In this document: positions 1 through 64,000 of the stretch, piece by piece | Layout of the letters: every line of letters begins with the position of its first letter | How positions within the stretch are numbered: position 1 is the stretch's first letter | NCBI RefSeq assembly: GCF_030758975.1 | Contig: NZ_CP132359.1 | Span: forward strand, 1,194,811 to 1,258,810 | DNA length: 64,000 nt | Direction of reading: 5' to 3' | From: Bosea beijingensis | Lineage (GTDB): Bacteria > Pseudomonadota > Alphaproteobacteria > Rhizobiales > Beijerinckiaceae | Notes under the pieces: generated by a model | Databases searched by the model: none | Seen by the model: only the letters and a program-made list of their open reading frames with translations | What the model was told of the DNA's origin: nothing | Position numbers and translations under genes: made by a program

Positions 1-385
1 GGAAGAGGCCGGGCGTATAGGCGATCTTGGCGATGCGGCCGGGCACCGGCGCGCGATTCACATGGCAGTCGAAGACGTTCATGAAGATCGAGATGCGGAT
101 CATCGGCTCGGCCGGCAGCTCGAGCTCCGGCGGCGGCAGCGACTGCGCGATCTGGCTGATGCGGCCATCGGCCGGCGAGATCACCAGCCCCTCGCGTTGC
201 GGCGTGACGCGGATCGGATCGCGGAAGAAGTAGCAGATCCAGATCGTGACGATCGCGCCGATCCAGCCGAAGGGCGACCAGAGATTGGCGAGGATGATCG
301 TCGCCACGAGGCCGATCGCGATGAAGACATAGCCCTCCTTGTGGATGGGCACGATCACCTTGCGGGCGGAATCGACGAGGGACAT
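1..385 (-). CDS. psd: Phosphatidylserine decarboxylase proenzyme, N-terminal part (cut by window edge)
   Basis: Converts phosphatidylserine to phosphatidylethanolamine at the inner membrane. Only the first 128 residues lie in the window. They show a hydrophobic stretch at about residues 14-50, then FFRDP and SPADG, both typical of the short bacterial Psd family, followed by a conserved block with [11 protein letters not shown]. The start is the ATG at 385. The self-cleaving serine motif that creates the pyruvoyl group lies in the C-terminal part outside the window, so activity cannot be judged. The 158 bp upstream would hold its promoter. Confidence 0.93.
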
Positions 386-543
386 GAGGCGGGTTCCGTT
401 GGGCTGCCGGCGCCGGGCGCACGGGAATGGCATGGTCGCCGCCGAAAGCCGGCAGCGAGCGTTGCGCTGATTTAGGGGGTTCCGATGCGAAGGGAAAGCC
501 CTGCCGCGCGCCGGTCAGCGGCGCGACGTCGCGGCCGGTCCGG

Positions 544-1035
544 TCAGGCTGTCCGGTGCGGCACCTGGATGAAGCGCACCGCCGCCTTCCAGGTCAACAG
601 CGCGAAGACGACGAGAACGATTCCCTGGGCGATGCCGAAGGGCGGCTCGGACTGTGTGGGGGCCAGGGCATGCAGAGCCGGAACCTTCCCGAAGAGCTGG
701 GCGACCAGCACGAAGATCAATAGATAGAAGGAGAGCACCGCCATGATCGCGTAGAGGCGGCGCCAGCCATCCTCCAGCCTCCGTCCATAGAGCGCGTAGG
801 CCGCGATCACGACCAGCACGATGTGGATCGCCCCAACGATATGCGAGGGCAAAACACCGTTGAACGGAAAGCCGAAGCCGGTCGCGCTGGTGGCGAAGGC
901 TGTGGACAGGAACACGCCGGTCCAGCCCGGCCGCGTGTGCCCCTGAAGCAATCCGGCCGTCACCGGAAAGCCGGCCACGATCGCGATCAGGCTCAGCCAG
1001 GTGTGAAAACCTACGAATGTTGTCGGATCGAACAT
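544..1035 (-). CDS. Four-helix membrane protein of unknown function
   Basis: 163 residues with about four transmembrane segments (roughly residues 9-30, 43-62, 66-85 and 98-118, with a further hydrophobic stretch at 136-153). There is no cleavable signal, charged active-site motif or cysteine pair, and I do not recognise the family. The ATG follows a G-rich stretch that could act as a ribosome site. It lies 99 bp downstream of the ABC exporter gene on the same strand and may be co-transcribed with it. A real gene is likely because hydrophobic segments and short charged loops alternate through the whole frame; the function is unknown. Confidence 0.75.
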   Translation of the reverse strand: MFDPTTFVGFHTWLSLIAIVAGFPVTAGLLQGHTRPGWTGVFLSTAFATSATGFGFPFNGVLPSHIVGAIHIVLVVIAAYALYGRRLEDGWRRLYAIMAVLSFYLLIFVLVAQLFGKVPALHALAPTQSEPPFGIAQGIVLVVFALLTWKAAVRFIQVPHRTA

Positions 1036-1134
1036 GGCAGCCCCCCAGCCTCACCCTGCCGGGGCAGAATGCAGGAAACGGACCGCCGTTGCGAGCGGTT
1101 TCAAACTGGCCGGCGAGCGCCGCCGGCCCAGCTT

Positions 1135-3045
1135 CTACGCCAACGTCACGCGGACGCTCTCGCCCTCGGCTTCGGTCGCGCGCTGGAGCGTCGCCTTGGC
1201 CTCGTCGACCTCGCGCTGGCGGTTCCACATCGCAGCATACACGCCGTTCGCCGCCAGCAGGTCGCGATGGTGGCCGCGCTCGACGATCTGGCCCTTGTCG
1301 AGCACGATGATCTCGTCGGCATTGACCACGGTCGAGAGCCGGTGGGCGATGACCAGCGTGGTGCGGCCCTCGCTGACCCGGTCGAGCGCGTCCTGGATTT
1401 CCTTCTCCGTGAAGGAATCGAGCGCCGAGGTCGCCTCGTCGAGGACGAGCACCGGCGGCCCCTTCAGGATGGTGCGGGCGATGGCGACACGCTGCTTCTC
1501 GCCGCCGGAGAGCTTCAGGCCGCGCTCGCCGACCGAGGTCGCATAGCCTTCCGGCAGCAGGCGGATGAAGCGGTCGATCTGGGCGAGACGTGCGGCCTCC
1601 TCGACCTCGGCCGTCGTCGCCTCGGGGCGGCCATAGAGGATGTTGTATTCGATGGTGTCGTTGAACAGCACCGTGTCCTGCGGGACCATGCCGATCGCGG
1701 CCCTGAGCGAGACCTGCTGGACATCGGCGATCGGCTGGCCGTCGATCAGGATGCGCCCGGTTTGCGGTTCGTAGAAGCGGAAGAGCAGGCGCGAGATCGT
1801 CGACTTGCCGGCGCCGGACGGGCCAACGATGGCGACCGTCTGGCCCGGCAGGACCTTGAACGAGACGCCGCGCAGGATCGGGCGCTCCGGCACATAGGCG
1901 AAATGCACGTCCTCGAAGGCGACCTCGCCGGCGGGGACCGCCAGCGGCTTCGCCCCGGGCTTGTCCTGAATTTCGGGATCGCGGCCGATCAGCGAGAACA
2001 TCTGGGCGATGTCGAGCGTCGCCTGCTTGATCTCGCGATAGACGGTGCCCATGAAGTTCAGCGGCAGGTAGAGCTGGATCAACATCGCGTTGATCAGGAT
2101 GAGATCGCCGACCGTGTTGGTGCCGGCCTGGAAGCCGCGCACCGCCATCACCATCGACAGCGTCAGCCCCACCGCGAAGATCGCGGCCTGGCCAAAGTTC
2201 AGCCAGGCAAGCGAGGTGTAGGACTTGATCGAGTTGCGCTCGTAGCGCGCCATCGACTGGTCGTAGCGCGCGGTCTCGCGGGCCTCGGCGCCGAAATACT
2301 TCACCGTCTCGTAGTTGAGCAGCGAGTCGATCGCCTTGGCATTGGCATCGGTGTCCGACTCGTTCATGGCCGAGCGGATGGCGATGCGCCACTCCGTCGC
2401 CTTGATCGTGTAGGTCATGTAGGCCGTGACCATCGTGACCAGCACGACGACATAGCGCCAGTCGAACAGATAGAGCAGCACGGCGATGATCAGCGTCACC
2501 TCGATGATCACCGGCACGAGCTGGTTGAGGCCGAGGCGCACCATCTCCTCGATGCCGTTGCGGCCGCGCTCCAGCACGCGCGTGAGCCCGCCCGTCTTGC
2601 GCTCCAGATGGAAGCGCAGCGAAAGATGATGGAGATGGCCGAAGGTCTGGAGCGCGAGCGTGCGCACCGCATGCATGAAGACCGGCGCGAATATGGCATC
2701 GCGCATCTGGACGAAAGCCGCGGCGCCGACGCGAGCGAGTCCGTAGAGCACCGTCAGCGCCAGCGGCGCGCCGACCAGCCAGGGCAGCCATTTCTCGAGA
2801 TTGGAATAGGAGCCGGCCAGCGCATCCGTCACCCATTTGAAGGTGAAGGGCACACCCATCAGCACGAGCCGCCCGCAGACCATCAGGGCGAAGGCCGCGA
2901 CGACGCGCGTGCGCAGATCGGCACGCTCCACCGGCCAGAGATAGGGCCAGAGCGCGCGGAAGGTGGCGAAGAAGCCGGACCCCGGCCGAATGACGGCAGA
3001 GCGATGGAAGCTCGACCCCGGGGGCGGCGCTGACGGCGCGGACAT
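1135..3045 (-). CDS. ATM1-type ABC exporter (fused permease and ATPase)
   Basis: Half-size ABC exporter of about 636 residues. A six-helix membrane domain occupies roughly residues 30-340 and is followed by a nucleotide-binding domain: Walker A GPSGAGKST near residue 406, signature LSGGEKQR near 511, Walker B VLVLDEATSALD near 535. Overall resemblance is to the ATM1/HMT1 group, whose bacterial members export glutathione conjugates or metal-glutathione complexes. The frame stays open up to 3156, but the ATG at 3045 gives an N-terminus (MSAPSAPPPG) like those of relatives; the extra 37 residues look like translated leader. Substrate is inferred from family only. Confidence 0.9.
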   Translation of the reverse strand: MSAPSAPPPGSSFHRSAVIRPGSGFFATFRALWPYLWPVERADLRTRVVAAFALMVCGRLVLMGVPFTFKWVTDALAGSYSNLEKWLPWLVGAPLALTVLYGLARVGAAAFVQMRDAIFAPVFMHAVRTLALQTFGHLHHLSLRFHLERKTGGLTRVLERGRNGIEEMVRLGLNQLVPVIIEVTLIIAVLLYLFDWRYVVVLVTMVTAYMTYTIKATEWRIAIRSAMNESDTDANAKAIDSLLNYETVKYFGAEARETARYDQSMARYERNSIKSYTSLAWLNFGQAAIFAVGLTLSMVMAVRGFQAGTNTVGDLILINAMLIQLYLPLNFMGTVYREIKQATLDIAQMFSLIGRDPEIQDKPGAKPLAVPAGEVAFEDVHFAYVPERPILRGVSFKVLPGQTVAIVGPSGAGKSTISRLLFRFYEPQTGRILIDGQPIADVQQVSLRAAIGMVPQDTVLFNDTIEYNILYGRPEATTAEVEEAARLAQIDRFIRLLPEGYATSVGERGLKLSGGEKQRVAIARTILKGPPVLVLDEATSALDSFTEKEIQDALDRVSEGRTTLVIAHRLSTVVNADEIIVLDKGQIVERGHHRDLLAANGVYAAMWNRQREVDEAKATLQRATEAEGESVRVTLA

Positions 3046-3222
3046 TTTCAAACGATTCCAGTTGGCGCGTTCATATAGACGCAATCGCGCGCCGTTGCAG
3101 GGGAATGTCGTTGCGTGGGGAACATGGCTCGGGCTGCCCGAAAGCGGCCTTGCCATCGCCCCATCGCAGGTATCTGATCCCTGTCAGAGCATGTGACGCT
3201 CATGATCGGGGAAGGAAACATC

Positions 3223-3561
3223 ATGAAGGCTCAACAGCTTGTCGCCTCCGGGGCTGGCATCGCCGCTGCCCTCCTCCTCGCGCTGCCCGCCGCGGCGCAG
3301 GGCTCGCGCCCACACCCGCAGATCACGATCACCAACCAGCGCACCGTGCCGCTGAGCAATTTCGCGATCGCGACGCCGGGCGACCAGCCGCGCCTCGTCG
3401 CCAAGCTCGCCAAGCCCCTGCCCCCCGGCAAGAGCGTCGCGCTCAAGCTCAACAAGCCACAGGGCTGCACCTATACGGTGCAGGCGCAGTTCGACGACGA
3501 AGCCGAGAGCGACGCCGACATGGACCTGTGCAAGGACCGGGTGATCCGCCTGACGGAGTGA
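3223..3561 (+). CDS. Small secreted protein of unknown function
   Basis: 112 residues beginning with a clear signal peptide (MKAQQLVASG, hydrophobic core, cleavage after LPAAAQ). The mature part is rich in basic residues and prolines up to a C..C pair (QGCTY and DLCKD) that could form a disulfide. The ATG at 3223 is preceded by GGGGAAGGA at good spacing; the in-frame start 30 bp upstream is less likely. Divergent from the ABC exporter gene. No recognised domain. Confidence 0.75.
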   Translation: MKAQQLVASGAGIAAALLLALPAAAQGSRPHPQITITNQRTVPLSNFAIATPGDQPRLVAKLAKPLPPGKSVALKLNKPQGCTYTVQAQFDDEAESDADMDLCKDRVIRLTE

Positions 3562-3569
3562 GGTTGCTC

Positions 3570-3592
3570 CCTTCTCCCCTCGGGGGAGAAGG
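3570..3592. terminator. Hairpin between convergent genes
   Basis: A 10-bp GC-rich stem (3570-3579 with 3583-3592) and a 3-nt loop lie between the stop of the secreted-protein gene and the stop of cimA on the other strand. There is no T-run on either side, so this is either a weak bidirectional terminator or a small palindromic repeat unit. Confidence 0.45.
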
Positions 3593-3598
3593 AGACAA

Positions 3599-5197
3599 TC
3601 AAGCCGTCGCGCCGGCCTTGACCAGCTTGTAGGTGATCGAGTCGACCAGCGCCTGGAACGAGGCGTCGATGATGTTGGCGCTGACGCCGACCGTGGTCCA
3701 GCGCTCGCCGGTCTCGTCGCCCGACTCGATCAGCACGCGCGTCACCGCATCGGTGCCGCCCTGGAAGATGCGGACCTTGTAGTCGACCAGCCGCAAGCCG
3801 CCGATCAGCGACTGGTAGCGGCCGAGATCCTTGCGCAAGGCGATGTCGAGCGCGTTGACCGGGCCGGCATCGCCCTCCGCCGCCGAGATCAGCACCTCGT
3901 CGCCGACCTTCACCTTCACGATCGCCTCGGAGAAGGTGACGAGCTCGCCCACCGCATTATGGCGGCGCTCGACATTCACGGCGAAACGCTCGACCGCGAA
4001 ATACTCCGGGACCTCGCCGAGGATGCGCTTCACCAGCAGAAAGAACGAGGCGTCGGCGCCCTCGAAGGCATAGCCTTGCGCCTCCTTGTCCTTGACCTCC
4101 TGCAGCACCCGGTTCAGGCGCGGGTCGTCGCGGCCGAGCGTGACGCCGATGCGTTCCAGCTCGGCGACGAGGTTCGACTTGCCGCCCTGGTCGGAGATCA
4201 GGACCTTGCGGGTGTTGCCGGTCGCTTCCGGCACGACATGTTCGTAGGTGCGCGGGTCCTTCAGCACGGCCGAGGCATGGATGCCGGCCTTGGTGGCGAA
4301 AGCCGAGGCGCCGACGAAGGGCGCGTGCCGGTTCGGCGCGCGGTTCAGCATCTCGTCGAGCGCGCGCGAGACATGGGTGAGATCGCCGAGCTGGGCCTCG
4401 CTGACGCCGAGCGCGAAGCGGTCGCGATAGCGCTCCTTGAGCTTCAGCGCGCCGATCAGCGTGACGAGATTGGCATTGCCGCAGCGCTCGCCGAGCCCGT
4501 TGAGGGTGCCCTGGATCTGGCGCGCGCCGGCCTCGACCGCCGCCAGCGAGTTTGCAATGGCGCAGCCGCAATCGTCATGGGCGTGGATGCCGAGATGATC
4601 GCCCGGCACGGTCCTGGCGACGTCGCGCACGATCGCGCCGACCTCGTCGGGCAGCGTGCCGCCATTGGTATCGCAGAGCACGACCCAGCGGGCGCCGGCC
4701 TCATAGGCCGTGCGGGCGCAGGCGAGCGCATAATCGGGATTGGCCTTGTAGCCGTCGAAGAAATGCTCGCAGTCGAGCATGACCTCGCGGCCGGCGGCCT
4801 TTGCCGCCTCGACGCTCTCGCGGATGCCGGCGAGGTTCTCTTCCAGCGATATCTCGAGCGCGACATGGACATGATAGTCCCAGGCCTTGGCGACGAAGAC
4901 GATGGCGTCGGCCTTCGCCTCCAGCAGCGCGGCGATGCCGGGGTCGTTGGCGGCCGAGCGCCCTGCCCGCTTGGTCATGCCGAAGGCGGCGAATTTCGCC
5001 CGCTTCGTCGCCTTCTCCTCGAAGAAGGCTGTATCCAGCGGGTTGGCGCCGGGATAGCCGCCTTCGACATAGTCGACGCCGAGCCGGTCGAGCAGCGCCG
5101 CGACCGCGCGCTTGTCGTCGAGCGAGAAGTCAACACCCGTGGTCTGGGCCCCGTCGCGCAGCGTCGTGTCGAAGAGATAGACGCGTGCCGCGCTCAT
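3599..5197 (-). CDS. cimA: Citramalate synthase
   Basis: 532 residues. Condenses pyruvate with acetyl-CoA to (R)-citramalate, opening the threonine-independent route to isoleucine. An N-terminal HMGL-like TIM barrel shows FDTTLRDGAQ near residue 9, DCEHFFDGY, and HAHDDCGCAIANS supplying metal ligands. The C-terminal third is a LeuA-type regulatory domain. The length and this arrangement match CimA rather than 2-isopropylmalate synthase, although the families are close. Its ATG overlaps the stop of the 36-aa ORF upstream (ATGA), which itself overlaps cysS, so expression is probably coupled to cysteinyl-tRNA synthetase. Confidence 0.93.
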   Translation of the reverse strand: MSAARVYLFDTTLRDGAQTTGVDFSLDDKRAVAALLDRLGVDYVEGGYPGANPLDTAFFEEKATKRAKFAAFGMTKRAGRSAANDPGIAALLEAKADAIVFVAKAWDYHVHVALEISLEENLAGIRESVEAAKAAGREVMLDCEHFFDGYKANPDYALACARTAYEAGARWVVLCDTNGGTLPDEVGAIVRDVARTVPGDHLGIHAHDDCGCAIANSLAAVEAGARQIQGTLNGLGERCGNANLVTLIGALKLKERYRDRFALGVSEAQLGDLTHVSRALDEMLNRAPNRHAPFVGASAFATKAGIHASAVLKDPRTYEHVVPEATGNTRKVLISDQGGKSNLVAELERIGVTLGRDDPRLNRVLQEVKDKEAQGYAFEGADASFFLLVKRILGEVPEYFAVERFAVNVERRHNAVGELVTFSEAIVKVKVGDEVLISAAEGDAGPVNALDIALRKDLGRYQSLIGGLRLVDYKVRIFQGGTDAVTRVLIESGDETGERWTTVGVSANIIDASFQALVDSITYKLVKAGATA

Positions 5198-5304
5198 CGC
5201 TCCCGCCTCAATTTGAAGCGGACGACGCGCGGCACGACCATCGCCAGCATGACCAGCTTGATGGCGAAGGAAAGCGAGCCCGCCGGGCGGATCTTCGGGC
5301 TCAT
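5194..5304 (-). CDS. 36-residue hydrophobic ORF coupled to cysS and cimA
   Basis: A frame too short for usual gene callers: begins [10 protein letters not shown], has a central hydrophobic stretch (about residues 11-28) and a very basic end (FKLRRER). Its ATG overlaps the cysS stop and its stop overlaps the cimA start, both as ATGA, so ribosomes ending one gene are placed to start the next. It may encode a single-pass micro-protein or serve as a coupling leader. No homology is claimed. Confidence 0.5.
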
Positions 5305-6761
5305 CGCTTCACCTCCCAGCTGGTCGTCGGCTCGCCGGTGGCGAGGTCCTTGCCGTCCTTGAGCGCGATGCCCATCGCGGCGAGCTCGTCGCGAAGACGA
5401 TCGGACTCCGCGAAATTCTTCGCACGGCGGGCGGCGAGGCGGGCGGCGATCAGACGTTCCACCTCGGGGGCGACCACAGCCGGCGACGCCACCTCCGGCA
5501 GGTCGATGCCCAGCAACTCGAGGCCGGCCAGCAGCGCCGGCAGGTCACCCGCCTTGCGCAAGGCATGCAACTCGGCCAGCACCCGTGCGGTATTGAGATC
5601 GTCCGCCAGTGCGTCGAGCAATTCGGCCGAAGGCTTGGACGCCGTGGCGCCCTGCGCCGCTTCGGCCCAGTCCTGCAGCGTCTTCTCCGCCTCCTCCAGC
5701 GCCTTCACCGTCCAGTCGATCGGCTGGCGGTAATGCGTCTTGAGCATCGCGAGGCGCAGCACCTCGCCCGGCCATTTGCGGCCGCCGAAAACATCCGTCT
5801 CCAGCAGTTCGTTGATCGTGACGAAGTTGCCGAGCGATTTCGACATCTTCTCGCCTTCGACCTGCAGGAAGCCGTTATGCATCCAGATATTGGCCATGAG
5901 CGGCTGCCCTTCCGCCCCGCCAAAGGCGCAGCAGGACTGGGTGATCTCGTTCTCGTGGTGCGGGAAGACGAGATCGATGCCGCCGCCATGGATGTCGAAG
6001 ACGTTCTTCTCGGGATCGTCGCAGGCGAGCCCGCCGCCGAACGGGGTCAGCAGCTTCGCCATCGACATGGCCGAGCATTCGATATGCCAGCCGGGGCGGC
6101 CGGGCGTGGCAATGCCGGCCGGGGACGGCCAGCCGGGGTCGATGCCGTCGCGGCTCGGCTTCCAGAGCACGAAATCCATCGCGTCGCGCTTGTAGGGCGC
6201 GACATCGACGCGGGCGCCAGCCAGCATCTCGTCGAGCGAGCGGCGGGCGAGCGTGCCGTATTTCGGCGCCTTGGCGAGATGGGCGACGGCCGGGACATGG
6301 AAGAGCACATGCTCCTCGGCGACATAGGCGACGCCGCGCGCGATCAGGCGCTCGATGATCGCCTTCATCTCCTCGATATGCTCGGTGGCGCGCGGTTCCG
6401 TCGTCGGGCGCAAAGTGCCGAGCGCGTCGATATCGGCATGGAACTGCGCCGTCGTGGTCTGCGTGACCTTGGCGATCGCCTCATTCAGAGGCAGGCCGGG
6501 ATAGTCACGCGCCGCACGGGCATTGATCTTGTCGTCGACATCCGTGAGGTTGCGGGCATAGGTGACGTGATCCGCGCCATAGATATGGCGCAGCAGCCGG
6601 TAGAGCACGTCGAAGACGATGACCGGGCGGGCATTGCCGATATGGGCGTAGTCGTAGACCGTCGGGCCGCAGACATACATGCGGACATTCGACGGATCGA
6701 TCGGCGCGAAGTCCTGCTTCGTCCGCGTCAGCGTGTTGTAGAGCCTCAGGGTCGGCGACAT
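5301..6761 (-). CDS. cysS: Cysteinyl-tRNA synthetase
   Basis: 486 residues; charges tRNA-Cys. Class I signatures are present: HIGN in [13 protein letters not shown] near residue 40 (usual for this enzyme) and KMSKS in [11 protein letters not shown] near 295. Zinc ligands are visible at C31 (YVCGPT), in ECSAMS and in the FPHHENE block. Length is normal. First gene of the cysS / 36-aa ORF / cimA group; about 330 bp separate it from the divergent gene at 7093, leaving room for promoters. Confidence 0.97.
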
Positions 6762-7092
6762 CGGGGCTAAATCCTGGAACGAAACGAACGGCGAAATACG
6801 AAATGGCGACCTGGCCGCTGGCCGGGGGCGCTTTTGTCGGTTCGTTTTTCAGGACGAGGACGTGAGCAGCCGGCCAGCGAAAGCTAGCGGCAAATAATGC
6901 AAGTGCTGTTGATGGCGGCTCGCGTCATGATCGGACCTGATTGCCTTTCCGCGAGCTTTCCGTCAAGAGGGCGACCCGTTGCTGCAATGCAGCATTGCCC
7001 GAAGGTTGCGCGGTTCATTCAAATTTAACCGGCCGGAACCATCCTCCCGATTCGCGGGTTCTGCGCCCGCAACCCATCAGGAACTCAAATTC
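6762..7092. other. 331-bp intergenic region, no recognisable element
   Basis: Divergent spacer between cysS and the secreted-protein gene at 7093. It should hold both promoters. I see no hairpin with a T-run and no convincing ORF. The segment near 7010-7030 is AT-richer than its surroundings (CATTCAAATTTAACC) and may be part of the rightward promoter. Confidence 0.4.
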
Positions 7093-7422
7093 ATGCGCCG
7101 CGCCGTGGCCTTCGTCGGATTGCTCGGTATCATTGCCGGCGGCATCTCGCTGTCGATCATGCCGACCAGCCACACCGCCGCTGCCTCGAACGAGCCGCGC
7201 ACCTTCCTGATCCCGGCCAGCGACGGCTATGGCGTCGCCGACTGCATCTCGTCCAAGGCCGAATGCGGCAAGATCGTCGCCAATGCCTGGTGCGAGTCGC
7301 AGGGCTTCGGCAAAGCGGTCGCCTTCGGCGTCGCTACCCGCGAGGACTTCACCGGCTCCGTCACCAAGCCGAGCCCGGCGCAGGCGGCCGAACAGCCGCT
7401 GAGCATCACCTGCGGCGAGTAA
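7093..7422 (+). CDS. Small exported protein of unknown function
   Basis: 109 residues. The N-terminus MRRAVAFVGLLGIIAGG is a signal peptide or membrane anchor, with a likely export site around TAAAS. The mature part has three cysteines (DCISS, ECGKI, WCESQ) and a last one in the C-terminal ITCGE, enough for two disulfides. AGGAA upstream supports the ATG at 7093. Family not recognised, though similar short cysteine-bearing exported proteins occur widely in Hyphomicrobiales. Confidence 0.75.
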   Translation: MRRAVAFVGLLGIIAGGISLSIMPTSHTAAASNEPRTFLIPASDGYGVADCISSKAECGKIVANAWCESQGFGKAVAFGVATREDFTGSVTKPSPAQAAEQPLSITCGE

Positions 7423-7431
7423 TTTTCGAGT

Positions 7432-7947
7432 TCAGCGAATCCATTCCGCACATTTCGGCGGCTCGCCCGACGCGCCCCAGGGCATGATCGGCACGGTCGA
7501 GGTCGAGTTCTGCGGCGAACCGTCGATCAGCTTGTCGGTATAGACGAGATAGACCAGCACGTTGCGCTTGGCATCGCAGCCGCGCACGATCTGCATCTTC
7601 TTCCAGATCAGCGAACGGCGCTCGCGGAAGACGACATCGCCCTGCTCCGCCTTCTCCTTGAACTTGATCGGGCCGATCTGGCGGCAGGCCAGCGAGACCT
7701 CCGATACCTCCTCGGCCACGCCGAACATGCCGGAAACGCCGCCTTTCTCGGGCACGGTGTAATGGCAGGCGACACCTTCGACGATGGGATCGTCGACGCC
7801 GTAGACGGCGAGCTTGTCGTTCGGCGTCAGCATCTTCCAGACGGTCGATTTCCTGAAGATCAAATCTTCCTGCGCCGTGGCCGGCGACAGCGTCATTCCC
7901 GACAGGGTGAGGGCCAAAGCGGCCAGGACCCAACGACGAAGCAGCAT
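7432..7947 (-). CDS. creA: CreA family protein
   Basis: 171 residues with a signal peptide (MLLRRWVLAALAL, cleavage after TAQ) followed by the CreA domain: CHYT near residue 64, VSLACRQIGPI, RGCDAKRNVLVYLVYTDKLIDGSP and a C-terminal proline-rich tail ending CAEWIR. CreA is periplasmic and its role is unknown. The ATG at 7947 has GGGAG seven bases upstream; longer in-frame starts to 8067 would bury the signal peptide. Convergent with the gene at 7093 (9-bp gap). Confidence 0.9.
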   Translation of the reverse strand: MLLRRWVLAALALTLSGMTLSPATAQEDLIFRKSTVWKMLTPNDKLAVYGVDDPIVEGVACHYTVPEKGGVSGMFGVAEEVSEVSLACRQIGPIKFKEKAEQGDVVFRERRSLIWKKMQIVRGCDAKRNVLVYLVYTDKLIDGSPQNSTSTVPIMPWGASGEPPKCAEWIR

Positions 7948-8070
7948 TCCCATTCTCCCGGCGCGTTTCAGCATGGCGCCCGGCAGGATATGGGAAGCCG
8001 GACGGCGGCGCACCAGAGTTCTGCGCTGCACAATCTCGACAAGCGAACAACGACCGGAACCAACCACCCC

Positions 8071-8622
8071 ATGCTGCCGGAACTGGAAAGCGACAGATTA
8101 CTGCTGCGCCCGCGGACGCTCGGCGATATCGACGCCATCGCGGCGATGAACGCCGATCCGCTGGTGATGAAACATATCGCCGCGGTGGGCGACCCCGCGA
8201 TGAGCCGCGACGCCGTCACGGCCCGCAGCTTCAGCCATATCGGCCGTGGCCTGGGCTATTGGTCGGTTTTCGCAAAGGCAGAGCCGGCCGTGTTCCTCGG
8301 CTATGTCGGGCTCATTCCGGACGGCGATGCGGCCGAGGACGTCCAGTTGAGCTATCGCTTCACCGTCGCGAGCTGGGGCCGTGGTTATGCGCGGGAGGCC
8401 GCAGCACGCCTGCTGCGGCACGGCTTCGAGACGCTGGCGCTGACAAGCGTCGCCGTAACCACGCACCCGCTCAATCCGGCGTCGCTGCGTCTGGCCGAAC
8501 GGCTCGGCTTCACGCCCGCGCCGGCCGATCCGGATATCCTGATCGGCCATCCCGCCGTGATCGCCACACGCTTCCGTCTTGCCGCCGAGACGTGGCGCAA
8601 CCTCAACCCGCCAACGGCTTGA
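8071..8622 (+). CDS. GNAT family N-acetyltransferase (RimJ/RimL-like)
   Basis: 183 residues. It opens with the RimJ/L pattern LESDRLLLRPRTLGDIDAI and has the acetyl-CoA loop region SWGRGYAREAAARLLRHGF, then HPLNPASLRLAERLGF. Probably acetylates a small molecule or a protein N-terminus; substrate unknown. Only a weak ribosome site precedes the ATG at 8071. It overlaps the 3' end of the convergent gene at 8603 by 20 bp. Confidence 0.85.
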   Translation: MLPELESDRLLLRPRTLGDIDAIAAMNADPLVMKHIAAVGDPAMSRDAVTARSFSHIGRGLGYWSVFAKAEPAVFLGYVGLIPDGDAAEDVQLSYRFTVASWGRGYAREAAARLLRHGFETLALTSVAVTTHPLNPASLRLAERLGFTPAPADPDILIGHPAVIATRFRLAAETWRNLNPPTA

Positions 8623-9136
8623 AGACCAGATAGGCCGCGGCGAGCGCACCGATGACGCCCAGCGCGAAGAGAACCAGCTTCAGCCGCGTCATGGTGCTGG
8701 CGAAGGCGACATTGCCGCCATCGACCTGCGGGTAGCGGTCGAGCAATCGCGCCACGGCGAAATTCTCGGCGACGTCGCAGAGCCCGCCGAGGAGCCAGCC
8801 GCCGCCGCAGAGCGCCGCCACCCACCAGGGCTGGCCGCGCATCGCGAGCCCGGCGACGATCAGGGCGCCGACGATCGCATAGGTGAAGGCGCAGGCTACA
8901 TCGGCCGGCAGCACGCGATTGCGATAGCGCGCGCGCTTGTCCTCGCCATAGAGCGTGAAAAGCTTCTCGACATCGGCGACGCTGTAGCCGTCCCAATCGC
9001 TTTCCAGCATGCGCGGTACGCCCTGCCGGCTCGACCAGACGCCGACCGCCCAGAACAGCACCACCACCAGGACCGGCCCCCAGATGAAGAAGGCCAGCGG
9101 GATGGTGGTCGAATAGAACGGCACGGTCTCGGTCAT
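8603..9136 (-). CDS. Small membrane protein of unknown function
   Basis: 177 residues with about four transmembrane segments: residues ~10-32, ~85-100, ~105-122 and ~150-172. Between the first two is a soluble loop of about 45 residues rich in charged residues (DWDGYSVADVEKLF). The start at 9136 (MTETVPFYST) has GAGA upstream; the frame opens earlier, at 9310, but that extension would run through the perfect hairpin at 9212-9262 and is unlikely. No known domain. Confidence 0.7.
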   Translation of the reverse strand: MTETVPFYSTTIPLAFFIWGPVLVVVLFWAVGVWSSRQGVPRMLESDWDGYSVADVEKLFTLYGEDKRARYRNRVLPADVACAFTYAIVGALIVAGLAMRGQPWWVAALCGGGWLLGGLCDVAENFAVARLLDRYPQVDGGNVAFASTMTRLKLVLFALGVIGALAAAYLVFKPLAG

Positions 9137-9211
9137 GGCGTCTCGGTTCTCGCGTCTGCCTAGACCATCGTGCGCCCGATCGGACGCGTGCCGGTCTAGC
9201 TTTTTATTATT

Positions 9212-9262
9212 GCATCGGATCTCTCCGAAAAATGCACTCCATTTTTCGGAGAGATCCGATGC
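9212..9262. repeat. Perfect 23-bp inverted repeat with 5-nt loop
   Basis: Arms 9212-9234 and 9240-9262 match without a mismatch; loop CACTC. It lies between two leftward genes (the hydrolase gene ending at 9332 and the membrane-protein gene starting at 9136). The low-GC flank TTTTTATTATT precedes the left arm on the + strand, so a leftward transcript would have an A-run rather than a U-run after the hairpin; a classical terminator is not supported. Confidence 0.8.
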
Positions 9263-9331
9263 CGTGGCGCTTTGAGGCGTGAGGTTATCCGGCTGCCCGG
9301 CTGCCGCCAAGCCGGGACAGCCGGGGAACGG

Positions 9332-10342
9332 TCAGCCCTGGGGCAGGATCTCCTGCTCGATCGCTCCGAAGATCGAATGCCCGCCGGCATCCTTCATCTC
9401 GATGCGGACGGTATCGCCGAAACGCAGGAAGGGCGTCTTCGCCTCGCCGCTCCGGATCGTTTCGACCATGCGCTGCTCGGCGATGCAGGCATAGCCCCGC
9501 CCGCCCTCCGCCACCGGCCGGCCGGGCCCGCCATCGGCGTCGCGATTCGAGACCGTGCCGGCACCGATCACCGTCCCCGCAGAGAGCCTACGGGTCGCCG
9601 CTGCATGGGCGATCAGCGTGCCGAAATCGAAGGTCATGTCGGTGCCGGCATCGGGCTTGCCGAAGAGCGTGCCGTTGACCTGGGCCAGCAGCGGCAGGTG
9701 CAGGCGGCCGTCGCGCCAGGCATTGCCAAGTTCGTCCGGCGTCACCGCCGCCGGGGAGTAGGCCGAGGACGGCTTTGATTGAACGAATCCAAAGCCTTTC
9801 GCCAATTCGCTGGGAATCCGATTCCGCAAGCTCACGTCGTTGACGAGCATGACGAGGCGGATGGCCTGAAGCGCCTCCTCCCGCGTCGCACCCATCGGCA
9901 CGTCGCCGGTCACGACCGCGATCTCCGCCTCGAAATCGATCCCGTCCTCCTCGCTGCGGGCCTGCACGGCCTGGCGCGGGCCGAGCGAGGCGTCGCTGCC
10001 GCCCTGGTACATTAGCGGATCGGTCCAGAAGCTCTCCGGCATGGTCGCCCCGCGCGCCTTCCGGACGAGGTCGACATGGTTCACATAGGCCGAACCGTCG
10101 AGCCACTGATAGGCGCGCGGCAGTGGCGCGGCGCAGTCATGCTCGTGGAAGCGGAAGGACGGGACGGAACCGTGCTCCAGCCCCTCGGCCAGATCGGCGA
10201 GGCGCGGGGCGTGGCGCCCCCAGTCGTCGAGCGCCGCCTGCAGCGTCGGTACGACCGGAAAGGCATCGGTGGCGCGGGTCAGATCCCTGGAGACGACGAC
10301 GAGGCGGCCGTCACGGCCATGCGCGAGCGAGGCAAGCTTCAT
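9332..10342 (-). CDS. Fumarylacetoacetate hydrolase family protein
   Basis: 336 residues. The C-terminal FAH fold shows the metal-binding acidic triad region DFEAEIAVV and later DMTFDFGTLIAH and VIGAGTVSNRD. The family includes bacterial fumarylacetoacetases and 2-keto acid hydratases or decarboxylases; the N-terminal ~90 residues and the length fit the short fumarylacetoacetase-like branch. Divergent from the TRAP receptor gene by 70 bp. Linkage to tyrosine or homogentisate breakdown is not supported by neighbours. Confidence 0.87.
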   Translation of the reverse strand: MKLASLAHGRDGRLVVVSRDLTRATDAFPVVPTLQAALDDWGRHAPRLADLAEGLEHGSVPSFRFHEHDCAAPLPRAYQWLDGSAYVNHVDLVRKARGATMPESFWTDPLMYQGGSDASLGPRQAVQARSEEDGIDFEAEIAVVTGDVPMGATREEALQAIRLVMLVNDVSLRNRIPSELAKGFGFVQSKPSSAYSPAAVTPDELGNAWRDGRLHLPLLAQVNGTLFGKPDAGTDMTFDFGTLIAHAAATRRLSAGTVIGAGTVSNRDADGGPGRPVAEGGRGYACIAEQRMVETIRSGEAKTPFLRFGDTVRIEMKDAGGHSIFGAIEQEILPQG

Positions 10343-10412
10343 GTCTTTTCATTCCTTCCCGGACGCGCCAATAAGGGCATAAAGGCATAACAATCCCCCG
10401 GGAGGAAACCAT

Positions 10413-11498
<1,086 letters not shown>

Positions 11499-11517
11499 GG
11501 CGCGAGCGGTCATCATC

Positions 11518-12015
11518 ATGACGAAGAAGCCCGCCGCCGATGCGGAAGATCAAGCGCTCCATCTGGAGCGCTTCCTGCCCTACCGCCTGAATGTTGTCGG
11601 CACGCTAGGCGGCCGGGCGCTGGGACGCATCTATGGCGAGCGCTTCGGCATCGGCATCCCGGAATGGCGGGTGGTGGCGCAGCTCGGCGAATTCGGCAAG
11701 CTGACCTCGCGCGACATCGGCGAGCTCGCCCAGATGCACAAGACCAAGGTCTCGCGCGCCGTCGGCGAGTTGGAGAAGCGCGGCCTCGTCTCCCGCGCCG
11801 AGAACCGGCAGGACCGGCGCGAATCCTTTGTCGCGCTGACGCCGGCGGGCAAGCGGATCTACGACCAGATCGTGCCGCTGGCGCTCGGCTTCGAGGCGCG
11901 CTGGATCGAGGGCATAGCCCCCGACGAGCTCAAGGTGTTCGAGCGCGTGCTCTCGACCCTGACCGAGCGCGGCCGGCACCTTGCGGGGAATTATCGCGAG
12001 GAAGACGGGGCCTGA
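11518..12015 (+). CDS. MarR family transcriptional regulator
   Basis: 165 residues with a winged helix-turn-helix: WRVVAQLGEFGKLTSRDIGELAQMH, recognition helix KTKVSRAVGELEKRGLV, wing ENRQDRRESFVALT. Nineteen bp downstream of the TRAP receptor gene and on the same strand, so it may control that gene or the divergent FAH hydrolase in response to a carboxylate ligand. That is inference from position; no operator was identified. Confidence 0.9.
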   Translation: MTKKPAADAEDQALHLERFLPYRLNVVGTLGGRALGRIYGERFGIGIPEWRVVAQLGEFGKLTSRDIGELAQMHKTKVSRAVGELEKRGLVSRAENRQDRRESFVALTPAGKRIYDQIVPLALGFEARWIEGIAPDELKVFERVLSTLTERGRHLAGNYREEDGA

Positions 12016-12027
12016 GCGCCCCGCCGC

Positions 12028-12978
12028 TCAGAAATACTGGGCGAGATTGCGCCGGATGCGCTCAGCCGGGTCCTCGCCCTTCGGCGGATAGGCGAAAGCG
12101 GTGCCGGTGATCGCCTCATAGGCGCGGACATAGACCGAAGAGGTCTGGTCGATCAGTTCCTGTGGGATCGGCGGCAGGTCCTGCGTATAGGGGTCGCAGC
12201 GCGCCACGACCCAGTTGCGCACGAAATCCTTGTCGAAGGATTCAGGCTTGCCGCCGGCGGCGAAGCGCGCCGGATAGCTTTCGGCGAACCAGTAGCGGCT
12301 CGAATCCGGCGTATGGATCTCGTCGGCCAGCACGATGCGGCCCTCGGCATCGGTGCCGAACTCGTACTTGGTGTCGGCGAGGATCAGGCCGCGCTCGCGG
12401 GCGAGCTTCTGGCCGCGGGCGAAGAGCGCCAGCGCATAAGCCGAGACCTCGTCCCACTGCTTCTGCGTCAGGAGCCCCTCGCCTACGATCTGCTCGGCCG
12501 AGAGCGGCTCGTCATGGCCTCCGTCGAAGGCCTTGCTGGTCGGGGTGATGATCGCCTGCGGCAGCGCCTCGTTGTCGCGCAAGCCCTCCGGCAGGGTCAT
12601 GCCGTACATCTCGCGCCGGCCCTGCTTGTACATCGTCAGGATCGAGGTCCCGGTCGTGCCGGCGAGATAGCCGCGCACCACCATCTCGACGGGCAGGATC
12701 TCCAGCCGCCGGCCGACGACGACATTCGGATCGGGATATTCCAGGACATGGTTGGGGCAGATATCTGCGGTCTGCTCGAACCAGTAGCGCGCGGTCTGCG
12801 TCAGCACCTGGCCCTTCAGCGGAATCGAGGCGATCGCCCGGTCGAAGGCCGAGAGCCGGTCGGTCGAGATCAGGATGCGACGGTTGTCGGGCAGGTCATA
12901 ATTCTCGCGGACCTTGCCGCGATAATAGTTCGGCAGCTCGGGGATGACGGCTTCGTGAAGAGGCAGATAGTCGGACAT
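12028..12978 (-). CDS. purC: SAICAR synthetase
   Basis: 316 residues; phosphoribosylaminoimidazole-succinocarboxamide synthase of purine synthesis. Visible signatures: [52 protein letters not shown]. This is the longer, ADE1-like form. The ATG at 12978 gives the expected MSDYLPLHE; an ATG at 12996 adds six residues and cannot be excluded. Convergent with the MarR gene (12-bp gap). Confidence 0.95.
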
Positions 12979-13269
12979 GGGCGGGGCTTGCCTCATTGGC
13001 GCTGCACGGAAGGCCGGCGCGGACGGGCCGCTGCCGCAGGTCTTCTAACCACAACGGAAGTTTTCCACCATCGGCGTGGCGCATGCGTCCCCGGATTGCT
13101 GCGCCTGCCTGAATGTGGCATGCGAGGCCCTCGCGATGGAGCGTCCCCGCGGCCTATCAGGCGAGGCTCCGCTCCATAGTTCCGTCGTGTTTGGCGGGTG
13201 TTCTGGACCACAGTTTGCGAACAGAGCCGGCTCGCCGGCGCGACTACGGATGACGTGACCCGACCTGCG

Positions 13270-14406
13270 ATGATGCTGCGATTGACCAGACGCTTCGGCA
13301 TGGCCCTTCTGATGCTGGCGGCCCTCGGTGGCACCGCCGTGGCGCAGTCGGCGTCCTGCAATGCCTGGCGCGCCGAGCTGGAAAGCCTGCAGGGCCGCAG
13401 TGGCGGCGATCCGCGCGCGGGGCAGGCCGCACGGCGCGTCGGCGCCCAGCTTGCGCAACTGAGCAACCAATATCGCTCCATGGGTTGCGACCGCGGCTTC
13501 AGCTTCTTCGATTCGCCGCCGCCGCAATGCAATTTCATCCGCCAGCAGCTCGGCCAACTGCAGAACCAGTACGGCCAGTTGCAGAGCCAGGCAGAGGGCG
13601 GCGGCATCGAACAGCGCCGTGCCCAGCTCGCGGCGGCGATCAACAACAATTGCCGGGCGCAGCCGCGCGGCTTCTTCGATACGATCTTCGGGCGCGATCC
13701 CGGCCCCGGCGAGATCGATTCGACCCTGCCGGAGCTCGATCCCGAGCAGCCGACCGAACCGGCGAAGCCGCGCCTCGGCGGTCCGCAGACCGTCTGCGTG
13801 CGCACCTGCGACGGCTATTTCTTCCCGCTCTCGAACAACACCGGCAATGGCGACGAGATGTGCCAGGCGCTGTGCCCGGGCACCGAAACGCTGGCCTATG
13901 GCATGAGTGCCGGCGGCGATATCCAGAACGCCGCCTCGCGTGCAAGCGGGCAACCCTATTCCTCGCTCCCCAATGCCGGGAAATATGCACGCAGCTTCGA
14001 CGCCGCCTGCACCTGCCGCGGCCAGGGGCAGAGCTGGTCGGCCGCCCTCAAGGACGCCGAGTACCTGCTCGACAAGCGCAAGGGCGATGTCATCGTCAGC
14101 GAGCAGCGCGCGGCCGAATTGTCGCGCCCGAAGGCCGACCCCAAGCGCAAGGGCGCTGCTGCGACCCAGCCTGCGGCGGCGCCTGTTCCGACAGTTCCCG
14201 ACGAGAAGCCGATGCCATCCGAGGATTCGCCGACGGCGGGCACCGAGTCGGCCGGCGTCGGTCCCGACATCGTCGGCGAGAAGGTGCTCGACAAGAAGGA
14301 CGGGCTGAAGAGCGAATCGCAGAGCATCACCGGCGAGCGCCGGGCAGTTCGGATCGTCGCGCCCAACCTTGCGCCCAATCTGAATCCGCAGGCCGCGCGG
14401 CCCTGA
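13270..14406 (+). CDS. DUF2865 domain protein, secreted
   Basis: 378 residues. Signal peptide (MMLRLTRRFGMALLML, cleavage after AVAQ), then a Gln/Arg-rich helical stretch, then a cysteine-rich block at about residues 175-260: VCVRTCDGYFFPLSNNT, MCQALCPGTET, CTCRGQGQSW. This is the DUF2865 signature. The C-terminal 120 residues are low-complexity, proline/alanine-rich and charged, so probably disordered. Function unknown; widely found in Hyphomicrobiales. Confidence 0.85.
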   Translation: MMLRLTRRFGMALLMLAALGGTAVAQSASCNAWRAELESLQGRSGGDPRAGQAARRVGAQLAQLSNQYRSMGCDRGFSFFDSPPPQCNFIRQQLGQLQNQYGQLQSQAEGGGIEQRRAQLAAAINNNCRAQPRGFFDTIFGRDPGPGEIDSTLPELDPEQPTEPAKPRLGGPQTVCVRTCDGYFFPLSNNTGNGDEMCQALCPGTETLAYGMSAGGDIQNAASRASGQPYSSLPNAGKYARSFDAACTCRGQGQSWSAALKDAEYLLDKRKGDVIVSEQRAAELSRPKADPKRKGAAATQPAAAPVPTVPDEKPMPSEDSPTAGTESAGVGPDIVGEKVLDKKDGLKSESQSITGERRAVRIVAPNLAPNLNPQAARP

Positions 14407-14418
14407 GCCCAAAAAAAG

Positions 14419-14441
14419 TTCCATGCGATTTTTGCATGGAA
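14419..14441. terminator. Short hairpin after the DUF2865 gene
   Basis: Eight-bp stem (14419-14426 with 14434-14441), loop of seven T-rich bases, preceded by seven A residues. It lacks a T-run downstream on the + strand, so it would be a better terminator for leftward transcription than for the gene it follows. Confidence 0.4.
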
Positions 14442-14597
14442 GATTACTCCAGGACTCCGCGATGCCCCCTGGACGCATGACTGTTACGGCAGCATAAGAG
14501 GGGCATCCAAGCCGCCTCCGGGAGGCCGCCAGACCCGTCCCACGGCCCGATCATGCCGCGCGCCCGCTTCTGACGCTCCCCAGCTCAGAAGGCCGCC

Positions 14598-15920
14598 ATG
14601 TCCGACACGACCGCGACAGCTCCCCACCATCCCATCCAGTTCGACGATGCCAGGCGCCGCCTGAAGGCGATTTTCATCGGCTCGGTCGGCAATCTCGTCG
14701 AATGGTACGACTTCTACGCCTACACGGCCTTCGCTCTCTATTTCGCGCCGGCCTTCTTCCCCTCGCATGATCCGGTTGTGCAGCAGCTCAATGCCGCGAC
14801 TTTGTTCGCGGCAGGCTTCATCGTGCGGCCGATCGGCGGCTGGCTCTTCGGCCATCTCGCCGACCGCTACGGGCGAAGGCTGTCGCTGACCGTCTCGGTC
14901 GTGATGATGTGCTTCGGCTCATTGATCATCGCGGTGACGCCGACCTATGCGACGATCGGCTTCGCGGCGCCAGCCCTGCTGGCACTGGCGCGCATCATCG
15001 AGGGCCTGAGCCTCGGCGGCGAATACGGGGCGAGCGCGACCTATCTCTCGGAGATCGCCGATCCCGAGCATCGCGGCTTCTATTCGAGCTTCCAGTACGT
15101 GACGCTGATCGGCGGGCAGCTCACCGCCATCCTGGTGCTGCTCCTGCTCCAGAACGTCTTTCTGACGCATGAGCAACTCGTCGACTGGGGCTGGCGCATC
15201 CCCTTCGTCATCGGCGCGATGCTCGCCGTCACGGCCATGCTGATGCGCCGGCACATGCACGAGACCGAGTCCTTCGAGGCCGCCAAGGCGACGATGAAGA
15301 AGGAAAGCTCGCTGAAAGGCCTGCTGAAATATCCGCGCGAGGTCGCGATCGTGGTCGGTCTCACAGCCGGCGGCACCGCGGCCTTCTACACCTTCACCAC
15401 CTATATGCAGACCTTCGTCCGGCAGACGGTCGGCCTTTCCGACATGACGACGACCTATGTGATCGCGGGTTCGCTGATCTTCGCGGCCGTGCTGCAGCCG
15501 ATCTACGGCATGATCTCGGACAGGATCGGCCGCAAGCCGATGCTGATCTTCTTCGGGCTCGCGGGCTCGCTACTCACCGTGCCGATCCTGACGGCGCTCG
15601 CCGACACCAAATCGGCCTTCACCGCCTTCCTGCTGATCTGCGGCGCCTGGATCTTCACCGCCGGCTACACCTCGATCAACGCCGTGGTGAAGGCGGAGCT
15701 GTTCCCGACCGCGATCCGCGCCACCGGCGTTGCCGTGCCCTATGCCGTGACCGTCTCGATCTTCGGCGGCACGGCGCCGGCCATCGCGCTGTTCTTCAAG
15801 CAGCAGGGCCACGAGCAGTGGTTCTACTACTACCTCGCCGGCGTCATCTTCCTGTCGTTCCTGGTCTATGCGACCATGCGCGATACCAAGCACGCCTCGG
15901 CGATGGAGCGGCACGAGTGA
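14598..15920 (+). CDS. kgtP: 2-oxoglutarate:H+ symporter, MHS family of MFS
   Basis: 440 residues, 12 transmembrane segments. The pattern tracks KgtP closely from memory: GNLVEWYDFY near residue 36, FAAGFIVRPIGGWLFGHLADRYGRR (loop 2-3 motif), GLSLGGEYGASATYLSE, SSFQYVTLIGGQL, WGWRIPF, FYTFTTYMQ. Imports 2-oxoglutarate or a related dicarboxylate with a proton. The start at 14598 follows an AGAAGG stretch. Stands alone. Confidence 0.88.
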   Translation: MSDTTATAPHHPIQFDDARRRLKAIFIGSVGNLVEWYDFYAYTAFALYFAPAFFPSHDPVVQQLNAATLFAAGFIVRPIGGWLFGHLADRYGRRLSLTVSVVMMCFGSLIIAVTPTYATIGFAAPALLALARIIEGLSLGGEYGASATYLSEIADPEHRGFYSSFQYVTLIGGQLTAILVLLLLQNVFLTHEQLVDWGWRIPFVIGAMLAVTAMLMRRHMHETESFEAAKATMKKESSLKGLLKYPREVAIVVGLTAGGTAAFYTFTTYMQTFVRQTVGLSDMTTTYVIAGSLIFAAVLQPIYGMISDRIGRKPMLIFFGLAGSLLTVPILTALADTKSAFTAFLLICGAWIFTAGYTSINAVVKAELFPTAIRATGVAVPYAVTVSIFGGTAPAIALFFKQQGHEQWFYYYLAGVIFLSFLVYATMRDTKHASAMERHE

Positions 15921-15943
15921 AGCACGACCTTGCAGGCGAGCAG

Positions 15944-16219
15944 ATGGAGCGGAGATGTTTTGCCTGCAACCACGTCTTTCTGCACGAAAGGCCTGTTTGC
16001 CATGTCGTTTTCTTCGATGACGGAGAAATCCAGATCGACTGCGGACAGGATGATCACGGTGAAGGCGATGAGTTCCCCAAGAACTTTCGCCCCGTGGGGC
16101 TGAACCACATCATCGCCCGTGACGAGACGATAGCTGCTCTTCTCGCTGAAGAGGCACCTGATGTCAGTTTTGGGAGAGATAGCGTTGACCGGCCATGGAG
16201 CCGCTACACCATTCGCTGA
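15944..16219 (+). CDS. Small cysteine/histidine-bearing protein, lower GC
   Basis: 91 residues starting MERRCFACNH. It carries a CxxC (residues 5-8), CHVVFFDDGE, then DCGQDDHGEGDEFP and PVGLNHIIARD, an acidic middle suggestive of a metal site. AGGCGAG precedes the ATG at a usable distance. Base composition is clearly lower in GC than the neighbours. I do not recognise it securely; it loosely resembles small immunity-type proteins. Confidence 0.6.
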   Translation: MERRCFACNHVFLHERPVCHVVFFDDGEIQIDCGQDDHGEGDEFPKNFRPVGLNHIIARDETIAALLAEEAPDVSFGRDSVDRPWSRYTIR

Positions 16220-16247
16220 GCGGCTTCTCACTGTTCGGAAAGGTTGA

Positions 16248-17588
16248 TCAGCTCGTTTCGCCAGCCAGCCGCTTCAGCGCCTTGGCCCGCCCGATCAGCG
16301 GCAATAGGGCCGCGAGTTCCGGCCCGTGGTCGAGCCCGGTCAGGGCCTGGCGCAGCGGCATGAACAGTGCCTTGCCCTTGGCCCCCGTCGCAGCCGAGAC
16401 GGCTTGCGTCCAGCTCTTCCAGGTCGTCGCGTCGAAAGGTTCCGCCGGCAGCAGTCCGGCCGCTGCGGCAGCGAATCCCTGGTCGGCGATCACGGGCTCA
16501 AGCGGCCCTTTCACCACGCGCCACCACTGGGCCGCCTCGTCGAGCTTCGCGAGATTGCCGCGCACGGCCTGCCAGAACGCCTCGTCGGCAGCGACGCCGA
16601 GCGCCGCCAGCCGGGCGGCCACCGCAGCAAGCGGCAACTGGTGCAGCGTGCGCGCGCTCAGCGCCTCCAGCTCGTGCTCGTCGAACTTGGCCGGAGCGCG
16701 CGAGACATGGGCGAGCTCAACCAGCCCGGCAAGCTCGTCGAGACTTGCGACCGGGCGCACGGCATCGGAGGTGCCGACCAGCGTGGCCAGCGCCGCCACG
16801 GCCAACGCCTCGACGCCGGTCTCGCGCAGGCCGCGCAAAGAGAGATGGCCGAGGCGCTTGGACAACCCCTCGCCGCTCGCAGTGGTCAGCAGGTTATGAT
16901 GGCCGAAAGCCGGCAGGCTCGCACCGAGCGCCTCGAAGATCTGGGCCTGGACCGCCGTGTTGGTGACATGGTCCTCGCCGCGGATGACATGGGTCACGCC
17001 CGTCTCGATATCGTCGACGACGGAGGGGAGCGTGTAGAGATAGCTGCCGTCCTCGCGGACCAGCACCGGGTCCGAGAGCGAGGCGCAATCGACATGAGAG
17101 GCGCCGCGCACCAGATCGTCCCAGGCGACCTCGCGCGCCTCCAGCAGGAAGCGCCAATGGGGCTTGCGCCCCTCGGCAGCGAAAGCCGCCTTCTGCTCGT
17201 CGGTGAGCTTCAGCGCGGCGCGGTCGTAGATCGGCGGCAGGCCGCGGGCGAGCTGGCGCTTGCGGCGGCGGTCAAGCTCGTCAGCCGTCTCGTAGCAGGC
17301 ATAGAGCCGCCCTGCCCCACGCAGCTTGTCGGCAGCGGCGTCATAGATCGCCAACCGTTCGGACTGCTTGATCACCTGATCGGGCACGATGCCGAGCCAG
17401 CCAAGGTCCTCGGCGATGGCATCGGCATATTCCGCCTTCGAGCGGGCGATGTCGGTATCGTCGTAGCGCAACAGGAAGCGGCCGCTGTGCCGGCGGGCGA
17501 ACAGCCAGTTGAACAGCGCCGGCCGGGCGTTGCCGATATGGAGATAGCCGGTGGGCGACGGCGCGAAGCGAACCAGAGGCGAGGTCAT
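16248..17588 (-). CDS. gltX: Glutamyl-tRNA synthetase, variant (GluRS2-like)
   Basis: 446 residues, class I catalytic core: [19 protein letters not shown] (HIGH variant HIGN at 17-20) and RGEDHV, then the KMSKS-equivalent GLSKR at 241-245, where the usual first lysine is glycine. A helical anticodon-binding region follows. Many alphaproteobacteria carry two GluRS genes; this one resembles the second copy, whose tRNA range may be restricted. The zinc-type cysteine cluster is not evident. The other copy would be elsewhere. Confidence 0.88.
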
Positions 17589-17740
17589 GGCCGGCTTATG
17601 GCGCGTTTGCCGGCGGGCGACAATCCGGCGGCTCAGTGGAATTCCGCATCGTTAACCCCGCATTAGGGTTACCAAGGCATGAATCATCCCCAGAGCAGGG
17701 TGAAACGGGTGGATCCGGACCGCTGCTCGAGGAGATCAGG

Positions 17741-18610
17741 ATGCGCATCCGTTCCATCGCGCTCATGCTTGGGTCCACGGCCCTCGCGACCAGCCTTCTC
17801 GCCGCACCGACGCTTGCGGCGGACTATCTGCGTGGCACGCAGACCTACGAAGCCCCCCAGGCCGCCGCGACATTCGAGCGGGGCATCGACTGGTCGGGCT
17901 TCTATTTCGGTGGTGGCGCCGGCGTATCCGATACGAAATACAAGCCCGGCGAGGGGCTTCAGGATCTGGCGCGCTACTCGTTCCGCAATACCACGCTCGG
18001 CGCCGAACGCGACATGGGCTCCTTCGTCAACAACCTCCCGTCGAAACAGGATAGCGGAGCGACCTATTTCGGCTTCCTGGGCTATAACTGGACCTTCGGC
18101 GACGCCGTTCTCGGCTTCGAAGCGGATTATACCCGCTCGGGTCAAAGCTACAGCATCACCGACTATATTGCGCGGCGGTCGGTTCTGTCCGACAACTCTC
18201 TGAACGACTGGTCCTTGACCACCAATCAAGGCGCCAAGCTGCTGGATTACGCGACTGCACGCTTGCGCGTGGGCTGGGCCTATGGCTCGTTCATGCCTTA
18301 CGCCACCATCGGTGGCGCGGTCGGACGCTTCAACACGCTTTCGACGGTGACGTCGACCTGGCATGTCACACGCACCAACCCCGTCACCAACGCCGTCGAG
18401 GATTTCGACGCGGCTGGCTATCCGCTGACGGTCGGCGCGTCGAAGAAGAACGTCTACGGTTTCGGCCTGGCGGTCGGCGGCGGCGTCGACTGGGCGCTGG
18501 CGGAGAACATGTTCCTGCGCGGCGAATATCAGCTCGTCCGCTTCGCCGATGTCGAGGGCACGACGACGACGGTCAACACCGCGCGCGCCGCGCTCGGCGT
18601 CAAATTCTGA
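17741..18610 (+). CDS. Outer-membrane beta-barrel protein (Omp25/31-like)
   Basis: 289 residues. Signal peptide cleaved after TLAA, then DWSGFYFGGGAG and alternating aromatic strands (FGFLGYNWTFGDAVLGFEADY, LRVGWAYGSFMPYATIGGA) ending in a strand that finishes with VKF, the terminal aromatic needed for barrel assembly. Family resembles the eight-strand Omp25/Omp31 group of Hyphomicrobiales. AGGAG at good spacing supports the ATG at 17741. Confidence 0.88.
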   Translation: MRIRSIALMLGSTALATSLLAAPTLAADYLRGTQTYEAPQAAATFERGIDWSGFYFGGGAGVSDTKYKPGEGLQDLARYSFRNTTLGAERDMGSFVNNLPSKQDSGATYFGFLGYNWTFGDAVLGFEADYTRSGQSYSITDYIARRSVLSDNSLNDWSLTTNQGAKLLDYATARLRVGWAYGSFMPYATIGGAVGRFNTLSTVTSTWHVTRTNPVTNAVEDFDAAGYPLTVGASKKNVYGFGLAVGGGVDWALAENMFLRGEYQLVRFADVEGTTTTVNTARAALGVKF

Positions 18611-18635
18611 TCCAGGCCACCACGGCATAAACGAA

Positions 18636-18663
18636 AAAGGCCGGGGCGAAAGCCCCGGCCTTT
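18636..18663. terminator. Bidirectional Rho-independent terminator
   Basis: Twelve-bp stem (18636-18647 with 18652-18663) and GAAA tetraloop, with A-run on the left and T-run on the right, so it works for both the barrel gene (+) and the DAHP synthase gene (-). Confidence 0.9.
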
Positions 18664-18689
18664 CCTGTTGTTGGGCTTGGCGAAGCGGC

Positions 18690-20075
18690 TTACTCGGCCG
18701 CCTCGACCTCGGGCCGCGCCCGGCCGGCGCGCTGGCGCTTGACCAACTCGGCGACGATGAAGGCGAGCTCCAGCGCCTGCTCCGCGTTGAGGCGCGGGTC
18801 GCAGAACGTGTGGTAGCGGTCGTTGAGGTCCGCATCCGTCATGCCGCGCGCACCGCCAGTGCATTCGGTGACGTTCTTGCCGGTCATCTCCAGATGCAGG
18901 CCGCCGGCATGGGTGCCCTCGGCCTGGTGGACGGCGAAGAAGTTCTTCACCTCGCCCAGGATCAGATCGAAGGGCCGGGTCTTGTAGCCGCTGGCGGCCT
19001 TGACCGTGTTGCCGTGCATCGGGTCGCAGGACCAGACGACATTGCGGCCTTCGCGCTTCGTCGCCCGCACCAGCGCCGGCAGATGGTCGAAGACCTTGTC
19101 GGCGCCGAAGCGCGCGATCAGCGTGAGGCGTCCCGCCTGGTTCTGCGGATCGAGCACGTCGATCAGCTTGAGCAGGCCGTCGACCGTGGTCGAGGGACCG
19201 CATTTCAGGCCGATCGGGTTCTTGATGCCGCGGAAGAACTCGACATGGGCATGGTCGATCTGGCGGGTGCGATCGCCGATCCAGAGCATGTGGCCGGAGG
19301 TGTCGTACCACTCGCCGGTCGTCGAATCCGTCCGCGTCATCGCCTGCTCGTAGCCGAGCAGCAGCGCCTCGTGGCTGGTGTAGAAGTCGGTCGTCCGCAT
19401 CTCCGGATGGGTCTCCGGGTCGATGCCGATGGCGCGCATGAATTCCAGCGCCTCGGTGATACGCTCGGCCACTTCCTGGTAGCGATGCGACTGCGGGCTA
19501 TCCTTGACGAAGCCGAGCATCCAGCGATGCGCGTTGTCGAGATTGGCATAGCCGCCGGTCGCGAAGGCGCGGATCAGGTTCAGCGTCGCCGCCGATTGGC
19601 GATAGCCCTCAAGCTGGCGGCGCGGATCGGGGATGCGCGCCTCGGCCGTGAACTCGTTGTCGTTGACGATGTCGCCCTTGTAGCTCGGCAGTTCGACGCC
19701 GCCGATCGTCTCGGTCGGGGCCGAGCGCGGCTTGGCGAACTGGCCGGCGATGCGGCCGACCTTCACCACCGGCGAGCCGCCGGCGAAGGTCAGGACGACC
19801 GCCATCTGCAGGAACAGCCGGAAGAAGTCGCGGATATTGTCGGCCGAATGCTCGGCGAAGCTCTCGGCGCAGTCGCCTCCCTGCAGCAGGAAGGCCTCAC
19901 CGGCGGCGACCTTGCTCAACGCCCGTTTGAGCTTGCGCGCCTCGCCTGCAAAAACGAGCGGCGGAAAGCCGGCGAGCTGCTGCTCGACCGCCTTCAAGGC
20001 TGCCTGGTCCGGATATTCCGGAATCTGCTGGACGGGCTTGGCCCTCCAGCTCTCTGGCGTCCACCGCTCGGACAT
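18690..20075 (-). CDS. aroG: Class II 3-deoxy-7-phosphoheptulonate synthase
   Basis: 461 residues; condenses phosphoenolpyruvate and erythrose 4-phosphate, first step of the shikimate pathway. Plant-like type II signatures: [30 protein letters not shown] near residue 64, [39 protein letters not shown]. No chorismate mutase domain is attached. Standalone gene with a 407-bp upstream region. Confidence 0.95.
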
Positions 20076-20327
20076 GGGACTACGTGCTCCTGACTGTGAG
20101 ATCGCGCATCGTTAACCTCTTGGTAGCGCGAAGGGGCGGCTATACACCGATGATGTGGGAATGGCCACCTTCCGAGGGAAGCCCCGGTAGCGGGCGGCCC
20201 GGCCGTTCAGCGCATGCATCGGGAAAGATGATTCCGCGCAACGGGATAGCGAGCGCCGTTGCCATGCTGAATCAACGGCCTGGCATTCTGATTCAAGCGC
20301 TTCACAGGGCGATTCAACGCACGACCT
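20076..20327. other. Intergenic part upstream of the DAHP synthase gene
   Basis: About 250 bp with no supported gene before the palindromic repeat begins. It presumably contains the leftward promoter; I see no trp-like leader peptide or attenuator with confidence. Confidence 0.4.
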
Positions 20328-20460
20328 TTGTCATTCCGGGGCTTCGCGCAGCGAAGAACCCGGAACCCACGACCGGGTGAGCAGTCGGCAACCGGGCACG
20401 AAATGTATCACCCGATCGTGGGTTCCGGGTTCGCGCCTGTGGCGCGCCCCGGAATGACAA
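20328..20460. repeat. Palindromic interspersed repeat, copy A
   Basis: 133 bp flanked by TTGTCATTCCGGGG and its inverse. Left half contains GAACCCGGAACCCACGAC and the right half the inverted GTCGTGGGTTCCGGGTTC-like sequence, so the transcript would fold into a long imperfect hairpin. Same family as 45059, 55941 and 61797. Confidence 0.9.
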
Positions 20461-20482
20461 GGGTGGTTTCGCTGCTTCAGCT

Positions 20483-21853
20483 TCAGCCCGCCCGCGGCGT
20501 CCGCATCGTCACCAGTTCCTCGGCCGCGCTCGGGTGCAGCGCGACGGTGCGGTCGAAATCGGCCTTGGTCGCGCCCATCGTCACGGCGATCCCGACCGCC
20601 TGGACGATCTCGCCGGCATCATGCCCGAGGATATGCACGCCGAGCACCTTGTCCGACTGCGCGTCGACGACGAGTTTCATGTAGATGCGCTCCTGCCGGC
20701 CCGAGATCGTTGCCTTCATCGGGCGGAAGCCGGTTTCGAAGACGGTGACCTTGTGTCCCGCAGCCACGGCCTGCGCCTCCGTCAGGCCGACCGTGCCGAC
20801 CTCCGGCGTCGTGAAGACGGCCGAGGCGATGGTGGCGTGGTCGACCGTCCAGTTGCGATTGCCGAAGGTCGAGTCGGCGAAGGCATGGCCCTCGCGGATC
20901 GCGACCGGCGTCAGGTTGACCCGGTTGGTCACGTCACCGACGGCATGGATCGAAGGCACGCTGCTGACTGACGCCGCATCGACCTTGATCTCGCCGAGCG
21001 GGCCCATCGCGACGCCGGCCTGCTCAAGGCCGAGCCCCTTGGTGTTCGGCCGGCGGCCGGTGGCGACGAGAACGACATCGGCATCGATCGGCTCGCCCTT
21101 GGCGCAATGGGCGCGGCGGGTGCCGTCGGCCAGCTCCTCCATCCGATCGATGGTGCAGCCGAGCCGCAATGTGATGCCGGCATGGACAAGCGCATCGCGC
21201 AGGCGGTTGCGGATATCCTCATCGAAGCCGCGCAGGATGTTGTCGCCCCGGTGCAGCACGGTCACCGCGACGCCGAGCCGGGCGAAGAGGCTGGCGAATT
21301 CGAGCGCGATATAGCCGCCGCCGACCACGAGCAGGCGCTTCGGCAGCGCCGGCAGGTGGAAGATCTCGTTCGAGGAGATGCCGAGTTCGCCGCCGGGGAT
21401 CGGCGGATCGAAGGACGGCCAGCCGCCGGTCGCGACCAGGATATGGCGGGCGCGGATCACCTCCCCGCTCTTCGCCAGCCGGACCTGATGCGGCCCCTCG
21501 ACGACAGCGCGTTCCTCGCGAATCTGGACCTTCGCCCCTTCGAGTCCCTTGCGATAGAGGCCCGACAGGCGGGTGACCTCGTTGGCAACGGCGTCGCGCA
21601 ATGTCGGCCAGTCGAAGACCGGCGCCTGGGGCAAGGTCCAGCCGAAGCCGGCCGCATCCTCGAAATCCTCGGCGAAGCGGCTGGCATAGACGAAGAGCTT
21701 CTTGGGCACGCAGCCGCGGATCACGCAGGTGCCGCCGATGCGGTCCTCCTCGGCGATCATGACGCGGGCGCCGTGGCCGGCCGCTATGCGCGCCGCACGC
21801 GTGCCGCCGGAACCAGCACCGATGACGAAGAGATCGACGTCGAAATCAGCCAT
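20483..21853 (-). CDS. gor: Glutathione-disulfide reductase
   Basis: 456 residues; regenerates GSH with NADPH. N-terminal FAD site VIGAGSGGTRAA, redox pair GGTCVIRGCVPKK (CxxxxC), NAD(P) site VVGGGYIALEF, and the C-terminal dimer histidine in ALHPSAAEELVTMR. The GAGG-type ribosome site supports the ATG at 21853. Its first 8 bases overlap the end of the O-antigen ligase gene, suggesting coupled translation. Confidence 0.95.
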   Translation of the reverse strand: MADFDVDLFVIGAGSGGTRAARIAAGHGARVMIAEEDRIGGTCVIRGCVPKKLFVYASRFAEDFEDAAGFGWTLPQAPVFDWPTLRDAVANEVTRLSGLYRKGLEGAKVQIREERAVVEGPHQVRLAKSGEVIRARHILVATGGWPSFDPPIPGGELGISSNEIFHLPALPKRLLVVGGGYIALEFASLFARLGVAVTVLHRGDNILRGFDEDIRNRLRDALVHAGITLRLGCTIDRMEELADGTRRAHCAKGEPIDADVVLVATGRRPNTKGLGLEQAGVAMGPLGEIKVDAASVSSVPSIHAVGDVTNRVNLTPVAIREGHAFADSTFGNRNWTVDHATIASAVFTTPEVGTVGLTEAQAVAAGHKVTVFETGFRPMKATISGRQERIYMKLVVDAQSDKVLGVHILGHDAGEIVQAVGIAVTMGATKADFDRTVALHPSAAEELVTMRTPRAG

Positions 21854-23117
21854 GGTCTTCTCCTTGGGGCAATGCCTTGCCCGGACCGAACCAGAGGATT
21901 GCGCCCCCCAGAACGGCAACCCACCAGCCCTGCCAGGCGCCATGTCCGACGACGGCGATCGCGAAGGTGCCGGCGAACAGCGCCAGGCGCGGTGCCATCT
22001 CCCGTGCCGGCAGGTGGCGCAGACGCGCCAGCAACAGAAGGCCCACCACGATGAGAATGCCCGCTCCCACCGCCCCGGTCTCGGCCCAGGCCTGCAGCGG
22101 CATATCGTGCGGATGGCTCGCCGCGAGGAGCGGGCGATGCGCGGGAGCAACCTCAGCCGCGACCGGATGATCCTGCATGGTGGCCGAGGTCCCGAAGCCC
22201 GCGCCGACGATCGGCCGTGCCCGCGCGACCTCGCCGAAGCTCTGCCAGATATCGATACGAGCCTGGCCGGTCATTACGGCGAACCGGTTCAGGATCAGCG
22301 ACGGCAGCCAGTTCTGCGCGGCGATACCGAGAACGGGCGCCACCATCATGGCAAGCAGGAAGGCGCAACCCGCGGCCGTCAGCGTCAGGCGCGGCCAGAG
22401 GGCCGACAGCCCCCAGCAGACGGCGCAGACGGCGACACCGAGCCGGGCCGAGGCGCTTTCCGAGCGCAGGGCCAGCACGGCCACGGCAAGGGCGAGAACG
22501 ATCGCCAGGATGCGATCGGACCGGCGCGTGCCCGGCAGGTTCCACAATCCGTGGATCGTCGGCACGGCCAGCACGAGCGCCGTGATCGCGGGGCGGTTGA
22601 AGACGAAGCCCATCAGCTTGCCGACGCCGAGCGCAGCCCGCTGCGACAGCCCGGACGCGAGCTCGACCATCGCCAGCAGGCAGGCGAGGATGATCGCGAG
22701 GGCGAGCGCCCGCAGCCAGGCAGGCTGCGGCCTGAACCGGCCGGAAGCGGTGATGGCGAGGGCGAAGACGACCGGCAGCGTGAGCTCGCCCCAGGCTCGC
22801 AGGGAGGCGAGCGGCCTGTGGCTCCATAGCGTCGATATGAGCGCCCAGGCGAGGAAGGCGGCCAGGGCCAGCCCAAGCGGCGTCGCGACAAGGCGCCCGA
22901 TACGCCCGGCGAAAGCGCCCGCCCCGCCCGATGCGATGGCCGCGGCAACGAAGGGGATCACCGCCAGCCCGAGCACAAGCGTCGACGAGCGGTTCGCGAG
23001 CCACATCGCCATCGGCATCAGCACCATCAGCGCGACGCCGATGCCGATCAGGCGCGACGGCAACGGCCCGCCGTCCGGCACGGTTTCCTGGCGATCGGCA
23101 AGACGCGTCTGGCTCAT
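21846..23117 (-). CDS. O-antigen ligase family membrane protein
   Basis: 423 residues, about 11 transmembrane segments, with the Wzy_C/WaaL family pattern: ALISTLWSHRP near residue 92, then a periplasmic block with ARIDIWQSF, PIVGAGFGTS and SHPHDMPLQAWAETGAVGA (the conserved H-N/D-x-x-L region). Transfers or polymerises surface polysaccharide. It is not in a polysaccharide cluster; the downstream gor overlap is unusual. Confidence 0.88.
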   Translation of the reverse strand: MSQTRLADRQETVPDGGPLPSRLIGIGVALMVLMPMAMWLANRSSTLVLGLAVIPFVAAAIASGGAGAFAGRIGRLVATPLGLALAAFLAWALISTLWSHRPLASLRAWGELTLPVVFALAITASGRFRPQPAWLRALALAIILACLLAMVELASGLSQRAALGVGKLMGFVFNRPAITALVLAVPTIHGLWNLPGTRRSDRILAIVLALAVAVLALRSESASARLGVAVCAVCWGLSALWPRLTLTAAGCAFLLAMMVAPVLGIAAQNWLPSLILNRFAVMTGQARIDIWQSFGEVARARPIVGAGFGTSATMQDHPVAAEVAPAHRPLLAASHPHDMPLQAWAETGAVGAGILIVVGLLLLARLRHLPAREMAPRLALFAGTFAIAVVGHGAWQGWWVAVLGGAILWFGPGKALPQGEDHG

Positions 23118-23341
23118 GGCTTGCGCTTACGCGATCCCAGGAAACGCCGCCAGCGCGTTGTCGCGCACGAGCTCCATAGTCGTAGGAGAAAAGGTGTAGA
23201 TTCTGCCGCCAACGCGCAGCTCCGCCGAAAATTCTTGACTTCCGATTATGCAATCTGGCGCAATTGACGACCGGAGCGGCAAGGTGCCACAGGCGGACCG
23301 CCCAGGAAACCTTGGGCCAAAGCCCGCAAGCGGAGGAATTC

Positions 23342-24307
23342 ATGCTGACATCCATCCTGAAGCGCACGGCCCTGACGGCGGTGGCGCTGGCTGCCCTCTC
23401 CACCGCCGCCTTCGCCCAGGTCAACGAATTGAAGATCATGGCGCCCGCGGCGCCGGGCGGCGGCTGGGACGGCACGGCCCGCTCGATGCAGCAGGCGCTG
23501 ACGGCCGCCGGCATCGTCAAGAGCGTGCAGGTCAACAACGTCACCGGCGCGGGCGGCACCATCGGCCTCGCCCAGTTGATCGGCGCCAAGGGCGCCGGCG
23601 ATCAGTTGATGGTCAACGGCTTCGTCATGGTCGGCGCGATCCTGCTCAACAAGTCGCCGGTCAACCTGACCCAGGTCACGCCGATCGCGCGCCTCACCGC
23701 AGAGGCCGAGGTCATCGTCGTGCCTACGGAATCGCCGCTCAAGACCGCCAAGGACCTGGCCGAGCGCCTGAAGGCCGACCCGGCCAAGGTGACCTGGGCG
23801 GGCGGCTCGGCCGGCGGCACGGACCATATCCTCGCCGCGCTGTTCGCCAAGGCGGTCGGCGCCGACGCCAAGAAGATCAACTACATCCCGTTCTCGGGCG
23901 GCGGCGAGGCTCTGGCTGCCATGCTCGGCGGGCGCGTCACCGCCGGCGTCTCCGGCTATGGCGAGTTCGAAGGCCAGATCAAGGCCGGCAAGCTGCGCGT
24001 GCTCGCGGTGTCCTCGTCCAAGCGCCTTGAGAACGCGCCGGATGCACCGACGCTGCAGGAGCAGGGCATCGATCTCGAGCTCCTGAACTGGCGTTCGGTC
24101 GTCGCCCCTCCCGGCCTCTCGGCCGAGCAGACCAAGGCCCTGACCGACACGGTCGAGAAAATGGTCAAGTCGAAGGAATGGCAGGAAATCCTGAAGGCCC
24201 GCGGCTGGGATGATTCCTTCCTCGCTGGCGCCGCGTTCGACACCTTCCTGAAGGGCGAGATCGATCGTGTCTCCAAGGTCATGGTCGATGTCGGCCTGGT
24301 GAAGTAA
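23342..24307 (+). CDS. tctC: Tripartite tricarboxylate transporter solute receptor
   Basis: 321 residues, periplasmic. Signal peptide (cleavage after AAFAQ) then the Bug/TctC fold: IMAPAAPGGGWDGTAR near residue 28, VTWAGGSAGGTDHI, FSGGGEALAAMLGG, VTAGVSGYGE. Strong GGAGG before the ATG at 23342. First gene of tctCBA; a hairpin just after its stop (24332) probably keeps the receptor more abundant than the membrane subunits. Confidence 0.92.
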   Translation: MLTSILKRTALTAVALAALSTAAFAQVNELKIMAPAAPGGGWDGTARSMQQALTAAGIVKSVQVNNVTGAGGTIGLAQLIGAKGAGDQLMVNGFVMVGAILLNKSPVNLTQVTPIARLTAEAEVIVVPTESPLKTAKDLAERLKADPAKVTWAGGSAGGTDHILAALFAKAVGADAKKINYIPFSGGGEALAAMLGGRVTAGVSGYGEFEGQIKAGKLRVLAVSSSKRLENAPDAPTLQEQGIDLELLNWRSVVAPPGLSAEQTKALTDTVEKMVKSKEWQEILKARGWDDSFLAGAAFDTFLKGEIDRVSKVMVDVGLVK

Positions 24308-24331
24308 GCCGACAGCGACGCCAGAATCAGG

Positions 24332-24356
24332 AGGGGCCGGGCGACCGGCCCCTTTT
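24332..24356 (+). terminator. Hairpin between tctC and tctB
   Basis: Nine-bp stem (24332-24340 with 24345-24353), loop GCGA, followed by a short T-run. It sits inside an operon, so it likely acts as a partial terminator or an mRNA-stabilising 3' end for the receptor transcript. Confidence 0.75.
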
Positions 24357-24407
24357 CCAACCGCCAGAAGCGCCAAGAACGACGCCGGCCATCACTGCGG
24401 GAACGCC

Positions 24408-24887
24408 ATGACCAACGACACGCGCACCCAAGGCGCCAACAAGCCGGCCCTCGTGGTAGGCGTCCTGCTGCTGATCGCCGCCGCCCTCGTCGGCTATGAC
24501 GCCTCGCAGCAGACGATCACCTCGACCTATGGCGTCGGCCCGACCGCCATGCCCTATGTCGTGGCAGCCGGCCTCGTCATCCTCGGGCTGGCGCATTTCG
24601 TCGTCGCCTTCCGCGAAGGCCTGCCGCAGCCGGAGGACGCCGACAACAAGGCGCTGCTCTGGATCGCCGGGGGGCTGGTCTTCCTGATCGCCTGCATCGG
24701 GCTCGGCGGCGGTTTCGTCATCGCGATCGCCGTGGTCTTTGCCTGCACCGCGCGCGGCATGGGCCGGCAAGCACTGGCCGTGGACGCCGTGATCGGCTTC
24801 GTGCTCGGCCTGATCATCTTCCTCGTCTTCGCCAAGGTCCTGACGCTGATCCTGCCGTCGGGCCCGCTCGAGCGCCTGTTCCTCTGA
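24408..24887 (+). CDS. tctB: Tripartite tricarboxylate transporter small membrane subunit
   Basis: 159 residues with four transmembrane segments (about residues 14-30, 44-64, 79-112 as two, 124-147). [16 protein letters not shown] is typical of TctB. It assists the TctA permease. Next gene tctA starts 13 bp after its stop. Confidence 0.9.
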
Positions 24888-24900
24888 GGAGAGCCCCGCC

Positions 24901-26400
24901 ATGGATACCCTGCTCTCCCTGCTCTCCGGCTTCGGCGTCGCGCTCGAACCCTCCAAGCTGATGTTCTGCCTGATCGGCGTGTTCCTCGGCACCGCCGTCG
25001 GCGTGCTGCCCGGCATCGGCCCGGCACTGACGGTCGCGCTGCTGCTGCCGGTGACGTTCAAGCTCGATCCGGCCGGCTCGCTGATCATGTTCGCCGGCAT
25101 CTACTATGGCGGCATGTATGGCGGCTCGACCACCGCGATCCTGCTGAACGCCCCGGGCGAAAGCGCCTCGCTCGCCACTGCGCTCGAAGGCTCGAAGATG
25201 GCCAAGGCCGGGCGCGGCGGCCCGGCGCTCGCGACCTCGGCGATCGGCTCCTTCGTCGCCGGCCTGATCGCGACGATCGGCCTTGCGTTCCTCGCGCCCC
25301 TGCTGGTCGAACTCGCCGTGAAGTTCGGGCCCTGGGATTATTTCGCGCTGATGATCGTCGCCTTCGTCACGGTCTCCGCGACCTTCGGCGACTCGCCCCT
25401 GCGCGGGCTCACCAGCCTGTTCCTAGGCATCACGCTCGGGCTCGTCGGCATCGACAAGCTGACCGGCCAGGCGCGCCTGACCTTCGGCGTGCCCGAACTG
25501 CTCAACGGCATCGAGGTCACCACGCTGGCCGTCGGCCTGTTCGCGGTGGGCGAGGCCTTCTACGTCGCCTCCAAGCGCGCCCGCGACCCCGAGGAGATCA
25601 TCCCGATCAAGGGCTCGCTCTGGATGACCAAGGAGGACTGGAAGCGCTCCTGGGCGCCCTGGCTGCGCGGCACCGCCTTCGGCTTCCCGATCGGCGCCCT
25701 GCCTGCCGGCGGCGCCGAGGTGCCGACCTTCCTGAGCTATTCGACCGAGCGCAAGCTCTGCAAATACCCGGACGAGTTCGGCAAGGGCGCGATCGAGGGC
25801 GTCGCCGGGCCGGAAGCGGCGAACAACGCCTCGGCCGCCGGCACGCTGGTCCCGCTCCTGACGCTCGGCCTGCCGACCTCGGCGACGGCGGCGATCATGC
25901 TTGCCGGCTTCCAGCAATACGGGCTCAACCCCGGCCCGCTGCTCTTCGCCGAGAAGCCGGACCTGGTCTGGGGCCTGATCGCCTCGCTGTTCATCGCCAA
26001 CGTCATGCTGGTGATTCTGAACCTGCCGCTGATCGGCCTCTGGGTCCGCCTGCTCGCGATCCCGCAGCCCTGGCTCTATGCCGGCATCCTCGTCTTCGCG
26101 ACGATGGGCACGCTCGCGGTCAACGGCTCGCCGGTCGAGCTGACCATGCTCTTCCTGTTCGGCTTCCTCGGCTACCTGATGCGCCGCTACGATTATCCGG
26201 TCGCGCCGATGGTGGTCGGCCTGATCCTCGGGCCGATGGCGGAACAGCAACTGCGCCGCGCGCTGCAGATCAGCCTGGGCGATCCGATGATCCTGCTGGA
26301 GAACCCGATCTCGGCGACACTGCTCGGCATCGCCTTCATAGCGCTGGTGGCACCCTTCGTGATGAATGGGCTGAACAAGTTCAAGGCTTCCGAGGACTGA
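24901..26400 (+). CDS. tctA: Tripartite tricarboxylate transporter large permease
   Basis: 499 residues, about 11-12 transmembrane segments. TctA hallmarks: [20 protein letters not shown] near residue 37, [22 protein letters not shown], and [20 protein letters not shown] in the second half. The channel of the TctCBA sodium-coupled carboxylate importer. Its 3' end overlaps the convergent SDR gene by 20 bp. Confidence 0.95.
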
Positions 26401-27424
26401 CCAGGCCAAGCCGGATGAGGCTCTCGCCGGTGGCGACGAGAGCCTCTGCCGCCGGGCGCGGCTGCCAGCCCAGCATGGCCTGTGCCTTGGCGCTCGTCGC
26501 AGTCTTGCCGCGGCCGAGTTCGGCCGTCGCCGCCTGACGCGCGGTCGCGCTGAAGCGCGCGGCGAAGCGCACCAGCCAGTCCGGCAGCACGCGGGTCGAA
26601 ACCCGCTCCGCATTCTCGCCAAGCCCGTCCTTCAGAGCCTGGGCGATCGCCTGCATCGTCATGAAGTCGCCGGCCGTGGCGAGGAAGCGCTCGCCGGCCG
26701 CTGCCGCATCGGTCATGGCGCGCAGATGCAGGTCGGCGACATCGCGCACGTCGACGACACCGAACATCAGCCGCGGCACCGCCCAGAGCCGGCCATCCAG
26801 CATGGTCTTGACCAGCAGGATCGAGGGCGAGAGGTCCGCCCCGACCAGCGGGCCGAAGATGCCGACGGGGTTGACCACCGCGAGCTCCAGCCCCTGCCCT
26901 TCGCCATCGACGAAATCCCAGGCGGCGCGCTCGGCCAGCGTCTTCGACTTCGGATAGGCGGCGAGCCCCGGCGCAGCCGCGTTCGACCAGTCGCGCTCGT
27001 CATAGGGGCGCTTCACCGAGCGGCCATAGCCGATCGCGGCGAAAGAGGAGGTCAGGACGGCACGCCTCACCCCGGCCCGGTGCGCGGCGCGCAACACGCG
27101 CAGCGTGCCCTCCCGCGCCGGGCGGATCAGCTCGTTCTCTTCCTTCGGCTCGGCCGCGGCGACCGGCGACGCGACATGCAGGACGTTGGTGCAGCCGGCG
27201 GCCGCCTCCGCCCAGCCCTCGTCGCGCATCAGATCTGCGACCGCGACCTGCAGCCGGTCTCCGGCATCCATCCCCGCAGCCCGGAGCGCCTCCCTGAGAG
27301 GCGTCTCACGCGCCGGATCGCGCAGCGTCGTGCGGACATCGTAGCCGGCCGCGAGCAGCGTCAGGATGCAATGCCCCGCGAGGAAGCCGGAGCCTCCTGT
27401 CACGAGGACGAGATCACGGGTCAT
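26381..27424 (-). CDS. NAD(P)-dependent epimerase/reductase, extended SDR
   Basis: 347 residues. Rossmann motif [10 protein letters not shown] near residue 9, LHVASPV, and active-site YPKSK (YxxxK) near residue 156. Most like dihydroflavonol-4-reductase-type SDRs; substrate unknown. Divergent from the APC permease gene. Confidence 0.88.
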
Positions 27425-27598
27425 GTCGCCGGCTCCGCCAGTTCAATTCAGTCGCTCGGCCATAGCGTCGGTTTCGGCATGACGCCAGAGCGCGGCAGGC
27501 CGATGAACAGAGCAGGCCGACGGGTGAACAATTGCGGCGGAAACGTGTTGTCCCGGTGCCGGCATCCTCAGCGGTGTCGCGGCAGAGGGAGACTATCG

Positions 27599-29029
27599 AT
27601 GAGCGATACCACGCTAGGCGGGCAGGCCGGCACCGGTCAGCCAGCCGCCGCAGAACCCAGCCTGCACCGTGTCATGGGCCCTTGGCTGCTGCTTCTCTTC
27701 ATCGTCGGCGACATCCTGGGAACGGGCATCTACGCGCTGACCGGCCAGGTCGCGAACCAGGTCGGCGGCGTCGTCTGGCTGCCCTTCCTGGTGGCCTTCG
27801 CCGTCGCGATGGTGACGGCCTTCAGCTATCTCGAACTCGTCACGAAATATCCGCAGGCCGCCGGCGCCGCGCTCTACACGCACAAAGCCTTCGGCATCCA
27901 TTTCATCACCTTCATCGTCGCCTTCGCGGTGATGTGTTCAGGGATAACCTCGGCCTCGACCGCCTCGCGTGCCTTCGCGGCCAACATGTCCAACGCATTC
28001 GGGCTCGGCCTCTCCGGCGGCTGGGGCATCACGCTGATCGGCCTCGGCTTCATGGCGATCGTCGCGATCGTGAACCTGCGCGGCGTCGGCGAGAGCGTGA
28101 AGGCCAATGTCGTGCTGACCTGCGTCGAGCTCACTGGCCTTCTGATCATCATCACCATCGGCATGATGGCGATCGCCGCCGGACAGGGCGACGTCTCGCG
28201 CGTCATGCAGTTCAAGACCACGGCCGATGGCGGCGTGTTCTGGCCGGTCATCGCGGCGACGACGCTGGCCTTCTTCGCCATGGTCGGCTTCGAGGACTCG
28301 GTCAACATGGCCGAGGAGACCAAGGACCCGAGCCGCATCTTCCCCAAAATCCTGCTCGCCGGCCTCGCCATTACCGGCGTGATCTATGTGCTGGTCTCGA
28401 TCTCGTCGATCACGCTCGTCCCGCCCGAGCAGCTCGGCGAGGGCGAGACGCCATTGCTCAAGGTGGTGCAGGCCGGCGCGCCGAACTTCCCGATCTGGAT
28501 CTTCGGCTTCATCACCATGTTCGCCGTCGCGAACAGCGCGCTGATCAACATGCTGATGGCAAGCCGGCTGGTCTACGGCATGAGCCGCGAGCATGTGCTG
28601 CCGCCGATCCTGGGCAAGGTCCATGCGACGCGCCGCACCCCCTATGTCGCGATCGGCTTCACCAGCCTGCTCGCCTTCGCGCTGATCACCTTCGTCGGCG
28701 AGGTGCCGGCGCTGGGAGGCACGACGGCGCTATTGCTGCTCTGCGTCTTCACAGTGGTCAATGTCGCCGTGCTGGTGCTGCGCAAGGACACGGTCGACCA
28801 TCAGCATTTCCGCACGCCGACCTTCCTGCCGATCATCGGCGCGATCTCCTGCGCCTTCCTGGCCGGGCCATGGACGGGGCGCGCCTCGGTCCAGTACACG
28901 ATTGCCGGCGTTCTGATCGGCGTCGGCGTGCTGCTCTGGGTGGTCACGGTCATCGTCAACCGCAAGACCGGCACCGCCGCGAGCGACCCGCTGATGGAGG
29001 ATATCGGCGGTCGCGGGCCGGTGAACTGA
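27599..29029 (+). CDS. APC superfamily amino-acid permease
   Basis: 476 residues, 12 transmembrane segments. The first helix carries the unwound glycine motif FIVGDILGTGIYALTG, followed by SYLELVTKYPQAAG; helix 6 region FFAMVGFEDSVNMAEETKDP. Resembles the AAT/CAT-like branch. AGAGGGAG upstream of the ATG at 27599. Substrate not predictable from sequence. Confidence 0.9.
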   Translation: MSDTTLGGQAGTGQPAAAEPSLHRVMGPWLLLLFIVGDILGTGIYALTGQVANQVGGVVWLPFLVAFAVAMVTAFSYLELVTKYPQAAGAALYTHKAFGIHFITFIVAFAVMCSGITSASTASRAFAANMSNAFGLGLSGGWGITLIGLGFMAIVAIVNLRGVGESVKANVVLTCVELTGLLIIITIGMMAIAAGQGDVSRVMQFKTTADGGVFWPVIAATTLAFFAMVGFEDSVNMAEETKDPSRIFPKILLAGLAITGVIYVLVSISSITLVPPEQLGEGETPLLKVVQAGAPNFPIWIFGFITMFAVANSALINMLMASRLVYGMSREHVLPPILGKVHATRRTPYVAIGFTSLLAFALITFVGEVPALGGTTALLLLCVFTVVNVAVLVLRKDTVDHQHFRTPTFLPIIGAISCAFLAGPWTGRASVQYTIAGVLIGVGVLLWVVTVIVNRKTGTAASDPLMEDIGGRGPVN

Positions 29030-29043
29030 TCGACCGCAAGAAA

Positions 29044-29071
29044 AAAGGCCGGCGATCGCTCGCCGGCCTTT
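29044..29071. terminator. Bidirectional Rho-independent terminator
   Basis: Twelve-bp stem (29044-29055 with 29060-29071), loop TCGC, A-run left and T-run right. Serves the permease gene (+) and the DUF2059 gene (-). Confidence 0.9.
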
Positions 29072-29101
29072 GATGTCTTGAAGCGCCGTTACGCCGCCTG
29101 A

Positions 29102-29599
29102 TCACAGCGAGTGGCCGCGCTTGCGCATCTCCTGCGAAAAGCGGTCGAACAGATACTGGCTGGTCTGCAAGGTCCAGGGCTGCAGGACGCTGAAAAGGTC
29201 GTCCATCGCCTCGCGCCGCATCGCATTGTAGCGCTGTCCGACCGGAGACTTGAAAAAGCCGGCGACCTCCTTGAGATCCGCCTCGTTCATCTTCCGGGCG
29301 AAGACCTCGGCCGCGGTCTTGGTCATCTCGTCGATGCGCTTGTCGGCTTCCGGCTTCAGCGCGGCGACGACGGCATCCGAGTCCTTCTTCATCTCCGGCC
29401 GGGTCGCGAGGAGTTCCTGCACGTTCTTCTCGAACTCGTTGAAGATGCCCGAGAAGGTCTGCGTGATGCCGGTCAGTTCCGCGACCTCGCGCGCCACCTG
29501 GAGATGGCTCGGCGTCAGCGCCGGCGCCTGGGCGAAGGCGGGAGCTGCGCAGACAAGCGCCAAACCTAGGGCAGCCTGGGCGAGAAAACGACGGATCAT
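29102..29599 (-). CDS. DUF2059 domain protein, exported
   Basis: 165 residues with signal peptide (cleavage after AFAQ). The rest is helical and matches DUF2059: SHLQVAREVAELTGI, FARKMNEADLKEVAGFFKSPVGQRY. Function unknown. Downstream of rpiA in the same direction, an arrangement common in Hyphomicrobiales, where gor often follows; here gor is about 8 kb away. Confidence 0.9.
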   Translation of the reverse strand: MIRRFLAQAALGLALVCAAPAFAQAPALTPSHLQVAREVAELTGITQTFSGIFNEFEKNVQELLATRPEMKKDSDAVVAALKPEADKRIDEMTKTAAEVFARKMNEADLKEVAGFFKSPVGQRYNAMRREAMDDLFSVLQPWTLQTSQYLFDRFSQEMRKRGHSL

Positions 29600-29713
29600 G
29601 CGTTGAAACCCCTTTTATCAGCGAACCATCGCCGGAGCGCGCGATTGCGCCACCGACAACGACGGACCGGTCATTGTGGCGCGTTCCTTAGCGTGGATCG
29701 CGCCGGAATGGAA

Positions 29714-30415
29714 TCATTCGATCCTGCCGAGGAGCTTGAGGCCATCGGCACCCGCCAGGATCGCGCCGGAGGCAAGGCCGATGAACAGGCCGTGCTCGAC
29801 GACGCCGGGGACAATGTTCAGGGCCTGCGCCAGCAATTCCGGGCGCTCGATCGCGCCGAGATGCGCGTCGAGGATGTAATGCCCGCCATCGGTGACGAGG
29901 GTCGCGCCGTCCGGCTTCTGGCGCAGCGTCAGTTTGCCCTCGGCTCCCGATGCGGCGATGGCCGCGGCCACGGCACGGCGCGTCGCCTCCAGCCCGAAGG
30001 GCACGACCTCGATCGGCAGCGGGAAGCGGCCGAGCGTCTGCACCAGCTTGCCGTCATCGGCGATCACGATCATGCGGGCAGAGGCCGCCGCGACGATCTT
30101 TTCGCGCAGCAGAGCCGCGCCGCCGCCCTTGATCAGGCGCAGTTGCGGATCGACCTCGTCGGCACCGTCGACGGTGAGATCGAGCTCCGGCGTCTCGTCG
30201 AGCGTCGACATCGGAATACCCAGCGAGACGGCCTGGGCCTGCGTGGCCTCGGAGGTCGAGACGCAGAGCACCTCGAAACCGGCGGCGACTTTCACACCGA
30301 GCAGGTCGACGAAATGCTTCGCGGTCGAGCCGGTGCCGAGACCGAGACGCATGCCCGGCTGCACGAGCTCCAGCGCGCGGGCGGCAGCCTGCTTCTTCAG
30401 GTCGTCGGCATTCAT
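29714..30415 (-). CDS. rpiA: Ribose-5-phosphate isomerase A
   Basis: 233 residues; interconverts ribose 5-phosphate and ribulose 5-phosphate. Signatures: [13 protein letters not shown] near residue 25, [25 protein letters not shown] (catalytic Glu and Lys), [10 protein letters not shown]. Standard length. Confidence 0.96.
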
Positions 30416-30525
30416 GATGGTTCGTCCGGCTCAGGTTGTGGAAAACGCCCGCCGCCCGGGCCGGACGACGGCGCTCTCCTGCCCCGTAGGGCCGTGCGTG
30501 TCCAGCGCGCCGAAGCGTCCGGACG

Positions 30526-30912
30526 TCATTTCGTCTGGGGCGTACACACCGTCTTGTCGTCGAAGACGTAGCAGATGCTCATCTCGCCGGTGCGGATATT
30601 GACCCGGAAGATGCCGCCCTCCTTCTCGTGGCGCGACGGCATCAGGCCGTAATCGCTCGGTGTCTGGGGGCCAGCTCCCTCGCCCGAGGGGAAGCAGACG
30701 GTCAGGCCGACGCCGCCCTCCTTCAACTGGAACTGGCAGGCGCCGACCTCGCCGGTCGCCTTGTCGATCCGATAGACGCGGTTGAGATCGTTCTGCGGCG
30801 CGGGTGCGAATTCGAAAGGTGCGGCCCATGCCGGCGCCGCACTCGTCATCGCAAGCCCCGCACCGAGCATCAGCCCTGCGATTCCAGCCCGTCTTCCCGT
30901 GAAATTCGACAT
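30526..30912 (-). CDS. Small exported protein of unknown function
   Basis: 128 residues. Signal peptide (MSNFTGRRAG, cleavage after AWA), mature part with three cysteines (ACQF, TVCFPSG, ICYVFDD) and another at VCTPQTK. The two halves look related: each has R(I/V)x(K/R)(A/T)GE(V/M)xxC, suggesting an internal repeat. GGGAAG precedes the ATG at 30912. About 110 bp upstream of rpiA. Confidence 0.75.
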   Translation of the reverse strand: MSNFTGRRAGIAGLMLGAGLAMTSAAPAWAAPFEFAPAPQNDLNRVYRIDKATGEVGACQFQLKEGGVGLTVCFPSGEGAGPQTPSDYGLMPSRHEKEGGIFRVNIRTGEMSICYVFDDKTVCTPQTK

Positions 30913-31068
30913 GATGATCTTCCCTGCCGCCGGCCGCGCGACGAATCGCGCACACGATACCATCTCGCGCGGCAAATTTGGGGAGGTGGCCGAACGGGGC
31001 TTGCCAGCCCGGCCGCAACGACCTCTAACCGAATCGCGCCCGACCGAATCACTCCGAAGGTTCCGACC

Positions 31069-31767
31069 ATGAGTCTGCCCCCGATCGTCGTCTTCGATCT
31101 CGACGGAACGCTCGCCGAGACCGCGCCGGACATCATGCGGGTCCTCAACCTGATCCTGGTGCGCGAGGGACTGGCGACGCTGCCGCTGGAGCGGGCGCGC
31201 GAACTCGTCGGCGCGGGCGTGCGCGTCCTGATCGAGCGCGGCTTCAAGGTCTCCGGCCGGCCGCTCGATCCGGAAACACTGGAGCGGCTCTTCCTGGAGT
31301 TCATGGATATCTATGCACAGGACACGGCAGGAAGCAGCCATCTCTTCGACGGCGTGCTCGGCGCGCTCGATGCGCTGGCGGGCGAAGGCTATGCGCTCGC
31401 CGTCTGCACCAACAAGCCGGTCCTGCACACGAACCTGATGCTCGCTCATTTCGGCATCGCCGGCCGCTTCGCGGCCGTCGCCGGGCGCGACAGCTTTCCC
31501 TATTTCAAGCCCGATCCGCGCCACCTCACCCTGACGATCGCGGCGGCGAAGGCCGATCCGACACGGGCCGTGATGATCGGCGATTCCCGCACGGATATCG
31601 CGACCGCGCGCGCCGCCGGCATCCCGACGATCTGCGTGCCCTTCGGCTATACCGACGTGCCGATCGAGACGCTGGAGCCCGATCTGGTGATCCAGCATTT
31701 CGACGAGTTGCACGGGGCTGTCGGCCGCGTGCTCAAATCTCCTCCCCGGACGTCCTTGACGGCATGA
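31069..31767 (+). CDS. gph: HAD-family phosphoglycolate phosphatase-like protein
   Basis: 232 residues. HAD motifs I FDLDGTL near residue 9 (two catalytic Asp), II VCTNKP, III/IV FKPDPRH and MIGDSRTDIATARAAG. Cap domain between motifs I and II is helical, as in Gph. Likely removes 2-phosphoglycolate; other small phosphates are possible. Divergent from the exported protein gene; followed by tRNA-Val. Confidence 0.88.
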   Translation: MSLPPIVVFDLDGTLAETAPDIMRVLNLILVREGLATLPLERARELVGAGVRVLIERGFKVSGRPLDPETLERLFLEFMDIYAQDTAGSSHLFDGVLGALDALAGEGYALAVCTNKPVLHTNLMLAHFGIAGRFAAVAGRDSFPYFKPDPRHLTLTIAAAKADPTRAVMIGDSRTDIATARAAGIPTICVPFGYTDVPIETLEPDLVIQHFDELHGAVGRVLKSPPRTSLTA

Positions 31768-31795
31768 GGCGCGCCGACTAGGAGAGGCCGGGTCC

Positions 31796-31870
31796 GGGCG
31801 ATTAGCTCAGCGGTAGAGCACTCCCTTCACACGGGAGGGGTCACAGGTTCGATCCCTGTATCGCCCACCA
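31796..31870 (+). tRNA. tRNA-Val (anticodon CAC)
   Basis: Seven-bp acceptor stem GGGCGAT with ATCGCCC, D-arm TAGCTCAGCGGTAGAGC, anticodon stem CTCCC/GGGAG with loop TTCACAC (anticodon 31828-31830), T-arm with GGTTCGATCC, and encoded CCA. Reads GTG valine codons. Confidence 0.97.
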
Positions 31871-31940
31871 TTTTTCCGGATTTTCCGATATCTCCTGAGC
31901 GTAGCGGCGCCTTGGCCGAGTTGTGCCTGGTCCCGCGGCC

Positions 31941-32147
31941 CTACTCGGCCTTGTCCAGCCTTGCCCGATCCAAGGCCGCCACGACCTCGTCGACACTCTC
32001 CTTGACGCCGAGCAGGAAGTCTTTCCCGAATGCGATGATCGTGTCCGCCGGCTGGCCTTTGAACTGATAGACCACGGCCACCTGCTCAGGATTGACGTAG
32101 ACGGGCTTTCCATCGGCCGGCGAAGTGAATTTGCAGAGCTTCGGCAT
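31941..32147 (-). CDS. FlbD-like small protein
   Basis: 68 residues: GKPVYVNPEQVAVVYQF then DTIIAFGKDFLLGVKESVDEVVAAL. The N-P-x-x-(V/I) then T-I-I-x-F-G-(x)n-V-(K/R)-E-S-(V/L)-x-E-V pattern matches the small FlbD family usually found among flagellar genes. No flagellar gene is near. The ATG is at 32147; the long open frame upstream is not used. Confidence 0.6.
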   Translation of the reverse strand: MPKLCKFTSPADGKPVYVNPEQVAVVYQFKGQPADTIIAFGKDFLLGVKESVDEVVAALDRARLDKAE

Positions 32148-32295
32148 GATCGGTTTCGGTCCTGTGCTGCGATCTCGTGTCGAAAGGAACGTGGCCTGGA
32201 CATCGGCCCGCTGCCGTTCTGCTCCAATACCGGCCGAACCCCGAGAGCGCAAAAGGCCCGCCGGCGGCATCTCTTGCCGCGAGAAGGCGCAGCCG

Positions 32296-33354
32296 TCAGG
32301 GCAGAATGATCGCCGCCCCATCGACCAACGGCGCGTCACCCTTGCCGATGCGCGCGAGTTCCTCGCCGAAGCGGGCCGCGATCGGCAGCCGGAAATGCAG
32401 CGGATCCCAGTAATTGCCGTCCTGCGTCGTGATCGGCGAGGCACGGGCGTAGTCGACGACCACTGCGCCGTGGCGGCGGGCCAGAGCGGCGATATCGGCC
32501 TTGCAGCGGGCATAACGCTGCCAGCCGGCCGAGCCCTCGCGCGGATAGGCGGCGAGATGGGCGGGCGGCAGCACCAGCATGACCTGCGTCGTCTTGGGGA
32601 AAGCGGCGATGCTCTCCTCCAGCCATGACAGGGCCGGGAAACGCCAGGCTGCGCTCTCGGCCGGCGCAACGGCGGCCGGTGGCGACAAGGCCCCAAGGTC
32701 GGTGACCGCACCGCCTTGGCCCGCGTAGATGTGCCAGCGCGCCCGGGCGAGGTCGTAGCTCGCCTCCGGTGGGGTGAAGACCTCGTAGCCATCTCCGCGG
32801 ATGCGCTCGCGCGACCAGCCGAGCCGGTAGGCCAACAGCCGGCCGGCGATCTCCAGATTGGTCAGGTTGAGCAGCTTCGGCCAGTCGCTCCAGCCGACCT
32901 CGCGGGAGAGCCAGGCCGGCACCGGCCGCGGCGTCAGGCGCTTGCCCTCGTCGGTCGCATCGGCCTCGCACCAGGTCGTATCGATGCCCCAGATCAGGCG
33001 CTTCGGCGCGCGGACATGCTCGCGAAAGAGCTGCGCCATCTGCACCTGCTCCCAGGGCGTCGCCGCATTCATCGCGAGATTGACGAAGCGGGCATCGAGG
33101 CCGCGCGAGAGAACCTCCGGATCGAGCAGGCGCATCGTAGAGGTACCGACCACCGCCGCATCGAAACGGCCGGAGCGGACGAGCTGCGGATACATGAAGC
33201 GCTGGTTGATATCCATGATCGGCCGCGGCGCCTGCCCGGCATGGACTCGCATGCCAAAGGGATCGAGCAGCGCGACGAAGGCGAAGAGCAGGAGGCCGGC
33301 GACCGCCGCCGCCGCCAGGAACCATCGCGACCACTGAATCCAGGCTCTCGCCAT
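32296..33354 (-). CDS. Membrane-anchored SGNH-hydrolase-like protein
   Basis: 352 residues. N-terminal transmembrane anchor (about residues 8-30), then a periplasmic domain with GTSTMRLLDP (candidate serine) and, near the end, YWDPLHFR (candidate Asp and His, DxxH). These positions fit an SGNH/AlgX-type acyl esterase or acetyltransferase fold. Substrate is probably a surface polysaccharide, by inference only. Divergent from the transglycosylase gene. Confidence 0.65.
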   Translation of the reverse strand: MARAWIQWSRWFLAAAAVAGLLLFAFVALLDPFGMRVHAGQAPRPIMDINQRFMYPQLVRSGRFDAAVVGTSTMRLLDPEVLSRGLDARFVNLAMNAATPWEQVQMAQLFREHVRAPKRLIWGIDTTWCEADATDEGKRLTPRPVPAWLSREVGWSDWPKLLNLTNLEIAGRLLAYRLGWSRERIRGDGYEVFTPPEASYDLARARWHIYAGQGGAVTDLGALSPPAAVAPAESAAWRFPALSWLEESIAAFPKTTQVMLVLPPAHLAAYPREGSAGWQRYARCKADIAALARRHGAVVVDYARASPITTQDGNYWDPLHFRLPIAARFGEELARIGKGDAPLVDGAAIILP

Positions 33355-33502
33355 TCCGGCCTTCCGCTCCGTCGAACCGAAGCGCGGCTGCCCCGGTGAA
33401 CGGGCGCCTGCGCGGCGTCCTCTTCGCACAGGCCGCCACCTCGCCACAACGCGAAAGGCGCGCCACATGGCCCCAGGCAACCGAACATGGCAGAGAAGGC
33501 CG

Positions 33503-34438
33503 ATGCGACCACGCCGCCTCCGCCGTTCGATCCAGGCTTCGCGCAGCCTGCCTGCGCTGCTCGTCGCCTTCGCGCTGCTGATCTGCCCGGCGCAGGCCGC
33601 GGAGGAGCCGCTGCCGGCATCGTCCGGCATCCAGGATGCGCTGTGCCGCCTGATCGACGATGCAGCGAAGGCGCAAGGCGTGCCCGCCGCCTTCCTGACC
33701 CGGCTGATCTTCCAGGAATCGAGCTTCCGCGCGAACGTCACCAGCCCGGCCGGGGCGCAGGGCGTCGCCCAGTTCATGCCCGGCACGGCGCGCGAGCGCG
33801 GCCTCGTCGATCCGTTCGATCCCGAGCAGGCGGTACCCAAGGCGGCGCATTTTCTCAGCGAACTGCGCGACCGCTTCGGCAACTGGGGCCTCGCGGCGGC
33901 AGCCTATAATGGCGGACCCAACCGCGTCGCGGGCTGGCTTGCCGCGCGCAAGGCCGGGCAGGCACGCTTCCTGCCGAGCGAGACCGAGAATTATGTGTTC
34001 GCCATCACCGGCCGGACCGCCGAGGACTGGGCCGAGGAAGCGGTCGACCGCGCCAATGGCGACGGACGCTCGCCGCCGATGCCGCCGGCAACCGGCGACA
34101 AGGATGCACAGGCGAGCTGCGCGCCGACGCTGGTCGCGATCCGGCAATCCCGCCCTGCCCTTCCCGCGATCGCGGAGGCGCCCTTCGCGCCCTGGGGCGT
34201 GCAGCTTGCCGGCAATTTTTCGAAGGCGCGGGCGCTCGCCACCTTCCAGAGGGCCGGCGCCCGCCACCGCGCCATCATCGGAGCGCTGCCGCCGATGGTG
34301 ATCGGGACACGTCTGCGCAGCCGCGGCACACGCGCCTTCTACCGGGTACGACTACCGGCCGCGACACGCGCCGAGGCGGTCGCGCTGTGCCGACGCATCC
34401 AGGCCGATCGCGGCGCCTGCGTCGTGCTGAGGAGCTGA
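33503..34438 (+). CDS. Lytic transglycosylase with SPOR domain
   Basis: 311 residues. Signal sequence cleaved after AQA; SLT domain with catalytic Glu in RLIFQESSF, then GAQGVAQFMPGTA and LAAAAYNGGP; C-terminal SPOR-like domain (PWGVQLAGNFSKARALATF to the end) that would bind denuded peptidoglycan at division sites. The start at 33503 has GAGAAGG just upstream; 33467 is an alternative. Confidence 0.87.
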   Translation: MRPRRLRRSIQASRSLPALLVAFALLICPAQAAEEPLPASSGIQDALCRLIDDAAKAQGVPAAFLTRLIFQESSFRANVTSPAGAQGVAQFMPGTARERGLVDPFDPEQAVPKAAHFLSELRDRFGNWGLAAAAYNGGPNRVAGWLAARKAGQARFLPSETENYVFAITGRTAEDWAEEAVDRANGDGRSPPMPPATGDKDAQASCAPTLVAIRQSRPALPAIAEAPFAPWGVQLAGNFSKARALATFQRAGARHRAIIGALPPMVIGTRLRSRGTRAFYRVRLPAATRAEAVALCRRIQADRGACVVLRS

Positions 34439-34616
34439 CGGCCAGCGGCCGATGTTGCATGCACGCAACGCAGCACGGCAAAGCTCGATCGCTCCCGGCG
34501 ATGTGATTGCGGCACGATTGCACGGCTGTGGGGAAGCTGACAGGACGTTGAGGAGACGTTGACTTTTCTGCGTCATTTTCGCGACCAGCCGTCCCGACCC
34601 GCCCGAGGTTCCTCCG

Positions 34617-35195
34617 ATGACCCGCTCCACTCGCCTGGCCTTGCTCGCTGGCCTTGGCCTGCTCGCCCTGGGCTCCGCCGCCCGAGCCGAAATCGACCCT
34701 CTGACCCGCCAGCCGCTCGTCCAGTACGTGGACCCGACCAAGGCGCAGGCGACCGCCATTCCGCGCGAGATCGTCGACTATCCGACGAAGCAGCGGCCCG
34801 GCACCATCGTGATCGACTCGACCGAACGCCGCCTTTATTTCGTGATGCCCGACGGCAAGGCGGTGCGCTACGGCGTCGGCGTCGGCCGCCCCGGCTTCGA
34901 CTGGGCCGGCACGCAGACCATCTCCCGCAAGCAGGAATGGCCGACCTGGACACCGCCGGCCCAGATGCTCAAGCGCCGCCCCGACCTGCCGCGCTTCATG
35001 CCGGGCGGCCCGGACAATCCGATGGGCGCGCGCGCGCTCTATCTCGGCTCGACCCTGTACCGCATCCACGGCTCGAACGAGCCGGAGACGATCGGCCAGG
35101 CGGTGTCCTCGGGCTGCATCCGCATGCTCAACGACGACGTCATCGACCTCTACGAGCGCGCCAAGGTCGGCACCCGCGTCGTCGTCGCGCGCTGA
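34617..35195 (+). CDS. L,D-transpeptidase (YkuD family)
   Basis: 192 residues with signal peptide (cleavage after ARA). The YkuD catalytic block reads HGSNEPETIGQAVSSGCIRM with the nucleophilic cysteine and the paired histidine. Forms 3-3 peptidoglycan crosslinks or attaches proteins to the wall. Ends just before a strong terminator. Confidence 0.93.
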   Translation: MTRSTRLALLAGLGLLALGSAARAEIDPLTRQPLVQYVDPTKAQATAIPREIVDYPTKQRPGTIVIDSTERRLYFVMPDGKAVRYGVGVGRPGFDWAGTQTISRKQEWPTWTPPAQMLKRRPDLPRFMPGGPDNPMGARALYLGSTLYRIHGSNEPETIGQAVSSGCIRMLNDDVIDLYERAKVGTRVVVAR

Positions 35196-35217
35196 GCGAC
35201 CGCTTCAATCGATGAAG

Positions 35218-35243
35218 AGGCCGGCGGAAATGCCGGCCTTTTT
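35218..35243 (+). terminator. Rho-independent terminator
   Basis: Eight-bp stem (35218-35225 with 35232-35239), loop GGAAAT, followed by four T; ends the L,D-transpeptidase transcript. Confidence 0.85.
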
Positions 35244-35252
35244 CGTTGTGGC

Positions 35253-35615
35253 CTAGCGCTTCCGCTCGCGCGACAAGCCCTTCTCGGCCAGCGCCGCGAC
35301 ATAGGCGCGCATCTTCTCCTCGCCCTGCTCGCCGAGCTCGCGCAGATAGTCCCAGGCGTAAATGCCGGTTTCGTGCATGTCGTCGAAGCCGAGCCTGACG
35401 GCGTAGTGGCCGACCGGCTCGATCCGGAGGATCTCGACCGCGGCCTTGCCGGGCACGATGGTTTTCTGGCTGGGATGATGGCCCTGGACCTCGGCCGAGG
35501 GGCTTTCGACGCGCAAAAGCTCGGCTGGCAGCGCGAAGCTCGCGCCGTCGTCGAAGACGACGTGCAGCGTCCGGCGGTCCTTGGAGAGGCGCAGTTCGGT
35601 CGGCCAGGATGACAT
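35253..35615 (-). CDS. DUF971 domain protein
   Basis: 120 residues. Pattern [41 protein letters not shown] and [24 protein letters not shown] matches the DUF971 fold (the N-terminal domain of gamma-butyrobetaine hydroxylase, also free-standing and linked to iron-sulfur or Mrp contexts). Start at 35615 (MSSWPTEL); a TTG start 18 codons upstream is possible. Divergent from moaA. Confidence 0.88.
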
Positions 35616-35760
35616 GGGCGGTATTCGTCCTTCGCAGGCGGTGACCGGCAGGCGCTTGACCTTCGCCAAAGCAGTGCCAATGTCATGCTATAGCAATGTG
35701 AAGGCGCGCCCGCATCCTGCGCGGACCGGCCGCTCCACAATGCGGGAACGTGAGGCAGAC

Positions 35761-36789
35761 GTGCTGCTCGACGACATGAAGCCGCTGACGCGGTCGCCTT
35801 TGGTCGACCCGTTCGGCCGCAAGATTTCCTATCTGCGCATCTCGGTGACGGATCGCTGCGATTTCCGCTGCGTCTATTGCATGTCAGAGGACATGAAGTT
35901 CCTGCCGCGCAAGGAACTGCTGACGCTGGAAGAACTCGACCGGATCGCCAGCGCCTTCGTCGCGCGCGGCACCCGCAAACTGCGCCTGACCGGCGGCGAG
36001 CCGCTGGTGCGCCGCGACATCATGAGCCTGTTCCGCTCGCTCTCCCGCCATCTGACCTCCGGCGCGCTGGACGAACTGACGCTGACCACCAACGGCTCGC
36101 TGCTGCATCGCTATGCCGACGAGCTCGCCGGCTATGGCGTGCGCCGCATCAATGTCTCGATCGACACGCTCGACCCCGACAAGTTCCGCGAGATCACCCG
36201 CCGGGGCGACCTGAAGGTCGTGCTCAACGGCATCGAGGCGGCGCGCAAGGCCGGGATGCGGGTCAAGATCAATGCGGTCGCGCTGAAGGGTGTCAACGAC
36301 GACGAGATCGAGCACCTGATGCTGTGGTCGCACGGGCTCGGCATGGACCTGACCCTGATCGAGGTCATGCCGATGGGCGAGATCGAGGTCGGCCGCGTCG
36401 ACCAGTACCTGCCGCTCTCGGTGGTGCGCGGGCGCCTGATGGACAAGTATACGCTCGTCGACGACCCCTATCGGACCGGCGGACCGGCGCGCTATGTCCG
36501 CGTCAAGGAGACTGGCGGGCTCGTCGGCTTCATCACGCCGCTGACCCATAATTTCTGCGAAAGCTGCAACCGCGTGCGCCTGACCTGCACCGGCACGCTC
36601 TATATGTGCCTCGGTCAGGAGGACGCCGCCGACCTGCGCGCGCCGGTCCGGGCCTCGCAGGACGACGCCCTGCTCTTCCGCGCCATGGACGAGGCGATCG
36701 CGCGGAAGCCGAAGGGGCACGACTTCATCATCGACCGCCGCCATAACGGCCCGGCCGTCGGCCGGCACATGAGCGTCACCGGCGGTTGA
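35761..36789 (+). CDS. moaA: GTP 3',8-cyclase (molybdenum cofactor synthesis)
   Basis: 342 residues. Radical SAM cluster CDFRCVYC (C33, C37, C40 from this start), GTP/SAM elements LRLTGGEPL and [10 protein letters not shown]-terminal second cluster [13 protein letters not shown], and the terminal Gly-Gly that MoaA needs. Start uncertain: GTG at 35761 has GAGGC upstream; ATG at 35740 and 35776 are alternatives. No moaC in the window. Confidence 0.94.
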
Positions 36790-36865
36790 GCCTACCGGGA
36801 CGCCTGCCCTTCGCTTGACCCTTCGGCCGAATGCGGTCACCGTCCGGGCCGACGGGTGGAGTTGC

Positions 36866-37465
36866 ATGCGGTCACAGTTCAAGGCGATGGCCCGCCGGAT
36901 CAAGGCGGCCGCGAGCGCGATCGATGGTGCCGTGAGGCAGACCCATGCGGCGCGGCTCGCCATCATGGCTGCGAAGCTGCGGCAAACCCTGCCCCTCCTC
37001 GCCATGCTGCTTCTCGCGACGCTGCTGTTCTGCCTGTTCCTGGGCTGGTCCTCGGCGCGCAGCGTCTTCCTCGTGCTCTCGCCGGCCTCTCCGACCGGGA
37101 TCATGGCCGGTATCGCGGCTATCGTGGCGGGGATTGCGGTGCTCGAACTCTGCGCAGCCTTCGCGATCACCATCATGACCGCGGCCCTGCAGCTCGCCTA
37201 CGATACCGGCCGCCATTGCGTCCTGGCCTTGCTGGCGATCGCCAGCGCGCTCGGGCTGGCGTTGATGGTGTCGTACCTGGCTGCAGAGGGAATTCCAGCT
37301 CTTGCGGGGGCGATCCTGCCGACCCTCGGCCTCTGCGGGCTCGTTGTGCTGACGCTTTGGTTCAAGCGTGCCTATCTGCGTCCCGCCTATCCCGGTTTCC
37401 GCGATTTCTGGGCCGATATCGTCGAGGCCCGCCATTTCCTGATGCGAGCCGCCCATGGCGAATGA
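36866..37465 (+). CDS. Polytopic membrane protein, first gene of an unknown cassette
   Basis: 199 residues. Basic, Ala-rich N-terminus (about 40 residues) then four to five transmembrane segments, the last ending near FKRAYLRPAYPGF, and a short cytoplasmic tail. GGTGGAG supports the ATG at 36866. The last 11 bases overlap the next gene. I do not recognise the family. The order with the two genes that follow suggests a membrane complex. Confidence 0.65.
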   Translation: MRSQFKAMARRIKAAASAIDGAVRQTHAARLAIMAAKLRQTLPLLAMLLLATLLFCLFLGWSSARSVFLVLSPASPTGIMAGIAAIVAGIAVLELCAAFAITIMTAALQLAYDTGRHCVLALLAIASALGLALMVSYLAAEGIPALAGAILPTLGLCGLVVLTLWFKRAYLRPAYPGFRDFWADIVEARHFLMRAAHGE

Positions 37466-38924
37466 CGACGGCGCAACCTCGCGGGTCGTGCGTATGACGC
37501 CTGCTCCGACGGCCCATCATCTCGCCGAGTCGGTCAAGGCTGGGCATCACGGCGCGAGCGATGCCGTCGAGAACCAGCCGCCCGCCCATGCGACCATGCT
37601 CTCCCAGACGGAGCAGACCCTGATCGCCCGGGCGCGCGAGCATTTCGCGACGCTGCGGCAGGAGGCGGCGGCGAGCCTCAACGCCATCCAGGCGGAGATC
37701 GTCAGCCGGCGCGAACTGTTCACGCAGCAGCGCTTCGAGGGCCGCGTGCGCGGCGTCGAGGCGACGATGCGCGCGATGCTGAGCAAGCATGGCGGCGAAT
37801 TGGAACAGCGCGTCTACGATGCGCTCCGGGCCAAGCGCGAATACGCCTTCTTCAATTACGAGAACAAGCGCCGGGCCGATCCCAAGCTCGACAAGTGGCA
37901 GTTCATCCTGTTCTTCCTGGTCGTGCCATTGGTGATCGAGAGCCTGCTCAACGGCAACTTCTTCGCCGAAGCCAGCGATTTCGGGCTCGTCGGCGGTGCT
38001 GCCACTGCCGTGATCATCTCGGCGCTCAACGTTGCGCTCGGCTTCTTCATGGGCGTTGGCCCGGCGCGCTACTGCCAGCATGTGAAGAGCTCTCACCTGT
38101 TCTGGGCGCTGCCAGCCTATGCCGGGATGATCGGGCTGATCGTGCTCTTCAATCTCGCGGTCGGGCATTACCGGGAGATGCTGATCGCCAATCCGGACGC
38201 GCGCTCCTTCCAGGTGATGCCGCGCATGATGGAGAACCCCTTCGCGATCTACGACATCAAGTCAGTCGCGCTGGTCATCATCGGCTGCCTCGTCGCCTTC
38301 GTCTCGGCGAGCAAGGGCTATACCGCCTTCGGCACCTATCCCGGCCACGCCACCGCCTATAAGCGCTGGCGCCAGCGCTGGAGTGCGGTCGAGGAGGAAC
38401 GCCGCCGGCTCGACGCCGAATTGCTGCCCGAGCTGGAGGCGATCCGCACCCAGGTCGATGGCTTCCGCGAGGATTGCCGCGACGAGCTCGGCAAGCTGCA
38501 GGGCGTGAAGGCGGCAGCCGAAAAGGCGCGCGATCTCTATCTCTCGCGGCTGGGACAACTGCGCGCCGCCAAGGACGCTGCGATGATGCAGTATCGCGAG
38601 GCCAATCTCCGGGTGCGCACCGATCTTGCCCCGGCCTATTTCACCCAGTCGCTCAATCTCGCCGAGATCGACCAGCCGGCGGAGCTGCCGGAGTATGTCG
38701 CGGCACGCCGCCAGATCGATGATTTCGAGCAGCAGCTTACCAGCATGCCGGCCCTGATCGAAGCCAAGCTCCGGGACCGGCTGGTGCTGCTGCGCGGCAT
38801 CGACCTTGCCGGCGAAATCGAGCAGGTGAAGCTGCGCGCCGCTCAAGCCGGGCGTGAGGCCTTCGAGCAGGACGAAGCGGCGCAGAAGCAGGCGGCCGAG
38901 GATTTCGCCGCAATGAAGCGCTAA
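37455..38924 (+). CDS. Membrane coiled-coil protein, second gene of cassette
   Basis: 489 residues. Predicted layout: disordered start (1-45), helical region 46-130, four transmembrane segments (about 149-165, 178-200, 216-236, 270-286), then a long helical coiled-coil stretch to the C-terminus (about 300-489) rich in Glu, Arg, Gln and Ala. Single Cys in the last membrane helix. No catalytic motif is seen. It could be a scaffold or channel. Confidence 0.65.
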   Translation: MANDDGATSRVVRMTPAPTAHHLAESVKAGHHGASDAVENQPPAHATMLSQTEQTLIARAREHFATLRQEAAASLNAIQAEIVSRRELFTQQRFEGRVRGVEATMRAMLSKHGGELEQRVYDALRAKREYAFFNYENKRRADPKLDKWQFILFFLVVPLVIESLLNGNFFAEASDFGLVGGAATAVIISALNVALGFFMGVGPARYCQHVKSSHLFWALPAYAGMIGLIVLFNLAVGHYREMLIANPDARSFQVMPRMMENPFAIYDIKSVALVIIGCLVAFVSASKGYTAFGTYPGHATAYKRWRQRWSAVEEERRRLDAELLPELEAIRTQVDGFREDCRDELGKLQGVKAAAEKARDLYLSRLGQLRAAKDAAMMQYREANLRVRTDLAPAYFTQSLNLAEIDQPAELPEYVAARRQIDDFEQQLTSMPALIEAKLRDRLVLLRGIDLAGEIEQVKLRAAQAGREAFEQDEAAQKQAAEDFAAMKR

Positions 38925-38934
38925 AGGCTGACGG

Positions 38935-39699
38935 ATGAAGACCGAGAACTGGGCGATCGTCGCCTCCGTGCTCGCCGGACTTGGCCTTGTCGGCTTCTTC
39001 GCGGCGCCTTCCCTGCTGCGCGGCCCGCCGCGCGACCAGGAGACGCTGTGCCCGAAAACCGGACCCGTCGGGCATACTCTCATCCTCGTCGACAAGAGCG
39101 ACCCATGGAGCGAGGTTCAGGCGAAGCGCCTGAAGGCGCTGGTCAAGCAGGTCGGTGACGAATTGCCGACTGACCGGATGCTGTCGATCTACGTGTTCAA
39201 CGACGTATTCGAGCCGGGTTTCCCCTCGCTCGTCTCGCTCTGCAATCCCGGCAAGACAGCGAGCGAACTGATCGGCAATCCGCGGCGCGAATACGTCAAA
39301 TGGGTCGAGAAATTCGGCCGGCCGCTCGACGAGGCGCTGACCGTGCTGACCCAGCCCGGCAAGGGCAACCAGTCGCCGATCGTCGAGGCGATCGGCGATG
39401 TCGCGTCACGCCGCGAGAACCGCGTGCCGACCGGAGACCGCAAGATCCTGCTCGTCTCCGACATGCTGCAGAACTCAAACCAGTTCACGATGTTCGGCAA
39501 TGCGGCCGGCGCACGCGATCCGGAGCGCCTGCGGCGCCTGCTCGGCAAGGTCTGGCAGGATTTGGGCGCTTCAAGCTGGGAGCTGAGCGTGCATCAGGTC
39601 CAGGGCGTGTACGACGCTGCGCGGCTCGAACAGGCAGCGGGGCTCTGGAAGCAGGCCTTTCAGAAGCTGAACATCAGCGTGAACTGGGACAGGCTGTAG
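38935..39699 (+). CDS. Anchored von Willebrand-A-like protein, third gene of cassette
   Basis: 254 residues. N-terminal single membrane helix (about 7-28), then a domain starting LILVDKSDPWS (D53, S55), NQSPIVEAI in the middle, and ILLVSDMLQNS further on: these are the places of the D-x-S, T and D elements of a MIDAS, though the pattern is degenerate. C39 and C103 (in SLCNPGK) could form a disulfide. Faces the periplasm if the helix is an uncleaved anchor. Starts 11 bp after the previous stop. Confidence 0.65.
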   Translation: MKTENWAIVASVLAGLGLVGFFAAPSLLRGPPRDQETLCPKTGPVGHTLILVDKSDPWSEVQAKRLKALVKQVGDELPTDRMLSIYVFNDVFEPGFPSLVSLCNPGKTASELIGNPRREYVKWVEKFGRPLDEALTVLTQPGKGNQSPIVEAIGDVASRRENRVPTGDRKILLVSDMLQNSNQFTMFGNAAGARDPERLRRLLGKVWQDLGASSWELSVHQVQGVYDAARLEQAAGLWKQAFQKLNISVNWDRL

Positions 39700-39707
39700 A
39701 GCAGCGC

Positions 39708-39870
39708 TGTCATCCCGTGCGCGGTGCAGCGCAAAGCGATGCTCCGCAGACACGGGACCGTGTGACGAGAAGGCGCCTCTATACGCGGCGTTGGAGAAAG
39801 GCGCCCGCTTCTGAAGACGATCCCGTGTCCGCGCAGCGGCACTCCGCGCCGCAGCGCGCACGGGATGACA
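39708..39870. repeat. Second-type palindromic repeat unit
   Basis: 163 bp bounded by TGTCATCCCGTGCGCG and its inverse, with inner pairs such as CAGACACGGGA / TCCCGTGTCCGCG. Resembles the 135-bp family in outline but differs in sequence. Fills the gap between the VWA-like gene (+) and the chemoreceptor gene (-), so it may also end both transcripts. Confidence 0.8.
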
Positions 39871-39873
39871 CCT

Positions 39874-41634
39874 TCAGAGCCGGTAGGCCATCCGCACCCC
39901 GCCCCAATGGCGGCCACGAACGCGCAAGGGCGCGTTGACCTCGCTCAGCAATTCGCTGCGGCCATCCTCGTGTTCATGCCGGCTGAGCTGGATCAGGAAG
40001 GGGCGGATCGAACGCCCGGCGCTCAAGCCCGCACGGCTGTCGACGATCCGTCGATTGCGGGCATGAGCCGCGTTCCAGGCGGCATCGCCGGTGCGCGGCT
40101 GCTGGGACCAGGCGGCATGATGGACCGGCAGATAGCCGTTGCGATCGCTTGGCAGCGCGAAGACCAGACGTTCATCGGAGCCGAGCGCACCGGCAAGAAG
40201 CGGCGGCAGGATGGTTTCGAGTGCCGGCAGACTTGGGCTCAGATATTGCCGTGGGTCGCTCTCGGGAACCGGGACATAGCGAAGGTCGAAGAGATCCTCC
40301 TCGGAGAGCAGTCCGCGATCGATCGCCTCTTCCATCGCGGCGGCGATCGCGCGGGCAAAGTCCTGGGCGCGCTCGATCAGCGGGCGCCAGAAGCGCTCGA
40401 TCTCCTCGATCATGCCCGCCAGCTCGCCGCAGCCGGCGGCGGCATCCCCCGCGAAGGCGAGGTGCAGGCCGTGCTCGCTGGCGCCGGTCATGCGGCAAGG
40501 CAGCGGCGGCAGGCCTTCGATCGTGACCACGCCTGCGCTGCCGAGCGGCAACCGGGCCTGATGCGAACCGGCCAGCAGCGCGCCGCCGCGGCCGAGATCG
40601 ACGAGCCGGCCGGAAATATCGGCACTGCCGAGGGCAAGATGCGCGCTGCGCGCCGTCGGAAAGCGGTCGAAGCGGCGCCGGTCCGCGAAGGCCGAATGAC
40701 GCAGCACGGGCTTGAAGCGCCTGAGCATGTTGCCGACCAGACGGCTGCCCTTCTGGGTGGCCAGGCGAGCGCACTCGTTCTCCGCAACCGTTTCATGCGC
40801 GATGCGGTCGATCTCGCCAGCGCGACGCGCGACGCCCTCGACGAAGAGGGCGGCCTCCCGCGCATTGCGGGAGAGCTCGGCGGTCGAGCTCGCCTGCTCC
40901 TGGGACGCGCGCCCGATCGTCGCCATGATCGGATTGACGTCCCGCACGATCTGCAAGGTGTCGTTGACGATGCCGGTCGAGCCCTGGGCGGCGCGGGTCA
41001 GGCGATCGACGCGCTCGCGGATATGGCCGACCGCGTCGCTGACCTCGACCGCAAGCGACTTCACCTCATGGGCGACGACGCCGAAGCCGCGCCCGGCCTC
41101 GCCGGCACGCGCAGCTTCGATCGCCGCGTTGAGTGCAAGCAGATTGGTCTGGCGCGCGATCTCTGCGATGGAATCGACGATACCCCTGATCTCCCCGGTC
41201 GCGACGGCGAGCCCGTCCAGCATCACCTTCGCCTCGCCGGCGCGCGAGACCGCGGCATCCAGCTTGTCGCGGACATCGACCATGGCACCGTCGACCTGCT
41301 CGGCCGCCTGCGAGACCTGATGGGTCGCGGCAGCAAGCGCGGAGGCGTTCTCGCTGGCGGCGCCGACGGCCATGCGCATGCTGCCGGCATTTTCGAGGAT
41401 GGTGCGCGAACCGCTTTCGGACTCGGCCGAGCGCTGCTCGACCTCGCCCAGCTCCTTGGTCAGTCGCTGCATCGCGAGCAGGATGTCGCGCTCGATGTCG
41501 TTGACCGCGTCATGAGCGGACGCATCGTAAGGCAGGATTGCCACCTGAGAGGCGGCTTCCGCCACCGGCAGCGCTGCGGGGATTTCCTCCACCGCATGTC
41601 GGGCGCCCAGCCAGCGTCGAATCCTGCCCTGCAT
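39874..41634 (-). CDS. Soluble methyl-accepting chemotaxis protein with PilZ and C-terminal sensor region
   Basis: 586 residues, no transmembrane segment. MCP signalling hairpin around residues 60-290 with the highly conserved tip [21 protein letters not shown] near 156. Then RRRFDRFP near 318 and DLGRGG near 349, a PilZ-like c-di-GMP pattern (the usual D/N-x-S-x-x-G has Gly for Ser). The last ~130 residues contain [10 protein letters not shown] and end with [12 protein letters not shown], a sensor region found at the C-terminus of some cytosolic receptors. ATG at 41634; GTG at 41640 possible. Confidence 0.85.
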
Positions 41635-41797
41635 CCCCACCCAGTCTCACCATAGGTCAAGCTCGGGTCCGGTTATCGTCCCGGCCCGTTAACAAAAGCT
41701 TCCATACCGTCGCACGACGCCCTTGCCGGAGACGCATTGGACCCCCGCCGCCGCCGCCTGTATGGCTGGCAGTCATGCGTCAACGGAACAGGCAGCC

Positions 41798-42937
41798 ATG
41801 AGCGAGCACAGCTATGACGTCATCGTCGCCGGCGTCGGCGCCATGGGGTCCGCCGCCTGCTGGCACCTGGCCCAGCGCGGGCTCAAGGTGCTCGGGCTCG
41901 AGCGCTTCGATCTCGGCCATGCGATGGGCTCCTCGCACGGGCTGACCCGGATCATCCGCCTCGCCTATTTCGAGGGCTCGCATTACGTGCCTATCGTCAA
42001 GCGGGCGCATGAATTGTGGGCGCAGACCGGCGAGCAGGCCGGAATGAAGCTGCTCCATGTCACAGGCTCGCTCGATCTCGCCCCGAAAGGCGGCGGGCCG
42101 GTCGAATCCTCGTTGAAATCCTGCATCGACCACGGGCTGACGCATGAAGTCCTAGAAGGCAGCGAAGTGACGCGGCGCTTCCCGGCTTTCCAGTTGCCGG
42201 CGGGACATATCGGCCTGTGGCAGCCGGATGGCGGCTTTGTCGCCTCGGAAAAGGCGATCTACGCTCATGTCGGACTGGCGCAATCGCGCGGTGCCGAGAT
42301 CCGCACGAATGAGCCGATGCTGGACTGGACGCCGACGGCCCAGGGCGGCGTCATCGTGCGCACCGAACGCGGGACCTATTCGGCCGGGCGTCTGGTCATC
42401 ACCTCCGGAGGCTGGGTCACTGATGCGGTGCCGGCGCTGGCGAAACAGATCAACACGGTGAAGCAGGCGATCGGCTGGTTTACGACGCGTCGCCCGGAAC
42501 TGTTCCGCGAGGACGCCTTCCCGGTCTTCATCCTCAGTGCCGACGAGGGCACCTTCTACGGTTTCCCGCTCTACGAGCATCCGGGCTTCAAGCTCGGGGG
42601 ACCGCATTTCGGGCGCGAGCCGATCGATCCGCGCGAGCCGGACCGCACGCCAAGCGAGAACCAGATCAGGCTGATCCGCGAATGCCTGGCGCGCTATCTC
42701 CCGGACGCCGCCGGCGAGCCGCTGACCGTTAAGGGCTGCGTCTACACTGTATCGCCGGATGAGGACTTCATCATCGATACCGTGCCCGGCGTGCCGCAAG
42801 CCGTCTTCGCCTCGGCCTGCTCGGGCCACGGCTTCAAGTTCGCGAGCGCGATCGGCGAGATCCTCGCCGACCTGTCGACCACCGGGCAGTCCCCGTTCGA
42901 CCTGAAGCCGTTCTCCCTGTCACGCCTGCCGGCCTGA
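41798..42937 (+). CDS. solA: Monomeric sarcosine / N-methyl-L-tryptophan oxidase-like FAD enzyme
   Basis: 379 residues. FAD site VAGVGAMGSAACWHLAQRG near residue 9, GSSHGLTRIIRLAYFE, and CSGHGFKFAS near the C-terminus, whose cysteine is the usual site of covalent FAD. Oxidatively demethylates a secondary amine, giving H2O2 and formaldehyde. Followed after 24 bp by two exporter genes in one operon. Confidence 0.88.
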   Translation: MSEHSYDVIVAGVGAMGSAACWHLAQRGLKVLGLERFDLGHAMGSSHGLTRIIRLAYFEGSHYVPIVKRAHELWAQTGEQAGMKLLHVTGSLDLAPKGGGPVESSLKSCIDHGLTHEVLEGSEVTRRFPAFQLPAGHIGLWQPDGGFVASEKAIYAHVGLAQSRGAEIRTNEPMLDWTPTAQGGVIVRTERGTYSAGRLVITSGGWVTDAVPALAKQINTVKQAIGWFTTRRPELFREDAFPVFILSADEGTFYGFPLYEHPGFKLGGPHFGREPIDPREPDRTPSENQIRLIRECLARYLPDAAGEPLTVKGCVYTVSPDEDFIIDTVPGVPQAVFASACSGHGFKFASAIGEILADLSTTGQSPFDLKPFSLSRLPA

Positions 42938-42961
42938 AGCCTCACGAACCGGAACCCAGTC

Positions 42962-43864
42962 TTGGCCAATGCAGCCGAAAACCGCCGCGGCATCATCTTC
43001 ATGCTCGCGGCGATGTCGCTCTTCGTCATCAACGACGTGTTCATGAAGCTCGCGCGCGAGGCCTATCCGGCCGGGCAGGCGATTGCGCTGCGGGCCTGTT
43101 TCGCGGTGGTGATCGGTTTCGCGCTCGTCTTCGCAGCGCGGGAGAGCGACCGGCTGCGCCTGGCATTCCGCCCGCGCGTGCTGCAACGGGGCATCATCGA
43201 GGCCTTCGGCGCGCTGACCTTCGGCTGGTCGCTCGGCCTGATGCCGCTCGCCAATCTCACCGCGATCAACATGGCTTCCCCCCTGCTGATCGTCGCGCTG
43301 GCGGTGCTGCTGGGTATGGAACGCGTCGGCTGGCGGCGGGTGATGGCGCTGGCCGTCGGCTTCGTCGGCGTGCTGTTCGTGGTCCGCCCGGGCGCCGAAT
43401 CCTTCAATGCCGCCGCCATCGTTGCCGTCATCAGCGCCATCCTCGTCGCCGGCCGCGACCTGACAACCCGCACCATCGGCGACGACGTGCCCTCCACCGT
43501 GGTGTCGCTGACCACGACCGTCCTCGTCGGGCTCGTCGCACTCGCCTATGGCTTCACCGAGCAGTGGCTGCCGATCTGGCGCATCGAGACCCTTTATGTC
43601 GCGCTTGCCGCCATCCTCGTCACGGCCGGCACCTTCTTCATCATCGGCGCCTTCCGGCGTACCGATGTCGGCGTGATCTCGCAATATCGCTACGCCATCG
43701 TCGTCTTCGCCACCGTGCTGGGCTATGCCGTCTGGGGCGACGTGCCGGATCTCTACGCCTTCATCGGCGTCGCGCTCATCGTCGGCAGCGGGCTCTACAC
43801 CATGCATCGGCAGCGCGTGAGGCCCGATTCCAACCTGAAGCTCACGCGAAAGCGCGCCGTATGA
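42962..43864 (+). CDS. EamA/DMT family exporter
   Basis: 300 residues, ten transmembrane segments in two EamA repeats (MLAAMSLFVIN...; AAIVAVISAILVAGRDLTTR in the second). The first helix begins within the first 15 residues, so the start must be the TTG at 42962. The stop overlaps the next start as ATGA. Substrate probably an amino acid or amine, by family. Confidence 0.83.
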   Translation: MANAAENRRGIIFMLAAMSLFVINDVFMKLAREAYPAGQAIALRACFAVVIGFALVFAARESDRLRLAFRPRVLQRGIIEAFGALTFGWSLGLMPLANLTAINMASPLLIVALAVLLGMERVGWRRVMALAVGFVGVLFVVRPGAESFNAAAIVAVISAILVAGRDLTTRTIGDDVPSTVVSLTTTVLVGLVALAYGFTEQWLPIWRIETLYVALAAILVTAGTFFIIGAFRRTDVGVISQYRYAIVVFATVLGYAVWGDVPDLYAFIGVALIVGSGLYTMHRQRVRPDSNLKLTRKRAV

Positions 43865-45048
43865 CGGCGGCTGCGGTCAAGCCCACGCTCGCGATCCTCG
43901 TCGCGATCTCGGCGCTGCAGCCGATCGCGCTCAACCTGCTCGCGCCAGCCACGCCAGCGCTCGCCCGGCATTTCGAGTCGAACTACGCCACGATCCAGCT
44001 CACGCTGACGCTGTTCCTCGTGGCAGTCGCCGTGACTCAGCTCGTGATCGGGCCGCTCTCGGATCGTTTCGGCCGTCGCCCCTGCGTCAATGCCGGCACC
44101 GCCCTGTTCGTGCTGGGCTCGGTGCTGGGCGCGCTTGCCCCCACGACCCATATGCTGTTGCTCGCGCGGGTGCTGGAAGGTGCCGGCGGCGGCGCTGTCT
44201 TCGCACTGTCGCGCGCCATCATCCGCGACACCGCCGACCGCGACCATGCGGCGAGCCAGATCGCCACCGTCACGATGGTGATGGTGGTGGCGCCGATGCT
44301 CGCACCCTGGCTCGGCGGCCAGATCGAGACGGCTTTCGGCTGGCGCGCGATCTTCTGGTTCATGACGCTGTTCGGCGCTGCCGTGCTCGCCTTCACGCTC
44401 GCGCGCCTGCCGGAGACTGCGCCCAATCTCGGCCAGCAAAGCTCGCTTTTCGGCGTCTTCCGCGTCTTTCCTCAACTCGTGCGCAACCGCGACTTCATGC
44501 TGAACGTCGTGGTGGGGTCGTCGGCCTCATCCGCCTTCTTCGTCTTCATCGCGGCGACGCCCTATATCGTCGTCGAGACGATGGGGCGCGGCTCGGACGT
44601 CTACGGCACCTATTTCATCCTCAACGCCTTCGGCTACATGATCGGCAATTTCGCGATGTCGCGATTGGCGGTGCGCGTCGGCACTCAGACGATGGTGCGG
44701 CGCGGGCTCGTGATCTCCTTTTTCGGGACCGCGGTGGCGATGGCCCTGTCGTTCACGCCCTGGTGGTCGCCGCTGGCGCTGTTCCTGCCCCTGGCCGTGA
44801 ATGCGGTCGGCAACGGCATGACGATCCCCGGTGCGACGGCCGAGGCGCTCTCGGCTCGCCCCGAACTGGCGGGCTCCGCGGCCGGGCTATTGGGCGCGAC
44901 CCAGCTCGGCTTCAGTGCGGCGCTGACCGTACTGGTCAGTTGGCTCGTGACGATCTGGCCGCAATCGATGAATCTGCTGATCTGGCTTTTGACGACGGCG
45001 GGCCTCGCCGCCGTCTGGTTCGTTCGCCCGCGGCCGCAGGCACCATGA
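43861..45048 (+). CDS. Bcr/CflA-type MFS multidrug exporter
   Basis: 395 residues, 12 segments. Motif A QLVIGPLSDRFGRRP near residue 60, motif C-like region VVAPMLAPWLGGQIE typical of DHA1 exporters of the Bcr/CflA type. The ATG is inside the previous stop. Convergent with the reductase gene at 45235; repeat copy B fills the gap. Confidence 0.88.
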   Translation: MTAAAVKPTLAILVAISALQPIALNLLAPATPALARHFESNYATIQLTLTLFLVAVAVTQLVIGPLSDRFGRRPCVNAGTALFVLGSVLGALAPTTHMLLLARVLEGAGGGAVFALSRAIIRDTADRDHAASQIATVTMVMVVAPMLAPWLGGQIETAFGWRAIFWFMTLFGAAVLAFTLARLPETAPNLGQQSSLFGVFRVFPQLVRNRDFMLNVVVGSSASSAFFVFIAATPYIVVETMGRGSDVYGTYFILNAFGYMIGNFAMSRLAVRVGTQTMVRRGLVISFFGTAVAMALSFTPWWSPLALFLPLAVNAVGNGMTIPGATAEALSARPELAGSAAGLLGATQLGFSAALTVLVSWLVTIWPQSMNLLIWLLTTAGLAAVWFVRPRPQAP

Positions 45049-45058
45049 GCAACTCGCT

Positions 45059-45189
45059 TGTCATTCCGGGGCTTCGCAGAGCGAAGAACCCGGAACCCAC
45101 GACGGGGTGAGCGGCTCGCAACCGAATACCTGATGTCTCACCCCGTCGTGGGTTCCGGGTTCGCGCCTCCGGCGCGCCCCGGAATGACA
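45059..45189. repeat. Palindromic interspersed repeat, copy B
   Basis: 131 bp, same ends as copy A (TGTCATTCCGGGG... CCCCGGAATGACA) and the same inner GAACCCGGAACCCACGAC block. Starts 11 bp after the exporter stop, between two convergent genes. Confidence 0.9.
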
Positions 45190-45234
45190 GGGAGGCTCTG
45201 CCCGAAGCAAAGGTGGCGCCGGGCCAGCACGGTC

Positions 45235-46101
45235 TCAGCCTTCGAGGCGGGCGATCAGGCTGGACGTATCCCAGCGCTTGCCGCCCATCTTCTGGACCTC
45301 GGCATAGAACTGGTCGACCAGCGCGGTGACCGGCAATTGCGCGCCGTTGCGGCGAGCCTCGTCGAGAACGATGCCGAGATCCTTGCGCATCCAGTCGACG
45401 GCAAAGCCGAAATCGAACTTGTTCTGGTTCATGGTCTTGCCGCGGTTCTCCATCTGCCAGGAGCCGGCGGCGCCCTTGGAGATGACCTCCAGCATGGTCT
45501 CGACATCGAGCCCGGCGCGCTTGGCGAAATGCACGCCCTCGGACAGGCCCTGGACGAGGCCGGCGATGCAGATCTGGTTGACCATCTTGGTGAGCTGGCC
45601 GGAGCCGGCCGGACCCATCAGCTTGCACATGCGGGCGAAGCTCGCGATCACCGGCTCGACCCGGGCATAGGTTTCCGGCTCGCCGCCGCACATCACGGTC
45701 AGCACGCCGTTCTCGGCACCGGCCTGACCGCCGGAGACGGGCGCATCGACGAAGCCGAAACCGCCCTGCTTCGCGGCCTCATAGAGCTCGCGCGCGACAT
45801 TGGCGGAAGCCGTGGTGTGGTCGACGAAGACCGCGCCCTTCTCCATGCCGGCGAAGGCGCCGTTCTCTCCAATCGTCACCGAGCGCAAGTCGTCGTCGTT
45901 GCCGACGCAGCAGAAGACGATTTCCTGGCCCTTGGCGGCATCGGCCGGGGTTGGCGCCGAGAGGCCGGCATGGCGAGAGACCCATTCCTGCGCCTTCGTC
46001 GGGTTGCGGTTGTAGACGGTGACCTCATGCCCCTTGGCCTTGAGATGGCCGGCCATGGGGAACCCCATCACGCCGAGACCGATGAATGCGACTTTGGCCA
46101 T
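45235..46101 (-). CDS. 3-hydroxyisobutyrate dehydrogenase family reductase
   Basis: 288 residues. Rossmann motif FIGLGVMGFPMAGHL near residue 6, substrate loop FVDAPVSGGQAGAENG, catalytic lysine in GSGQLTKMVNQ, DVETMLEVISKGAAGSW. Family covers MmsB, GarR and related beta-hydroxyacid dehydrogenases; substrate not certain. Confidence 0.9.
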   Translation of the reverse strand: MAKVAFIGLGVMGFPMAGHLKAKGHEVTVYNRNPTKAQEWVSRHAGLSAPTPADAAKGQEIVFCCVGNDDDLRSVTIGENGAFAGMEKGAVFVDHTTASANVARELYEAAKQGGFGFVDAPVSGGQAGAENGVLTVMCGGEPETYARVEPVIASFARMCKLMGPAGSGQLTKMVNQICIAGLVQGLSEGVHFAKRAGLDVETMLEVISKGAAGSWQMENRGKTMNQNKFDFGFAVDWMRKDLGIVLDEARRNGAQLPVTALVDQFYAEVQKMGGKRWDTSSLIARLEG

Positions 46102-46234
46102 GCCGAACTCCCGCTTTTCTTCGATGATGTTCAGGCTTTAGCGCGCGGGCGCCGGGCGGGAAAGGCGATTGCACGCTATCCGCCCATGCGGCTTTTCCCT
46201 TGCGGGTGCAAGGCGCGCGGCTTAGCTCCAGCCC

Positions 46235-46987
46235 ATGACCATATCCAACGACGATGAATTGCAGGCGCTGAAGGAGATCGGCGGGATCGTGGCCCGCGCG
46301 CTCGCGACCATGGGCAAGGCGATCGAGCCCGGCATGACCACGGCCGAGCTCGACGCGATCGGCCGCGACTACCTCGAACGCCACGGCGCGCGCCCTGCCC
46401 CGGAGCTCGCCTACGAGTTCCCCGGCGCGACCTGCATCAGCGTCAACGAGGAGATCGCCCACGGCATTCCCGGCGCGCGGCGCATCCTCGCCGGTGATCT
46501 CGTCAACATCGACGTCTCCGCCGAGAAGAACGGCTTCTTCGGCGATACCGGCGCGTCCTTCGCCGTGCCACCGGTCAAGCCGAAGCTGGACCGGCTGTGC
46601 CGCGACGGCCGCCGCGCGCTCTGGGCCGGCATCGGACAGGTCGGGGCCGGCAAGCCACTGGCCGGGATCGGCCGGGCGGTCGGGCGCTTCGCCGAGAAGA
46701 ACGGTTACACGCTGGTGCGCAATCTCGCGAGCCATGGCGTCGGCCGCTCGCTCCACGAGGAGCCCACGGAAATCGCGACATGGCCCGATCGAAGCGAACG
46801 CCGGACGATGACGAACGGGCTCGTCTTCACCGTCGAGCCGTTCCTGTCGCTGGGCGCTGACTGGGCGGAGAATGCCGAGGATGATCGCTGGACACTCTAC
46901 AGCGATCCTTGCGCCCCCACCGTCCAGTACGAGCACACCGTCGTCGCGACCCCGCGCGGGGCGGTGATTCTCACCATGCCCGGCTGA
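46235..46987 (+). CDS. map: Methionine aminopeptidase, type I
   Basis: 250 residues; removes the initiator Met. Metal ligands appear in VNIDVSAEKNGFFGDTG (two Asp), HGVGRSLHEEP (His), FTVEPFLSLG (Glu) and VQYEHTVV (Glu). Probably a secondary copy given its isolated location. Divergent from the reductase gene; convergent with the ABC permease gene (7-bp gap). Confidence 0.94.
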   Translation: MTISNDDELQALKEIGGIVARALATMGKAIEPGMTTAELDAIGRDYLERHGARPAPELAYEFPGATCISVNEEIAHGIPGARRILAGDLVNIDVSAEKNGFFGDTGASFAVPPVKPKLDRLCRDGRRALWAGIGQVGAGKPLAGIGRAVGRFAEKNGYTLVRNLASHGVGRSLHEEPTEIATWPDRSERRTMTNGLVFTVEPFLSLGADWAENAEDDRWTLYSDPCAPTVQYEHTVVATPRGAVILTMPG

Positions 46988-46994
46988 GGCCAGA

Positions 46995-47711
46995 TCAGCG
47001 CAGCGCCATGTGCCGGCTCAGCCTGATCTCCAGCCTGTCCCAGACGCGGCGGATGATCTCGACCAGCACCAGATAGATCAGCGCTGCATAGAGATAGATC
47101 GTGAGATCGAAGGAACGGGCGAAGGCGAGCCGCGTCGCGCCCATCAGGTCGAACAGCGTCACCAGCGAGACGATCGCGCTCGACTTGATCATCACGATCA
47201 ATTCGTTGCCGAGCGGGCGCAGCGCCAGGATCATCGCCTGCGGCAGCACGACGAGGCGCAGCGTCGACCAGCGATGCAGGCCGAGCGAGAGCGCGCCCTC
47301 GAACTGCCCGCGCGGGATCGCCTGGATGGCGCCGCGCAGGATTTCGGCCTGATAGGCGGCCGTGTTGATGGTGAAGGTGAAGAGCGCGCAGAAGAACGGT
47401 TCGCGGAAGAACCACCACAGGCCGATGCCCTGCCAGAACTCGCGGAACTGGCCGAGGCCGTAATAGACGAGGAAGAGCTGGCAGAGCAGCGGCGTGCCGC
47501 GCAGGAAGGTGGTGTAGCCGCTGACCGCCATCCGCGCCCAGCGCGGGCCGTAAAGCCGAGTGATGGCAAGGCCAAGGGCAAGAAAGAAGCCGATGGCGAC
47601 CGAGATCACCACGAGCTCGAAGGTGACCCAGAGGCCGCTCGCCATACGGCAGCCGTAGTTCTGCAGGACCTCGCTGCCGACGAAATACCCGGGATATTCG
47701 CACCAGTTCAT
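46995..47711 (-). CDS. Polar amino-acid ABC transporter permease (HisM-like)
   Basis: 238 residues, five to six membrane segments; EAA loop EGALSLGLHRWSTLRLVVLPQA. Its start overlaps the stop of the other permease (ATGA). Forms the channel with the HisQ-like subunit for the receptor encoded at 48493. Confidence 0.9.
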   Translation of the reverse strand: MNWCEYPGYFVGSEVLQNYGCRMASGLWVTFELVVISVAIGFFLALGLAITRLYGPRWARMAVSGYTTFLRGTPLLCQLFLVYYGLGQFREFWQGIGLWWFFREPFFCALFTFTINTAAYQAEILRGAIQAIPRGQFEGALSLGLHRWSTLRLVVLPQAMILALRPLGNELIVMIKSSAIVSLVTLFDLMGATRLAFARSFDLTIYLYAALIYLVLVEIIRRVWDRLEIRLSRHMALR

Positions 47712-48418
47712 CGCGTCGCTCCGCCGAAGGCGGCCTGGCCGCGATTGGTGCGCTGCTCGAGCTTGTCGATGCCCCAGGCCGAAACCAGCGAAAAGAAGAA
47801 GTAGAGCAGCATCGCCGTGCCGAAGAACAGGAACGGCTCCTTGGTCACGACATTGGCCCGTGTCGCGATGAACATGATGTCCTGCAGCGTGATCACCGAG
47901 ATCAGCGAGGTCTCCTTCAGCAGCACCATCCAGTTATTGCCGAGACCGGGCAGCGCCACGCGGATCAGTTGCGGGAAGACGACGAGCCGGAAGGCCTGTG
48001 CCTTCGAGAGGCCGAGCGCCGCAGCCGCCTCACGCTGGCCCTTCTGGATCGAGTTCAGCGCACCGACCCAGACTTCGCTGGAGAAGGCGGCGAGCACCAT
48101 GCCGAGCGCGACCATGCCCGCACCGAAGGGCGGGATCGAGAAACCGGTCCAGACCTTCTGCACCAGCACCTGGATGCCGAAATAGATAATGTAGAGGGTC
48201 AGAAGCTCCGGCACGCCCCGGAAGACGGTTGTATAGATCGTCGCCAGCGCCCGCAGGACCACGTAGTCGGAACGCTTCCACAGCGCGATGATGAGGCCGA
48301 GCGCAAGGCCGAACGGCAGGGTCGCGAGCGCGACCGAGATGGTGTTGGCCGCGCCTTGCAGCAGGGCCCAGCCCCAGCCGCCGGCTCCGAAGCCAAGCAG
48401 AGCGAATTTTTCGAACAT
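47708..48418 (-). CDS. Polar amino-acid ABC transporter permease (HisQ-like)
   Basis: 236 residues, five to six membrane segments; EAA loop EAAAALGLSKAQAFRLVVFPQLIR. Downstream of the receptor gene by 74 bp with a hairpin between them. Confidence 0.9.
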   Translation of the reverse strand: MFEKFALLGFGAGGWGWALLQGAANTISVALATLPFGLALGLIIALWKRSDYVVLRALATIYTTVFRGVPELLTLYIIYFGIQVLVQKVWTGFSIPPFGAGMVALGMVLAAFSSEVWVGALNSIQKGQREAAAALGLSKAQAFRLVVFPQLIRVALPGLGNNWMVLLKETSLISVITLQDIMFIATRANVVTKEPFLFFGTAMLLYFFFSLVSAWGIDKLEQRTNRGQAAFGGATR

Positions 48419-48446
48419 GAAAGGGCCGCGCGCGAGGAACTAAAGC

Positions 48447-48470
48447 CCGCCGGCCCGAGGCGGCCGGCGG
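48447..48470 (-). terminator. Hairpin between receptor and permease genes
   Basis: Nine-bp GC-only stem (48447-48455 with 48462-48470), 6-nt loop. On the leftward transcript it is followed by only CTTTA, so it is likely a partial terminator or a 3' stabiliser of the receptor mRNA. Confidence 0.6.
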
Positions 48471-48492
48471 TTGATCGTCGTCAGATGTCAGA

Positions 48493-49266
48493 TCAGTCGT
48501 ACTTGAACCACTTGTCCTCGAGCTTCTTGTGCGAGCCGTCGGCCATGGTCTCGGCGATGGCCTTGCTGATCATGTCCTTCAGCGCCGTATCCGCCTTGCG
48601 GACCGCACCGGCGACACCGGGGCCGTGGATGGCATTATCGCGCGTCACTTCGGCAATCTTCCTGCAGCAATCCTTGCCCTTCCCCTTGAGGAAATCGGCG
48701 AGGGCAAGCGCATCGGCGACGATGTAATCGAGACGGCCGTTGAGCAGATCGAGATTGGCCTCTTCCTGGGTCGGGTAGAGGCGCGCGGTCGAGTCCTTGT
48801 AGAACTTCTCGACATAGTTGGCGTGGATCGTCGAGCCCTGCGCGCCGATCGACTTGCCCTTGAGCGCGGCCGGCGAGATGTCGTCGGACTTGGTGCTCTT
48901 CGGGCCGATCACCCAGATCGGGGTCTTGCTGTAGACCGAGGTGAAATCGACCTGCTTCTTGCGCTCGTCAGTCGCATTCATACCGGCGAAGATGACGTCG
49001 TATTTGTTGGCCTGCAGCGCCGGGATGATGCCGTCCCAGTCCTGCACGACCCAGGTACACTTCACCTTCATCTTCTCGCAGAGCAGGTTGCCGTAATCGA
49101 TCTCGAAGCCCTCGAGCTCCTTCTTGGCGTTCAGGTTGTTGTAGGGCGGATAGGCGCCTTCCGTGCCGATCCGGATCTCCTTCCACTCCTTGGCCTGGGC
49201 CAGCGCCCCCGTCGCGCCGACGACCGTCAACGCCGCCGCCGCGATGAAACGAACGAAACTCTTCAT
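48493..49266 (-). CDS. Polar amino-acid ABC transporter substrate-binding protein
   Basis: 257 residues. Signal peptide (cleavage after ALAQ), then the SBP family 3 pattern: IRIGTEGAYPPYNN, EGFEIDYGNLLCEKM, WDGIIPALQANKYDVIFAGM. Ligand-binding loop region like lysine/arginine/ornithine or histidine receptors. First gene of a three-gene operon; no ATPase gene is present. Confidence 0.92.
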   Translation of the reverse strand: MKSFVRFIAAAALTVVGATGALAQAKEWKEIRIGTEGAYPPYNNLNAKKELEGFEIDYGNLLCEKMKVKCTWVVQDWDGIIPALQANKYDVIFAGMNATDERKKQVDFTSVYSKTPIWVIGPKSTKSDDISPAALKGKSIGAQGSTIHANYVEKFYKDSTARLYPTQEEANLDLLNGRLDYIVADALALADFLKGKGKDCCRKIAEVTRDNAIHGPGVAGAVRKADTALKDMISKAIAETMADGSHKKLEDKWFKYD

Positions 49267-49466
49267 GGGACCTCCGCAGATTCAGCCGGCCGGTCTTGCT
49301 GTTGTCCCGGTCCGGTTCTGTGGCGACAGATTGGGCGCAGTTTCGTTCCGCTCGCAAGAGGGAGCGGCGCAGCTTTTCGCAGCTTGCACGCCCAAAACGG
49401 CGGTTGGCGCCACAACACGACCAAAGAAGCACAGGCTCGTTCCGTGGCGGAACGGCCGCCTCCGGC

Positions 49467-50669
49467 TCAGCGCCGGGCGTCGAGCACAGCGACGATCCAG
49501 ATCGCGAGACCACCCAGAGCCAACGCCGCGCCGACCCAGCCGGTCGAGGTCCAGCCGTAGCCGGCCGCGATCGCCATGCCGCCGAGCCAGGGGCCGAGCG
49601 CATTGGCGGTGTTGAAGGCGCTGTGGTTGAGCGCGGCGGCCAAGGTCTGGGCGTCCTCGGCGACGTCCATCAGGCGGGTCTGCAGCATGGCGCCAAGCCC
49701 GCCGCCGCTGCCGATCATGAAGATCACCAGCGAGACCGCCCAGATATTGCCGGCCGCGAATGGAAAGGCCGCGAGCCAGAAGGCGCTCCAGAGCAGCATG
49801 CCGGCCGTCGCGGGAACGAGCGCGCGATCGGCGGCCCAGCCGGCGACGAGCGTGCCGGCGGTCAGGCCCAGGCCGAAGATCGCGAGCACGACCGGCACGA
49901 GTGCAGGCGAAACCGCGGTCACCGCCATCAGCGTCGAGGCTACATAGGTGTAGACCGCGAAAAGGCCGCCGAAGCCGATCGCCCCGGTCGCCAGCGTCAG
50001 CCAGACCTGCCGGCGCTTCAGGGCGCCGAGCTCCCGCAATGGGCTCGCGCCGGGCTGGACGGTGTCGCGCGGCGCGAACAGCGCGATAAGGGCGACCGTC
50101 AGCAGCGCGAGGCCGGCGACGATGGCGAAGCCCGTGCGCCAGCCCAGCACCTGCCCCATCCAGCTCGCGGCGGGCACGCCGAGGATGGTCGCGACCGTCA
50201 AGCCGAGCATGACGCGCGCCACCGACTGCGCCCGGCGATTCGGCTGGGCGAGCGAAGCCGCGACCAGCGCCGCCACGCCGAAATAGGCGCCGTGCGGCAG
50301 ACCGCTCAGGAAGCGGAAAGCCAGCATCCAGTGATAGGTCGGAGCGAGCGCGCTCAGGGCATTGCCGAGCGCGAAGAGGCCCATCAGGCCGATCAGCAGC
50401 GTGCGCCGCGGAATCCGGGCCGCCAGCACGGCGATCAGCGGCGCGCCGATGACGACGCCGAGCGCATAGATGCTGATGACATGGCCCGCGGTCGGCTCGT
50501 CGATACCGAGGCCGGCCGAGAAATAGGGCAGCAGGCTCATCGTCGCGAATTCGGTGGTGCCGATGGCGAAGCCGCCCATGGCGAGCGCGAACAGCACGAG
50601 CCCAGCCGAGGCGGGCGCCGGGGCGGACGCGGATACGTCCAGGCTGCGATCATTCGCGGCGAGCGTCAT
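49467..50669 (-). CDS. MFS exporter, DHA1 AraJ-like
   Basis: 400 residues, 12 segments. AIGTTEFATMSLLPYFSAGL near residue 35 and a motif C-like LGLTVATILGVPAASWMGQ are typical of the AraJ/YdhP branch. Substrate unknown. Divergent from the gene at 50848. Confidence 0.87.
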   Translation of the reverse strand: MTLAANDRSLDVSASAPAPASAGLVLFALAMGGFAIGTTEFATMSLLPYFSAGLGIDEPTAGHVISIYALGVVIGAPLIAVLAARIPRRTLLIGLMGLFALGNALSALAPTYHWMLAFRFLSGLPHGAYFGVAALVAASLAQPNRRAQSVARVMLGLTVATILGVPAASWMGQVLGWRTGFAIVAGLALLTVALIALFAPRDTVQPGASPLRELGALKRRQVWLTLATGAIGFGGLFAVYTYVASTLMAVTAVSPALVPVVLAIFGLGLTAGTLVAGWAADRALVPATAGMLLWSAFWLAAFPFAAGNIWAVSLVIFMIGSGGGLGAMLQTRLMDVAEDAQTLAAALNHSAFNTANALGPWLGGMAIAAGYGWTSTGWVGAALALGGLAIWIVAVLDARR

Positions 50670-50847
50670 AGCGGACTTTCACGGAAAGCAGCGACGATGC
50701 TGCAACGCAACATGAAATAGCCATGCACCGTCAAACGATCAACGGCGGCCATGACGATATTTCATGCAATCAGCGCATATCGTTTTGGCTACCGGGCGGG
50801 CGGGCCGAATGCGCTATAAGGCGGCTTCCCAGACAGGCGAGAGCGAC

Positions 50848-51522
50848 GTGATACCCTGGACCACCCTCGATACCGCAGTCTTGCCGGATGGCAGCGGCGA
50901 CCTCAGACTGAAGCAGCGCGGCACCGAATTCTCGATCATGCTCGGCAGCAACGAGCTGATGAACAGCCGCCTCAGCGGCTCGGAAGAGGCGCTGGCGACA
51001 CTGGTTTGCGACCGGCTGGGGCAGCGCAGGCAGCCCAGTATCCTGATCGGCGGGCTGGGCATGGGCTTCACGCTCAGGGCCGCGCTCAGCCATCTGCCTG
51101 ATGATGCGCAGGTGGAGGTGGCGGAGCTGATTCCCGCCGTCGTCGCCTGGGCGCGCGGGCCGATGTCCGCGGTCTTCGCCGGCTGCCTCGACGATGCCCG
51201 CGTGCGGGTGAACGTCACCGACGTCGCCGCCGCGATCGTCAACGGCAAGGGGCGCCACGACGCCATCCTGCTCGATGTCGACAATGGCCCGGAAGGATTG
51301 ACCGTGGCCGGCAACGACCAGCTCTACGGAGCAGCGGGGCTGCATGCCGCCAAGGCCGCGCTGCGGCCCGGCGGCATCCTGGCGGTCTGGTCCTCGGGAC
51401 CGGACCATGGCTTCACGCGGCGCTTGCGCCAGGCCGGCTTCGCCACCGAAGAGGTCACGGCCCGCGCCCGCCGCACCGGCGGCGGCGCGCGCCATGTGAT
51501 CTGGCTGGCGACGCGCCCCTGA
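50848..51522 (+). CDS. Spermidine-synthase-like protein
   Basis: 224 residues. SAM-binding fold with ILIGGLGMGFTLRAAL near residue 72, EVAELIPAVVAWAR, DAILLDVDNGPEGL. It lacks the N-terminal strands of true SpeE and the usual D-x-x-D pattern is not clear, so it may be a methyltransferase or a putrescine-unrelated member. A GTG at 50848 with AGGCGAG upstream fits; the frame is open from 50764. Confidence 0.78.
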   Translation: MIPWTTLDTAVLPDGSGDLRLKQRGTEFSIMLGSNELMNSRLSGSEEALATLVCDRLGQRRQPSILIGGLGMGFTLRAALSHLPDDAQVEVAELIPAVVAWARGPMSAVFAGCLDDARVRVNVTDVAAAIVNGKGRHDAILLDVDNGPEGLTVAGNDQLYGAAGLHAAKAALRPGGILAVWSSGPDHGFTRRLRQAGFATEEVTARARRTGGGARHVIWLATRP

Positions 51523-51541
51523 AAAGCGGGCGGTGCCTCGC

Positions 51542-52321
51542 TCAGTTGACGAGGCAGAAGGTCTCGCAGGGAGCGGCCGTCACGGCCGTGGCGAAATCCG
51601 AGATCGCCTTCTGTGCTTCCGGCTTCAGGGTCGGACGGACCGCCTGGAGCGCCGACACAAGCGCGCTGCGGTCCGGCGGAGCGAGCGCGCTGGCGATGCC
51701 GGCGGCATTCGCGGCGAAGGCCTGCGCGATCAACAGGCGATTCGCATCCCGCAACTCGGGGCTGCGCAGCGCCAGCGCCGAGCCGACGACGATCTCCTGA
51801 AGGCCGAGCCGCATCTCCCGCAGGCCGCGCGCGCGCTCCTCGGTCTTGTCCTGCTCCCTCAGCTTGACGGCGAAATCGTTGATCGCCGACAGGACGCCGC
51901 CCGCGGCCTGGAGCAGGAAGACGCGCGTCCGGGTCAACTCGTCCTGGAATTCGACGGCATTCGCCGCCTGATCCGGGGCCTTCCGGCCCGGCTGCGGCGA
52001 GAACAACGCATAGGCCTGCAGGATGCTGGTTTGCTTCTTCACGAAATCGAGCAGCGTCTGCAGGTCGTCGGCGCCATAGGGCGGCTTGCCGAGGATGGCC
52101 TGAGCGTTCCAGACATCTACAAGAACCTTGCCATCGACCGGGTCCGACAGCCGCGGCAGGCTGGGCTTGCCGTCATACAGCTTGAACAGCGATTCGACGG
52201 AGGCGTAGGCGGCATCCATGTAGGCCTTGCCGTTGGCGGGCACCTCGGCGCGGGCGGCCGGGGCCAGCAGGCAAAGCCCGCCCAGCGCGGCGACCCGCGC
52301 GATCGATCGAATCCGAATCAT
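51542..52321 (-). CDS. Exported helical protein of unknown function
   Basis: 259 residues. Signal peptide cleaved after ARA, then an almost wholly helical domain and a C-terminal CETFC pair. I do not recognise it. Its ATG overlaps the stop of the agmatinase-family gene (ATGA), so the two are co-translated. Confidence 0.75.
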   Translation of the reverse strand: MIRIRSIARVAALGGLCLLAPAARAEVPANGKAYMDAAYASVESLFKLYDGKPSLPRLSDPVDGKVLVDVWNAQAILGKPPYGADDLQTLLDFVKKQTSILQAYALFSPQPGRKAPDQAANAVEFQDELTRTRVFLLQAAGGVLSAINDFAVKLREQDKTEERARGLREMRLGLQEIVVGSALALRSPELRDANRLLIAQAFAANAAGIASALAPPDRSALVSALQAVRPTLKPEAQKAISDFATAVTAAPCETFCLVN

Positions 52322-53370
52322 GGTCTTCCTTTTCCCGCGGCGCGCGCTTCAGCCAACAGGCAGAGCTCGGTGAAAAGCACCTGCGCCGCACACTGCGCCG
52401 TATTGCTGGTCGCGTCATATTGCGGGGCGACTTCTACGACATCTGCGGCGACGATGTCGCGTCCCTTCAGCGCCCGCAAGATCGCCAGCGCCTCGCGCGG
52501 GCTCAAGCCGCCCACTTCCGGCGTGCCGGTGCCCGGCGCGAAGCCCGGATCGAGCGAATCGACATCGAAGGAGACATAGGTCGGCCCGTCGCCGATCACG
52601 GCGAGCGCCTTGGCGATCACGGCGTCCAGGCCGAGATCATCGACCTCGTTGGCGTGGATCACGGTCATGCCGGACTCGTAGGAGAACTCCCAGAGATATT
52701 CGGCGCCGCCGCGGATGCCGATCTGGATCACGCGCTCGGGATCGAGCACGCCGTCGAGCACGGCCTGCCTGAACGGCCCGCCATGGTGGAATTTCGAGCC
52801 CTCGAAGGGGCCGGAGGTGTCGCAATGGGCGTCGATATGCACCATGCCGACCGGGCGCTTCGCGCCGACCGCCTTCAGGATCGAATAGGTGATCGAATGG
52901 TCGCCGCCGACCGCGAGCGGCGAGACGCCGGCCTCGACGATCGTCCGGAAGGTCGCCTCGATATCCTCGTGGCAGCTTTCCAGCGAATAGCGCGAGCGGA
53001 AGGGCACGTCGCCGATATCGGCCGCCTTCAGCATGGTGAAGGGCGCGGTGCCCAGCGCATGGTCCATCGGACCCATGCGCTCGATGGCGCGGACGGCGCG
53101 TGGCCCGAGGCGGGCGCCGGCACGGTTGGTGACGCCGAGATCCATGGGCACGCCGATGATCGCGACATCGAGCCCGCCGAGACCGGGCGCGGCCAGGGCA
53201 TCGGGACGATAGGGCGCACCGACGAAGGTCGCGACATCGGCGAAGGGCCATTTGCGCTTGTCGCCCGTGAACTGGGCCGCGGCCACCTTGGCGAAATGCG
53301 GATCGTTGATATCGCCGCCGCCAGTGCCGGCATAACGCTGCCGCAGCTTCGCGAGCCTGTCCTGATCCAT
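52318..53370 (-). CDS. Agmatinase-family ureohydrolase
   Basis: 350 residues. Mn2+ cluster motifs GGDHSITY near residue 157, DAHCDTSG near 179, SFDVDSLDPGFAPGTGTPE near 270. The family includes agmatinase, guanidinobutyrase and guanidinase; the exact substrate is not fixed by the motifs. First gene of a pair with the exported protein at 51542; no SpeA nearby. Confidence 0.9.
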   Translation of the reverse strand: MDQDRLAKLRQRYAGTGGGDINDPHFAKVAAAQFTGDKRKWPFADVATFVGAPYRPDALAAPGLGGLDVAIIGVPMDLGVTNRAGARLGPRAVRAIERMGPMDHALGTAPFTMLKAADIGDVPFRSRYSLESCHEDIEATFRTIVEAGVSPLAVGGDHSITYSILKAVGAKRPVGMVHIDAHCDTSGPFEGSKFHHGGPFRQAVLDGVLDPERVIQIGIRGGAEYLWEFSYESGMTVIHANEVDDLGLDAVIAKALAVIGDGPTYVSFDVDSLDPGFAPGTGTPEVGGLSPREALAILRALKGRDIVAADVVEVAPQYDATSNTAQCAAQVLFTELCLLAEARAAGKGRP

Positions 53371-53385
53371 GCCGGCCTCCCCGCC

Positions 53386-53907
53386 TTACGCCCTTCCGCC
53401 GGGGATGCGCTCCAGCATCACCACCGGCCCGTTCTGGTAATCGACCTGTCCGAAGCTCTTGTAGCCGAGCTTGTACGCGACGCGGAAGGAGGCAAGGTTA
53501 TCCGGCGCGATGATGCAGACGCTGCGCTTTTCGCCATGGGTCGCGGCGAACCAGCGATGGGCCGCAGCCGCCGCCTCGCCCGCATAGCCTTTGCCGTGCG
53601 CGGCGCGCGCCAGGATCCAGCCGGCTTCGGGCGCATTATCGAAATCGGGGGACAGGCCCCGGCAGCCGTCGAACAGTCCGACCTCGCCGACCAGGGCGCC
53701 GCTGCTCTTCTCGACGACTGCGAACATGCCGTAGCCGCGCAGGGTCCACTGGCCGACGAGGCGGGCCAGCCGATGCCAGGCTTCCTCGCGGTTCAGCGCC
53801 CGGCCGCCGAGGAAACGGAGGATATCGGGGTCGCTGCGCATCGCGTGGATCGCGTCCAGATCGTCGATTTCGGGACGGCGCAGGCGCAGGTTTTCGGTCT
53901 CGATCAT
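53386..53907 (-). CDS. GNAT family N-acetyltransferase
   Basis: 173 residues, RimJ/RimL style: MIETENLRLRRPEIDDLDAIHAMRSDPDILRFLGG, acetyl-CoA loop AAHGKGYAGEAAAAAHRW, NLASFRVAYKLGY. Sixteen bp upstream of the ureohydrolase gene and likely co-transcribed, so the pair may act on amines; inference only. Confidence 0.87.
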   Translation of the reverse strand: MIETENLRLRRPEIDDLDAIHAMRSDPDILRFLGGRALNREEAWHRLARLVGQWTLRGYGMFAVVEKSSGALVGEVGLFDGCRGLSPDFDNAPEAGWILARAAHGKGYAGEAAAAAHRWFAATHGEKRSVCIIAPDNLASFRVAYKLGYKSFGQVDYQNGPVVMLERIPGGRA

Positions 53908-54095
53908 GCCCGCTTTAACCACCCCCGGAGAAGCGCGCCAAGATGAGGGCGGAAACTAGCCGAAAGTCGCAAGAATTGGCGATGAAATCCCTCGCACTTC
54001 GAAAATCCATTCGCTACAACCCGATTCCGAACGCCGGGCGGCAGAAGCTGTTTCGAAACGCCCGCACCCGCCAGACATCCGAGGAGAGTCTCTAG

Positions 54096-55181
<1,086 letters not shown>

Positions 55182-55211
55182 GCGCTCCGGCGCGACGACC
55201 CTCGACGATGC

Positions 55212-55239
55212 AAGGCCCGGCGCAAGCCGGGCCTTTTTT
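55212..55239 (+). terminator. Rho-independent terminator after the TRAP receptor gene
   Basis: Ten-bp stem (55212-55221 with 55226-55235), loop GCAA, then a T-run to 55239. Confidence 0.92.
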
Positions 55240-55456
55240 CGTCTACGGCAGAGGCGGGGAAAGTCATCGATCGCGTTGAGGCGAAACTCCCCGCTGAATC
55301 ATGACAAATCCGCATGATCGCCATGTGGATAGAGCTTGCGCCGACCATGGAGCAGGCCGACAATCTCCTGATCCGCTCGCGCGTTTCGAACCAGCTCTGA
55401 TTCAACAGAGCCCGTAGCGCGAGGGATACTCACCCCGGCGCACGCCGGGGTTTTTC
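55240..55456 (+). ncRNA. Isolated small transcription unit (candidate sRNA or mini-ORF)
   Basis: The stretch between two terminators contains no annotated gene. It ends in a strong hairpin (55432-55451) with T-run. Inside are CTCCCC and CTCCTG stretches that could pair with ribosome sites, and a 28-codon frame (55314-55400, starting MIAMWIELAP). No promoter was recognised. The call rests on the orphan terminator and is uncertain. Confidence 0.3.
55432..55455 (+). terminator. Orphan Rho-independent terminator
   Basis: Seven-bp stem (55433-55439 with 55444-55450) plus a closing A-T pair, loop GCAC, then five T. It is not the end of any annotated gene. Confidence 0.88.
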
Positions 55457-55540
55457 TGTCTGACGATCCTGTCGTTCGGTCTTGCCATAACTGCGCCTTG
55501 CTGGCTCAGTAACGGAAATCGTCGCCACGGATCTCAGCCA

Positions 55541-55924
55541 ATGCTCCGCACCGCTCTCGCCCTGCTCCTGACCGGCTTCGCGACGGCTGCTTCGGCACAG
55601 TCGATCGGCGAGCCGCTGCCGCGGAAATCCGCGCCTTACGAGGCCTCCGCGAAACCGGCCGCCAAGCCCGGCACAGCCGCCCGCCCTTGCCCCGAATACG
55701 GCGCGGGCTTCATCCGTGTGGAAGGCTCGGCGTTCTGCGTGCGGGCGGGCGGTGCCGTCCGCGCCGAGTTCGGCCGGAGCTCCCGCAACGGCTATGGCAG
55801 CCGGGCCGACGGGATGGTCTATCTCGAAAGCCGCGGCCAGACCGCGCTCGGCCCGGTCCGCTCGGTGGTCAGCGTGCGCGGACAGGTCAATCGCGGGCTC
55901 GATTCCGGCCCGTTCCGGTATTGA
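55541..55924 (+). CDS. Short porin_2-like protein (mini-porin)
   Basis: 127 residues. Signal peptide cleaved after ASAQ, a Pro/Lys/Ala linker, then PCPEYGAGFIRVEGSAFCVR and AGGAVRAEFG, which resemble the N-terminus of Hyphomicrobiales porins (paired Cys, then the first strand), and VYLESRGQTALGPVRSVVSV, the following strands. It stops there, far short of a full barrel. Confidence 0.7.
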   Translation: MLRTALALLLTGFATAASAQSIGEPLPRKSAPYEASAKPAAKPGTAARPCPEYGAGFIRVEGSAFCVRAGGAVRAEFGRSSRNGYGSRADGMVYLESRGQTALGPVRSVVSVRGQVNRGLDSGPFRY

Positions 55925-55940
55925 CCATCATCAGCGCCAC

Positions 55941-56077
55941 CCTTGTCATTCCGGGGCTTCGCGCAGCGAAGAGCCCGGAACCCACGACTGGGCGAGCCAT
56001 TTGCAACGAGGCATAGGACGCTTCACCCAGTCGTGGGTTCCGGGTTCACGCCTTCGGCGCGCCCCGGAATGACAAGG
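55941..56077. repeat. Palindromic interspersed repeat, copy C
   Basis: 137 bp with ends CCTTGTCATTCCGGGG and its inverse; inner CCCGGAACCCACGAC/GTCGTGGGTTCCGGG. Lies between convergent genes (mini-porin + and UDG -). Confidence 0.9.
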
Positions 56078-56116
56078 GGGTGGTTTGAAAGCGCTGCGAT
56101 CAAGCATCCACGCCAC

Positions 56117-56743
56117 TTACCGCAGCAGGCGCGCCACTTCTTCCCGCAAGACCGGCACGAGATCTTCCTCGAACCACGGATTGCGTTTGAGCCAGGCATT
56201 GTTGCGCCAGGACGGGTGCGGCAAGGGCAGGACGCGTGGAAACACCGGCCGAGCGAGGATCTCACGCCAGTTCGCGACAGTGACGGAGAGATTGGCCGCC
56301 TCCTTCGGGCCGAGATGCCAGTCCTGGGCATAGCGCCCGATCGCCAGCACCAGCTCGATCCGGGGCAATACCGCGAAAACCCTGGCTCGCCAGGTCGGCG
56401 CGCATTCCCGCCGGGGCGGCTTGTCGCCACCCTTGGCGTCCAGGCCGGGAAAACAGAACCCCATCGGCACCACGGCGACCTTCGCCGCATCGTAGAAAAC
56501 CGTCTCGTCCATCCCGAGCCAGTTGCGCAGTCGCACACCCGAGGGATCGGTGAAGGGTCGGCCGCTGGCATGGACGCGCGTTCCCGGCGCCTGGCCGGCG
56601 ATGCAGACCCGCGCCGTCTCCGACGCCTGGATCACCGGGCGGGGCTGATGCGGCAAGGGCGGCAGGTAGAGCGGCGCGTCGAGGCAGATGCGGCAGGCGC
56701 GCAACTCGGCCAGCACCCCGGCAAGCGTCTCTTCAGCGCTCAT
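56117..56743 (-). CDS. Uracil-DNA glycosylase family protein
   Basis: 208 residues. ACRICLDAP near residue 16 holds cysteines like those of Fe-S UDGs; motif 1 GQAPGTRVHASGRPFTDPSG near residue 50; motif 2 LPLPHPSWRN near 170. Excises uracil or related bases from DNA. Last gene of a leftward overlapping operon; its ATG overlaps the previous stop. Confidence 0.87.
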   Translation of the reverse strand: MSAEETLAGVLAELRACRICLDAPLYLPPLPHQPRPVIQASETARVCIAGQAPGTRVHASGRPFTDPSGVRLRNWLGMDETVFYDAAKVAVVPMGFCFPGLDAKGGDKPPRRECAPTWRARVFAVLPRIELVLAIGRYAQDWHLGPKEAANLSVTVANWREILARPVFPRVLPLPHPSWRNNAWLKRNPWFEEDLVPVLREEVARLLR

Positions 56744-57207
56744 CGGCGCGCCAGCCGCGACCGCCCCGGCGCCTGCGAGATCAGGCCGTCGCAGACCCAA
56801 TCAGATTTCTTGGCGGCGTAATCATAAGGATCGCCCTTCTCGATGCGGGCGAGGCCGTTGATCCGGCCGCTCGGACGGCTGCGGATGACGATCAGGTCGC
56901 CGCTGGTCTCGATTGTGAAGCAATAGGTGCGGCGCTTGTCCTGCGGGCCGTAATAGTAGCAGACGGCGTCCGCCGTCGTGGTCCAGCAGGCATCGGTGTT
57001 CGTCACATCGCGATTGTGCCCGCTCGCCCGGCCATCGGGGTGATGATATTCGCTGAACGGCAGGTTGCTGCCGGAATAGCGGCCCGAGACGGTGTTGCCC
57101 TCGAAGAGCTGCTTGATCTGATCGCCGTTCAACCGCTCGACAGCCGAAGCCTGCACCGCCGCGAGCAGGCTCAACATGAGCACGGCCATGCTTGCCAATC
57201 GGGACAT
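56740..57207 (-). CDS. Exported CYYYGP protein, paralog 2
   Basis: 155 residues with a signal peptide (MSRLASMAVLMLSL, cleavage after ASA). Mature domain: GNTVSGRYSG, EYHHPDGRASGHN, NTDACW, VCYYYGPQ, YCFTIETSGDLIV, WVCDGLIS. About half of the residues match paralog 1, including all four cysteines, which could form two disulfides. Family not identified; loosely like small secreted DUF995-type proteins, unverified. Start overlaps the previous stop by one base. Confidence 0.78.
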   Translation of the reverse strand: MSRLASMAVLMLSLLAAVQASAVERLNGDQIKQLFEGNTVSGRYSGSNLPFSEYHHPDGRASGHNRDVTNTDACWTTTADAVCYYYGPQDKRRTYCFTIETSGDLIVIRSRPSGRINGLARIEKGDPYDYAAKKSDWVCDGLISQAPGRSRLARR

Positions 57208-57674
57208 CAGCGCCGCGCCAGCCTCCGGCTCATCGGGAGCTCGGGTGCCCGCGAGATCAGCCCGTCGCAATACCAGGGCGTGCCGTTATCGCTGTGGTTG
57301 CGGGGATTGCCGAGCTCGACCTTGGCCAGCGCGTTGACCATGCCGTTGCCGCTGTTGCGCAGCACGTAGAGATCGCCACTCATCTCGACCGAGAAGCAAT
57401 GCACCGTCCGGTCGGTCTGTGGGCCGTAATAATAGCAGATGCGGTCCGGCTTGGTGATCCAGCAGGCATCGGTATTGGCCTGCCAGCCGTTATGGCCGAG
57501 CGCCTGGCCGTTGGGGTCGTGGTACTCGGTGAAGAAGCCGCCATTGGTGTAGCGGCCGGAGACCGTGTTGCCGCGGAAGGCGCGCTCGATCGCCTCGCCG
57601 CTCAGCCTTTCGGCAGCCGGCGCGAGTGTCGGAACGGCTAGGACGGCGAGCAGGGCCAGGACGAAGCGCCGCAT
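57207..57674 (-). CDS. Exported CYYYGP protein, paralog 1
   Basis: 155 residues, the same length as paralog 2. Signal peptide (MRRFVLALLAVLAV, cleavage after APA). GNTVSGRYTN, EYHDPNGQALGHN, NTDACW, ICYYYGPQTDR, HCFSVEMSGDLYV, WYCDGLIS. The arrangement, both ending in RLARR before an overlapping start, points to tandem duplication including the junction. Its ATG shares one base with the GST stop. Confidence 0.78.
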   Translation of the reverse strand: MRRFVLALLAVLAVPTLAPAAERLSGEAIERAFRGNTVSGRYTNGGFFTEYHDPNGQALGHNGWQANTDACWITKPDRICYYYGPQTDRTVHCFSVEMSGDLYVLRNSGNGMVNALAKVELGNPRNHSDNGTPWYCDGLISRAPELPMSRRLARR

Positions 57675-58285
57675 CAGACCTTCCAGCTCGGCCGGCCGGA
57701 CAATTCGCCATGCCAGCGGCGGATATGGACGAAATCCTCGGGCAGCGGCACGCGCGACGGCTTCATGAAATCGATGGCGATGCCGGCGGTGATATCCGCA
57801 ACCGTCAGGGCGTCGCCGCAGACGAAGGGGTTGGCGGCAAGCTGCAATTCGAGCAGCCAGAGATGGTCGTCCATCTGGTCGCGGTTGGCCTCGGCCCATT
57901 CCGGTACCTGCTCCTCCAGCTCGGCCATCGACGGATGGCTGTGGCGGAAGATCGCGGCGACGCTGGCGAAGAGGCCAAGCTCGACGCGCCGGTTCCACAT
58001 CTCGATCGTCGCCTGCTCCTTGGCGTCGCGGCCAAAAAGCGGCGGCTCAGGATGCAGCGCTTCGACGTAGCGGCAGATCGCGATGGTCTCGGCCAGGGCC
58101 GTGCCGTCGTCGAGCTCGAGGACCGGCAGGCGCTGGGCCGGGTTTATCCGTGTGAACGCCTCGGTCTTGTGCTCCTTCTTGGCTATGTCGACCGGCACGA
58201 GCTCCGGCAGGGCTATGCCCTTCTCCGCGAAGAAGATGCGGACCCGTCGTGGATTCGGCGCCCGCCCGCCGTCATAGAGCTTCAT
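57674..58285 (-). CDS. Glutathione S-transferase
   Basis: 203 residues. N-terminal thioredoxin-like half with LYDGGRAPNPRRVRIFFAEKG, NPAQRLPVLELDDG (cis-Pro) and LAETIAICRYVE (GSH-binding Ser replaced by Thr region); C-terminal helical half with VADITAGIAIDF. Substrate unknown. First gene of the overlapping operon with the two exported paralogs and UDG. Confidence 0.92.
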   Translation of the reverse strand: MKLYDGGRAPNPRRVRIFFAEKGIALPELVPVDIAKKEHKTEAFTRINPAQRLPVLELDDGTALAETIAICRYVEALHPEPPLFGRDAKEQATIEMWNRRVELGLFASVAAIFRHSHPSMAELEEQVPEWAEANRDQMDDHLWLLELQLAANPFVCGDALTVADITAGIAIDFMKPSRVPLPEDFVHIRRWHGELSGRPSWKV

Positions 58286-58381
58286 CAGATATTCTCCGTC
58301 TGCCGCCGTACCGGATCACGGCCCGCGCCGGAAGGTCAACCGGATTGCCGCCGCTTCATGACGCGAGCATGGCGGAGAACC

Positions 58382-58933
58382 TCAACGCGAGTTGTTGCGG
58401 CGCCAGGTTTCCGGACGCTCGAACTGCGTCGCCCAGATGCCGCGGCCGGCGGCGCGTGCCGCGTCCTCCTCGGCACGATAGGCGCCGTAGGAGACGGCAT
58501 GGCCTTCCCGCACCAGCGTCGCGTTGATGTCGGTCTCGCCCTGCCGGCAACGGGCAAGACCACGGCCGTAGCGATCGGCCTTGCCGATCTCGCAATGCGT
58601 GACGCTGCGCGCCAGCATCGCCTGCAGCGCGCGCCGCGCCTCGCGCCCGCAAGCGACCGGCCTGCCGTCGCGTGCCGTGCAGCTCTGGCGGTATTCGGGT
58701 GCGTCGATCCCTTCCAGCCGCAACTCCTCGCCGAGGAGCCTGACCGAATCGCCGTCGATCGCCTGGGCGGCGCCGACGAGCTCGCGCGCCGGGCCGAGGC
58801 GGTATTGCAGGATCGCGCCGGCGAGCGCGAGAAAACCGAGCAGGCCGAGCGCCACGACGAAGTCGACCGGCCGGCCGACGCGGCGCCAGCCGAAGGGTCC
58901 ATAGCGGGAGCGACCGAATCCGAAGGGAGCCAT
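58382..58933 (-). CDS. Membrane-anchored thermonuclease-like protein
   Basis: 183 residues. N-terminal membrane helix (about 22-45), then an SNase-like fold: AIDGDSVRLLGEELRLEGIDAPEY, ADRYGRGLARC and NATLVREGHAVSYG. The usual catalytic Arg/Glu/Arg set is roughly in place. Probably acts in the periplasm on nucleic acid. Ribosome site weak. Confidence 0.85.
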   Translation of the reverse strand: MAPFGFGRSRYGPFGWRRVGRPVDFVVALGLLGFLALAGAILQYRLGPARELVGAAQAIDGDSVRLLGEELRLEGIDAPEYRQSCTARDGRPVACGREARRALQAMLARSVTHCEIGKADRYGRGLARCRQGETDINATLVREGHAVSYGAYRAEEDAARAAGRGIWATQFERPETWRRNNSR

Positions 58934-58960
58934 CAGGAAGAGCTTAACGATTTGGTGGCC

Positions 58961-60544
58961 ATGATGGCGAGCCGGCCCCTGCATGCCGCAGCGGCCGAAC
59001 GAGGATACACGCTCCCGATCATGGCGGAAGTGACGGCCGAACAGGTGCAGCGCGGGCGCGGACCCGACCCCTCGGCCGTGGCACGCCGCAAGCTGGTCAC
59101 GCGCGAGGTCAGATTCGCGCGCGAACGGCTGACCTCCTCGACGGGGCTGGAACGCGCCTTCGACAACGAATTGCTGCGCGTCTTCGCGCAATACCGGATC
59201 GCGGGCTCGGCCGGCACGCTCGTTCTCGTGCTCAGCATCGCCGCGGCCTCCTGCCTCTGGCTGCCCACGCCGCTCGTCGCGGTCTGGAGCGGCGCCGTCC
59301 TGCTCACGACGATGATCATCGTGCTGATCGCACGGCGCTTCCTCGCCAAGGCTCCGGACGAAGTCCGCCTGAAGTTCTGGCGCCGGCTCTTCGCCTTCGC
59401 CGAGGGCATGCACGGCCTCGCCTGGTCGCTCCTGCTGCTGCTGTTCGTCCCGATCGATGCGTCCGGCGCCAAGGTCTTCGTCACAACCGCCCTGCTGATC
59501 GTGAGCGCGCTCACCGTCATGCTGTCGGCCACGATCCCGATCGCGGTCTATGCCGGGCTGGCGCCGATCATCGTCGGGATCATGGTCTTCTTCTGGGACC
59601 GGCGCGACATGGACAGCGTCACCATGGCGCTGATGGCGGCATCGGCACAGCTCTTCTTCATCTTCCTGGCCAACCGCCTCTATGCGAGCTCGGTCTCATC
59701 GATCGCCTTCAGGGCCGAGAAGGATGCACTGATCGCGGAACTGGAAACCGCCAACGCCAATTCGGACGAGGCACGGCGCAAGGCCGAAGAGGCCAACCTC
59801 GCCAAATCGCGCTTCCTTGCGACGATGAGCCATGAACTGCGCACGCCGCTCAACGCCATCCTCGGTTTTTCCGAGGTGATGAAGAACGAGATCTTCGGCG
59901 CCCATGCCAATGCTGCCTACAAGGAATACTCGGCCGATATCCACGGCTCGGGCCAGCATCTGCTCAACCTGATCAACGAGATCCTCGACCTGTCGCGCAT
60001 CGAGGCCGGCAAATACGAGCTGAACGAGGAAGCGCTTTCGCTGCCGACCATCGTCGAGGATTGCCAGCACATGCTGGCGCTGCGCGCCAAGGCCAAGGGC
60101 CAGAGCATCCGGGCGCTGGCCGAGCCGCAACTGCCGCGTGTCTGGGCCGACGAGCGCGCGATCCGGCAGGCCGTGCTCAACGTGCTTTCGAACGCGATCA
60201 AATTCACGCCCCAGGGCGGCGAGATCACGATCAAGGTCGGCTGGACCGCGACCGGGGGGCAATATGTCTCGGTCACCGATACCGGCCCCGGCATCCCCGA
60301 GAACGAAATCCCGATCGTGATGCAGAGCTTCGGGCGCGGTTCGCTTGCGATCAAGACCGCCGAGCAGGGCTCGGGCCTCGGCCTGCCGATCGTCAAGGGC
60401 CTGATCGACCTGCATGGCGGCGGCTTCCACCTGAAGTCCAAGCCGCGCGCCGGCACCGAGGTGACGATCACGCTGCCGGCCGAGCGCGTCATGGACACGC
60501 TCGCCGCCCTGCCCGAGCCGAAGACGAAGCCGCGGGCGGCCTGA
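58961..60544 (+). CDS. Sensor histidine kinase with six-helix membrane domain
   Basis: 527 residues. N-terminal cytosolic part (about 80 residues), six membrane helices at ~90-240, short coiled coil, HisKA with MSHELRTPLNAILGFSE near residue 289, then HATPase boxes NVLSNAIKF (~406), DTGPGIP (~440), GSGLGLP (~470). No response regulator next to it. The start is uncertain; ATG at 59021 would remove 20 residues. Confidence 0.85.
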   Translation: MMASRPLHAAAAERGYTLPIMAEVTAEQVQRGRGPDPSAVARRKLVTREVRFARERLTSSTGLERAFDNELLRVFAQYRIAGSAGTLVLVLSIAAASCLWLPTPLVAVWSGAVLLTTMIIVLIARRFLAKAPDEVRLKFWRRLFAFAEGMHGLAWSLLLLLFVPIDASGAKVFVTTALLIVSALTVMLSATIPIAVYAGLAPIIVGIMVFFWDRRDMDSVTMALMAASAQLFFIFLANRLYASSVSSIAFRAEKDALIAELETANANSDEARRKAEEANLAKSRFLATMSHELRTPLNAILGFSEVMKNEIFGAHANAAYKEYSADIHGSGQHLLNLINEILDLSRIEAGKYELNEEALSLPTIVEDCQHMLALRAKAKGQSIRALAEPQLPRVWADERAIRQAVLNVLSNAIKFTPQGGEITIKVGWTATGGQYVSVTDTGPGIPENEIPIVMQSFGRGSLAIKTAEQGSGLGLPIVKGLIDLHGGGFHLKSKPRAGTEVTITLPAERVMDTLAALPEPKTKPRAA

Positions 60545-60634
60545 TCCTTCCGCCCGAATCTCGCCCCATCGCTCGGCGACATCCTTTCACCACCTCGCCC
60601 AGACACCTCCTCCAGCCTCTCGGACCCTCGGATC

Positions 60635-61753
60635 ATGAACCGGAAAACGCGCGTCGCCGTGCTCTATGGGGGCAAGTCGGGCGAGCATGAGGTGTCGCTG
60701 AAATCGGCGGCGTCCGTCCTGCGCTATATCGACCGCGAGCGCTTCGAGCCCGTGCCGGTCAGCATCGACAAGCAGGGCCGCTGGCAATGCCACGACCTGC
60801 GCCGGATCGAGGGGGCCAATACCGAGAGCCTGCCGATCCCGGCGGACTCGCCGATGATCCGGCTGGAGCCGCAGGGCGAGCGCACCGCGATTCTTCCCTC
60901 CGATAGCGCGGCGCCGGCGATCGCGCCGGTCGATGTCGTGTTCCCGGTGATCCACGGCCCGCTCTGCGAGGACGGGGCGATGCAAGGCCTGCTGGAGCTG
61001 GCCGGCGCCGCCTATGTCGGCTCGGGCGTGCTGGCCTCGGCCGTCGGCATGCACAAGGACATTGCCAAGCGGCTGGCGGCGCTCGCCGGGCTGCCGGTCG
61101 CACCCTATCTCGCCCTGTCGCGGCGCGACTGGCGGCACGATCCGGAAGGATCGGCCAAGGCGGCGCAGGAGCGGCTCACGCTCCCCGTCTTCGTCAAGCC
61201 CTGCAACATGGGCTCCAGCGTCGGCGTCCATAAGGTGAAGAGCTGGGAGGCGCTCAGTGCCGCGCTCGACGACGCCTTCCAGTACGATACCAAGGTGCTG
61301 ATCGAGCAGGGCATCGACGCCCGCGAGATCGAGGTCGCGGTGCTCGACGGCGACCCGCCGGTCGCGAGCGTCGCCAGCGAGCTCAATGCCGGGCCGCAGC
61401 ACGAGTTCTATTCCTACGAGGCCAAATATATCGACCAGGACGGCGCCAGCGTAGACCTGCCGGCCAAGCTCGATGCCGAGCAGATGGCGCGCGTGCGGCA
61501 GCTCGCGATCGACGCCTTTCTCGCGCTGGAATGCAACGGGCTGGCGCGGGTCGACTTCTTCCTCGATCGCCGGAGCGGCGCCTTCTACTTCAACGAGATC
61601 AACACGCTGCCGGGCTTCACCGCGATCAGCATGTACCCGAAGATGATGGAGGCCTCAGGCCTGCCCTACCCCGCGCTCATCACCCGCCTGATCGAGCTGG
61701 CGCAGGAACGCCATGCCGAGCGGGCGGGACTGAAGACGGATTACGCGGGGTAG
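60635..61753 (+). CDS. ddl: D-alanine--D-alanine ligase
   Basis: 372 residues; makes the D-Ala-D-Ala dipeptide of peptidoglycan. ATP-grasp features: YGGKSGEHEVSLKSA near residue 11, KPCNMGSSVGVHK, RVDFFLDRRSGAFYFNEINTLPGFT. Long DdlA-like form. Confidence 0.95.
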   Translation: MNRKTRVAVLYGGKSGEHEVSLKSAASVLRYIDRERFEPVPVSIDKQGRWQCHDLRRIEGANTESLPIPADSPMIRLEPQGERTAILPSDSAAPAIAPVDVVFPVIHGPLCEDGAMQGLLELAGAAYVGSGVLASAVGMHKDIAKRLAALAGLPVAPYLALSRRDWRHDPEGSAKAAQERLTLPVFVKPCNMGSSVGVHKVKSWEALSAALDDAFQYDTKVLIEQGIDAREIEVAVLDGDPPVASVASELNAGPQHEFYSYEAKYIDQDGASVDLPAKLDAEQMARVRQLAIDAFLALECNGLARVDFFLDRRSGAFYFNEINTLPGFTAISMYPKMMEASGLPYPALITRLIELAQERHAERAGLKTDYAG

Positions 61754-61796
61754 CGAGGGGGTGGACGCCTGCTCCTGGCGGCTTCGAGCTCTACCG

Positions 61797-61931
61797 TTGT
61801 CATTCCGGGGCTTCGCGTAGCGAAGAACCCGGAACCCACGACTGGGTGAACCCTTGGCAACCGCATGATCGCGAACGTGAACCCAGTCGTGGGTTCCGGG
61901 CTCACGCCTGCGGCGTGCCCCGGAATGACAA
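61797..61931. repeat. Palindromic interspersed repeat, copy D
   Basis: 135 bp with the same ends (TTGTCATTCCGGGG... and inverse) and inner blocks as copies A-C. Between ddl (+) and cobT (-) stops. Confidence 0.9.
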
Positions 61932-61940
61932 TGGTGCCGC

Positions 61941-62972
61941 CTACCCCTTCCGCGCCACCTGCGCCTGCTCGAAGGTCGCCATGCCCGAGTGGACCGAGGC
62001 CGCCGCCTTGACGAGGCCGGCGGCGAGCGCTGCGCCCGAACCCTCGCCGAGGCGCATATCCAGCGCCAGCAGCGGCACCTTGCCGAGACGGGCAAGCACA
62101 TCGGCATGGGCGCCCTCGGCCGAGAGATGGCCGGCGATGCAGTGGTCGATGGTCGAGGGTTCGATCGCGTGCAGGATCGCGGCAGCGGCCGTCACGACAT
62201 AGCCGTCGAGGATCACCGGGATGCGCTGCGAGCGGGCGGCGATGATCGCGCCGCAGATCGCCGCGACCTCGCGTCCGCCGAGGCGGCGCAGCACTTCGAG
62301 CGGGTCCTTGAGATGGGCGCGGTGCAGGGCAAGACCCGCCTCCACTGCCGCGACCTTGCGCTTGAAGCCTTCGTCGTCGATGCCGGTGCCGCGGCCGCAC
62401 CAATGCGCGGCGTCGCCGCCATAGAGAGCCGCGTAGATCGCCGCCGCCGAGGTGGTGTTGCCGATGCCCATCTCGCCGAGGCAGAGCAGGTCGGTGCCTC
62501 CGACGAGCGCCTCCATGCCGAAGGCCATGGTGGCGACGCAGGCGCGCTCGTCGAGCGCGTCGGTTTGCGTGAAATCGCCCGTCGGCAGGTCGAGCGCGAG
62601 ATCGAAGACCTTGAAGCCGAGATCGTAGGCCGCGCAGATCTGGTTGATCGCCGCACCGCCGGCGGCGAAATTCTCCAGCATCTGGCGCGTCACCGCCTGC
62701 GGATAGGCCGAGACGCCTTGCGCCACCACGCCATGATTGCCGGCGAAGACGCAGACCAGCGGGCGGCGCACCTCAGGCGGTGCCTTGCCCTGCCAGGCGG
62801 CGAGCCATTCGGCGATCTCCTCCAGGCGGCCGAGGCTGCCGGCCGGCTTGGTGAGGTTGGCATCGCGGGCGCGCACCGCATTCGCCGCCGCCATGTCGGG
62901 GCTGGGCATCGCGGCGATGAGGTCGCGGATATCGTCGAAGGGCAATCCGGAGGCGGCCATGGTCAAATCCAT
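61941..62972 (-). CDS. cobT: Nicotinate-nucleotide--dimethylbenzimidazole phosphoribosyltransferase
   Basis: 343 residues; makes alpha-ribazole phosphate for cobalamin. Patterns: TKPAGSLGRLEEIAEWLAAWQ, FAGNHGVVAQGVSAYP, GEMGIGNTTSAAAIY, and RLGEGSGAALA with the catalytic Glu near the C-terminus. Start at 62972 is favoured over 62990 or 62960. Divergent from cobS by 70 bp; no cobalamin riboswitch fits that gap. Confidence 0.95.
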   Translation of the reverse strand: MDLTMAASGLPFDDIRDLIAAMPSPDMAAANAVRARDANLTKPAGSLGRLEEIAEWLAAWQGKAPPEVRRPLVCVFAGNHGVVAQGVSAYPQAVTRQMLENFAAGGAAINQICAAYDLGFKVFDLALDLPTGDFTQTDALDERACVATMAFGMEALVGGTDLLCLGEMGIGNTTSAAAIYAALYGGDAAHWCGRGTGIDDEGFKRKVAAVEAGLALHRAHLKDPLEVLRRLGGREVAAICGAIIAARSQRIPVILDGYVVTAAAAILHAIEPSTIDHCIAGHLSAEGAHADVLARLGKVPLLALDMRLGEGSGAALAAGLVKAAASVHSGMATFEQAQVARKG

Positions 62973-63042
62973 CACGCGAGAACGCCGCATCAGCGCATCG
63001 GCATGGCGGCAGGATTGACGCTGCTGCTATAGGGTCGGGAGC

Positions 63043-63921
63043 GTGAAGACAATCGAGCGGGACGACGCGGCAGGCATGGCTGAAGCCGAAACCACGAGCG
63101 AGACGCCCCCGCCGGACTGGCCGGGCTGGGGAATCGCGACCGCGATCTGCCTGCGCTTCTGGTCGCGCCTGCCAGTGCCGCTGCTGCCGGGCGAGAACGA
63201 CGGGCACGGCATACCGGATTTCCGCGAGGTGCCGCGCGCCCTCCCCTTCGCCGCGCTGATCATCGCCGCGCCGGCCGCGCTGATCGCGCTGGGCGCGGGG
63301 CTGGCCGGCTTGAGCGGCTTCGTCGTAGCGGCGCTGGCGCTGACGGCGATGGCGCTGACCACCGGCGCGTTTCATGAGGACGGGCTGGCCGACACCGCCG
63401 ACGGGCTATTCGGCGGGCATACGGTCGAGCGCCGGCTGGAGATCATGAAGGACAGCCGCATCGGCTCCTATGGCGCGCTGGCGCTGGGGCTGTCGCTCAT
63501 GCTGCGGGCGAGCCTGATCGCGATGATCCTCGACCGCTCCGGCGCCTGGGCCGCGGCGGCGACTGTGCTCGTCGCCGCGCCATGGTCCCGCGCCGAGGGT
63601 CTGTTCATGCTGGCGACCCAGCCGGCGGCGCGCAGCACCGGCGCGGCGGCAGCCGTCGGCCAGCCGACGGTGCTGACAGCGCGGATCGCGCTGGGCTTGA
63701 GTCTCTTCCTCGCGACGGGAATCGGGCTCGCGGCGGAACTGCCGATCACGGGCCTGCTGATCGGCTTCGCGCTGGCGCATGGCGCGGCGGCGGTGCTGTC
63801 GCGGATGGCGCGACGGCTCATCGGCGGGCAGACGGGAGATATTCTCGGGGCTGCCCAGCAATTCGCCGAGATCGCGATCTATCTCGGCCTGGCGCTCGCG
63901 ATCGGATGGCCGGGACGATGA
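63043..63921 (+). CDS. cobS: Adenosylcobinamide-GDP ribazoletransferase
   Basis: 292 residues; joins GDP-cobinamide and alpha-ribazole to make cobalamin at the membrane. Five to seven membrane segments; signature GAFHEDGLADTADGLFGG near residue 108, RRLEIMKDSRIGSYG. GTG start at 63043 with GGGAG; ATG at 63076 also possible. The stop overlaps the next start (ATGA). Confidence 0.94.
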   Translation: MKTIERDDAAGMAEAETTSETPPPDWPGWGIATAICLRFWSRLPVPLLPGENDGHGIPDFREVPRALPFAALIIAAPAALIALGAGLAGLSGFVVAALALTAMALTTGAFHEDGLADTADGLFGGHTVERRLEIMKDSRIGSYGALALGLSLMLRASLIAMILDRSGAWAAAATVLVAAPWSRAEGLFMLATQPAARSTGAAAAVGQPTVLTARIALGLSLFLATGIGLAAELPITGLLIGFALAHGAAAVLSRMARRLIGGQTGDILGAAQQFAEIAIYLGLALAIGWPGR

Positions 63922-64000
63922 CCGGCGCCTCGACGCCCTGCATCAAGGTCTGCGTCATCGATCCCGCGAGCAAGCTCTGCGAGGGCTGCGGACGGACGCT
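63918..64000 (+). CDS. DUF1289 domain protein (partial, window edge)
   Basis: Only the first 27 codons are visible: MTGASTPCIKVCVIDPASK then CEGCGRT. The C-x3-C...C-x2-C cysteine pattern is that of DUF1289, small putative metal-binding proteins. Overlaps cobS by 4 bp. Confidence 0.8.
   Translation, partial: MTGASTPCIKVCVIDPASKLCEGCGRT

Follow-up and report, generated by a model that had tools for sequence, protein, structure and literature searches.

Bosea shares a VWA-like protein and a four-span membrane protein with a putative motor-bearing gene cassette of other alphaproteobacteria

In the complete 5.56-Mb genome of Bosea beijingensis, moaA is followed on the same strand by three genes, here called A, B and C, to which an earlier note on this DNA could attach no name. 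Which kind of membrane system do these genes encode, and is it shared with other bacteria? The locus was analysed as part of a stretch of 64,000 nucleotides (the window), and the features of the three genes are collected in Table 1.

Table 1. Coordinates within the window and predicted features of the three genes
Gene	Position	Strand	Product	Basis
A	36866..37465	+	199 aa, ATG at 36866, four spans	ORF call, hydropathy
B	37455..38924	+	489 aa, four spans, helical N- and C-terminal regions	ORF call, hydropathy
C	38935..39699	+	254 aa, one span, inferred periplasmic VWA domain	ORF call, hydropathy

The ORFs, the types of membrane span, and the residues D53-x-S55, S147 and D176 of C were recovered by ORF calling, hydropathy analysis and alignment exactly where the earlier note had placed them. 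The 11-bp overlap of A and B that it described was also recovered, whereas the ORF coordinates give a gap of 10 bp, and not 11 bp, between B and C. An in-frame upstream TTG at 36815 is a possible alternative start of A. The three genes thus form an operon-like set, the products of which would be expected to assemble into an inner-membrane complex.

No named family matched any of the three proteins, in agreement with the first reading. All three stayed below the curated cut-offs of Pfam and NCBIfam, PADLOC gave no match at E <= 1, and the best matches to PHROGs were only at 0.08-0.1. Nevertheless, B and C matched 63 and 85 database proteins, respectively, at E <= 0.001, and this conservation rules out a chance origin of these two genes. 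Locus-wide scans using the C alignment yielded no conserved stretch. Neither B, C nor the larger B-C-D-E cassette treated below is named in Pfam, NCBIfam or PADLOC, and no description of them was found in the open-licence PMC literature, a scope outside which subscription papers and most preprints lie.

The soluble part of C was compared, as a profile of 58 rows, with a profile of 19 VWA domains from related genomes. In this single comparison, hhalign gave a probability of 92 and an E value of 6.5e-7, and all three MIDAS motifs were in register: D53-x-S was placed on the first motif, S147-P-I on T-P-I, and S-D176-M-L-Q-N on the third. The reversed VWA profile scored 0.1, and profiles of OmpA, ZorA and MotA scored 0.4, 0.3 and 0.1, respectively. 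The earlier assignment of C as a VWA-like protein with a degenerate MIDAS, for which a VWA fold would be needed, is supported by this profile comparison, and by this measure C is a degenerate-MIDAS VWA protein. The full motif D-x-S-x-S...T...D is not present, because C has D53-x-S55-D56, S147 and D176. Across the family, D-x-[ST]-D takes the place of D-x-S-x-S as the first motif, and Ser mostly stands where Thr would be expected. Within these limits the site is strongly conserved: D53 and D176 are invariant in the 58-row alignment, Ser or Thr is found at position 55 in 58/58 rows and at position 147 in 57/58 rows, and 81-82 of the 82 loci of the D survey described below retain the MIDAS-like residues.

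In a PDB search with the C profile, two VWA-bearing proteins came first, ITIH4 at E 0.007 and collagen VI at E 0.044; 3-hydroxyacyl-CoA dehydrogenases came next at E ~0.07, but matched over one short stretch and are unrelated. The single C sequence had no match in the PDB. Two Pfam VWA models matched family members weakly and below the curated cut-offs, VWA_3 being found in 2 of the 58 (best E 0.011), and the C protein of the window matched none of the VWA models. C39 and C103 are both kept in 49/58 rows and in 81/82 rows of the D-survey loci; the latter count is based on alignment, as a strict text pattern missed the pair in 24 of the 82 proteins. Because C has an N-terminal span, which in relatives is preceded by Arg-rich tails, and because it contains this cysteine pair, its domain is predicted to be periplasmic, and the two cysteines probably close the VWA domain by a disulfide. 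The MIDAS-like site would be expected to bind a metal and, via the metal, a ligand.

B is conserved at residues within or beside its first span, Glu162 and Asn166 each being present in 41 of 42 aligned relatives. Its helical N- and C-terminal regions are predicted to be cytoplasmic. When a B profile was compared with the PDB, only coiled-coil and other weak matches were obtained (best E 0.0024). Seven distant B-like proteins from gammaproteobacteria aligned with B at an hhalign probability of 79.8, compared with 2.7 for the reversed control. The pairing of the B and C genes suggests that the two proteins interact. A, by comparison, was found in only 1/385 genomes of the class, namely that of the window itself; A is apparently restricted to Bosea and, because of this count, is placed outside the wider system.

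The distribution of the trio was followed through the genus. The C profile was found in 23/37 Bosea genomes (25/61 relatives overall), and the order A-B-C was kept in 22/22 Bosea loci in which all three genes are visible (the window, L049-L056, L058 and L156-L167); a contig end truncates the remaining locus with C, L057, the 23rd. The co-occurrence of the trio in conserved order, which the earlier note had named as support for a system, was thereby confirmed. Divergent Bosea loci have B proteins of about 62-72% identity and C proteins of about 70-77% identity. The variable flanks that had also been envisaged were not found: moaA and an MCP/PilZ gene flank the trio wherever the stretch reaches, with the exception of L166, in which the MCP gene was not found, and the trio thus occupies one fixed site. 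In three Bosea loci, extra genes lie between moaA and A.

The same site was inspected in Bosea genomes lacking C. There are 14 such genomes, and the moaA region was taken in 12 of them. The interval between moaA and the MCP gene measured about 40 bp in two (L178, L179), contained B alone in one (L170, from genome G011), and held other genes in six, while three stretches ended before the MCP gene was reached. As read by eye, these other genes encode oxidoreductases, membrane proteins of the lipid-synthesis type, and proteins for transport or sensing, and none looks like a defence gene. Because G011 has B at this site without A or C, B may be able to work alone. A role of the site as a defence hotspot was rejected, since the site is fixed and the interval, in those C-less genomes in which it was seen in full, contains ordinary-looking genes, B alone, or nothing.

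Outside Bosea, B and C occur in a different setting. C was detected in 17/385 alphaproteobacterial genomes and in 18/398 genomes of the phylum, the window's own genome being included both times. Among the family loci, 20 contain B and C followed by two further genes, D and E (in L064, which is counted here, E is not visible because of a contig edge), and ten contain C but neither a recognisable D nor E, B being present in some of them. The B and C homologues of the cassettes are 20-26% identical to those of Bosea. A plasmid search with B returned 24 records, with 22-26% identity among the 20 matches listed, and four of them show B-C-D-E. One B-C-D-E cassette lies on pRL11 of Rhizobium johnstonii 3841. 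In eight additional loci, mostly outside Alphaproteobacteria, a more distant C has as neighbours a lipoprotein-like gene and either a B-like protein or another gene at the position of B; in the one such lipoprotein that was scanned, an OmpA domain was found (PF00691, 2.1e-20). The neighbours of L104, L078, L110, L111, L105 and L070 were read by eye. A search with D through named genomes gave 226 confirmed matches, of which the best 80, mainly from Rhizobium and Mesorhizobium, were surveyed together with two contigs that the D profile retrieved from a viral collection. In all of these loci (82/82), B, C, D and E are present in fixed order. An occurrence of the Bosea trio on viruses was rejected: B patterns had no match in viral_contigs, and the two D-positive contigs both carry the distant cassette. 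Taken together, B-C looks like a portable envelope core.

D and E resemble the subunits of ion-driven motors to different degrees. E has one N-terminal span with the motif GLTxAE, in which Glu28 is invariant in 13/13 aligned rows; the motif is present in 81/82 surveyed E proteins, the exception, L257, looking like a split frame. An OmpA domain scored above the Pfam cut-off in L002, L066, L100 and L102 and just or well under it in L004, L061, L062 and L069, and was absent from L065, L067 and L068 in the Pfam scan. The E protein of L069 matched ZorB2 of PADLOC at 1.7e-33, although E proteins of the relatives did not reach the NCBIfam ZorB2 cut-off (84.4 bits for L069 and 78.8 bits, against 400). 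From these sequence features, E is MotB/ZorB-like. For D, the L069 protein matched one ZorA2 model at E 9.6e-7 and another, over the membrane part, at 1.2e-4, and the L067 protein matched PF01618 under the cut-off (E 0.01). By hhalign, D and ZorA scored 14.6, their last two spans being aligned with each other, while ZorA itself scored 4.0 against MotA/ExbB-family proteins; D compared with MotA/ExbB-family proteins from the window genome gave 0.2. Many other D-ZorA matches cover the coiled coil of D only, and PDB matches of the D profile were likewise mostly to coiled coils, ZorA tails included. D is probably ZorA-like, on weaker evidence than that for E, and D-E apparently represents a ZorAB/MotAB-type ion-driven motor. 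In Bosea, neither D nor E was found at any of the 22 trio loci. The membrane part of D was not found in 23 Bosea genomes, and the D profile was matched weakly in five of these (E 7e-5 to 9e-4), over the coiled-coil region only (model positions 172-366).

A second feature of the relatives is their association with nucleases. Fusions of E to an SNase domain occur in L062, L066, L069 and L102, and L100 has an E protein fused to GmrSD_C. When a single SNase profile was applied to comparable flanks, SNase was detected at 11/20 B-C-D-E loci, eight of which are seeds of that profile, and at 0/22 Bosea, 0/10 B-C-only and 0/8 distant loci. Pfam also supports SNase in L062, L066, L069, L098, L099, L101 and L102, while the assignment came from a genome-wide PF00565 search in L067, from the record annotation in L001 and L002, and from the SNase profile alone in L060. 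Including GmrSD_C, 12 of the 20 B-C-D-E loci have a nuclease gene or an E-fused nuclease. In the D survey, SNase was found in the flank examined at 33/82 loci, in some cases upstream, on either strand, and in others downstream. The 16 motor-form genomes contain 45 SNase matches, and in 8/16 one of these lies <=4 kb from C, where about 0.1 was expected by hand calculation; two of the eight genomes are near-identical. The nuclease is either fused to E or has a signal-like N-terminus, and is thus predicted to be periplasmic. The flanks of the 20 B-C-D-E loci comprise 126 genes, and among the matches listed are strong ones to AbiEii, Cas10, OLD/Gabija-like ATPases, a type II methyltransferase, resolvases and integrases; this survey had no background control. 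Together with an exported nuclease, B-C-D-E looks, from its gene content, like an envelope phage-defence machine. The earlier suggestion of surveillance fits these distant relatives, some of which have a nuclease and defence-type neighbours, better than the Bosea trio.

Several known systems share individual features with these genes. Bat/MoxR-VWA operons combine a VWA protein with a MoxR ATPase. Among eight window proteins scanned, no match to a MoxR ATPase was found, which sets the locus apart from such operons, an example of which, from Borrelia, appears in an excerpt of PMC5700661. Zorya, as outlined in an excerpt of PMC11890865, is built of a ZorA-ZorB motor with nuclease effectors; its soluble effectors act in the cytoplasm, and ZorAB recruits ZorE. 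The likeness to Zorya is confined to the relatives, in which the OmpA domain of E (L069) matches ZorB2, D shows a weak match to ZorA, and nucleases are associated with the cassette. In overall plan, with a putative motor, a peptidoglycan-binding subunit and a nuclease, their cassette is similar to Zorya. They differ from it in the addition of B and C, in the predicted periplasmic location of the nuclease and in missing the ZorB2 cut-off, and the Bosea trio differs in having neither a motor gene nor SNase at its locus. With the MotA-MotB stator and other 5:2 ion motors, as far as an excerpt of PMC9389320 describes them, the E proteins share an N-terminal span containing Glu28, which is followed in most by an OmpA-type domain. 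However, Glu replaces Asp, D has no hhalign match to the MotA/ExbB family (0.2), and a motor of this type is not present at the window locus. SNIPE, according to an excerpt of PMC13190303, is a single membrane-bound protein of GIY-YIG and DUF4041 that cuts phage DNA during injection. It resembles the relatives in concept only, as a nuclease stationed at the inner membrane, whereas theirs is SNase or GmrSD_C and is accompanied by a motor and a VWA protein.

What, then, does the trio do in Bosea? We give about even chances to the reading that A-B-C is an inner-membrane complex with B-C as its core, acting as a motor-independent envelope sensor or tether. It is the most likely function of the Bosea form because the core occurs there with neither motor nor nuclease and is passed on at a single position of the chromosome. 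The topology, metal binding, complex formation and function that we infer from sequence would be as follows. The single N-terminal span of C would anchor the VWA domain in the periplasm, where the MIDAS-like site would bind a metal and thereby a ligand, possibly part of the cell wall or a partner protein. B would be a four-span scaffold with cytoplasmic N- and C-termini that relays the state of C to the cytoplasm, via the span with the conserved Glu and Asn and then the cytoplasmic helices. A, with its invariant Glu within the membrane, would be a partner specific to Bosea that either replaces the D-E drive or modulates B. In the other alphaproteobacteria, where B-C is joined to D-E, the core may act as a gate for a motor that keeps a nuclease on the periplasmic side, or may itself be powered by this motor.

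Three other explanations were weighed. The Bosea trio might itself be anti-phage, in which case C would detect phage or incoming DNA in the periplasm and A-B would respond, e.g. by membrane disturbance. The nucleases of the sister B-C-D-E cassettes, the defence and mobile-element families in their flanks, with the reservation about background given above, and the patchy occurrence of C within the genus all speak for this, but the fixed site, the lack of SNase at all 22 loci, the non-defence-looking genes (by eye) in the equivalent interval of other Bosea genomes and the lack of PADLOC matches to A, B and C make it unlikely.

The trio could also be an independent ion-powered machine in which A provides the ion path in place of D-E. 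A fills a variable slot of the operon, and Glu94 in its second span is invariant in 10/10 aligned A proteins, alongside Glu162 in span 1 of B. However, the idea that A is a shortened D was rejected at an hhalign probability of 0.4, and a paralogy of A and B was rejected at 8.6, which is a hint only; moreover, Pfam gave no match near the cut-off for A and no peptidoglycan-binding domain in it. We regard this alternative as quite improbable, and the motor-independent sensor or tether as the better description of the Bosea form.

The history of the core was addressed with a quick, unrooted tree of B+C from the 32 loci that have both in the alignments; it contains several long branches, the joining of which was flagged. 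Five of the ten Bosea loci of the first sets as well as L066, L074 and L103 were left out. The B-C-D-E loci lie on one side of a branch with an SH-aLRT value of 90, the five Bosea rows are set apart by another (99), and the B-C-only loci fall in two places. Two architecture changes suffice over the 32 rows, and none of 200 shuffles gave a number as low. This tree fits a position of Bosea outside the motor clade and a single gain of the motor; as Bosea is not nested within that clade, the trio was rejected as a proven motor-loss form. That it is a decaying remnant of a B-C-D-E defence cassette after loss of D, E and nuclease, for which the missing membrane part of D and the presence in only part of the genus could be cited, is very unlikely in view of the intact B and C proteins throughout Bosea, the retained MIDAS-like residues and the tree, with which one gain in the other lineage agrees equally well.

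With the sensor or tether reading retained for Bosea, a broader proposal can be put forward, which we consider possible while leaning against it. B-C would be the heart of a class of envelope machines, so far unreported, with interchangeable drives. In the mobile form, an ion-driven ZorAB-like rotor would have an axle bound to peptidoglycan, the periplasmic end of which carries the nuclease, namely the SNase or GmrSD_C domain fused to E; the VWA protein would serve as a metal-dependent clutch or sensor, and DNA entering the cell would be cleaved ahead of, or during, its passage through the inner membrane. The motor-less sensor form of this core would be the Bosea trio. If B-C-D-E is indeed a defence system, it would shift Zorya-type motor immunity to the periplasm, the nuclease being attached to the motor on the side of the cell wall, and would reveal possible couplings of a rotating defence motor. 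The Bosea trio would then be a natural motor-less control for the roles of the VWA protein and the scaffold.

The gene for an MCP/PilZ-like protein, which is convergent with the gene for the one-span VWA-like protein C, was retained next to the trio in most Bosea loci. In one Bosea genome (G011), the trio site retained a gene for a sequence-divergent form of the four-span scaffold B, without C or the four-span protein A.

Coordinates of the features discussed
Feature	Location	Strand	Remarks
Divergent B	L170:6644-8092	-	Bosea genome G011; 46% identity
B-C pair and convergent genes	L070:4461-9486		
Glycine-zipper/OmpA lipoprotein with B-like membrane and C-like VWA proteins	L107:4034-8066		
E-type motor subunit fused to GmrSD_C nuclease domain	L100:4394-6196	-	PF07510, E 2.3e-11
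MCP signalling and PilZ-like domains	window 39874-41640	-	PilZ E 0.0005, just under cut-off
B, C and three further genes	L078:4643-9296	-	

At L070, a B-C pair was convergent with a caspase-fold peptidase-like gene fused to a sulfatase-modifying-factor domain and with a second sulfatase-modifying-factor-like gene (both assigned by eye). At L071 and L103, from two genomes of one genus, tat-like genes were found near the B-C pair, and an alpha/beta-hydrolase-like gene adjoined it. Sets resembling the distantly related, lipoprotein-containing three-gene set of L107, the lipoprotein of which was the one member subjected to a family scan, were present at L105, L106, L108, L109, L111 and L077. Two viral-collection contigs (L260, L261) carried the cassette of B, C and the apparent motor genes D (probably ZorA-like) and E (MotB/ZorB-like), together with an SNase.

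At L078, three further genes came after B and C. The first product was judged by eye to be nucleotide-binding-like; the others were a four-span protein containing the D-like stretch GFICTLASL and a one-span protein. Searches of the latter two against PADLOC and Pfam yielded no match; they possibly represent a highly divergent motor pair.

On the E-type motor subunit of L100, GmrSD_C stands in place of SNase, which suggests that the periplasmic nucleases are exchangeable.
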